From contig JAGWMU010000006.1 of assembly GCA_028873095.1 (NCBI GenBank), positions 1 through 39,708 of the forward strand: a DNA stretch of 39,708 nucleotides, read 5' to 3'. This stretch comes from Pseudomonadota bacterium (GTDB lineage: Bacteria > Pseudomonadota > Gammaproteobacteria > Xanthomonadales > Rhodanobacteraceae). The position numbers and the translations under genes were made by a program. The number at the start of each line of letters is the position of its first letter. Position 1 is the first letter of the stretch. Positions 1 to 39,708 of the stretch are shown one piece after another. The notes beneath the pieces are model-generated. The model did no database searches and was not told the DNA's origin. It saw nothing but the letters and a program-made list of their open reading frames with translations.

Positions 1-253
1 GATCGACCCGGGCGCGCCGGCCGACAAGGACCTGTACGACCTGCCGCCGGAAGAGGAGAAGAACATCCCGCAGGTCTGCTCCAGCCTCGACGCCGCGCTG
101 GAAGCGCTGGACAAGGATCGCGACTTCCTCAAGGCCGGCGGCGTGTTCACCGACGACTTCATCGACGCCTACATCGAAGTGAAGATGAAGGAAGTCACCC
201 GCTACCGGGCCAGCACCCATCCGCTGGAATTCCAGATGTACTACTCGATCTGA
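1..253 (+). CDS. glnA: Glutamine synthetase type I, C-terminal fragment (5' end outside window)
   Basis: Reading frame 1-253 gives [83 protein letters not shown], a characteristic GlnA C-terminus. Confidence 0.95.
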
Positions 254-280
254 ACCGCTCGCCACAACGCAGCGCAAAAG

Positions 281-308
281 CAACGGACGCTTCGGCGTCC
301 GTTGTTTT
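281..308 (+). terminator. Rho-independent terminator downstream of glnA
   Basis: Perfect hairpin CAACGGACGC-TTCG-GCGTCCGTTG followed by TTTTTG. Confidence 0.85.
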
Positions 309-375
309 TGCGCATGCCGGATGATGGCGAAGGGTTCGCGCACTTCGGTACCCCGACGACAGGCAGGCCCGTCCC

Positions 376-451
376 GTAGGAGCGCACCTTCGTGCGCGAA
401 TGCTCTTCATTCATGCGCGGCAAAAGCATCGCGCACAGGGTGCGCTCCTAC
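376..451. repeat. REPIN-like inverted pair of REP sequences (copy A)
   Basis: GTAGGAGCGCACCTTCGTGCGCGA at 376-399 and the inverted copy TCGCGCACAGGGTGCGCTCCTAC at 429-451; same 76-bp layout recurs at 15685-15760. 5' GTAG tetranucleotide plus internal hairpin. Confidence 0.85.
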
Positions 452-502
452 CGGCGCCAGGAACCAAGCCGGTCGAGATTCCCGGTTGGCGGCGCGGACC
501 GA

Positions 503-1048
503 TCAGCCGTCGAACGGGACGGCGCCTGGCGACACCGGCGGCTGCGCATGCCCGGTGAGCTGCAGCAGGCCGCGCAGCAGCGCGGTCGGCGTCGGCGGAC
601 AGCCGTTGACCACGGCATCGACCGGGATGACGTCGGCGACGCGGCCGCGCGTCGCATAGTTCACCCCGAACACGCCGGTGCAGGTGCTGCAGTCGCCGAC
701 GGCCAGCACCCACTTGGGGTCGGGCATCGCCTCGTACGTGCGCCGGAGCGCCTCTTCCATGTTGACCGACACCGGCCCGGTGACCAGCAGGACATCGGCG
801 TGCCGCGGGCTGGCCACGAACGCGATGCCGCTGCCCTCGAGGTTGTAGTACGGGTTCGAAAGCGCGTGGATTTCCAGTTCGCAGCCGTTGCACGATCCGG
901 CATCCACGTGGCGGATGCGCAACGCGCGGCCGAACACGGACTGCAGCTCCCGCTGCAGTCCTTCCAGCGGCGCGTCGCGCAGCTCGGGGGTCGGCAAGGG
1001 TTCGCTGAGAATGCCGGTGCGCCGGATGCGTGCCAGGATGCTGAACAT
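503..1048 (-). CDS. hyfI: Hydrogenase-4 subunit I / NuoB-like small subunit
   Basis: Motifs SCNGCE, VGDCSTC and NGCPPTPTALLRGLLQL typical of the NuoB/HycG/HyfI family; last gene of the hyf-like operon. Confidence 0.88.
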   Translation of the reverse strand: MFSILARIRRTGILSEPLPTPELRDAPLEGLQRELQSVFGRALRIRHVDAGSCNGCELEIHALSNPYYNLEGSGIAFVASPRHADVLLVTGPVSVNMEEALRRTYEAMPDPKWVLAVGDCSTCTGVFGVNYATRGRVADVIPVDAVVNGCPPTPTALLRGLLQLTGHAQPPVSPGAVPFDG

Positions 1049-1054
1049 GGTGAC

Positions 1055-2599
1055 TTACCCGTCGTGACCGCTGTAGGCGAGGTTGAAAGACTTGTTGATC
1101 AGCGGGAAATCCGGAACGATGTTGCCGATGATGGCGTGCTCGATCAGCGGCCAGTTCTGCCACGACGGATCGTGCGCGTGGCAGTGCCGCACGCGGTTGT
1201 CCGGCGCCGTTTCCAGGGCGATCAACACCGGCCCGCGCCAGCCCTCGATCAGGCCCAGGCCGATTCGACCCGGCGGCGCCGCCGGCACCGGGACCAGGCC
1301 CGGCCCCTCCGGCAGGGTCTGCAGCAGCGACTGGCACAGCCGCAGGGAATCCATGATTTCATCGAAGCGAACCTGCACGCGCGCGGCGACGTCGCCTGCG
1401 GAACGCAGCACGCGGCCGGGTTGCAGTACATCGTAAGGCGGCCACGGCAGATCGATCCTCGCGTCGCGGGCGATGCCGGACGCGCGCCCGACCAGGCCGA
1501 TGGCGCCGTGTGCCCTGGCCAGTTCGGGACTGAGCAGGCCCGCATCGCGGAAGCGGTCCTGCATCCCGGCATGGTCGTCGAATATCGCGCGCAAGGCGGG
1601 CACGGCCTGTTCCAGCATCGCCGCTTCCTCGAGCATGCTGCGGATCATGCGCGCGCCGAGGTCGATGACGACGCCGCCGGGAAGCAGGTAGTCGAACAGG
1701 TAACGCTGGCCGAAGGCGTCGTGGTTGAGACGGACCAGTTGCTCCTTCAGGCGGGAGAACTGCACCAGGCCGAAAGCCAGGCCGGCATCGTTGCCGAGGC
1801 TGCCCAGGTCGCCCAGGTGATTGGCGATGCGCTCGCGCTCGAGCGCCAGCGCGCGCAGGGCCGCGGCGCGGCGCGGCAGTTCGGTTCCGGTGATCGCTTC
1901 CAGCGCGGCGCAGTAGGCCCAGGAAAACGCGACCGTGCTGTCGCCGCAGATCCGCGCCGCCAGCCGATGGCCCTCCTGCAAGGGCTGTCGGTCGAAGCGT
2001 TTGGCGATGCCCTTGTGCGCATAGCCAAGGCGCTCCTCCAACCGCAGCACTTTCTCGCCCACCACGGAAAAACGGAAATGGCCCGGTTCGATCGTCCCGG
2101 CGTGCACCGGGCCCACGGCGATTTCATGCACGCCGTCGCCGCTGACCGGCACGAACGGGTAGGGTTTGGCATGGATGGCATAATTCTGCGTGGCGCCCAC
2201 GTCGCGGCGCAGCGGAAAGATGCTCTCGGGCCAGCCGCCATGGCGCAGCCATGGCCGGCAATCTCCCGCGTCGGCCCGCAACCCGAGCAGGTCGTACATC
2301 GCGCGCTGCAGGCGCTCGGCCACCGGGAACAAGTGGCCGAGCGCGGGGTACACGGTGCTTCCGCCGGCCAGCGCGTGTTCCAGCACCACGACCCGGTCGG
2401 GCAACAGCAGCGCGGCGAACACGCGAAAGACGCCGTCGCGGTCGCGGTCGTCGGTGCCCCACAGGGTGAGCAGGCCGGCGCCCTGGTCGCGCAGACGCTG
2501 CGCGTCGGCCAGCCAGTGCGCGGCATCGACCGTCACCCGCCTTGCCGCCACGTTGGCGGGCAGGTGGAGGTCATTGGGCTCGGGCGAATTGTCGGTCAT
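1055..2599 (-). CDS. hyfG: Hydrogenase-4 large-subunit-like / NuoC-NuoD fusion (HyfG-like), lacking both NiFe CxxC motifs
   Basis: HFRFSVVGEKVLRLEERLGYAHKGIAKRF and RLAARICGDSTVAFSWAYC; C-terminus DFPLINKSFNLAYSGHDG. Position in the hyf operon. Confidence 0.88.
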   Translation of the reverse strand: MTDNSPEPNDLHLPANVAARRVTVDAAHWLADAQRLRDQGAGLLTLWGTDDRDRDGVFRVFAALLLPDRVVVLEHALAGGSTVYPALGHLFPVAERLQRAMYDLLGLRADAGDCRPWLRHGGWPESIFPLRRDVGATQNYAIHAKPYPFVPVSGDGVHEIAVGPVHAGTIEPGHFRFSVVGEKVLRLEERLGYAHKGIAKRFDRQPLQEGHRLAARICGDSTVAFSWAYCAALEAITGTELPRRAAALRALALERERIANHLGDLGSLGNDAGLAFGLVQFSRLKEQLVRLNHDAFGQRYLFDYLLPGGVVIDLGARMIRSMLEEAAMLEQAVPALRAIFDDHAGMQDRFRDAGLLSPELARAHGAIGLVGRASGIARDARIDLPWPPYDVLQPGRVLRSAGDVAARVQVRFDEIMDSLRLCQSLLQTLPEGPGLVPVPAAPPGRIGLGLIEGWRGPVLIALETAPDNRVRHCHAHDPSWQNWPLIEHAIIGNIVPDFPLINKSFNLAYSGHDG

Positions 2600-2611
2600 G
2601 TCGTCATCCCA

Positions 2612-4066
2612 TCAGCCGGCAATCAGCCGGGCCGCCAGGCGATACCACTCGGCCAGGGCCGGCGGAATGTAAACACCCATCATCAGCACGATCCCCAGAT
2701 GCACGAATACCGGAACCAGTGCCGGGGTGTGCGGCAGCGGCCGGTCGTCGGTGTCGCCGAACACCATCGGCTGCAGGCGGCTGAAGATTGCGGCGAAGGC
2801 GACCGCCAGGGCTGCCAGCAGGATCGGCGTGGCCCACGGATGATCCCGCATCGCCGTGATCAGCACGAGGTATTCGCTGGTGAAGACCCCGAACGGCGGC
2901 ATGCCGAGAATCGCCAGGCCGCCGAGCATCAGTCCCCAGCCCACGCTGGGATGAATCGCCAGCAGGCCGCGGATCTTGTCCATGCGCTGGGTGCCCGACA
3001 GCTGCGTGGCGTGACCGGCGGCAAAGAAGATCGCGGACTTCGTCAGCGAGTGCATCGTCATGTGCAGCAGCCCCGCGAAGTTGGCGATCGGGCCGCCCAT
3101 GCCGAACGCGAAGGTGATGATGCCCATGTGTTCGATCGAGGAATACGCGAACAGCCGCTTGATGTCGCGCTGGCGCCACAGGAAGAAGCTCGCCAGCACG
3201 GTCGACAGCAGGCCGAAACCCATCAGCATGTGGCCGGGCAGCGCCGAATGCAGCGCGCCGTCGGCGAGGATCTTGCAGCGGATCACCGCATACAGCGCGA
3301 CGTTGAGCAGCAGGCCGGACAGCACCGCCGACACCGGCGTCGGACCCTCGGCGTGCGCATCCGGCAGCCAGTTGTGCAGCGGCGCCAGGCCGACCTTGGT
3401 GCCGTAGCCGACCAGCAGGAAGACGAAGGCCAGGCCCATCACCCGCGGCTCCAGCTGGCCCTTGACCGCATTCAGATGCGTCCACAGCAGGGCGTTCATG
3501 CCCTCGCCCCCTAGCAGGTTCTCGGCGGCGGCGTACAGCAGCGCGGTGCCGAACAGCGCCAGCGCAATGCCCACGCCGCACAGGATGAAATATTTCCAGG
3601 CCGCCTCGACGCTGGCCCGCGTGCGGTACAGCGAAACCAGCAGCACCGTCGACAGCGTGGCCATTTCCATCGAGACCCACAGGAAGCCCATGTTGTTGGT
3701 GGTCAGCGCCAGCAGCATGGCGGCCATGAACAGCTGGTACATGCTGTGGTACAGCCGCAGCCGCGCCGGCGTGAGCCGCCCGTGTTCGGCTTCGATGCGC
3801 ATGTAGGGGCGCGAAAACACGGAAGTCGTGAAACCGACCAAGGCGGTCAGCGCGACCAGGAACACATTGAACGGATCGATGAAGAACTCTTCATGCAGGG
3901 CGGTCATCGAGCCGCCGTGGATGATCCTGAGCACCAGCGCCGCCGCCGCCAGCAAGGTGGCGAGGCTGATCGCCACGCTCGCTTCGGCGGCATACCGCTT
4001 CGCGCCGACGACGGCGAGCAGCATCGCGCCAAGCAGGGGACAGCCCAGCACCAGCAGAATCTCCAC
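2612..4066 (-). CDS. hyfF: Hydrogenase-4 subunit F / NuoN-M-L-type antiporter-like membrane subunit (GTG start)
   Basis: 484 aa; GTKVGLAPLHNWLPDAHAEGPTPVSAVLSG and KRLFAYSSIEHMGIITFAFG motifs of the NuoL/M/N family. Confidence 0.92.
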   Translation of the reverse strand: MEILLVLGCPLLGAMLLAVVGAKRYAAEASVAISLATLLAAAALVLRIIHGGSMTALHEEFFIDPFNVFLVALTALVGFTTSVFSRPYMRIEAEHGRLTPARLRLYHSMYQLFMAAMLLALTTNNMGFLWVSMEMATLSTVLLVSLYRTRASVEAAWKYFILCGVGIALALFGTALLYAAAENLLGGEGMNALLWTHLNAVKGQLEPRVMGLAFVFLLVGYGTKVGLAPLHNWLPDAHAEGPTPVSAVLSGLLLNVALYAVIRCKILADGALHSALPGHMLMGFGLLSTVLASFFLWRQRDIKRLFAYSSIEHMGIITFAFGMGGPIANFAGLLHMTMHSLTKSAIFFAAGHATQLSGTQRMDKIRGLLAIHPSVGWGLMLGGLAILGMPPFGVFTSEYLVLITAMRDHPWATPILLAALAVAFAAIFSRLQPMVFGDTDDRPLPHTPALVPVFVHLGIVLMMGVYIPPALAEWYRLAARLIAG

Positions 4067-4067
4067 G

Positions 4068-4733
4068 TCAATCCTCCTTGAGAGATTCGAGCTGGTCCAG
4101 ATCGAGGCTGTCGAACTGCTCCCGGATATGGAAAAAGAAGATGCCGAAGATGAACACGGCCACCAGCAGGTCCAGCGCCATGCCGAGCTCCACCACCATC
4201 GGCATGCCGTAGGTGGTGCTGGTGGCGGCGAAGAACAGGCCGTTCTCCAGCGACAGGAAACCGATCACCTGGGTAAACGCCTTGCGGCGGGCCAGTATCA
4301 TCAGGAACGACAGCAGGATGACCGCCAGCGCGATCCCCAGCGTATCGCGCAGCACGGTCGTGGCCAGCGCGCTGACCGGCTGCGCCAGCCCGAACGCGAA
4401 GATCACCAGGGCCAGGCCGACCAGCATCAGCGTCGGCAGATTGACCAGCGGCTCGTTGTCGCGTTCGATCCCCAGCTTGCGCATCAGGCGGAACAGGATC
4501 CACGGCAGCACGCACACCTTGAGCACCAGGGTAAGCGCGGCCGAATAGAACAGGTGCGTGAGGTGGGCCGTGGAGGCCACCAGCAGGGTCGAGGCCACCA
4601 GCACGGCGCCTTGCCACACCAGCAGGATCAGCAGCCGCCTGCTGCGCCGCTCGGCCAGCATGGCGAAGGAGATCAGCAGCAAGGCGCCGGCCAGCATCTG
4701 GATGACCTGAGTGGCGAGGCTCAAATGGGCCAT
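4068..4733 (-). CDS. hyfE: Hydrogenase-4 component E-like membrane protein
   Basis: MAHLSLATQVIQMLAGALLL...IGFLSLENGLFFAATSTTYGMPMVVELGMALDLLVAVFIFGIFFFHIREQFDSLDLDQLESLKED; HyfE-like. Start chosen inside the 237-aa ORF at 4733. Confidence 0.85.
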   Translation of the reverse strand: MAHLSLATQVIQMLAGALLLISFAMLAERRSRRLLILLVWQGAVLVASTLLVASTAHLTHLFYSAALTLVLKVCVLPWILFRLMRKLGIERDNEPLVNLPTLMLVGLALVIFAFGLAQPVSALATTVLRDTLGIALAVILLSFLMILARRKAFTQVIGFLSLENGLFFAATSTTYGMPMVVELGMALDLLVAVFIFGIFFFHIREQFDSLDLDQLESLKED

Positions 4734-4737
4734 GGCT

Positions 4738-5700
4738 TCATACCTCCAGCAGCAGGTGCACGAGCAGGCCGAGCACGGCAAGCAGGAACGCCATGGTCAG
4801 GAATTCCGGCGCACGGAACAGCCGCAGCTTGGCCGTGACGCTTTCGAGCAGCGCGAGCGCGGCGCCGGCGACGGCCAGCTTGGCGGCCAGGGCGCCGATC
4901 GCCAGCGCCAGCAGGCCGGGGCCGGCACCGTGCAGGGCGATGCCCCAGGGCATGAACAGCGTGAAACCGATGCAGGCGTAGTTGAACAGCTTCAGCCAGG
5001 CGGCCCACTCGATCAGCGCCAGATGACGCCCCGAATACTCCAGCGTCATCGACTCGTGGATCATCGTCAGTTCGAGATGGGTCGTCGGGTTGTCCACCGG
5101 CAGGCGTGCGTTTTCCGCCAGCAGCACCATCACGAAGGCGACCGCGGCGAAGAACAGGCTGGGGTGCAACATGATGTGCGGCTGCCGCAGCACGACCTCC
5201 ACCACGCGGGGCAACGCAGTGCTGCCGAACGCCAGGAAGGCGCTGAACAGCACCATCAGCAGGGCCGGCTCGGTGAGAAACCCGATCATCATCTCGCGGC
5301 GGGCGCCCATCGAGCCGAACGCGGTACCCACGTCCATCGCCGCGAGCGACATGAATACGCGCCCGGTGGCGAACACGCCCACCAGCGCGATCGCGTCGGC
5401 CACCCGGGCCAGCGGCAGCTCGGTGGTCACCGACGGAACGATCGCCGCGGCCACCACCATCGTGGCGAACACCGCATAGGGCGCGAGGCGGAACAGCCAG
5501 GAAGCATGGGTCGCCAGCGCCGCGTCCTTGTGGAACAGCTTGCGCAACACCCGGTAGGGTTGCCACAGCGGCGGCGCGGAGCGGTTCTGCAGCCAGGCCC
5601 GGCATTGCCCGACCCAGCCGGCGAACAGCGGCGCCAGCGCGATCGCCAGCAGGCACTCGCCCAGCTGCCATGCGTATGCCGTGGCGCTCACAGGACCCAT
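4738..5700 (-). CDS. hyfC: Hydrogenase-4 subunit C / NuoH-like membrane subunit
   Basis: MGPVSATAYAWQLGECLLAIALAPLFAGWVGQCRAWLQNR...AENARLPVDNPTTHLELTMIHESMTLEYSGRHLALIEWAAWLK; HycD/HyfC family. Overlaps the end of hyfB; start chosen inside the 799-aa ORF. Confidence 0.88.
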   Translation of the reverse strand: MGPVSATAYAWQLGECLLAIALAPLFAGWVGQCRAWLQNRSAPPLWQPYRVLRKLFHKDAALATHASWLFRLAPYAVFATMVVAAAIVPSVTTELPLARVADAIALVGVFATGRVFMSLAAMDVGTAFGSMGARREMMIGFLTEPALLMVLFSAFLAFGSTALPRVVEVVLRQPHIMLHPSLFFAAVAFVMVLLAENARLPVDNPTTHLELTMIHESMTLEYSGRHLALIEWAAWLKLFNYACIGFTLFMPWGIALHGAGPGLLALAIGALAAKLAVAGAALALLESVTAKLRLFRAPEFLTMAFLLAVLGLLVHLLLEV

Positions 5701-7700
5701 ACCAGCAGCAGGATCAGCGTCAGGAAGCTGTACAGCAGATAGGTCGCCAGCCGCCCGCCCTGCAGGATCGTCACCCGCTCGGCGGTACGCTGCACGAAGC
5801 GCGACAGCGGCAGGTAGAGCGCATGCCAGAAGTGCTCCTCGATCTGCACGCGGTACTGCGGTTGCGCATCGGACGGCGACGGCAGTTCGCGCTGCATGCG
5901 GAACACCGGCCCGAACAGATGGCGGATCGGCTGGCCGAAACCCTCGGCCGAATCCTGCATGCGCGGCGTCTGCCAGCGGTAGCCGCAATCCCATGCCGGT
6001 GTGCGGCGGACGCGGCCGTGGTAGAGCCGGCGCACCAGCACGAACGTGGCGGCGACCACGAGCACCAGCCCGGCCCACAGCCACAGGCCGCTGTACGACG
6101 CCTGGTTCGAGGCGAGCGGCGTCATCCACCAGGGCGCCGGCCCGCGCTGCACGGTTGCGCCGACCAGCTGCCCGGTGATGCGGCCCACCACATCCAGCGC
6201 GACCTGGGGAAACACGCCGACCAGCACGCAACCCAGCGCCAGCCAGCTGAGCCCGGCCCGTTCCAGCCAGCCCGCCGGCTGCGCCTGCTCCAGCGCGCGC
6301 TCGCGCGGCTGGCCGAGAAAGATCACGCCGTAGAACTTCACCATCACGTAGCCGGCCAGCGCCGCCGTCAGCGACACGATCGCCGCGCCCAGCGGCACGA
6401 TCATGTTCAGGAAGGCGTGCGGAATCTGCGGCGTCTGCAGGAACGCCTGCAGCAGCAGCCACTCCGAGACGAACCCGTTGAGCGGCGGCAAGCCGGCGAT
6501 GGCGAGGGAGCCGACCAGCGCCAGCGCCGCCACCCACGGCATGTAGCGGATCAATCCGCCGAGCCTGCCCAAACTGCGTTCGCCGGTCGCATGCATCACC
6601 GAGCCGGTGGCGAGAAACAGCAGGCTCTTGAACAACGCATGGTTGAACGAGTGGATCAGCGCCGCCGCCAGCGCCAGCGCCGCGAGCAGGCGCATGTCGA
6701 AACTGCGGCACAGCAGGGCCAGGCCGATGCCCGCAAAGACCAGCCCGAGATTCTCGATCGAGGAATACGCCAGCAGCCGCTTCATGTCGGTCTGCACGGC
6801 GGCGAAGATCGCGCCGTACATGGCCGTGCCCAGGCCCACGCCCAGGGTCAGCAGGCCCCACCACCAGGGGCCGGCATGCAGCAGATCCCAGCTGACCCGC
6901 AACATGCCGTAGACCGCCACCTTGAGCATCAGGCCGCTCATCATCGCCGATACCGGCGACGGCGCGGCGGGATGGGCTTCGGGCAGCCACACGTGCAGCG
7001 GCACCAGGCCGGCCTTGGCGCCGAAGCCGAACAGCGCCAGCACGAACGCCGCACTGGCCCAGGCCGGCGCCAGCGCCGCGCCGCGCATCGCATCGAAGGT
7101 CATCAGCCAGCTGCCGCCCTGCAGCACGCCGAAGCACAGCAGGATGCCCAGCGCACCGACGTGCGCCATCAGCAGGTACAGGAAGCCGGCGCGCCGGATT
7201 TCGGGAATGCGATGCTGGGTGACCACCAGGAAATACGAGCTCAGCGCCATGGTTTCCCAGGCCACCATGAACATGTAGGCGTCGTCGGCCAGGATCACCA
7301 GGGCCATGCTGGCCAGGAACAGGTGGTACTGCAGGCCCATCATCCCCGGCGCGGTGCCCTCGCCCGCCCGGAAATAGCCGGCGGCGAAGATCGAAATGCC
7401 GGCACCGGCGCTGCCCAGCAGCAGCAGGAAAAACCCGGACAGCGCATCGAGCCGTACGTGGAAGGGCAGGCTCGGCAGTCCGAGCGGAAGCACGGCGGTC
7501 TGCGCGGTGAAGTTCGCCGTCAGCGCAACCGCGCCCGCGCCGGCCACGCCCAGTGCGATCAGCGCGCCCACCGGAAACAGGGTGCGGGCGACCCAGCGGA
7601 TGCTGTTCGGACGCGCCAGACCGAGCGCGCCCAACACCAGCCAGGCGGCGATCAAGCCGAGCGATGCGGTCAGCGCGGTAGTCGATGCGATCCCGTTCAC
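5688..7700 (-). CDS. hyfB: Hydrogenase-4 subunit B / NuoL-type membrane subunit
   Basis: 670 aa, multiple TM segments; GFGAKAGLVPLHVWLPEAHPAAPSPVSAMMSGLMLKVAVYG and KRLLAYSSIENLGLVFAGIG. Confidence 0.92.
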   Translation of the reverse strand: MNGIASTTALTASLGLIAAWLVLGALGLARPNSIRWVARTLFPVGALIALGVAGAGAVALTANFTAQTAVLPLGLPSLPFHVRLDALSGFFLLLLGSAGAGISIFAAGYFRAGEGTAPGMMGLQYHLFLASMALVILADDAYMFMVAWETMALSSYFLVVTQHRIPEIRRAGFLYLLMAHVGALGILLCFGVLQGGSWLMTFDAMRGAALAPAWASAAFVLALFGFGAKAGLVPLHVWLPEAHPAAPSPVSAMMSGLMLKVAVYGMLRVSWDLLHAGPWWWGLLTLGVGLGTAMYGAIFAAVQTDMKRLLAYSSIENLGLVFAGIGLALLCRSFDMRLLAALALAAALIHSFNHALFKSLLFLATGSVMHATGERSLGRLGGLIRYMPWVAALALVGSLAIAGLPPLNGFVSEWLLLQAFLQTPQIPHAFLNMIVPLGAAIVSLTAALAGYVMVKFYGVIFLGQPRERALEQAQPAGWLERAGLSWLALGCVLVGVFPQVALDVVGRITGQLVGATVQRGPAPWWMTPLASNQASYSGLWLWAGLVLVVAATFVLVRRLYHGRVRRTPAWDCGYRWQTPRMQDSAEGFGQPIRHLFGPVFRMQRELPSPSDAQPQYRVQIEEHFWHALYLPLSRFVQRTAERVTILQGGRLATYLLYSFLTLILLLVWVL

Positions 7701-7754
7701 ACCTTTCGTATCCCTGGGATGCCGCGGGCCGGAACCCGCGTTCGTGCGAATTTC

Positions 7755-7773
7755 ATGATAACCGTATTATCAT
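7755..7773. promoter_or_regulatory. Palindromic candidate operator between hyfB and the RHH gene
   Basis: ATGATAA-CCGTA-TTATCAT, perfect 7-bp arms, in the divergent intergenic region (hyfB start 7700, RHH start 7812). Confidence 0.5.
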
Positions 7774-7811
7774 TGAACTTGCCCTGAAAAGGTAAGACCG
7801 AAACTACGCGC

Positions 7812-8039
7812 ATGCCCGTCGAGAACCGCACCGCCCGCCTGACCGTCCTGATCGACCCGCGTAAGAAAGCGGTGCTCGAACGCCTGTGCGCGGAGGAGGA
7901 CGCCACGCCCTCGCAGGTCGTGCGCCGGTTGATCCGCGAATACATCGAGCGCAAGTCCGGTCGTCCCTGGCATGCCGGGGACGAACCCGCCCCTGCAGCG
8001 GCATCCCGGGTCAGGCACAGCCATGTCCGCGCACGATAA
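7812..8039 (+). CDS. Ribbon-helix-helix (CopG/Arc-type) protein
   Basis: 75 aa; TARLTVLIDPRKKAVLERLCAEEDATPSQVVRRLIREYIERK is a typical RHH fold pattern. Confidence 0.75.
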   Translation: MPVENRTARLTVLIDPRKKAVLERLCAEEDATPSQVVRRLIREYIERKSGRPWHAGDEPAPAAASRVRHSHVRAR

Positions 8040-8808
8040 GAGCGCCGGGGTGCCGAAGAAGGCCGCGGGCCGCACCTCGCCGTTGCTGACGCCGGGGCTG
8101 GGCTCCGGGCAAGTCGCCTTCGTGGGAGAGGCGGTGGAGCAGGATCTGTCCGTGACGGTCCTGTGCTGGCCCACGATTCCGGTCGCCTGGTCCATGCTCA
8201 GCGAGGCCGCGTCGGCGATGCGCAGCGTGCGCGAAGGCTTGTCGATGTCCGGTCCCGCCGAGGGTTCATCCTGGCTGCAGCAGGCGGCGCCGCAGTTGAG
8301 CCGCCCGCTCGAGCGCGAGTTCGGCGCCGCCGAGAGCACGCTGGCCAGCCTGGTCGGCCGCCTGCCGGTGTGCTTCGCGGTCGCGATCGAGGAACACCAG
8401 GCCGATGTCCGGCAGGCCTCCGCGGCGCTGACCAGCCGTGCTCTGTTTTCCGGTTGCCTGGCGGGCTACGACAACTTTCTCAAGTCCTCCAGCCAGCAGG
8501 CCTTCCGGGTCATGGTCGTGCCCGACCGCGGCGAAGCGCGGAACGAACAACACCTGGCCGTCTACAACGAGCTGCTGCCCCACCTGGATGGAGCCCGGCG
8601 GCTGCGCGCGATCGAACTGGCGTTCTGGCCCGAAGCCAGACTGCCGCTGCCGATGGAAGTGGCCCAGCTGGCCGCCGCCGCGGTACTCCGCCACCTGCAG
8701 GACCCGGCGCAGTCCAATCCGCTGTTCGACGTCATCCGCGACCACCTGGCGCCACCCTCGCGCTTCCACGCGGGCACGACATTGAAGAGCGTGCGGCTGA
8801 GGCATTGA
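8023..8808 (+). CDS. Protein of unknown function, overlapping the RHH gene
   Basis: Likely start MSAHDKSAGVPKKAAG at 8023 (17-nt overlap with the RHH gene); long ORF with plausible globular composition, no family recognised with confidence. Confidence 0.65.
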   Translation: MSAHDKSAGVPKKAAGRTSPLLTPGLGSGQVAFVGEAVEQDLSVTVLCWPTIPVAWSMLSEAASAMRSVREGLSMSGPAEGSSWLQQAAPQLSRPLEREFGAAESTLASLVGRLPVCFAVAIEEHQADVRQASAALTSRALFSGCLAGYDNFLKSSSQQAFRVMVVPDRGEARNEQHLAVYNELLPHLDGARRLRAIELAFWPEARLPLPMEVAQLAAAAVLRHLQDPAQSNPLFDVIRDHLAPPSRFHAGTTLKSVRLRH

Positions 8809-8934
8809 GGTTTGCGTGGGGAGGCACCGCGCCGAACTGAAGCCGGAGATTGCAGCCAGCATCTGAACTGGCCACGTCGCAGGCATGCCGATCGTGAAGT
8901 CGTCCGACCGCCCGGGTCGGCGCTGCGGGCAGTC

Positions 8935-10221
8935 TCAGCCGGCCTCCGTCGCCGGTGCCTTGCCGATGCTGCGCAGCGCCGGGTTACCCATGCAGCTGAG
9001 GGCGATCGCGGTGAGCAGCAGTCCGGCGCCGACGAACAGTGCCGGCAGCGAGATCAGTTTCAGCAGGCTGCCGGCCAGTGCGGCCGAGAGCGGGCCCAGG
9101 CCCATGAAGGTGAACATCAGCACGCTCATGGTGCGGCCCATCATCTGCGGCGCGACGCGGCGCTGGATCCAGGTGAAGATCGCGATCTGCGCGATGCCGC
9201 CCAGCGTGCCGGTGCCCGCCAGCAGCACCGCGCCGGTGACGGTCGAATGCACCAGCGCCATGCCGGCGACGGCGAGTCCTGCCAGGCTGTCGATGGTCAG
9301 CACCATCAGGCCGAGCCGGCCGCGTACCCAGCGGCCGGCGACACCGGACAGGGCACTGCCCAGCAGCATGCCGCCGCCGTTGGCGGCCATCAGGATGCCC
9401 AGCGAGGCCGCGCCCAGGTCCAGTCGGGTATTCGCCAGCACGGGCAGGCCGACCTGCAGCGGGCCGCCGACGAAGACCGAGACCACCGCGGCGTAGAGGA
9501 TGAAGGCGCGCAGCGGCAGGTCCGCCCAGATCGTCCGCACGCCGCAGACGACGTTGGCCAGCACGCCGCCGACCACTTCCTTGGGATGGAAGTCGCTGTG
9601 CACGCGGATCAGCAGCAGCGAGCCCAGCGAGAACAGGAAACTCGCCGCATCGATGCCGAAGGCAAGGCCCAGCCCGCCGGCATCGTGCACCGCGTGCTGT
9701 GGGGTGCCGCGCGCGCCCATGCTGATCACTGCGCCAGCCAGTGCCGGGCCGATGAACATGCTGAGCTGGCGCATGCCCATCACCAGCGCATTGGCCGGCT
9801 GCAGCTGTTGCGGCGTCATCAGCTGCGGCAGGATCGCCGAGCCGGCCGGATAGGCGAACGCGGTGGACAGGCCGATCCCCAGCGCGATCGCGTACACCAG
9901 CCACATCTGGATGCCGCCCAGCAGCACCAGCGCGGCGAGCAGGGCCACCAGCAGCGCATTCGCGCCGCGCGCGGACAGCAGCACCCGCCGCGGCGACAGC
10001 CGGTCGACCAGCGCGCCGCCGATCAGCATGAAGGCGGCGCGCGGCAACGCCATCGCGGCGAGCACCAGGCCGAGCGCGGCCGGGTCGCCGGTGAGTTTCA
10101 GCACCAGCCACGGCAGCGCGACCAGGGTGAACTGGTCGCCCAGCATCGAGATCGTGCTGCCGCCGAACAGCAGGCGGAAGTTGCGGTTGGCAAGGACGGA
10201 GTCGCGGCGTGCCGTCTGCAT
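8935..10221 (-). CDS. MFS transporter (drug/siderophore exporter type)
   Basis: MQTARRDSVLANRNFRLLFGGSTISMLGDQFTLVALPWLVLKLTGDPAALGLVLAAMALPRAAFMLIGGALVDRLSPRRVLL; 12-TM MFS_3-like. ORF extends to 10275 with an alternative start. Confidence 0.88.
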   Translation of the reverse strand: MQTARRDSVLANRNFRLLFGGSTISMLGDQFTLVALPWLVLKLTGDPAALGLVLAAMALPRAAFMLIGGALVDRLSPRRVLLSARGANALLVALLAALVLLGGIQMWLVYAIALGIGLSTAFAYPAGSAILPQLMTPQQLQPANALVMGMRQLSMFIGPALAGAVISMGARGTPQHAVHDAGGLGLAFGIDAASFLFSLGSLLLIRVHSDFHPKEVVGGVLANVVCGVRTIWADLPLRAFILYAAVVSVFVGGPLQVGLPVLANTRLDLGAASLGILMAANGGGMLLGSALSGVAGRWVRGRLGLMVLTIDSLAGLAVAGMALVHSTVTGAVLLAGTGTLGGIAQIAIFTWIQRRVAPQMMGRTMSVLMFTFMGLGPLSAALAGSLLKLISLPALFVGAGLLLTAIALSCMGNPALRSIGKAPATEAG

Positions 10222-10457
10222 CGGAAAGCCTCTGGCGTTGCAGGCGGCGAGGCCTGGCGTCGTGGAAAAGGTCATCGGGTGAAGCGGGTTTGCAGCGGCG
10301 GCAAACGGACCTCGGCACCCCGGATGCCGATCCGCCGCGCGCGGTGGGACAGGCGGATGGTACGTGACGTCCCCTGCCGTTGTCCCGGCCGGAAGTCATG
10401 GGCGCTCCCACGGTCGTCTTGCTATGGTTGGGCCTTGCCCGAAGGGAAAGTGAAGAA

Positions 10458-11849
10458 ATGACCCTGCGCTTGCGCCCGGCCGCCTTGCTGGCCTCGTTCG
10501 TCCTGCTGACCGCGGCCGCCGTGCCGCCGTCGACTGCCGCGGAGCTGGGCATTCCGCCGATCCAGTATCGCGAACGCACGCTGCCGAACGGCCTGCAGGT
10601 GCTCAGCGTGGAGAACCACGCCAGCCCGAACGTGGCGGTGCAGATGTGGTACCACGTAGGCTCCAGGGACGACCCGCGCGGGCGCTCCGGTTTCGCGCAT
10701 CTGTTCGAGCACCTGATGTTCAAGAGCACGAAGCACATGCATGCCGAACAGATGGATCGGCTGACCGAGGACGTCGGCGGCGCCAACAACGCCTCCACCG
10801 GCGACGATGTCACCAACTATTTCGAGGTGGTGCCGAGCAATTACCTGCAGACCCTGTTGTGGGCCGAGGCGGAGCGGCTGTCCAACCTCAACGTGGACGA
10901 GAAGAACTTCAAGTCCGAACGCGCGGTGGTGGAAGAGGAGTACCGCACGCGCGTGCTGGCGCAGCCGTACGGCAAGCTGTTCAACGCGATCGACGCGTAC
11001 TCGTACAAGGTGCATCCGTACAGGCGCCCGACCATCGGCAGCATCGAGGACCTCGAAGCGGCCTCGCTGCATGACGTGATCGAGTTCCACGACATGTTCT
11101 ACCGCCCCGACAACGCCACCCTGGTCGTGGCCGGCGATTTCGACCCGAAGCAGCTCGACGCCTGGGTCGACCGCTACTTCGGCTGGATACCCAAACCGTC
11201 CGCGCCGGTGCCGCAGGTCGCCGCGAAAGAGCCCGCGCGCCGGAAGAATCTTCGCTACACCGTGACCAGCGCCACCGCACCCCTGCCGGCGCTGGTGCAG
11301 ACCTGGCTGATTCCGCCCGCCGCCGACAGCGCCGACTACATCCCGCTGCAGGTGGCTGCCGCGCTGCTGTCGCAGGGCGACTCGTCGCGCCTGTACCAGT
11401 CGCTGGTGTACCGCCACGAGGTTGCCCAGCAGGTCGGCGCCGAAGCGGATGGCCGTCTCGGTCCGGGATTGTTCACGGTGTATGCGATCCTCGCCAGCGG
11501 CCACCGGCCGGGCGAAGCGGAGAAGCTGATGAACGAGGAGATCGTCTGGCTGGCGACCCAGCCGATTCCCGCCGCCGAACTGGACAAGGTGAAGACCGGG
11601 TTGCTGACCGCCGAACTGAGTCAGCGCCAGACCGCGCAGGGCATCGCCTTCGCGCTGGGCCAGGCGGCGCTGATCGACGGCGGCCCGCAACACGTCAACT
11701 CGGACCTCGCCATGCTGCAGAAGGTCACTGCCGCCGACGTGCATCGCGTACTGCAGAAATACGTCACCGGCGCACACAGCGTCACCATCGATTATCTGCC
11801 GCAGGCGGCGCCGGCAACGTCGGGCGCCGGCAAGGGAGCTGCGAAATGA
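10458..11849 (+). CDS. M16 family zinc metallopeptidase with signal peptide
   Basis: MTLRLRPAALLASFVLLTAAAVPPSTAAELG signal; HLFEHLMFK (HxxEH) and downstream glutamate; GQAALIDGGP. Alternative upstream start at 10380. Confidence 0.92.
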   Translation: MTLRLRPAALLASFVLLTAAAVPPSTAAELGIPPIQYRERTLPNGLQVLSVENHASPNVAVQMWYHVGSRDDPRGRSGFAHLFEHLMFKSTKHMHAEQMDRLTEDVGGANNASTGDDVTNYFEVVPSNYLQTLLWAEAERLSNLNVDEKNFKSERAVVEEEYRTRVLAQPYGKLFNAIDAYSYKVHPYRRPTIGSIEDLEAASLHDVIEFHDMFYRPDNATLVVAGDFDPKQLDAWVDRYFGWIPKPSAPVPQVAAKEPARRKNLRYTVTSATAPLPALVQTWLIPPAADSADYIPLQVAAALLSQGDSSRLYQSLVYRHEVAQQVGAEADGRLGPGLFTVYAILASGHRPGEAEKLMNEEIVWLATQPIPAAELDKVKTGLLTAELSQRQTAQGIAFALGQAALIDGGPQHVNSDLAMLQKVTAADVHRVLQKYVTGAHSVTIDYLPQAAPATSGAGKGAAK

Positions 11850-13348
11850 ACCGTTCCGCGAAGGCCCTGCGCCTGGCCGTCCTCGCCGTTGCCATGATCG
11901 TCGCCGGCGCGCTGCTGGCGGCGCCGGCCGCCGCCGCGGTCGCCGCCGATGCCTTTCCGGACGCGCCACCGGCGCCCGGTCCGGCGCCGAAACTGACGGT
12001 GCCCACGCCGGCCGTGCAGACGCTGGCGAACGGCCTGCAGGTGATCAGCGTGCAGCGCGCCGGCTTGCCGCTGGTGACCGCGCAGCTGGTGCTGCGCAGC
12101 GGCGGCGAGATGGATCCGCCGCGCCTGGCCGGCCTGGCCGATCTCACCGCGAACCTGCTGACCAAGGGCGCCGCGGGCAAGACCGCGCCGCAGATCGCCG
12201 CCGCCGCCGAAGCGCTCGGCGGTTCGCTGACGGCTGCCGCCGGCTGGGACGAAAGTGCCGTCGGCATCACCGTCACCACGCCCAGGCTGCCGCTGGCCCT
12301 GGACCTGCTGGCCGACGTGGTGCGCCGACCGGCGTTCAGCGCCGCGGAGCTGAAGCGCGCGCAGGCCCAGGCGATCGACGATCTGCGCCTGATGTTCAGC
12401 CGGCCCACCGCACTGGCTTCGCTGGCGGCCACGCGCGGCGTGTTCGGCGACGGCGCCTATGGCCATTCGCGCAATGGCACCCCGGCTTCGATCGCGCGGA
12501 TCACCCGCGCCGACGTGCGGCAGCTGCACCGCGCGCTGTACCGGCCGGACAACGCCATCCTGATCCTGACCGGCGACATCATGCCGGCCCAGGCGCGCCA
12601 GCTGGCCCGGGCCAGCTTCGGCGACTGGCGGAAGCCGGCCGCGCCGCTGCCGGTCAAGCCGGCGGGGGAGGCCGCCAGCCGCCTGCCGGCGATCCTGCTG
12701 ATCGACCAGCACGGCGCCGGCCAGGCCGGCGTGGTCGTGGCCCATGCCGCGCCCTCGCGCGGCGATCCCGGCTACTACGTCGGCATGGTCGCCAATGCGG
12801 TGCTGGGCGGCTCGTATTCGGCCCGGCTCAACGAGGAGATCCGCATCAAGCGCGGGCTCTCCTATGGCGCCAGCAGCCGGCTGGAACCGATGAGCGATGC
12901 CGGGCTGTGGCTGGCTGCGGCGCAGACCAAGAACCCGTCGGCGCCGCAGGTGGTCGACCTGATGCTGCGCGAGTTCGCCCGCCTCGGCCGCTCGCGGGTA
13001 TCCGGGGCGGAGCTGGCCGCACGCAAGGCGGCATTGATCGGCAGCTACGGCCGCCGCCTCGAAACCACCGAAGGTCTCGCCGCGCAGGTCGCCGAGCTGG
13101 CGATCTACGGCATCGACCTGCGCCAGATCGGCAACTACATCGAACGGGTGCAGGCGGTCACGCCGAAGCAGGTCGAGGCGTATGCGCGCAAGCATCTGGA
13201 TGCCGGCGGCAGCAAGGTGGTGGTGGTCGGTGACACCGCGCAATTCGCCGCCGCGCTGCGCAAGGCGCACCCGCATGCGCAGTTGCTGGAATCCACCGCG
13301 CTGGACCTGGACAGCGCCAGCCTGCTGGCGCCGGCTGCCGCCAAATAA
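11846..13348 (+). CDS. M16 family peptidase-like protein without HxxEH (probable non-catalytic partner)
   Basis: Overlaps the preceding gene by 4 bp; LANGLQVISVQRAGLPLVTAQLVLRSGGEMDPPRLAGLADLTANLLTKGAAGK, where HxxEH is replaced by LADLTANLL; NAVLGGSYSARLNEEIRIKRGLSYGASS. Confidence 0.9.
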   Translation: MNRSAKALRLAVLAVAMIVAGALLAAPAAAAVAADAFPDAPPAPGPAPKLTVPTPAVQTLANGLQVISVQRAGLPLVTAQLVLRSGGEMDPPRLAGLADLTANLLTKGAAGKTAPQIAAAAEALGGSLTAAAGWDESAVGITVTTPRLPLALDLLADVVRRPAFSAAELKRAQAQAIDDLRLMFSRPTALASLAATRGVFGDGAYGHSRNGTPASIARITRADVRQLHRALYRPDNAILILTGDIMPAQARQLARASFGDWRKPAAPLPVKPAGEAASRLPAILLIDQHGAGQAGVVVAHAAPSRGDPGYYVGMVANAVLGGSYSARLNEEIRIKRGLSYGASSRLEPMSDAGLWLAAAQTKNPSAPQVVDLMLREFARLGRSRVSGAELAARKAALIGSYGRRLETTEGLAAQVAELAIYGIDLRQIGNYIERVQAVTPKQVEAYARKHLDAGGSKVVVVGDTAQFAAALRKAHPHAQLLESTALDLDSASLLAPAAAK

Positions 13349-13489
13349 TCCGTCAGCGGCCATGGCTCGATGCCCGCCAGCCGCCGGGCATCCCGGCAGA
13401 AATTCGCGGACCGGGACAGCGGCGGCATTGCCTGCGCCGTTGTCCGCGGGCGGAGTCCTTCGGTAGACTGCGGCGCGGTCAAAGCCGTG

Positions 13490-13516
13490 CCCTCCCCCCT
13501 CCCCCCCTCTCCCCCC
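13490..13516. repeat. Pyrimidine tract of C runs (C6, C7, C6)
   Basis: CCCTCCCCCCTCCCCCCCTCTCCCCCC immediately upstream of the 13533 start codon. Confidence 0.9.
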
Positions 13517-13532
13517 GACAGGCCACCCGCGT

Positions 13533-14057
13533 ATGTCCGCCAGCAAGCCTTTGCGCTTCATCGTAGCGATCTGCCTGCTGCTGCTTGCCCTGCCCGCCGC
13601 CGCCACGCGACTGGAACTGCAGGCTGGCCGCAGCTACATGAGAAGAAGCGGTACCGCCACGCTATTCGTCGAGAGCGTGTTCGACGCGCACCGCATCGGG
13701 GACACCCGCTTCAGCTGGTCGCCGGATGTCTCGCTGGGCTGGATCCGCGGCCGCAACATCGGCATCTACCGCCACGACCGCTATGGCACGACCGAGGATG
13801 CCTGGGTGCTGGCGGGCGGCGTGCGCGCCCATTACGGCGAGGCGGGCGACTGGTATCACCACCTGTTCGCGAGCTTCCAGCCGGCGTACAACACGGCGCG
13901 GACCCAGGCACTGAGCACCGGCTACGAATTCGACAGCACGCTGGGTTGGCAGGAGCGGTACTTCAGCGTGGAGATCCGCCATGTCTCCAACGGCGCGCTG
14001 CACCATCCCAATCACGGCGAAACGATGGTCCTGGTCGGCGTGGCCTTCCATCTGTAA
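13533..14057 (+). CDS. pagL: PagL-like lipid A 3-O-deacylase (acyloxyacyl hydrolase)
   Basis: Signal peptide, small beta-barrel composition, and the PagL-type motif EIRHVSNGALHHPNHGETMVLVGVAFHL at the C-terminus. Confidence 0.82.
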   Translation: MSASKPLRFIVAICLLLLALPAAATRLELQAGRSYMRRSGTATLFVESVFDAHRIGDTRFSWSPDVSLGWIRGRNIGIYRHDRYGTTEDAWVLAGGVRAHYGEAGDWYHHLFASFQPAYNTARTQALSTGYEFDSTLGWQERYFSVEIRHVSNGALHHPNHGETMVLVGVAFHL

Positions 14058-14108
14058 GGCCCGCCGGCGCGGGCTGTCGGGATGTCCCGGCCGCCGGCGC
14101 CGCGGCAT

Positions 14109-15635
14109 TCAGTGCCCGCCGCCGGCCGCCGCGGCTTTCGGGGTGAACGGCGGTCTGGCCAGCCAGATCACCACCATCAGTCCGAGGAACACCCAGCCCA
14201 GCATGTGGAAAACCTCGTCGAACGCGATCTGCGAGCCCTGCTGAGTGATCATGCCGTTGATGATGCTGCCGGCGCGGTGCGGATCGCCGTGGCCGAGCTG
14301 CTTCATCGCGACCTGCGCGAGCGGGTTGTAGGCGGTGATGTGTTCGGCCAGTTGCTCGTGGTGAACGACCGAACGGCGGTTCCACAGGAAGATCGTGATC
14401 GAGGCGGAAAAGCTGCCGCTCAGGGTGCGCAGGAAGGTCGACAGGCCCGAGCCGGCGGCAATCTCGTTCTGCTGCAGGTCCGACAGCAGGATGCTCAGCA
14501 CCGGCATGAAGAACAGCGCCACGCCCAGGCCCTGCAGCAGCTGCGCCATCGCCACGTGGTAGAAGTCCACCTGCAGGTAGAAGCTCGCGCGCAGGAAGCA
14601 GGTCGCGCCCATCACCAGGAACGCGGCGGCGGCGAGCAGCCGCAGGTCGGTGCGGCCGGCGTACTTGCCCACGAAGAAGGTCAGCAGGATCGGAATCACG
14701 CCCAGCGGCGCGGTGGCGTAGCCGGCCCAGATCGCGGTGTAGCCCAGGTCCTGCTGCAGCCACAGCGGCACCAGCAGGGCGATCGAGAAGAACGCGGCGT
14801 AGCCGAGCACCATCGCCAGCGTGCCCGCGCTGAAGTTGCGGTGGCGGAACAGCCGCAGATCGACGATCGGGTCCGCGTCGGTCAGCTCCCAGATCAGGAA
14901 TATCGCCAGCGCGACGGCCGAGACGATGCTGGTGATGACGATGAAGCTGGAGTTGAACCAGTCCGCATCATTGCCCTTGTCGAGCACGATCTGCAGCGCG
15001 CCGACGCCGACGATCAGGCTGATCAGGCCGACGTAGTCGATCTTCGGGCGCTCGGTCTTTTCCGTTTTCAGGCGCAGCTGGCTGGCCACCACGGTGCTGG
15101 CGAAGATGCCGATCGGCACGTTGATGAAGAAGATCCAGGGCCAGGAATAGTTGTCGGTGATCATGCCGCCGAGGATCGGGCCGGCGATCGGCGCCACCAC
15201 CGTCACCATCGCCAGCAGCGCCAGCGCCATGCCGCGCCGCGCCGGTGGATAGATGCCGATCAGCAGGCTCTGGGTGACCGGGTACATCGGCCCGGCTACC
15301 GCGCCCTGCACCGCGCGGAACACCAGCAGCATGCCCATGCTCTGCGAGACGCCGCACATGAAGGAGGCCAGCGAGAACAGCAGCGTGCACCACACGAACA
15401 GCTTCACCTCGCCGAAGCGGCGGGTGAGGAAGCCGGTCAGCGGCAGCGCGATCGCCATGCTGACCGCGAACGAGGTGATCACCCAGGTGCTCTGGTCGTT
15501 GCTCACGCCGAGGTTGCCGGCGATCGTCGGCAGCGACACGTTGGCGATCGTGGTGTCCAGCACCTGCATGAAGGTGGCCAGCGACAGACCGATCGTAGAC
15601 AGGGCCAGGTTGGGCGGGCGGAAGTGGGTAGTCAT
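14109..15635 (-). CDS. emrB: DHA2-family MFS efflux transporter, EmrB-like
   Basis: 508 aa; MQVLDTTIANVSLPTIAGNLGVSNDQSTWVITSFAVSMAIALPLTGFLTRRFGEVKLF; adjacent to EmrA-like and NodT-like genes. Confidence 0.92.
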   Translation of the reverse strand: MTTHFRPPNLALSTIGLSLATFMQVLDTTIANVSLPTIAGNLGVSNDQSTWVITSFAVSMAIALPLTGFLTRRFGEVKLFVWCTLLFSLASFMCGVSQSMGMLLVFRAVQGAVAGPMYPVTQSLLIGIYPPARRGMALALLAMVTVVAPIAGPILGGMITDNYSWPWIFFINVPIGIFASTVVASQLRLKTEKTERPKIDYVGLISLIVGVGALQIVLDKGNDADWFNSSFIVITSIVSAVALAIFLIWELTDADPIVDLRLFRHRNFSAGTLAMVLGYAAFFSIALLVPLWLQQDLGYTAIWAGYATAPLGVIPILLTFFVGKYAGRTDLRLLAAAAFLVMGATCFLRASFYLQVDFYHVAMAQLLQGLGVALFFMPVLSILLSDLQQNEIAAGSGLSTFLRTLSGSFSASITIFLWNRRSVVHHEQLAEHITAYNPLAQVAMKQLGHGDPHRAGSIINGMITQQGSQIAFDEVFHMLGWVFLGLMVVIWLARPPFTPKAAAAGGGH

Positions 15636-15652
15636 CGGAACCGCTGTTCGTG

Positions 15653-15760
15653 GTGGGAGCGCACTCCGTGCGCGACGGATTGCCGTAGGAGCGCACCCTG
15701 TGCGCGAAAGCTCTTGGTCCCGGCAGCGGCAAAAGCATCGCGCACTGGGTGCGCTCCTAC
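15653..15760. repeat. REP cluster / REPIN-like element (copy B) between emrA and emrB
   Basis: GTGGGAGCGCACTCCGTGCGCGA at 15653-15675, GTAGGAGCGCACCCTGTGCGCGA at 15685, and inverted TCGCGCACTGGGTGCGCTCCTAC at 15738-15760; the 15685-15760 pair is 76 bp, the same as copy A. Confidence 0.87.
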
Positions 15761-15764
15761 GGGT

Positions 15765-16958
15765 TCAGCGGGCGTGGCCACCCATGTTGGCGTGGATGAT
15801 CCGCGCGATCTCCGCGTCGGCCTTGTCCAGTTGCTGCCGGTAGATCGCGGTACTGAACGCCGGCCGGGTCGGCGATTGGGTGGCCAGGGTCGGGCCGCTG
15901 CGGTCGTGCAGGTTCACGTCGACCGCCAGCGACATGCCGAGCCGCAACGGGTGCTGGTCCAGCTGCCGCGAATTGGTAAACACCACGCGCACCGGGATGC
16001 GCTGCACGATCTTGATCCAGTTGCCGGTGGCGTTCTGCGCCGGCAGCAGCGAGAACGCGCTGCCGGTGCCGACGCCCAGGCTCTGCACCCTGCCCTTGTA
16101 GGTCACCGCGCTGCCGTAGACATCCGAAGTGATCCGCACCGGCTGGCCGATGCGCATGTCGGTAAGCTGGGTTTCCTTGAAGTTCGCGTCGACCCACACC
16201 CCGTGCAGCGGCACCACCGCCATCAGGGGAGCGCCGGGCTGCACGCGCTGGCCCAGCTGCACCGTGCGTTCGGCCACATAGCCGTCCACCGGCGCCACCA
16301 GCGTGGTGCGCGAATCCGCCAGCAGGGCCGCACGCAGCCGGGCAGCGGCGATCTGCACGTCCGGATGCGAAGCGACCACGGTGTCGTCGACCAGCACCTT
16401 GCTGGTCTGGTACTGCTGTTCGACCGCGGTCAGGTCGCTCTCGGCGGCGGTCAGCGCGTCGCGGGCGTGCGCCAGCTCCTCGGCCGAGATCGCGCCCGAG
16501 CGGGCCAGGTCGCGGCGGCGTCGAAAATCGGCACGCGCCTTATCCACCGCCACCTTGCGTGCGGCCACGTCGGCCCGCGCGCCGGTCACGCTGCTGTACA
16601 GTCCGCGCACCCTGCGCACGGTGTTGGCCAGGTTGGCCCTGGCCTCGGCCAGCGCCACGTCGGCGTCGCTGGGATCGAACCGCACCAGCACCTCGCCGGC
16701 GCGCACCCGGTCGCCATCGTCGGCACCGATGCTCACCACGGTGCCGGCGATCTGCGGGGTGATCTGCACCACGTTGCCGTTGACGTAGGCGTCGTCGGTA
16801 CCCTCGTACCAGCGGCCGTCGAGGAAATACCACAGCGCCCAGCCGGCCAGGCCGAACAATACGACGCCGCCGAGCAGGCGCAGCAGCATGCCGCGCGGGT
16901 TTTTTTTCGGCTCTGCTGCGGCCGGGGTTTCGGCCACGGCCGGAATCGGGCTGGACAT
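15765..16958 (-). CDS. emrA: HlyD/EmrA-family periplasmic adaptor
   Basis: GTDDAYVNGNVVQITPQIAGTVVSIGADDGDRVRAGEVLVRFDPSDADVALAEARANLANTVRRVRGLY; EmrA-type. Confidence 0.92.
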   Translation of the reverse strand: MSSPIPAVAETPAAAEPKKNPRGMLLRLLGGVVLFGLAGWALWYFLDGRWYEGTDDAYVNGNVVQITPQIAGTVVSIGADDGDRVRAGEVLVRFDPSDADVALAEARANLANTVRRVRGLYSSVTGARADVAARKVAVDKARADFRRRRDLARSGAISAEELAHARDALTAAESDLTAVEQQYQTSKVLVDDTVVASHPDVQIAAARLRAALLADSRTTLVAPVDGYVAERTVQLGQRVQPGAPLMAVVPLHGVWVDANFKETQLTDMRIGQPVRITSDVYGSAVTYKGRVQSLGVGTGSAFSLLPAQNATGNWIKIVQRIPVRVVFTNSRQLDQHPLRLGMSLAVDVNLHDRSGPTLATQSPTRPAFSTAIYRQQLDKADAEIARIIHANMGGHAR

Positions 16959-16967
16959 GGGACTGCC

Positions 16968-18416
16968 TCAGGAACGGGTAGGGGTAGGAGATGGGGCGGC
17001 CGTGCCGGCCTGCGGCTGGAAGCCGCCGCCGAGGGCCTCGATCAATTGCACCGAAAGATCGACCTGCCGGGCTTGCAGCACCGCCATGGTCTGTTCGGCG
17101 GCCAGCAGTTGCCGGCGGACGTCGAGCGACTCCAGATAATTGCCGATGCCGGCGCGGTAGCGTTGCTGCGCCATGTGCCATGCGTCGGCGGCGGCATCCT
17201 GCGCGCGCCGTTGCGCGGCGATCTGCTCGTGCAGCGACTGCAGCGCGGACACCTCGTCGGCGACCTGGTTGAGCGCGCCGACCAGGGTCTGGTTGTACTG
17301 CGCCACGGCGATGTCGTACTGCGCGTCGCGGTAGGACAGCTGGGCGCGCAGGCGACCGCCGTCGAAAAGCGGCAGGCTGATCGACGGCCCGGCCTGGTAG
17401 AACCGCGCCGGCAGGCTGAGCGGGTTGCCGCCGCCCAGCGCGATCACGCCGGCCAGCGCGCCGATGCTGACGTTCGGCATGAATGCGGCCTTGGCCGCCT
17501 TGATGTCCTGGCGCGAAGCCTCGACGCGCCAACGTGCGGCCACCAGGTCGGCGCGATGGCCGAGCAGGTCCACCGGCAGGTCGGTCGGCACCGCCAGCGC
17601 GCGCGGCCTGAGCAGCCGCGGCCGGGCGACGTCCAGCCCGCGGTCCGGGCCCTTGCCCAGCAGCACCGCCAGCGACGAGCGCGCGGCGTCGATCGCCCGG
17701 GTGGCCTGCGCAAGCCGCTGCGTAGCGGTATCCACCTCGATGTCGCTCCGGCGCAGCTGGATCCGGTTGTCGATGCCGGCGGCGACCCGCTGGCGGGTCA
17801 GCTCGCGCGAGGTCTTCGCGCGATCGAGCTCGGCCTTGCCCAGGTCCTGCTGGCGGAAGGCGTAGCCAAGCTCGGCGTAGGCGCGCGCGACATTGCCGGA
17901 CAGCTCGATGCGCGCGGCGCGCGCCTCGATCTGCGCCACCCGTGCGGTGCCCAGCGCCGCCTGCCAGGCGGCGCGCTTGCCGCCCCACAGGTCCAGGCCC
18001 CAGGCGAAGCTCACGTAGCCGTATTTGGCCAGCTTGAAATGGCCGCCGGGCAGCACCGTGCCGGGCAGGCGCGCACCGGGCATGCCGGCGCTGGCGGTCA
18101 CGTCGGGTCCGCGCGCGGCATCGGCGCTGCCGGCTGCGGCCTGCGCCGCGCGCGCCCGCGCATCGGCCAAGCCCAGTCCCGGGTTGTCGCGCAGCGCCTC
18201 GCGCATCAAGGCATCGAGCTGCGGGTCGTCCAGCCCTTGCCACCAGTCGGCGGACGGCCACGCGGCGGCGGACAGCTGCACGCCGGCCAGGCTATGCCCG
18301 CTCTGGAGCGAGGCCGGGTCGATCGATGTGCCGTCCGGGTGCAGGCCGCCGCCGCTGACGCAAGCGGTCAACGCGAGAGCCAGGGCGGTCACAGCCGCAA
18401 GGAGATGCAGACGCAT
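16968..18416 (-). CDS. NodT-family RND/MFS outer-membrane efflux lipoprotein
   Basis: Lipobox-like LALTACVSGG, AWPSADWWQGLDDPQLDALMREALRDNPGLGLADARARAA, PNVSIGALAGVIALGGGNPLSLPARFYQAGPSISLPLFDGGRLRAQL. Confidence 0.9.
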   Translation of the reverse strand: MRLHLLAAVTALALALTACVSGGGLHPDGTSIDPASLQSGHSLAGVQLSAAAWPSADWWQGLDDPQLDALMREALRDNPGLGLADARARAAQAAAGSADAARGPDVTASAGMPGARLPGTVLPGGHFKLAKYGYVSFAWGLDLWGGKRAAWQAALGTARVAQIEARAARIELSGNVARAYAELGYAFRQQDLGKAELDRAKTSRELTRQRVAAGIDNRIQLRRSDIEVDTATQRLAQATRAIDAARSSLAVLLGKGPDRGLDVARPRLLRPRALAVPTDLPVDLLGHRADLVAARWRVEASRQDIKAAKAAFMPNVSIGALAGVIALGGGNPLSLPARFYQAGPSISLPLFDGGRLRAQLSYRDAQYDIAVAQYNQTLVGALNQVADEVSALQSLHEQIAAQRRAQDAAADAWHMAQQRYRAGIGNYLESLDVRRQLLAAEQTMAVLQARQVDLSVQLIEALGGGFQPQAGTAAPSPTPTRS

Positions 18417-18437
18417 GGTGATGAGGTCCGGAGGAAT

Positions 18438-18917
18438 TCAGTTCTTGTCGCGAAGTGCGTGCAGCACCCGTTCCAGGTAATTGCACAGCTGGGTTTGTTC
18501 GGTCGGCTCCAGCGAGCGTTGCGCGGCCACCATCACGCGGTTGCCGCAGGCCAGCGCCGTGTCCTGCCACATGCGGCTGCCGGCGTCGGTCAGCTCGATG
18601 CGCAAGGTGCGGCGATCCTGCGCGTGCGGACTGCGGCGCAGATAGCCCTTGCGCTCCAGATGGTCGAGCTGCCGGGTCATCGCACCGCCATCCAGTTCGA
18701 CCGCGCGGGCCAGCTCGGTGGCCGACAGCGGCCCCAGCTGCTGGGCCTTCTTCAGGATCAGGTACTGGGTGAAACTCAGGTCCAGCCCCTGGCTGGCCAG
18801 CTCCGCCTCGACCGCGCGCACCAGTTCGGAACGCACCAGCGTCAGCAGTACGCCAAGGCTGGGGGCGGACATTGTGTCGAGGCTGGCCGATTCGGCAGGG
18901 TGCGGGGACTGCTTCAT
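18438..18917 (-). CDS. MarR-family transcriptional regulator of the efflux operon
   Basis: 159 aa; GLDLSFTQYLILKKAQQLGPLSATELARAVELDGGAMTRQLDHLERKGYLRRSPHAQDRRTLRIELTDAG. Confidence 0.92.
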   Translation of the reverse strand: MKQSPHPAESASLDTMSAPSLGVLLTLVRSELVRAVEAELASQGLDLSFTQYLILKKAQQLGPLSATELARAVELDGGAMTRQLDHLERKGYLRRSPHAQDRRTLRIELTDAGSRMWQDTALACGNRVMVAAQRSLEPTEQTQLCNYLERVLHALRDKN

Positions 18918-18945
18918 GCCGCGTATTCTATTGCCATAAAGATAT

Positions 18946-18992
18946 TTGTCAAGGCAAATGCATCGACGCTTATGTTTGCCTTGACAAGGCAA
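18946..18992. promoter_or_regulatory. Putative MarR operator(s) upstream of the MarR gene
   Basis: 17-bp palindrome TTGCCTTG-A-CAAGGCAA at 18976-18992, plus a 13-bp inverted copy TTGTCAAGGCAAA (18946-18958) / TTTGCCTTGACAA (18975-18987). Confidence 0.75.
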
Positions 18993-19021
18993 GGGTTGCT
19001 TGGACACATGTCGGCGCTGCC

Positions 19022-19107
19022 TAACCTTGTCGCAGTTACATCTAACCCTGTCGCGGAGGTACCGATCTGCGACAAGGTTAAGCATCCCCGACAGTTGCCG
19101 ACAGTTA
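19022..19107. repeat. Cluster of TAACCYTGTCGC repeats and GACAGTT repeats; possible remnant IS end or multi-site operator
   Basis: TAACCTTGTCGCAG (19022-19035), TAACCCTGTCGCGG (19043-19056), inverted CTGCGACAAGGTTA (19067-19080), then CCGACAGTTG/CCGACAGTTA direct repeats. Confidence 0.6.
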
Positions 19108-19695
19108 CCGGCGGGGACGGTCAGGAGGGGTTTGCGGCCACGCCTGGGGGACCTTGCGGATAGCCGATAGCGAATAACCGAGTTGCCCGACGCGGGCCAG
19201 CAGGGCGGCGTAGTCGGCCTGGGTAATGGTCGGGGTGCGGGCCATGATCCAAGTGTAGTCGCGCGCATCGCGTGCGACGATCGTCTCGCGGTAGTCGGCA
19301 TCCACATACGCCACGATGTATTGCGCCTTGATCGGCCAAAACACTTGTATGCCCCACACCGCGTTGCCGCTGCCCTGCCTGACGAAACCGGTGGAGTGGA
19401 TGGTCTTGACCGGGCCGTCGTATGCGCCCTTGCGGAAGCGGAACGAGGTGGCCACGCGGCCGTCGGCCTGCAGCCGATACGTCTCAACGGCGTTGTAGGC
19501 CGTTTTCTCGAAGCGCGTGGGAATGGCGGCAATCACGTACCAGTCGCCCATGAACCGCGACAGGTCGACGTGGGCGACGGGCTTGATCGGCGGCAGGCTG
19601 TCGGCGCAGACGCTGGCCGATGCGGTGGCCAGCGTCCATGCGATCCATCGAATTTGCTTGCGCAGGCGCATCAGGGTTCTCCGCAGTAAGGTCAT
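19105..19695 (-). CDS. blc: Lipocalin family protein (Blc-like)
   Basis: LSRFMGDWYVIAAIPTRFEKTAYNAVETYRLQADGRVATSFRFRKG...GNAVWGIQVFWPIKAQYIVAYVDADYRETIVARDARDYTWIMARTP. Confidence 0.88.
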   Translation of the reverse strand: MTLLRRTLMRLRKQIRWIAWTLATASASVCADSLPPIKPVAHVDLSRFMGDWYVIAAIPTRFEKTAYNAVETYRLQADGRVATSFRFRKGAYDGPVKTIHSTGFVRQGSGNAVWGIQVFWPIKAQYIVAYVDADYRETIVARDARDYTWIMARTPTITQADYAALLARVGQLGYSLSAIRKVPQAWPQTPPDRPRR

Positions 19696-19699
19696 GCAA

Positions 19700-20800
19700 T
19701 CAGTCGCCCGCGATAACGCGGGGCCGTACGAAGCGGTAGTGCGCGATCAGCCATTCCTGGCCGTCGGCGTAGCCGAACAACTCGGCGCAGGACATCCAGA
19801 ACATGCGCCAGCGCTGGAACCACAGTGACGCGGACTGGCGGCCGTAGGCCTTGCCCAGCACCTCCATCACGCGCTCGCGGTTCGCGTCCTGGTTGCCCAG
19901 CCAGTGATTGGCGGTGCGCTGGTAATGCGTGCCATCCACATGCCAGCGCCGCTCGATGTTCAGAGTCGACTGGAACCACAGCAGGGTGTCGGACGCCGGC
20001 ATCAGGCCGCCGGTGAAGAAGTGCCGGCCCATCCAGTTGTCGTCGCCGTCGGTCTCGAACGGATACATCACCGTCTTGTGAGCGAAGATGTGCACGAACA
20101 GCTTGCCGCCGGGGCGTAGCCAGCCGGCGATGCGCTTGAGCAAGGTGTCGTAGTTGCGCATGTGCTCGAACATCTCGATCGATACGCAGCGATCGAACTG
20201 CGCCGGCTCCAGCTCCAGCTGGTTCACGTCCTCGGTGATCACACGCACGTTGAACAGGCCGCGCCTGCGGCATTGCGCCTCGATGTGTTCGCGCTGCTGG
20301 TTCGAATTGGAGACGGCCTGGATCCGCGCATTCGGGTAGCGCTCGGCCATCCACAAGGTGAATGAACCCCAACCACAACCCAGCTCCAGGATCGATTGTC
20401 CATCGGCCAGTTCGGCGCGTTCGTCATACAGCGCCAGCATCGCGCTCTCGGCCTGCTCCAGCGATTCGTCGCCGCGCGGGTAGTAGCAGCAAGAGTATTT
20501 CAGTCGCTTGCCCAGGCACAGCTCGAAGAACGCCGGCGGCAGTTCGTAGTGCTGCGCATTGGCGGCGTCGGTGTGGATCGCAACCGGACTGTGCCGCAGC
20601 ATCTCGATACCCTCGGCGAAGCGGGTCGCCTGCGCATCGAGCCCGCCCGCGCGCTCCTCGCGCAGGCGCTGTGCGCACAACCGGCGGATGCCCTGGCGCA
20701 GCAGCGCGTCGGGGATACGGCCGCGCTCGGCCATGCCGAGCAGGCCGGACGCGGGACGCTCGCGCTGCGCCGCGGTGTTGGCGTTGGCAGGGATGTTCAT
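19700..20800 (-). CDS. SAM-dependent methyltransferase of the CFA-synthase/coclaurine N-methyltransferase-like group
   Basis: SILELGCGWGSFTLWMAERYPNARIQAVSNSNQQREHIEAQC...CVSIEMFEHMRNYDTLLKRIAGWLRPGGKLFVHIFAHK...HFFTGGLMPASDTLLWFQ. Confidence 0.88.
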   Translation of the reverse strand: MNIPANANTAAQRERPASGLLGMAERGRIPDALLRQGIRRLCAQRLREERAGGLDAQATRFAEGIEMLRHSPVAIHTDAANAQHYELPPAFFELCLGKRLKYSCCYYPRGDESLEQAESAMLALYDERAELADGQSILELGCGWGSFTLWMAERYPNARIQAVSNSNQQREHIEAQCRRRGLFNVRVITEDVNQLELEPAQFDRCVSIEMFEHMRNYDTLLKRIAGWLRPGGKLFVHIFAHKTVMYPFETDGDDNWMGRHFFTGGLMPASDTLLWFQSTLNIERRWHVDGTHYQRTANHWLGNQDANRERVMEVLGKAYGRQSASLWFQRWRMFWMSCAELFGYADGQEWLIAHYRFVRPRVIAGD

Positions 20801-21579
20801 CGTTCAGTCCTCTTTGGAAACCAAGGAATCAGCATCGGGGTACTGCGTTGGTAGGCGCGGTAGTCGTCGCCGCGGCTTCGCAGGGCTTGTGTCTCGGTGA
20901 AAGGGATGCCGCTGATCCAGCGCAGGAACACGTACATCACCAGCGGCCCGGACCAGGCCAGCCAGCCAATCGGCGAATCGACGGCGAGGCAGACATAAGC
21001 AAACCAGTGAAGCCATTCGAAAAAATAGTTGGGATGGCGCGAGTAGTGCCACAGGCCTTCGCGGCAGGTGTGGCCGCGATTGGCCGGGTCGGCGCGGAAG
21101 CGCGCCAGTTGCGCATCGGCGACCGACTCGCCGCCTACGCTCAGCAGCCAGATCGCGAGCGCCGCCGTCAGCCACAGGCCGGATGCGTCGGGATTGCGCG
21201 CCACCGCCAGGAACGGCAGCGCAAACAGCACGCTCAGCAGCCCCTGGAACTGGAAGAAGGCGAAGAACTTCAGCTGATCGCCGTTCCAGTGCGCGCGCAG
21301 ATTCTGGTAGCGGCCGTCCTCGGGTTCGCCGCTTACGCGAGTCCACAAATGGGCAGCCAGACGAATGCCCCAGGCGCCGCCGAGCAGGGCCAGCAGAAAC
21401 CGGGTGGGCCACGCGCCGTCGCCGCAGAGGGCCAGCACCAAGGCGCTGCCGCCGACACTGGCGGACCACAGCACATCGACGATGCCGGCATTGGCGCGGC
21501 GACGCTGCCAGCGCCAGCCCAGGATCATCACCGTCGCCGCCAGCAGCCACACGACCAGCAATTGCCACCAGGGGTTCAT
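20797..21579 (-). CDS. DUF1295-family membrane protein (steroid 5-alpha-reductase-like fold)
   Basis: MNPWWQLLVVWLLAATVMILGW...CREGLWHYSRHPNYFFEWLHWFAYVCLAVDSPIGW...ISGIPFTETQALRSRGDDYRAYQRSTPMLIPWFPK. Confidence 0.88.
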   Translation of the reverse strand: MNPWWQLLVVWLLAATVMILGWRWQRRRANAGIVDVLWSASVGGSALVLALCGDGAWPTRFLLALLGGAWGIRLAAHLWTRVSGEPEDGRYQNLRAHWNGDQLKFFAFFQFQGLLSVLFALPFLAVARNPDASGLWLTAALAIWLLSVGGESVADAQLARFRADPANRGHTCREGLWHYSRHPNYFFEWLHWFAYVCLAVDSPIGWLAWSGPLVMYVFLRWISGIPFTETQALRSRGDDYRAYQRSTPMLIPWFPKRTER

Positions 21580-22130
21580 GGCGCGTGCTCCCGCAGCGGC
21601 AGCGAGTTCAGCGTGGCCGACCGCGACCAATGACGCGCGAGCCACGCGAGTAAAGGCGTGGCGATACCCCAGCCAATCGCCAGCCATGCCAGGCCGCGCC
21701 ACGCCGGTGTGGCGAAGCTGATCACCTGCCAGCCGTTGGCCGCGCCAACATAGGCCAGCGGGCCGCCTGCGGCACCCAGTACCAGCGCAAGCCAAAGGCG
21801 GGTTTGCAGGTACTTCAGCGACTGCGTGAAGGTCAGCGCGAAGGCTGCCCACAAGGCCAGGATCCACAACGGCGCCAGCGCAGGCAACGGTGCGGCGACG
21901 GCGTAGCTGGCCAACCCGCAATGGATCAGGCCGCCGTCGAGCAGGCAACCCAGCAGCGTCGCCGCGGTCATCATCTTCATATCGGTGGCGGGCGATGGCG
22001 AACGGCTCAGTTGCCATGCGGCGTACACCGCTAATCCCAGCGCGCCGGGCCAGGCCAGGCCGTGGCCGGCGCCGGTCACGCTGGCGAACCACACCAGTTG
22101 GTAGCCGATCAGGCTGATCCAGAAGTTCAT
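21576..22130 (-). CDS. DUF2878-family membrane protein
   Basis: MNFWISLIGYQLVWFASVTGAGHGLAWPGALGLAVYAAWQLSRSPSPATDMKMMTAATLLGCLLDGGLI; small TM protein, usual neighbour of CFA/DUF1365 genes. Confidence 0.78.
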   Translation of the reverse strand: MNFWISLIGYQLVWFASVTGAGHGLAWPGALGLAVYAAWQLSRSPSPATDMKMMTAATLLGCLLDGGLIHCGLASYAVAAPLPALAPLWILALWAAFALTFTQSLKYLQTRLWLALVLGAAGGPLAYVGAANGWQVISFATPAWRGLAWLAIGWGIATPLLAWLARHWSRSATLNSLPLREHAP

Positions 22131-23422
22131 CCCGCGCGCCCCTGCGTGGTGCCGAGCCCGGGCAGCAGCGCACCGCGGGGGCTGCCGGGTCTGGCCAGCA
22201 ACAGATGTGCCACGCCTATCGAGCGCTCGCGGAAACCGCCTTCGCAATAGGCCAGGTAGAACTCCCACATCCGGATGAAGCGCTCGTCGAAGCCTTGCGC
22301 ACGCACCTGTGCCAGCTGCTGCATGAAGCGGCTGCGCCAGGACTTCAGGGTGAGCGCATAGGAATGGCCGAAGTCCTCCAGCTGGGTCAGTGCCATGTCG
22401 CTGGCGCGGGTCTTCGCTGCCAGCAGTGCATGGATCGACGGAATGAAGCTGCCGGGAAACACATGGCGCTTGATGAAGTCGACCGACTTCGTCGCCTGTG
22501 CATAACGGTGGTCCTCGATCGTGATCGCCTGTACCAGGGCCAGGCCGCCGGGTTTCAGAAGTGCGCCTAGCTTCGCGAAATAGACGTCCAAATATGTTGC
22601 GCCGACCGCCTCGACCATCTCGATCGATACCAGCTTGTCGTACTGGCCGTCGAGATCGCGGTAGTCCTTCAGCAGCAGGGTGACGAGATCGCTCAGGCCC
22701 GCCGCCGCGATGCGTTCGCTGGCCAGCGCGTGCTGCTCGCGCGAGATCGTGGTGGTTGTGACGTGGCAGCCGTAATGCTTTGCCGCGTACAGGGCGAAAC
22801 CACCCCAGCCGGTACCGATCTCGATCACGCGGTCGCCCGCTTGCAGCTCCAGCTTGCGGCAGATCCGCTCCAGCTTGCGCGTCGAGGCGGTCTCCAGTGT
22901 GTCGGCCGGATCGGTCCAGATCGCCGAGGAATACATCAGGTCGGGCGACAGGAACAGGCTGAAGAAGTCGTTGCCGAGGTCGTAGTGCGCGGCGATGTTG
23001 CGTCGGCTACCGTCGCGGGTATTGCGGCGCAGTGCGTGCCAGGCGCGCATGGCGATGCCACCGAGCCGGGCCAGGCCACTTTCCATGCCGTCGAGCAGGT
23101 CGCGGTTGCGCACGAGCAACTGGATCAGCCCCGCCAGGTTGTCGCAGCGCCACTGGCCATCCATGTACGACTCGCCGGCGCCCACGCTGCCATTGCATGC
23201 CACTGCACGATAGAAACCGGGATCGAGTACCCGCAGGTGGATGTGCAGATCGACCGGCGTGCCAGTTGGCTCACCCAGCTCGACCTGGCCGCAGGCATCC
23301 TCAAGCAGTAGGCGGCCATGGCGCAAACCGGCCATCTGACCGATCAGCTGCTGGCGCAGGAAGCGGTCGAAGCAGCCAAAGGCAGGCGTGTCGTGATCGG
23401 CAGTGCCGACGATATCGTTCAT
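22127..23422 (-). CDS. Cyclopropane-fatty-acyl-phospholipid synthase family methyltransferase
   Basis: NIAAHYDLGNDFFSLFLSPDLMYSSAIW...VIEIGTGWGGFALYAAKHYGCHVTTTTISREQHALA...DKLVSIEMVEAVGATYLDVYFAKLGALLKPGGLALVQAITIEDHRY; start chosen inside the 528-aa ORF. Confidence 0.93.
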   Translation of the reverse strand: MNDIVGTADHDTPAFGCFDRFLRQQLIGQMAGLRHGRLLLEDACGQVELGEPTGTPVDLHIHLRVLDPGFYRAVACNGSVGAGESYMDGQWRCDNLAGLIQLLVRNRDLLDGMESGLARLGGIAMRAWHALRRNTRDGSRRNIAAHYDLGNDFFSLFLSPDLMYSSAIWTDPADTLETASTRKLERICRKLELQAGDRVIEIGTGWGGFALYAAKHYGCHVTTTTISREQHALASERIAAAGLSDLVTLLLKDYRDLDGQYDKLVSIEMVEAVGATYLDVYFAKLGALLKPGGLALVQAITIEDHRYAQATKSVDFIKRHVFPGSFIPSIHALLAAKTRASDMALTQLEDFGHSYALTLKSWRSRFMQQLAQVRAQGFDERFIRMWEFYLAYCEGGFRERSIGVAHLLLARPGSPRGALLPGLGTTQGRAG

Positions 23423-23445
23423 GGCAGACCTCAAGGTGCTTGGCT

Positions 23446-24246
23446 TCAATCCGGCCGCGGAGAATCGGGTGCAGGGTGATCGTGGACGGGGTTGCGCTTG
23501 AGCCACAGGCGCAATGCCTGCCAGTGGATCGCGCCAACCACCTGGGCGGTCATCAGCGGGTAGCGCCATAGCACGCGGGCCAGAGACGCGCCGGTCAGCG
23601 GCCGGCGCTGCAGGCTCAGGGTGGCGTCGAACGTACGCCGGCCTTCCCGGCTCACGTCCATGTGCACTCGCAGGTCGTCGCCCGGTACCGTGAAGCGCCA
23701 GTCGTATTCGCAATCCATCGGGATGAACGGTGAGACGTGGAAGGCCTTGGGGAAAGCCCAGTGCAACGCGCAGCCTTGTATGCGCGCGCTCTCAATCGGC
23801 AGCACGTAGACGTGACGTTCCTTCCACGGCGTATTGGTGATCTCGGCCACGATCGCCACTAGGGTTTCGCCGTCTTGCGCAAAGCAGTAGTAAAAGCTGA
23901 CCGGATTGAACACCAGGCCGACATAGCGCAGATGGGTCAGTAGCCGGATCGGTCCGGTGGGGCGATGGCCGGTGGCCTGCTCGACGCGCTGGCGCACGGC
24001 GTCGGTCAGCGACAGGCCGGTCGGGCCGAGATAGTCGCCGCGACAGAACTGGGCGACATTGCGGTACTCGTTCGACCACAGCCAGCGATTGACGAACACC
24101 CGGTCGAGTTCATCCAGATCCAGATACAGCTGGGCCATGCGGTAGTCGAACGCATGCGCATGCGGCGCATGCCGGCGATGGCGCACCACGCCCTCGTAAA
24201 CGGCGCTGGCCAGCTGCAGCTTCGCGGTAGCGGGCCTGACCGTCAT
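23446..24246 (-). CDS. DUF1365-family protein
   Basis: LASAVYEGVVRHRRHAPHAHAFDYRMAQLYLDLDELD...RLLTHLRYVGLVFNPVSFYYCF...VAIVAEITNTPWKERHVYVL...KAFHVSPFIPMDCEYDWRF; canonical DUF1365 motifs. Confidence 0.93.
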   Translation of the reverse strand: MTVRPATAKLQLASAVYEGVVRHRRHAPHAHAFDYRMAQLYLDLDELDRVFVNRWLWSNEYRNVAQFCRGDYLGPTGLSLTDAVRQRVEQATGHRPTGPIRLLTHLRYVGLVFNPVSFYYCFAQDGETLVAIVAEITNTPWKERHVYVLPIESARIQGCALHWAFPKAFHVSPFIPMDCEYDWRFTVPGDDLRVHMDVSREGRRTFDATLSLQRRPLTGASLARVLWRYPLMTAQVVGAIHWQALRLWLKRNPVHDHPAPDSPRPD

Positions 24247-25541
24247 GCCGCCCGCTCCTGTTTGTGCATGTCCAGCGGGGCGACGGGGCCGTCGTGCGCA
24301 GGCCAGTGCACGCCCAACGCCGCGGCGACTTCGGCCGCGCTGCGCATGCCGTCTTCGTGGAAACCCCAACCCCAGTAGGCACCGGCGAACCAGGTGCGTC
24401 GCCAGCCCTGGATCTCGGCCTTGCGCCTCTGCGCGCTGACCGCCGCCTGCTTATAGACCGGATGGTGGTAGCGCATGCGCGCCAGCACCTTGTCTGGATC
24501 GATGGCGTCGCCGCGGTTCAGGCTCACCACGAACGGTTCGGGCGATTCGATCCCCTGCAGCAGATTCATGCAGTAGCTGACCGTGCAGGCGGCCTCGGGA
24601 TCGCGCGGTAGCCACGCGTTCCATGCGGCCCACGCCTTGCGCCGCCGCGGCAACACGCTGGCGTCGGTATGCAGCACCGTCTCGTTGGCCTGGTAGCTCA
24701 TTGCGCCGAGGATGGATTGCTCGCGCTCGTTCGCGTCGGCGAGCAGGGCCAGCGCCTGGTCGCTGTGGCAGGCCAGCACGATCTGCTCGAAGTGCTCGAG
24801 GCCGGCGGCGCTGTCCACCACGACGCCATGGCCGTGTCGCCGGATCGAGCGCACCGGGCAGTGCAGCCGCTCGCGCACCGGCCAGTTCGCACGCAAGGCC
24901 GCCACATAGGTGGCCGAGCCGCCTTGCACCACGCGCCACTGCTGACGGTCGCCGAGCTGCAGCATCTGGTGGTTGGCCATGAACTGCACCAGATAGCGTG
25001 CCGGGAACTGCAGGATCTGTGTGGCCGGCGACGACCACAGTGCCGAGGCCATCGGGATCAGGTACTCGTCGCGGAACGCCGCGCCGTAGCGATGCTGCTC
25101 CAGATACGTGCCCAGGGTGGTCACGTCGCCCTGCAGCAGCAGCAACGCCGGCGCCTCGCGATAGAAGCGTACGAGGTCGCGCATCATGCCAAGGAAGCGC
25201 GGTGACAACAGGTTGCGGCGCTGGCAGAACAGCGTGTCCAGCGTGGCGGCGTTATACTCCAGTCCGCTCGCTTCGCTGTGCACCGAGAAACTCATCGTGG
25301 TCGGCTGCGAGGTTACGCCGAGCTGCTCGAACAGGCGGGTCAGCAGTGGGTAGTGCACCGGGTTGTGCACGATGAAGCCACTGTCGATGCGATAGGGTCG
25401 CCCGGCCTGTTCCACGTCATGGGTATGGGTGTGTCCCCCGAAATAGTCGTTCGCCTCAAACAGGGTAACCTCGTGCTTGCGAGAAAGCAGCCACGCCGAG
25501 GCCAGCCCCGCGATGCCCGATCCCACCACGGCAATGCGCAT
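24243..25541 (-). CDS. FAD-dependent amine oxidase/desaturase-like NAD(P)-binding oxidoreductase
   Basis: MRIAVVGSGIAGLASAWLLSRKHEVTLFEANDYFGGHTHTHDVEQAGRPYRIDSGFIVHN; GxGxxG dinucleotide-binding motif; canonical partner of DUF1365/CFA. Confidence 0.92.
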   Translation of the reverse strand: MRIAVVGSGIAGLASAWLLSRKHEVTLFEANDYFGGHTHTHDVEQAGRPYRIDSGFIVHNPVHYPLLTRLFEQLGVTSQPTTMSFSVHSEASGLEYNAATLDTLFCQRRNLLSPRFLGMMRDLVRFYREAPALLLLQGDVTTLGTYLEQHRYGAAFRDEYLIPMASALWSSPATQILQFPARYLVQFMANHQMLQLGDRQQWRVVQGGSATYVAALRANWPVRERLHCPVRSIRRHGHGVVVDSAAGLEHFEQIVLACHSDQALALLADANEREQSILGAMSYQANETVLHTDASVLPRRRKAWAAWNAWLPRDPEAACTVSYCMNLLQGIESPEPFVVSLNRGDAIDPDKVLARMRYHHPVYKQAAVSAQRRKAEIQGWRRTWFAGAYWGWGFHEDGMRSAAEVAAALGVHWPAHDGPVAPLDMHKQERAA

Positions 25542-25543
25542 GG

Positions 25544-26551
25544 CTAGCCCCTCGCCTTCGCCAGCACCCAGACCGGCACCGGCTTGAGCCCGCGCACTAG
25601 GCCAAGCATCGCCATCAGCTTGAGGCCATACCAGGTCAGGTCGACTTCCCACCAGCGAAAGCCCTGGCGGCTGGAGCCGGGGAAAAAATGGTGGTTGTTG
25701 TGCCAGCCCTCGCCAAAGGTGAGCAGGGCCAGCCACACGTTGTTGCGGCTGTTGTCTTTCGTCTCGAAGCGGCGCTTGCCGTAGCGATGCGCCAGCGAGT
25801 TGATCGTCACGGTGGCGTGGAACAGCACGATGGTGGAGACGAAGAAGCCCCAGACCAGCATCTGCCCGCCGCTGGTGCCCAGCTGCGGTGCGATGTGCTG
25901 CAGCAGCACGCCCAGCGCGTACAACGCCACAGCCAGCAGCACCGGCACCAGGGTGTCGTAGCGGTCCAGCACGCGCAGCTCCGGATACCTCGCCAGGTCC
26001 GGCACCCGCGCCAGATCCGTGCGGAAATTGCGCGGGGTCAGGAACCAGCCGACGTGGCTCCACAGGAAGCCGTGGATGCCCGGCGAATGCGGATCGGACG
26101 GCGTGTCGGTCACGCGGTGATGTTGACGGTGGTGCGCTGCCCACCACAGCGGCCCGCGCTGCACGCAGGAGGCGCCGATCAGGGCGAAGGTGAACTGCAC
26201 CGCGCGCGAGGTCTGGAACGCGCGATGCGAGAAATAGCGGTGATAGAAGCCGGTCAGCGCGAACATGCGCACGCAATACAGCGCGCACGCCACGGTCAGC
26301 GCCACCGGCGACACGCCGACCAGGATCACGCCCAGGCAGGCCAGGTGCATCGCCACGAACGGCGCCGCGCGCAGCCAGTCGATGCGGTCCTCGCGACGCT
26401 CGACGATCTCCACCGTCGTGCTGGTATCGAACCAGCGCCGCACGCTGCGCAGCGGCCAGGAAAGCGGCGGGCCGGCGCGATCGGCCGTGCCCCCGATCGC
26501 GGCGACGGCGCGCTCAGGCGGTGCAATCATGAGTGGATCGGGGGTGGCCAT
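25544..26551 (-). CDS. Membrane fatty acid desaturase (acyl-CoA delta-9 desaturase family)
   Basis: Histidine boxes HRYFSH, HHRQHH and HNNHH; GFYHRYFSHRAFQTSRAVQF, WWAAHHRQHHRVTDTPSDPHSPGIHGFLWSH, GEGWHNNHHFFPGSSRQGFRWWEVD. Confidence 0.93.
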   Translation of the reverse strand: MATPDPLMIAPPERAVAAIGGTADRAGPPLSWPLRSVRRWFDTSTTVEIVERREDRIDWLRAAPFVAMHLACLGVILVGVSPVALTVACALYCVRMFALTGFYHRYFSHRAFQTSRAVQFTFALIGASCVQRGPLWWAAHHRQHHRVTDTPSDPHSPGIHGFLWSHVGWFLTPRNFRTDLARVPDLARYPELRVLDRYDTLVPVLLAVALYALGVLLQHIAPQLGTSGGQMLVWGFFVSTIVLFHATVTINSLAHRYGKRRFETKDNSRNNVWLALLTFGEGWHNNHHFFPGSSRQGFRWWEVDLTWYGLKLMAMLGLVRGLKPVPVWVLAKARG

Positions 26552-26581
26552 GGCAACCTACCTGTCAGCGGTTCAATGAGA

Positions 26582-26610
26582 GATACGCAGGAATCGGTCC
26601 GCTGGATGCA
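26582..26610 (-). promoter_or_regulatory. Candidate ECF (RpoE/ChrR-type) promoter for the lipid operon
   Basis: On the minus strand TGCATCC-N16-CGTATC located about 30 bp upstream of the desaturase start; resembles the TGATCC...CGTA-like pattern associated with ChrR-linked sigma factors. Confidence 0.35.
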
Positions 26611-26889
26611 TGCGTCGTCAGCGCACCGGTTTCACCTAGAGTCGCCATCGTCGCTTGCGATGAAGCGTATCCGGAACGCCGCCGTCCACGTACCTCCACG
26701 CGTGGTGCCCCGGGCCTCGCCATGCCGCGGGTTCGACCCCCACGCTCAAGGGTTTTTACTGTTGCGCACGGTGCTCGGGAGCCTTGCGCCCGGGAGTTTT
26801 CCGGTTGCGCGCGGGGTCAAGACATTCGCGGACGGTGCTTTTGCGGCCGCACATGCAACTCCAGTGGCCGCATCGAGCCATTTGGGAAT

Positions 26890-26918
26890 TGAAATATCCA
26901 ACCCGGTTGGAGATTTCA
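26890..26918. repeat. 29-bp near-perfect palindrome in intergenic region
   Basis: TGAAATATCCAAC-CCG-GTTGGAGATTTCA, 13-bp arms with one mismatch. Confidence 0.7.
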
Positions 26919-27061
26919 TGCTCCTGGCTCTTCCGCTCTCGCCACCGCCACGCGGTGGCGCACGGAGTGCGCGCCAGGATGGCGGGCTGCACTACCCGGG
27001 GCCCCGGCTCACGGACTTGCCGCCCATGGATGGGCGCCAAGTGGGGCGGCCTTCTCTATGG

Positions 27062-27098
27062 GTTACTTATCTCTTGGCCACGCGAGAGATTAAGTAAC
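27062..27098. repeat. Imperfect inverted repeat in intergenic region
   Basis: GTTACTTATCTCT (27062-27074) / AGAGATTAAGTAAC (27085-27098), one-base bulge. Confidence 0.65.
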
Positions 27099-27234
27099 TC
27101 CGGCCGCGAAGCGGCACGAAACGCTCTTGCTCGTCTGCTTCAAGCTGACGCCAACCCTTGGACGGCCAAAAGCGCTGGGCCCCAGCTCTGCTGGGGTGAC
27201 GAGAGGGAATGGAGACGCTGCCATCAACACGAAC

Positions 27235-28123
27235 TCAGCGCGTCAGCGCCCCATAAGCCTCCAACGCCCGCTGCCGCGACTCCCCCAACTCCACCATAGG
27301 CGCCGGATACCCACTGCGCCTGAGCAGGTCAGCATCCCTCCACGGCCCATGCAGCAACGCCAACGGCTCCTCCGCCAGCTCCGGCAACCAGCGCCGGAGG
27401 TACTGCCCGTCCGGATCAAACCGCTTCGCCTGCGTCACCGGATTGAACACGCGGAAGTACGGTGCGGCATCCGCGCCGCAGCCGGCCATCCACTGCCAGC
27501 CCAGCGAATTGTTGGCCAGGTCCGCATCGACCAGGGTGGCCCAGAACCAGCGCGCGCCGTGCTGCCAGTGCTGGCGCAGGTTTTTGGTCAGGAAGCTGCC
27601 CACGATCACGCGTACGCGGTTGTGCATCCAGCCGATGTGGCACAGCTCGCGCATGCCGGCGTCGACAGTACGGCGTGAACACCCTGTACGGCTTGCCTTG
27701 CAGGGTGGCGATCTGCCAGGGCTCGCGCCACAGCGCGGCGTTGTGGCTGTGCATCGCGATGCCGCCGTCCTGCAGCGCGCTCTTGATGTGCTTGTCGCGC
27801 GCGATCAACGCCGGCTCATAGCAGCGGTTCCAGTACACCGCGCTGGCGCCGCTGCGGGCGATCAGCGCACGCAGGATTTGCAGCGGCTTGCCCCGGCGCG
27901 GGTGCAGGCCGGCGCCGGCCTCGCGCAGGCCCCGTTCGAGCGTGCCCAGAGCATGGTGCAGCCACCAGCGACTGGCGGCGCCGTCCGACCGCGGGCCGTC
28001 ACCATCGACCAGGATGAACACCGGCAGCACCTGCGCGTGTTGCGCACAGGCCGCGCTCCACGCGGGGTTGTCGGCCAGGCGCAGGTCGCGCTGGAGCAGT
28101 ACCAGCGCCGTGCTCATCGCCAT
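27235..28123 (-). pseudogene. phr: Deoxyribodipyrimidine photolyase with internal deletion and frameshift
   Basis: N-terminal part MSTALVLLQRDLRLADNPAWSAACAQHAQVLPVFILVD...LQGKPYRVFTPYC and C-terminal part VDAGMRELCHIGWMHNRVRVIVGSFLTKNLRQHWQHGARWFWATLVDADLANNSLGWQWMAGCGADAAPYFRVFNPVTQAKRF lie in different frames, joined near 27665; the central region is missing. Confidence 0.88.
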
Positions 28124-28151
28124 GCGAACCGGCGAAGCCGCATGCGCACGC

Positions 28152-28814
28152 TCAGAACCCCAGCAGCGGCTGCAGCGCGCGGGCGACCCAGCCGGAGAAC
28201 TTCAGTGGCGCATCAGTGGCCGCCACGCAGATGCACGGCACGCCAGGCGAGGTCACCGGCTGATGGGTGATCTCGCCGTCGAGGTCGGCCACGTCGCCTG
28301 GCCCGAAATGGCCCAGCATATCGTCGTAGGCACCGTCCAGGATCATGGTCAGCTCGTTGCCGCCATGGCTGTGCAGCGGCAGCTTGCTGCCCGGCGCGAT
28401 GCGCAGCAGCATCAAGTCGCCGCCGCCGATGCCGCTGGCCAGGATGCGCTGCACGCCGGGCGCAACGCGCCGCCAGCGCAGCGCGCGCAGGGAGTGGCCG
28501 AACCACGGATGCAGCGAACTGGGCAGCCGATCGGAGTCGGGTTCCTGCACGATGTCGGCCGGTGGCGCCGGTGGCTCGATCGCCGGCTCGGCATCCAGCA
28601 GGGCCAGCATGGCGGCGCGCGCATCCTCGGCCGGTGTGTCGACGCGCTGCTGCAGCATCAGCACGCCGCCGATACAGTCGGCGTCGAGCAGGCGCGCGCG
28701 GCATGCCGCGCAGCGCTCCAGGTGCGCCGAGGCGACCACCGCCAGCGCCGCCGGCAGGGCGCCGGCGGAATAGCTGAGCACGGTGACGTCGTCGAGATGG
28801 TGGTTCGGCGTCAT
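28152..28814 (-). CDS. chrR: ChrR-family anti-sigma factor with C-terminal cupin domain
   Basis: Zinc-finger-like HLERCAAC in the N-terminus; cupin motif LLRIAPGSKLPLHSHGGNELTMILDGAYDDMLGHFGPGDVADLDGEITHQP; overlaps sigma gene by 4 bp. Confidence 0.88.
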   Translation of the reverse strand: MTPNHHLDDVTVLSYSAGALPAALAVVASAHLERCAACRARLLDADCIGGVLMLQQRVDTPAEDARAAMLALLDAEPAIEPPAPPADIVQEPDSDRLPSSLHPWFGHSLRALRWRRVAPGVQRILASGIGGGDLMLLRIAPGSKLPLHSHGGNELTMILDGAYDDMLGHFGPGDVADLDGEITHQPVTSPGVPCICVAATDAPLKFSGWVARALQPLLGF

Positions 28815-29335
28815 CGCGGCGTCCTCATGCTGACCTGCAGTTTCGCGAAGGCGCGCCGCAGCGAGGACTTGACCGAGCCCAGCGGCATCTCCAGTTCAGC
28901 GGAGATCTCGCTGTGGCTTTTACTTTCGAGATAGCACATGCGGACCAGTTTGGCCTGTACCGGGGGCAGACCGTCGATCGCCTGCCTCAGCAGATCCTGG
29001 TCGAAGGACGACTCCGGTTGCGAGTCGCGCCGATCGGACTCGGCGTGATCGAGCCGGTCCAGGCCGTCCTGGATCGGCAACCAGTGCGGCTGGCGCCGCA
29101 CGTGGTCGATGTACAGGTTGCGCGCCACTCGGTACAGCCAGGTGCCCAGGCTGGCGCGCGCCGGATTGAACATCGAGGCCTTGCGCCACAGTGTCAGCAA
29201 CGCCTCCTGCACCAGCTCGTCGGCCATCGACTCGGGCACGCCGAGGTTGCGCAGGTAGCGCTGCAGGCGCGGTGAGAAATGATCATAGATGCGCATGAAA
29301 CTGGCGCGGTCGCGCTGCAGCGACACTGCAGTCAT
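28811..29335 (-). CDS. ECF-type RNA polymerase sigma factor (RpoE/ChrR partner)
   Basis: FMRIYDHFSPRLQRYLRNLGVPESMADELVQEALLTLWRKASMFNPARASLGTWLYRVARNLYIDHVRR...KSHSEISAELEMPLGSVKSSLRRAFAKLQ; ORF extends upstream to 29704, start uncertain. Confidence 0.9.
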   Translation of the reverse strand: MTAVSLQRDRASFMRIYDHFSPRLQRYLRNLGVPESMADELVQEALLTLWRKASMFNPARASLGTWLYRVARNLYIDHVRRQPHWLPIQDGLDRLDHAESDRRDSQPESSFDQDLLRQAIDGLPPVQAKLVRMCYLESKSHSEISAELEMPLGSVKSSLRRAFAKLQVSMRTPR

Positions 29336-29774
29336 CTGGACTGACCAATACAGTGCATCGGGTGCGGCTTTGCTTGGCGTAGGGGACACGTATCGTTTCG
29401 CCCGGAAGGGCGTTACCTCGGCGACCGCTTGATCTGAGCCCATCATACGCATGTTCCCGCCGGTGATGACCGCGTGCATGGCCCGCCGGAAGACGGGCTC
29501 GATTGCGCTGAATACGTCGATGGGCGGGTTTTGGATGCACCCGGTCGGCAGCTTCATCGCCACCGGTATTGGTGTCGAACACGTCCACACGAATTTGGCG
29601 CAGCGCGAGTCGAGGCTGCTGGCGGCGGCGGGCGCCTTCATGGCCTCAGGCTGGCTGGTCCCGGACCAGTTGCGGGCGACGGCATGCCCTGCCCGCAACA
29701 GCATCGCAACCTTCCTTTAACCCGCCCGATGACAGGCTCGGCTCCACGAGCAATCCATCGCAGGAGCCTGTCGC

Positions 29775-30194
29775 ATGCCGCACATTCCGGGCAAGAAAGC
29801 GTTCTCGCTGACGATCGATCTGCTGGCCGATTGGCGTCCATGGGCCGCCGCCTTGCCGCCGCCGCGCAGCGACAAGGACTGGCGCCTGTTCGGCACCGTC
29901 ACCTGCAACGGCACGACCGGCGCGCTGGCCTGGAAGGCAAGGCAATACGGGATCGTCGTCGGCAACGGCCCGGTGCGGCGGCTCGGCGTGCGGGCACGGA
30001 TCCGGATCAGCGAAATCATGGAGTTCGAAAGCCCGCCCGGAAGGGAGCTTGCGCCCCGCTTCAACCCCCACGAACCCTGGGGTTCGCGTTATCTGGCGGG
30101 CCTGTCGATAAGCCTGGCGCGCTGGTGCGGATCAACCCGATTGCGGCGTTCCATGATGGCTCCCCGCCTGCGGCAATCCGTGCGGATCCGGTGA
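29775..30194 (+). CDS. Hypothetical protein (weak)
   Basis: 139-aa ORF MPHIPGKKAFSLTIDLLADWRPWAAALPPPRSDKDWRLFGTVTCNGTTGALAWKARQYGIVVGNGP; plausible coding composition at the N-terminus but not at the C-terminus. Confidence 0.3.
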   Translation: MPHIPGKKAFSLTIDLLADWRPWAAALPPPRSDKDWRLFGTVTCNGTTGALAWKARQYGIVVGNGPVRRLGVRARIRISEIMEFESPPGRELAPRFNPHEPWGSRYLAGLSISLARWCGSTRLRRSMMAPRLRQSVRIR

Positions 30195-30913
30195 CGGTTC
30201 CGGACGCTGCGCTGGTCCGCGGCCGAGCCTCGACCGGAAAATGCAGCGCCGGAATTCGCCACGCTCCGAACCGCCGACTTTCGCCTGCGACGGCCGCATC
30301 CGGAGCGGCCGGGCGACCGACGTCGTCCGGCATCGAACCGTCGCAGCCATCGTCATGCATGGCGATGCACGCGGCATGGGCGGCCCTGAAATTTTCGAGG
30401 GGATAGGTCGGGGATACTTCCCGGTTTGATGATGGCCAGCCGAGCTGGCCGCAGCGAGGGCGTTTCGCGCCGGTTCCGGCGTCGGCTTGCGCAAAGTGCT
30501 CTGGCCCACCGCCACCCGCAGGACTTGGTGGCGTTCCAGCGGCGTTCGAAGTCGTGCATCTGCCGCCCGGCTTCGCCGCGGGTCAGGGCCACATCGGGTT
30601 CGACCCGTTCCGGACATTCGCGCCGCTGGAACATGGCGAAAAGACGGGTCCGGTGCGGGACCAAATCACGCCCGCCGCGGGCTCGCGAAACCCGCTTGTT
30701 TATGGCTGTTTTCCAGGTTTTTCATTTACATGATGCGCTACCAAAGTCGTAGAAAATTCGCGTGCAAATTCCTTTCATCGGGCCTTCACGCGGATGTAGT
30801 CTTTCAGCCTGATTCGCACGGCGACTTCGCATTCCACGACGGTCGCCGATGCTTCCAAGCCGCGGCAAACAGCCGGCTATCGTTGTCCGTTCATCCACCA
30901 AGGGGAAGCCGCC

Positions 30914-32320
30914 ATGAGACGCAATCCATTGTTCTTCGCCGTGGCCGTCGCCATGGGTCTGGCCGTGGCCGGCCCGACGCTTGCGGCGACCACGCACAAA
31001 CAGAGCGAAGTAAAAGCCCTGCACGCGCTGATCGACAAGCAGCAACAGCAGCTGAATCAGCAGCAGCAGGAATTGCAGGCGCTGCGCGACAGCCTGCAGC
31101 GGCTGGAAGGCGAGCAGGTACAGCAGCATGCCGAACTCGCGAAGGTTGCCGCTGCGCCGCCTCCGCCCGCCCATCCCGCCGAGCCGGTCTTCAGCATGGC
31201 GCCTGGCGTATCGGTGGCCCTGAACGGGTTCATCAGCGCGACCGCGTTTTCGCAGAGCAAGTCCTTTGTCTTCGGCAACGGCCAGAATGCCGAATTCCCG
31301 GAGTCCGGCTCGAAAGGCCGGCTCAGCGGCTTCGACGTGCGCAATACGCGGTTCTGGCTCGACTTCAAGGGTTCCAAGTTCACCGATAACTGGAGTGGCG
31401 ACGGCCATATCGAGATGGACTTCTTCGGCGGCTTCAATGGCACGGGTGCCTACAGCCAGCAGCAGCCGATTCCGCGCCTGCGCCAGGCCTACATGGATTT
31501 GAACAATGCCCAGACCGGCAGCACGATCAGGATCGGCCAGCAGTGGGACCTGATGTTCCCGCTGGACAACGTCACGACCTCGATCAGCCATATCGCATTC
31601 CCGCTCGGGTTCGGCGTCGGCATGATCGGCTGGCGCTTCCCCGGTGCCGTGTGGATGCAGGATCTCAACCATGGATCGGCCGGTCCGAAATGGCGGCTCG
31701 ACCTGGGTGCGTTCGAGGGTTCGTGGAGCGGCCCGGGCGACAACGTCAACTACCTGACCGCGGGCAATTCCGACTTCCACCCGCAGCTCGAGGCGCGCCT
31801 GCACGTGCAGGACAAGAACTGGCTGGCCTACGCCGTCGTGCATTACAGCAAGATCGACCTGAAAGGCGTCGGCGGCCTGGCGGCGACGCCGATCGAGAGC
31901 TCGATCGACAGCGAAGGATTCGAGGTCGGCGGCAACTGGAACCCCGGCCCCTGGATGCTCAAGGCCAATGCCTATACCGGCAATGGCCTGGGCGAGATCT
32001 TCGGCGACCTGGTCCAGTTCGGCGACATCGGCGAGACCGGCGGCTATCTGCAGGCGGGCTACAAGTTCACGCCCAACTGGAGCGCCAATGCGACTTACGC
32101 CTATAGCAGGTCCGACCGGAACGACGTGATCCTCTGGCTGGGACACGGATCGGCGGGCCGGCTGAAGAACCGCCAGGGTGCCCTGAGTCTGCTGTACAGC
32201 GCGGGCGCCTACGATTTCGGCCTCGAATGGATCTACGACAAGCTGGATACCACCGATGGATTGACCACCAGCACGACCAGCGGCAACGAGGTCAACGTCA
32301 GCGCGCTGTACCACTTCTAG
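30914..32320 (+). CDS. DcaP-like outer-membrane porin with N-terminal coiled coil
   Basis: Signal peptide, coiled coil LHALIDKQQQQLNQQQQELQALRDSLQRLE, beta-barrel repeats, RLSGFDVRNTRFWLDFKGSKFTDNWSGDGHIEMDFFGGFNG, RLRQAYMDLNNAQTGSTIRIGQQWDLMFP, terminal F (YHF*). Confidence 0.88.
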   Translation: MRRNPLFFAVAVAMGLAVAGPTLAATTHKQSEVKALHALIDKQQQQLNQQQQELQALRDSLQRLEGEQVQQHAELAKVAAAPPPPAHPAEPVFSMAPGVSVALNGFISATAFSQSKSFVFGNGQNAEFPESGSKGRLSGFDVRNTRFWLDFKGSKFTDNWSGDGHIEMDFFGGFNGTGAYSQQQPIPRLRQAYMDLNNAQTGSTIRIGQQWDLMFPLDNVTTSISHIAFPLGFGVGMIGWRFPGAVWMQDLNHGSAGPKWRLDLGAFEGSWSGPGDNVNYLTAGNSDFHPQLEARLHVQDKNWLAYAVVHYSKIDLKGVGGLAATPIESSIDSEGFEVGGNWNPGPWMLKANAYTGNGLGEIFGDLVQFGDIGETGGYLQAGYKFTPNWSANATYAYSRSDRNDVILWLGHGSAGRLKNRQGALSLLYSAGAYDFGLEWIYDKLDTTDGLTTSTTSGNEVNVSALYHF

Positions 32321-33016
32321 TCCACGCTGACGCCCGGTTCGCCTCCAGGGTTGGTGCAAGGTCGCACAAACCTTGGGGGCGAGGGTTTACGCCGGTCCGA
32401 CGGAACGGCCGTGATTCGTCCCGACGTCCCACACGCCGATGATGGCGATGCTGCCGGATGGATGCCCGCGCCACGCAGTCGGCCGGAAACGGCGATGTCC
32501 CCATTCGCGCTCGGCCGGATCGGGAGGGGCGGCCGGAACGGCGGCCCGGGTGCGGGCACGCCACCGCGATGCCGGTCGGCCCGCGCGGGTAGCGCCTGCC
32601 CTCGGCAGGCCGCGCGCCACGCGTGCAGCGTCGCCCTGGCCTGCTGACAGCACGCTGGCAGCAGGGGAGGCACAAGCTGCTCCTCCATCGACGGAGGACA
32701 AGGGCATGCGCGACAGCATCGGTTTTTCGGGCGTTCGAGGGTTTTCGCCGCGGGGCAGCATGCCTGGGCGGCCCTGCGCAGGCGGCATGAGGGCGATGCC
32801 ATGAAACCGTTTCTGCACCGTGTGCTGATGGCCTGGCGGCCGCTGTACCTGCGCGGCCTGCTGCTGGATGGCCTGCCGCCCCTGCCCGTGACGACGCCGT
32901 CCGATGCGGCACGCTACCCGCGGTCGCACCGCCCGCCGGCAACCGCCGCCGGCCGGCACGCGGCCCCCGCAGTCGGCACTGTGTCCGCGCTGGATTTCCC
33001 GAACAGGAGATTCCTC

Positions 33017-33646
33017 ATGAACCGTTCCGACCTCACTTTCTTCCATGCCCCGAATACCCGCTCGGGCGGCACACGGGCCTTGCTCGAAGAGCTGGGCGCC
33101 GACTACCGGATGCATGTGCTCGATTTCAAAACCGGCGAGCAGCGCCAGAGCGATTACCTGGCGATCAATCCGATGGGCAAGGTACCGGCGATCCGCCACG
33201 GCGAGGCGCTGGTCACCGAGCAGCCGGCGGTGTTCCTGTATCTGGCCGACCTGTATCCGGAGGCGAAACTGGCGCCGTCGATCGGCGACCCGCTGCGCGG
33301 GCCCTATCTGCGCTGGCTGGTGTTCTACGGCTCCTGCTTCGAGCCGGCACTGATCGACAAGGCGATGCAGCGCACGCCGGCCGCACCGTCGACGTCGCCC
33401 TATGGCGACTACGACACCATGCTGAAGACGCTGACCGATCAGCTGGCGAGGGGGCCGTACCTGCTCGGCGAGACGTTCACCGCGGCCGACGTGCTGTGGG
33501 GCACCGCGCTGAACTGGACCACGAAGTTCAAGCTGGTGCCGGAGCTGCCGGTGATCCGCGCCTATGTCGAACGCGTGCTGGCGCGGCCGGCGATGCGGCG
33601 GGCGGCGGAGAAGGATGCCGAGCTGGCCGCCGCCCAGGCGGCGTGA
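33017..33646 (+). CDS. Glutathione S-transferase family protein
   Basis: MNRSDLTFFHAPNTRSGGTRALLEELGADYRMHVLDFKTGEQRQSDYLAINPMGKVPAIRHGEALVTEQPAVFLYLADLYPEAKLAP; start chosen inside the 281-aa ORF. Confidence 0.92.
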   Translation: MNRSDLTFFHAPNTRSGGTRALLEELGADYRMHVLDFKTGEQRQSDYLAINPMGKVPAIRHGEALVTEQPAVFLYLADLYPEAKLAPSIGDPLRGPYLRWLVFYGSCFEPALIDKAMQRTPAAPSTSPYGDYDTMLKTLTDQLARGPYLLGETFTAADVLWGTALNWTTKFKLVPELPVIRAYVERVLARPAMRRAAEKDAELAAAQAA

Positions 33647-33777
33647 CGCGCGAAGGGGGCGCCGGGGCCGATGGACGGCTGCGCCGAGAGGACTGGGCGA
33701 GGCAGCGGCATCGCGCGGCGCGTGTCGCGTGACGTGTGGTGCTGGCCGTCGCCGCCCGCCTCGGCGATGATCGGCCG

Positions 33778-34482
33778 ATGCGCCGTGCCGACCGCCTGTT
33801 CCTCATCATCCACGCCTTGCGCGGGCGCCGTACCGCCTTGCGGGCGCGCCAGCTTGCCGCGACGCTGGGCGTTTCCCTGCGCACGGTCTATCGCGATGTG
33901 GCGGACCTGCAGCTGTCCGGCGTGCCGATCGAGGGCGAGGCCGGAGTGGGCTATGTGCTGCGCAAGGGTTCGGACATCCCGCCGCTGATGTTCGGTGCCG
34001 ACGAACTCGAAGCGCTGGTGGTCGGCACGCGTTTCGTGCGCGCGTTCGCCGGTGCGCGGCTGGCCGGGAGCGCACAGGCGGCACTGCTGAAAATCGAGGC
34101 GGTGCTGCCGCCGGAATTGCGCGAGCGCACGGCACGCTCGCGCATCTATGCGCCGATCTGGCGCGACGGCGACAAGGCCGCGTTTGCCGCGCAGATCGAC
34201 CGCCTGCATGCGGCGATCGAGGCGCACCGGGTATTGCGGCTGGCCTATCGCGACGAAAGCGGCCGTATCACCAGCCGCGAGGTCGAGCCCTTGTGCCTGG
34301 CATTCTGGGGCGGCAAGTGGACACTCGGCGCCTGGTGCCGGCTGCGTCGGGATTTCCGCAACTTTCGCCCCGACCGCATCGATGCGCTGGACGAAACCGG
34401 CGACGTGTTCGTGGAAAGCGACGGCCGCGACCTGGGTGCCTACCTGAAAGCCATGCGCGGTCACTACGCCGGCCTGGAATGA
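33778..34482 (+). CDS. YafY-type HTH / WYL-domain transcriptional regulator
   Basis: MRRADRLFLIIHALRGRRTALRARQLAATLGVSLRTVYRDVADLQLSGVPIEGEAGVGYVLRKG and WYL-domain segment VLRLAYRDESGRITSREVEPLCLAFWGGKWTLGAWCRLRRDFRNFRPDRI. Confidence 0.92.
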   Translation: MRRADRLFLIIHALRGRRTALRARQLAATLGVSLRTVYRDVADLQLSGVPIEGEAGVGYVLRKGSDIPPLMFGADELEALVVGTRFVRAFAGARLAGSAQAALLKIEAVLPPELRERTARSRIYAPIWRDGDKAAFAAQIDRLHAAIEAHRVLRLAYRDESGRITSREVEPLCLAFWGGKWTLGAWCRLRRDFRNFRPDRIDALDETGDVFVESDGRDLGAYLKAMRGHYAGLE

Positions 34483-34576
34483 CGACGGCCGCATGCCGGG
34501 ACTCGTGCAGCCGGTGCCTCCATCGCCCGGCTCGGCTACGCTGGGCGCCATCGGGGGTTTCCGCAGGAATCGAGCC

Positions 34577-35191
34577 ATGTCCACAGCCGTGCCGCACCCG
34601 TTGTTGTCGGTCGCTCCGGCCCGATTGCGGCCGACCCAGCTCAGCGTGGGCAAGGCCGAGGTCGCGGCCAAGCGCGCGCAATGGGAGAAGCTCGGCCGCA
34701 AGAAGCGCAAGGCGCTGCTCGGATCGCACTGCTTTCCCGCGGTGCTGGGCCCGGGGCAGCATGTCTACATCGTCGATCACCATCACCTCGGCCTGGCGCT
34801 GCTGGAAGAGGGCGTGGAAAGCGTGGCGGCGATCATCCAGCGCGACTTCTCCTGGCTGGAGCCGGCGGTGTTCTGGCGCACGATGGAGTTCAACCGCTGG
34901 GCGCATCCGTATGACCAGCACGGCAACCGCGCCGATTACGACGCGATGCCGACCCGGCTGGCGGACCTGCGCGACGATCCCTACCGCACGCTGGCCGCGC
35001 GGGTGCGCGAGGCCGGCGGCTGCGCGAAGGACGCCGCCCCGTACGCCGAGTTCCTGTGGGCGGATTTCTACCGGCCCCGGCTAAAGCTGCGCCGCGGAAA
35101 GGTGGATGCCGGGGTGGTGCAGCAGGCATTGCTGCTCGCGCACGGCCACGAGGCGGCCTATCTGCCGGGCTGGAGCGGGGCGCCCGGATGA
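34577..35191 (+). CDS. ParB-like nuclease-domain protein (ParBc_2 type)
   Basis: LRPTQLSVGKAEVAAKRAQWEKLGRKKRKALLGSHCFPAVLGPGQHVYIVDHHHLGLALLEEGVESV. Confidence 0.8.
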   Translation: MSTAVPHPLLSVAPARLRPTQLSVGKAEVAAKRAQWEKLGRKKRKALLGSHCFPAVLGPGQHVYIVDHHHLGLALLEEGVESVAAIIQRDFSWLEPAVFWRTMEFNRWAHPYDQHGNRADYDAMPTRLADLRDDPYRTLAARVREAGGCAKDAAPYAEFLWADFYRPRLKLRRGKVDAGVVQQALLLAHGHEAAYLPGWSGAPG

Positions 35192-36852
35192 ACGCCGGCC
35201 CGGCACCCGCCGCCGCGCCGGCATCGACCCTCGCCGTCGATGCGGTGGCAGGGCTGTCCATCGCCGGCCTGCTGCTGCCCGAGGCGGTGGCTTACTCGGG
35301 CATTGCCGGGCTGCCGCCGCAGGCCGGGGTGATCGGCTTGCTGGCCGGCCTGGTCTGCTACGGGCTGCTCGGCCGCAGCCGCTACGCGATCGTCTCGGCC
35401 ACCTCGTCCTCGGCGGCGGTGCTGGCCGCCGGCACGCTGGCACTGGCCGGGCCGGAAGGCGTCACGCGCACCGCGGTGGCGGCCACCCTGGTGCTGCTCA
35501 CCGGCGCCTGTTTCCTGATCGCCGGCATCGCGCGGCTGGGCGGCCTGTCGCAGATGATCGCACGGCCGGTGCTGCGCGGCTTCACCTTCGGCCTCGCCGG
35601 CGTGATCGCGGTGAAGCAGCTGCCGCACCTGCTCGGCTTGCCTGCCCTGAGCGGCGATTTCGTGCCGCTGCAGCTGGCGCACGTGCTGGCCTCGCTCGAC
35701 CGGATCGAGCCGTTCACGACGGTCGCCGGGCTGCTCACCCTGCTGCTGCTGTTCGCCGGCGAGCGGATGCGTTACCTGCCGGGAAGCCTGCTGGCGATCG
35801 TGCTGGGGATCGCGGCGTCCGGCTGGCTGCAGCCGCACGGCGTGCGCCTGACCGGCACGATCGACCTCGCGCTGGCGCAGGTGTTGCCGGCCTGGCCGTC
35901 CAGCGGGCAGTGGCTGCCCAGCGTCGAGCTGGCCGCCGCGCTGCTGTTGGTCCTGTATGCGGAGTCGTACGGCGCGATCCGCGCGTTCGCGCTGAAACAC
36001 GGCGACCCGGTCGACGCGAACCGCGACCTGCTGGTGCTCGGCATCGCCAACATGGTGTCCGGATTGCTGCACGGCATGCCGGTCGGCGCCGGCTACTCGG
36101 GCACCTCGGCGAACGAGGCCGCCGGCGCCCGTTCGCGGCTGGCCGGGCTGATCGCGGCGGCGGTCCTGTTGCTGCTGGTGTGGCTGCTGCTGCGCTGGAT
36201 CGAGCGCATACCCGTGCCGGTGCTGGCGGCGATCGTGATACACGCGGTGAGCAAGTCCTGGCGGCTGTCGGCGTTCCGGCCGTACCTGGCATGGCGGCGC
36301 GACCGGCTGGTGGCGCTGGCCGCGGTGCTCGCGGTGCTGGTGCTGGGCATCCTCAACGGCCTGCTGGCGGCGATCGCCTTCAGTCTGGTGATGCTGCTGC
36401 GCCAGCTCGCCATGCCGCGCATCAGCGTGCTCGGTCGGCTTGGCGACAGCCACGACTTCGTCAGCATCGAGCAGCACCCGCAGGCGGTGGAGCCGCAGGG
36501 CGTGCTGATCCTGCGGCCGGAACAGCCGCTGTTCTTCGCCAATGCGGAATCGGTGATGGCGCTGGCGCGCCAGCGGGTCGAGGCGCATCCGCGACGGCAG
36601 ACGCTGGTGCTCAGCCTGGAGGAGTCGGCGGATCTGGACAGCACCGCGCTGGAGGCGCTGGCCGACTTTGCCGCGTGGCTGGGCGCTCGTGACATCACGC
36701 TGCGTGTGGCACGATTGAAGGATGTCGTGCGCCAGTTGCTGGAACGCGCGGCCTTGCCCCAGCTGCCGGCATCGGCGCTGGATTTCTGGAGCGTGGAGGA
36801 CGCCGCCAGTGCGTCCGCGGCGACTCCGTCGACAAGAGGATCCGGGCAGTGA
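35188..36852 (+). CDS. SulP family anion transporter with C-terminal STAS domain
   Basis: AGLSIAGLLLPEAVAYSGIAGLPPQAGVIGLLAGLVCYGLLGRSRYAIVSATSSSAAVLAAGTLAL; STAS-like C-terminus LVLSLEESADLDSTALEALADFAAWLGARDITLRVARLKD. Confidence 0.92.
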   Translation: MNAGPAPAAAPASTLAVDAVAGLSIAGLLLPEAVAYSGIAGLPPQAGVIGLLAGLVCYGLLGRSRYAIVSATSSSAAVLAAGTLALAGPEGVTRTAVAATLVLLTGACFLIAGIARLGGLSQMIARPVLRGFTFGLAGVIAVKQLPHLLGLPALSGDFVPLQLAHVLASLDRIEPFTTVAGLLTLLLLFAGERMRYLPGSLLAIVLGIAASGWLQPHGVRLTGTIDLALAQVLPAWPSSGQWLPSVELAAALLLVLYAESYGAIRAFALKHGDPVDANRDLLVLGIANMVSGLLHGMPVGAGYSGTSANEAAGARSRLAGLIAAAVLLLLVWLLLRWIERIPVPVLAAIVIHAVSKSWRLSAFRPYLAWRRDRLVALAAVLAVLVLGILNGLLAAIAFSLVMLLRQLAMPRISVLGRLGDSHDFVSIEQHPQAVEPQGVLILRPEQPLFFANAESVMALARQRVEAHPRRQTLVLSLEESADLDSTALEALADFAAWLGARDITLRVARLKDVVRQLLERAALPQLPASALDFWSVEDAASASAATPSTRGSGQ

Positions 36853-38633
36853 AGTTGGCGAAAAGCATGGCATGGTTGGGATGGGCTGCGCTGGTGTTTG
36901 CCCTGCCGGCGTGGGCAGGCCCGGGCGCCGACGCGAAGTTCAGGAGCATCTACAGCCAGGAGTGGGCCTGGCGCACCGGCCAGGCCGGGGTCAGCGCGTC
37001 GGGCGAATCCGGGCCGAACAATGGCCGCCTCGACGATGTCGACGCGGCCAGCCAGCAACAGCGCCTGGTGTACTGGCGGCACGTGCTCAGGCAGCTCGAC
37101 GGCATCGACGTGGCGCAACTGTCGCCGGCCAATCGCGTCAACTACGCGGTCTATCGCGAACAGATCGCCAACTTCGTGGCCGATCAGCACTTCAAGAACT
37201 GGCAGATGCCGTTCAACAGCGATTCGGCGTTCTGGTCCGACATCGACTACGAGCTGGGCGGCGACAAGCTGCGCACGCCGGACGACTACCGCAGGTACCT
37301 CGATCGGCTGGGCCAGATCCCGGCGTATTTCGACCAGCAGATCGCCAACATGCGAGCTGGCCTCAAGCGTGGCTTCAGTGTGCCGCGCGCCGTCCTCACG
37401 GGCCGCGATGTCTCGATCGCCGCCGTCGCCGAGCTGAAGGATCCGACCCAAAGCAGTTTCTACAAGCCGTTCGAGCAACTGCCGTCCTCGATCCCGGCCG
37501 ATCAGGCGCAGGCGTTGCAGGGTCAGGCCCTGCAGCGGATCCGCGACGACGTGATCCCGGCCTACGCGAAGCTGCTGGCGTTCTTTCGCGACGAGTACGT
37601 GCCGCATGCGCGCACCACGCTGGCGGCCGAGGCGTTGCCCGACGGCAAGGCGTATTACCGCCAGCAGATCCGCGAGTACACCACGCTCGACCTGAGCCCG
37701 GACCAGATCCACCGGATCGGGCTCGAGCAGGTGGCGAAGATCCATGCGCAGATGCTGGAAGTCATGCGGCAAACCGGCTTCAAGGGCAGCTTCGCCGACT
37801 TCCTGCGGTTTCTGCGCAGCGATCCGCGGTTCTACGCGAAGACGCCGGGCGAGCTGTTGCGGCGCAGCGCCTGGGTGGCCAAGGAAGTGGACGGCCAGCT
37901 GTCGAAATTCTTCGGCCATCTGCCGCGCGAACGCTTCACCATCGAACCGGTGCCGGCCGACATCGCGCCGTACTACACCTCCGGCCGCGGTGGCCCGGAC
38001 GTGTACCTGGTCAACACCTACGATCTCAAGTCGCGGCCGCTGTACAACCTGCCGGCACTGACCCTGCACGAGTCGTATCCGGGCCATGCGCTGCAGCTGG
38101 AACTGGCCAGCGAGCAGCACGGGCAGCCGGCGTTCCGCCGCGACGGCTACATCTCCGCCTATGGCGAGGGCTGGGGCCTGTACTCGGAATATCTCGGCAA
38201 CGAGATGGGCATCTACCGGACGCCGTACCAGAGATTCGGTTTTCTCAGCTACCAGATGTGGCGTGCCTGCCGGCTGGTGGTCGACACCGGCATCCATCAC
38301 CTGGGCTGGACCCGCCAGCAGGCGATCGACTACCTCACCGCCAACACCGCGTTGTCGGCGCGCGAGATCGCCAACGAGGTGGACCGCTACATCAGCTGGC
38401 CGGGGCAGGCGCTGTCGTACGAGCTGGGCTACCTGAAGATCCTGGAACTGCGGCACAAGGCCGAGCAGGTGCTCGGCGCGAAGTTCGACCTGCGCCATTT
38501 CCACGACACCGTGCTGCAGATCGGCTCGGTGCCGCTGCCGGTGCTGCAGCAGCGGATCGATCGCTTCATCGCCGAAGGCGGGCCGGAGCCGGACTTCGGC
38601 GGCGGCTGCGCGAAGGACGCGAAGCGGCCCTGA
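36849..38633 (+). CDS. DUF885-family putative metallopeptidase (secreted)
   Basis: Signal-like N-terminus; LHESYPGHALQLELA and the DUF885 motif YGEGWGLYSEYLGNEMG; GTG start overlapping the SulP stop. Confidence 0.92.
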   Translation: MKLAKSMAWLGWAALVFALPAWAGPGADAKFRSIYSQEWAWRTGQAGVSASGESGPNNGRLDDVDAASQQQRLVYWRHVLRQLDGIDVAQLSPANRVNYAVYREQIANFVADQHFKNWQMPFNSDSAFWSDIDYELGGDKLRTPDDYRRYLDRLGQIPAYFDQQIANMRAGLKRGFSVPRAVLTGRDVSIAAVAELKDPTQSSFYKPFEQLPSSIPADQAQALQGQALQRIRDDVIPAYAKLLAFFRDEYVPHARTTLAAEALPDGKAYYRQQIREYTTLDLSPDQIHRIGLEQVAKIHAQMLEVMRQTGFKGSFADFLRFLRSDPRFYAKTPGELLRRSAWVAKEVDGQLSKFFGHLPRERFTIEPVPADIAPYYTSGRGGPDVYLVNTYDLKSRPLYNLPALTLHESYPGHALQLELASEQHGQPAFRRDGYISAYGEGWGLYSEYLGNEMGIYRTPYQRFGFLSYQMWRACRLVVDTGIHHLGWTRQQAIDYLTANTALSAREIANEVDRYISWPGQALSYELGYLKILELRHKAEQVLGAKFDLRHFHDTVLQIGSVPLPVLQQRIDRFIAEGGPEPDFGGGCAKDAKRP

Positions 38634-38635
38634 CC

Positions 38636-39708
38636 GTGCCCGGCGCCGACACCATTGCCGCCATCGCCAGCGCCCCTGGCGCGGCCGGCGTGGGCGTGGT
38701 GCGGGTATCCGGACCGGCCGTGCCGGCGATCGCGCGGACCCTGCTCGGCCGCGCGCCGCGGGCACGCCACGCGCACCTGCTCGCGCTGCGCGATGCCGGC
38801 GGCGCCCTGATCGATCGCGGCCTGCTGCTGCATTTCCCCGCCCCCGCCTCGTATACCGGCGAGCACGTGCTGGAGTTGCAGGGCCACGGCAGTGCGGTGC
38901 TGCTGGACGCCTTGCTGCGGCGGGTCTGCCAGCTCGGTGCGCGGCTGGCGCGGCCCGGCGAATTCACCGAACGCGCCTTCCTCAACGGCAAGCTCGACCT
39001 GGCCCAGGCCGAAGCCGTGGCCGACCTGATCGCCGCTCGTTCGCAGGCGGGCGCCCGCGCCGCGCTGCAGTCGATGGAGGGCGTGTTCTCGCGCAAGGTC
39101 GAGGCACTGCTGCAGGATCTGATCGCCCTGCGTGTGCATATCGAGGCGGCGATCGATTTCCCCGAGGAGGAAATCGACTTTCTGGCCGACCCGGCCATCG
39201 GTCGCCGGCTCGATGCCGTGCGCGCCGAACTGGCCGACCTGTTGCGCGAGGCGAAACGCGGGCTGCGCCTCAACGACGGCCTGCGCGTGGTGATCATCGG
39301 ACGGCCGAACGCCGGCAAGTCCAGTCTGCTCAACGCGCTGGCCGGCAGCGACCGCGCCATCGTCAACGCCGCCGCCGGCACCACCCGCGACGTGCTGCGC
39401 GAAGCGCTGAGCCTCGACGGCATCGCGCTGGAGCTGGCCGACACCGCCGGCCTGCGCGAGACCGACGATGAGGTCGAGCGCGAAGGCGTGCGCCGCGCGC
39501 AGGGCGAACTGCAGCGCGCCGACGTGGCCCTGCTGGTCACCGACGCCGCGCACGCCGATGCCGACCTGGCCTGGTTCGCCGCCTTGCCGCCCGGCGTCGA
39601 GCGCCTGCTGCTGATCAACAAGATCGATCTCGCCGGCCGCGCCGCGCACAGCGAGCTGCGCGCCGGCTGCCGCTGGCTGTGGGCATCGGCCAAGACCGGC
39701 GCCGGCCT
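38636..39708 (+). CDS. mnmE: tRNA uridine-5-carboxymethylaminomethyl modification GTPase MnmE (3' end outside window)
   Basis: GTG start; TIAAIASAPGAAGVGVVRVSG, PASYTGEHVLELQGHGS, PGEFTERAFLNGKLDLAQAEAVADLIAA, GRPNAGKSSLLNAL, GTTRDVLRE, DTAGLRET. Not in the supplied ORF track. Confidence 0.97.
   Translation, partial: MPGADTIAAIASAPGAAGVGVVRVSGPAVPAIARTLLGRAPRARHAHLLALRDAGGALIDRGLLLHFPAPASYTGEHVLELQGHGSAVLLDALLRRVCQLGARLARPGEFTERAFLNGKLDLAQAEAVADLIAARSQAGARAALQSMEGVFSRKVEALLQDLIALRVHIEAAIDFPEEEIDFLADPAIGRRLDAVRAELADLLREAKRGLRLNDGLRVVIIGRPNAGKSSLLNALAGSDRAIVNAAAGTTRDVLREALSLDGIALELADTAGLRETDDEVEREGVRRAQGELQRADVALLVTDAAHADADLAWFAALPPGVERLLLINKIDLAGRAAHSELRAGCRWLWASAKTGAG

Follow-up and report, generated by a model that had tools for sequence, protein, structure and literature searches.

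The operon at positions 503 to 7700 of the window (the whole 39.7 kb contig that was analysed, from a draft genome of 2.88 Mb and 82% completeness, placed in the soil bacterium Rhodanobacter) resembles that of hydrogenase 4, and the question it raises is whether the encoded complex is a hydrogenase and, if it is not, what it might do instead. Its six genes, hyfB-C-E-F-G-I, lie intact on the minus strand with all frames open, and adjacent genes overlap or have 1 to 12 bases between them. The first, hyfB (5688-7700; EhrA-like), starts with GTG and encodes a NuoL-type antiporter subunit of 670 aa (NF005086, 869 bits, and PF00361). Overlapping its end is hyfC (4738-5700), the NuoH-like membrane anchor (PF00146, E=1.7e-30), a reading kept over a shadow frame at 4721-5671. 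The small membrane subunit hyfE (4068-4733) scores 95 bits against NF008556, under the cut-off of 136, and is syntenic in relatives. Next come hyfF (2612-4066), a second antiporter-like subunit with a GTG start (NF005045, 835 bits), hyfG (1055-2599; EhrL-like), a fused NuoC/NuoD-type large subunit (PF00329 and PF00346), and hyfI (503-1048; EhrS-like), the small subunit, which has a single N2-type [4Fe-4S] motif (PF01058). The downstream edge of the operon is marked by the 3' end of a convergent plus-strand gene at 1-253, read from the sequence, which we take to be glutamine synthetase. The six-gene synteny is kept in most of the related loci that have enough flank.

The initial annotation had proposed that HyfG lacks both the proximal CxxC and the distal DPCxxC of [NiFe] enzymes, and the alignments bear this out. 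In the alignment, RICGDS (HyfG 216-221) falls on RVCGICG and FPLINKSFNLAYSGHDG (498-514) on APLIIGSLDPCYSCTDR of the E. coli proteins HycE and HyfG; where these and like hydrogenases have CGIC and DPCYSC, the window protein has CGDS and NLAYSG. Three of the four Ni-Fe ligand cysteines are lost, in close relatives likewise. Of the proximal pair, the first cysteine is retained in the window as C218; since relatives mostly have S (79) or A (8) at this position, and C in 28, it is no conserved ligand, and alignment to the group 4 hydrogenases reveals no conserved Ni ligand set. HyfG also stops where HycE continues into its cleaved C-terminal maturation tail. The residues of the remodelled pocket (H166, E171, D220, S221, N502-K503-S504 and Y509) are conserved. 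In a set of 118 relatives, which contains a few NuoD and other paralogues, D220 is found in 112 and N502, K503 and S504 in 110-114, and position 221 is S or T in an alignment of about 110; in a curated set of 70, D220, N502, K503, S504, H166, E171 and Y509 are all invariant. The replacement motif is common to Pseudomonadota, Nitrospirota and Acidobacteriota. An AlphaFold2 model of the HyfG chain (pLDDT 92) has HycE (7z0s_E) as its best PDB fold match with a TM of 0.94, and the same chain is the best PDB match by sequence (1.4e-55). The only internal stretch of the model with pLDDT below 50 is the beta1-beta2 loop (166-170). The residue that follows it, E171, aligns with E21 of MbhL, which has been named as key for proton reduction (PMC7684303).

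One rival reading is that of an active [NiFe] hydrogenase whose ligands are unusual. The initial annotation saw no hyp genes in the window, and this extends beyond it: HypD, the hyp gene searched, has no match in the 82% complete genome and is absent from 44 of 45 Rhodanobacter genomes, single-contig ones included, the sole match coming from a fragmented bin. The operon is carried by 18 of these 45 genomes, and HypD is absent from 17 of the 18. Among 399 Pseudomonadota species, an Ehr-type HyfG is found in 63 (about 15%; 62 matches score at least 478 bits and one more is a fragment) and a hydrogenase-type HyfG in 10 (316-342 bits). HypD is present in 23 of the 63 Ehr-positive genomes and absent from 40, compared with 10 of 10 of the hydrogenase-type genomes; the Ehr-positive genomes with HypD presumably harbour other hydrogenases. 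A hydrogenase reading could draw on the one proximal cysteine and the HycE-like fold that are left, but with the other three ligands gone in close relatives, position 218 mostly S or A, HypD missing in nearly all Ehr-positive Rhodanobacter and the maturation tail absent, we regard it as very improbable.

The ferredoxin-type subunits HyfA and HyfH were likewise said to be missing, and neither was found in the operon or in a clustering of the flanks of about 80 loci. A search of related genomes for HyfH returned one gene per genome, within a few kb of nuoD in the genomes in which both could be placed, and because of this location we take the HyfH-like gene to be NuoI. In the Rhodanobacter genome itself a nuoI-like gene is present and nuoD is missing, which we put down to the incomplete bin, since all the relatives searched have a match and the nuoI-like gene is there.

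The loss of the metal ligands and accessory genes could also be what is left of a decaying hydrogenase operon. However, the frames are open, one replacement motif is shared by three phyla, the promoter region is conserved (see below), and dN/dS within the genus is 0.07-0.37, which indicates purifying selection; a remnant is thereby refuted. The cysteines of the small subunit, which had been noted as kept, are indeed so across the family: no fewer than 112 of 114 relatives have C53, C56, C120 and C150 of HyfI. The cysteines have the CxxC spacing of hydrogenases (CNGC) and not the CC of complex I, a rule described previously (PMC7684303), and the closest PDB entry to HyfI is MbhJ (6cfw_J). In the membrane arm the channel residues E149, K229, K358 and E413 of HyfB are invariant in 65 of 65 sequences and E134, K224, K343 and E398 of HyfF in 100 of 100, and the charged residues of the AENARLPVDNP...LEYSG stretch of HyfC are nearly invariant (n=67). 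Given the conserved cysteines and channel residues and the low dN/dS, selection acts on the parts that move ions and carry electrons, while the hydrogen site is gone.

Taken together, the operon almost certainly encodes a complex of the energy-converting hydrogenase-related type (Ehr, ehrABCDLS), which the initial annotation had favoured over a hydrogenase. The assignment follows from a large subunit whose Ni ligands are gone and whose pocket is conserved in its remodelled state, next to an intact membrane arm, from the missing HypD, the lack of HyfA and HyfH and the single N2-like cluster motif, and from a clade that is well supported and distinct from hydrogenases and NuoD. In the tree, which has some long branches and unsure deep joins and was built with the named Geobacter (GSU0739-0745) and Nitrospira Ehr proteins left out, a supported branch (99/94) sets off the Ehr sequences, which include those of Nitrospirota and Acidobacteriota genomes. 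Two Acidobacteriaceae bins adjoin Rhodanobacter (100/96), which suggests either transfer between the groups or misbinned contigs.

The Rhodanobacter operon is thus a new member of an already described family, which was reportedly named between 2005 and 2013, with Coppi 2005 and Marreiros 2013, known to us through citations, said to be the founding papers. The subunit set is that of Ehr, with two antiporter-like subunits, one NuoH-like, one HyfE-like, one large and one small. The genes have been named ehrABCDLS (PMC6688271) and the Geobacter proteins GSU0739-0745 have been called Ehr (PMC8691401); the same set of six genes is known from Geobacter, Nitrospira, Methylacidiphilum and others (PMC8691401, PMC12342949, PMC6688271, PMC6349859). 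Ehr complexes lack the Ni-Fe residues and their function has been called unknown (PMC6349859, PMC10284858, PMC12342949), still so in 2025 (PMC12342949). The Rhodanobacter operon is like the Geobacter, Nitrospira and Methylacidiphilum ones in its HyfE- and NuoL-like parts, its Ni-less large subunit and its six subunit kinds, and we found no difference that would exclude it, the Geobacter and Nitrospira proteins being compared by description and not by alignment. With E. coli hydrogenase 4 (hyfABCDEFGHIJR-focB) and hydrogenase 3/FHL (hyc) it shares the order of the six genes, the fold, the CxxC of the small subunit and E171; it differs from them in having no Ni ligand set, HyfA, HyfH, HyfD (the third antiporter-like subunit), accessory HyfJ, HyfR or FocB, as well as no maturation tail on HyfG and no HypD in the genome. 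Complex I (NuoB/CD/H/L/M/N) is similar in the NuoC-NuoD fusion (as in E. coli), the E-channel and antiporter residues, the lost Ni ligands and the aspartate D139 of Nqo4, kept in HyfG as D271. Unlike complex I, the operon has no NADH module, its small subunit has CxxC and not CC, and the quinone-headgroup residues Y87 and H38 of Nqo4 are replaced by G219 and I170.

What the Ehr complex does is a matter of lesser confidence. We consider it likely to be a redox-driven ion pump, and the best explanation overall, to which we give a probability of about 0.5, is that electrons from a donor pass the single cluster to an acceptor in the pocket and drive ion pumping. A soluble low-potential donor would dock directly at HyfI, as we infer from the lack of a HyfA/HyfH-type adaptor, and an electron would pass the single [4Fe-4S] cluster of HyfI to an acceptor at the former place of the Ni-Fe center. 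E171 could deliver protons to this acceptor, and a movement of the flexible beta1-beta2 loop could then be relayed through HyfC to HyfF and HyfB, which would translocate H+ or Na+. The acceptor would most likely be a membrane quinone, reached through a chamber between HyfC, HyfG and HyfI that is predicted from homology, the structure model being of HyfG only. This choice of acceptor is tentative, at somewhat less than even odds, and the complex I headgroup residues Y87 and H38, not being conserved, speak against it.

The intact channels of HyfB and HyfF and the lack of a donor module would also suit a redox-silent, Mrp-like ion/proton antiporter for pH or ion homeostasis, in which the peripheral arm serves as structure or sensor. 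A role in pH homeostasis has been suggested for Methylacidiphilum (PMC6688271), and hyfBCEF of an acid-tolerant Nitrospira has been reported as upregulated at low pH (PMC13109103). However, such an antiporter would have no need of the HyfI cysteines and the HyfG pocket, which are strongly constrained across phyla, and we hold this possibility to be improbable.

Another use of an emptied pocket is known from MBS, the membrane-bound sulfane sulfur reductase of Pyrococcus, a group 4 relative whose Ni ligands are also lost (PMC7684303). In an MBS-like Ehr complex the N2-type cluster would reduce polysulfide, disulfide or another substrate in the pocket, coupled to pumping. MBS belongs to the same superfamily, HyfG has MbsL among its relatives in both sequence and fold, and the equivalents of Y87 and H38 are absent in both. 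A C-terminal fragment search aimed at the MbsL sequence had HycE as its only match. MBS differs in its extra Fe-S subunit MbsN and its Mrp-type subunits, and in keeping two Ni-site cysteines and having a three-cysteine proximal cluster and no equivalent of E21 (PMC7684303); no MbsN-like gene is in the operon. Its catalysis needs the shortened small-subunit motif with three-cysteine coordination, whereas HyfI has the full CxxC and four conserved cysteines, and no linked sulfur-reduction genes were seen at the loci. The proton-relay glutamate E171 is lacking in both complex I and MBS and invariant in Ehr HyfG. Such a reductase is accordingly improbable as well. The retention of this glutamate in a Ni-less large subunit appears to be a new point. 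One could go further and regard Ehr as a catalytic class of its own within the complex I superfamily, with the emptied cavity rebuilt into a new proton-coupled active site (E171, D220-S221, N502-K503-S504) and, in Rhodanobacter, a one-target switch by the RHH_9 regulator described below. The acceptor would in that case be foreign to hydrogenases, complex I and MBS alike. We think this unlikely.

The direction of electron flow could also be the opposite one. The same Ehr complex might run mainly in reverse, with quinol and the proton-motive force reducing a low-potential carrier such as ferredoxin; it would then feed biosynthesis or reverse electron flow. The latter is needed in the chemolithoautotrophic groups to which many relatives belong (Gallionella, Thiobacillus, Thiomonas, Nitrospirae), and related genomes also carry a NuoD-like complex I gene. 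On the other hand, many hosts are ordinary heterotrophs (Paraburkholderia, rhizobia), and POR, a marker of ferredoxin oxidoreductase, shows only a weak association within the genus (6/18 Ehr-positive vs 2/27 Ehr-negative genomes, p=0.04, the genomes being related), a link we did not retain. We therefore see a mainly reverse mode as rather unlikely. Against the forward pump, neighbour clustering of the about 80 loci gave no linked ferredoxin, formate dehydrogenase or similar donor gene. The only neighbours were lineage-specific (spermidine-synthase-like, MetG, SulP, HTH, DUF4365). A link to nitrate respiration was rejected: narG is in 9/18 Ehr-positive vs 2/27 Ehr-negative Rhodanobacter (p=0.003), an association open to shared ancestry, and it is not general, given an odds ratio of 1.04 in the phylum sample. 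The Burkholderia low-oxygen literature consulted does not mention the operon, and no Ehr data were found in a Cupriavidus fitness study.

At about 15% of the sampled Pseudomonadota species, Ehr is a common respiratory-type complex, and annotation pipelines that label its genes hydrogenase 4 or formate hydrogenlyase invite false claims of H2 metabolism. The absence of HypD together with the GDS/NKS motifs can be used as a simple filter against this. Experiments on the donor, the acceptor and the inducing condition should be within reach, given the conserved pocket residues and, for Rhodanobacter, a candidate regulator that has one target and one operator.

This candidate regulatory unit lies upstream of hyfB. 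The palindrome ATGATAACCGTATTATCAT (7755-7773), with 0 expected in shuffles, is a candidate operator over the -10 box of a candidate sigma-70 promoter on the minus strand (7766-7795; -10 GATAAT at 7766-7771, -35 TTACCT at 7790-7795, spacing 18), whose layout is repeated in 14 loci with spacings of 16-18. Of the 18 Ehr-positive Rhodanobacter genomes, 14 have the sequence ATGATAATnnnnTTATCAT, each at a single site that is always upstream of hyfB, whereas none of the 27 Ehr-negative ones has it, and in a relative outside the genus both arms have changed in step (ATGTTAATCCAATTAACAT). Divergent from the operon is the gene for a ribbon-helix-helix regulator of the RHH_9 family (7812-8039, plus strand; 75 aa; PF19839, E=5.5e-22), present in 16/18 Ehr-positive vs 0/27 Ehr-negative Rhodanobacter. 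From position and co-occurrence, RHH_9 probably binds the palindrome. The gene and the operator were seen in Rhodanobacter and one near relative only. As a dedicated unit of a divergent RHH_9 gene and a single-copy palindrome over the -10 box, this arrangement may be new; neither it nor the E171 point was found in the Ehr literature consulted, in which the founding papers figure through citations. FNR-type boxes upstream of hyfB numbered 6 vs 3.1 expected, with none in the window. From the end of the palindrome a leader ORF (7697-7756, minus strand; 19 aa) reaches to hyfB, where its stop codon and the start codon of hyfB overlap. A leader of 19-28 aa takes this course in all 15 related loci, and its stopping on the start codon despite the varying length suggests translational coupling to hyfB. 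The overlapping codon is GTA in 2 of the 15 loci, and hyfB must therefore start elsewhere in those two.

Upstream of hyfB, a divergent gene of the RHH_9 (ribbon-helix-helix) regulator family, together with a palindrome that covers the hyfB -10 box, is found at 7755-8039 of the window and also at the related loci L146-L159. This palindrome occurs once per genome, and within Rhodanobacter both the gene and the palindrome are limited to the genomes that bear the operon. The pair looks like a candidate dedicated regulator with a single target. A short leader ORF (window 7697-7756) has its 5' end at the end of the palindrome and its stop on the hyfB start codon, a layout kept across 15 loci while the length varies from 19 to 28 aa.

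In the rhizobial plasmid loci L112, L113 and L117, a small Cro/C1-type HTH gene heads the Ehr operon, abutting or overlapping hyfB, and is a putative different regulator in another lineage. A DUF4365 gene comes after the operon in L112 and L113. The ORF at 35056-36849 of the window has about 30% identity to SulP-type transporters that adjoin Ehr operons in some Betaproteobacteria, but cannot be linked to the operon here because the distance is too great.

The Ehr large subunits of two Acidobacteriaceae bins (L034 and L035) nest beside those of Rhodanobacter, possibly through transfer among soil bacteria or as misbinned contigs. Large-subunit relatives in the host's own order (L028 and L029) carry the motifs CVPD and DACPPEVDR and cluster in the tree with NuoD, on long branches; they would be a further type with ligands partly lost. 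In Rhodanobacteraceae there is a second, divergent hydrogenase-like large subunit (L131, 9332-10600; L135, 9827-11092), which likewise lacks the Ni ligands, with SGIGS or SGVGS and ASFGL-IAGCD at the motif places, and is accompanied by its own HyfC/E/F/I-like genes. Both this type and the Ehr type co-occur in one Rhodanobacter genome, G010.
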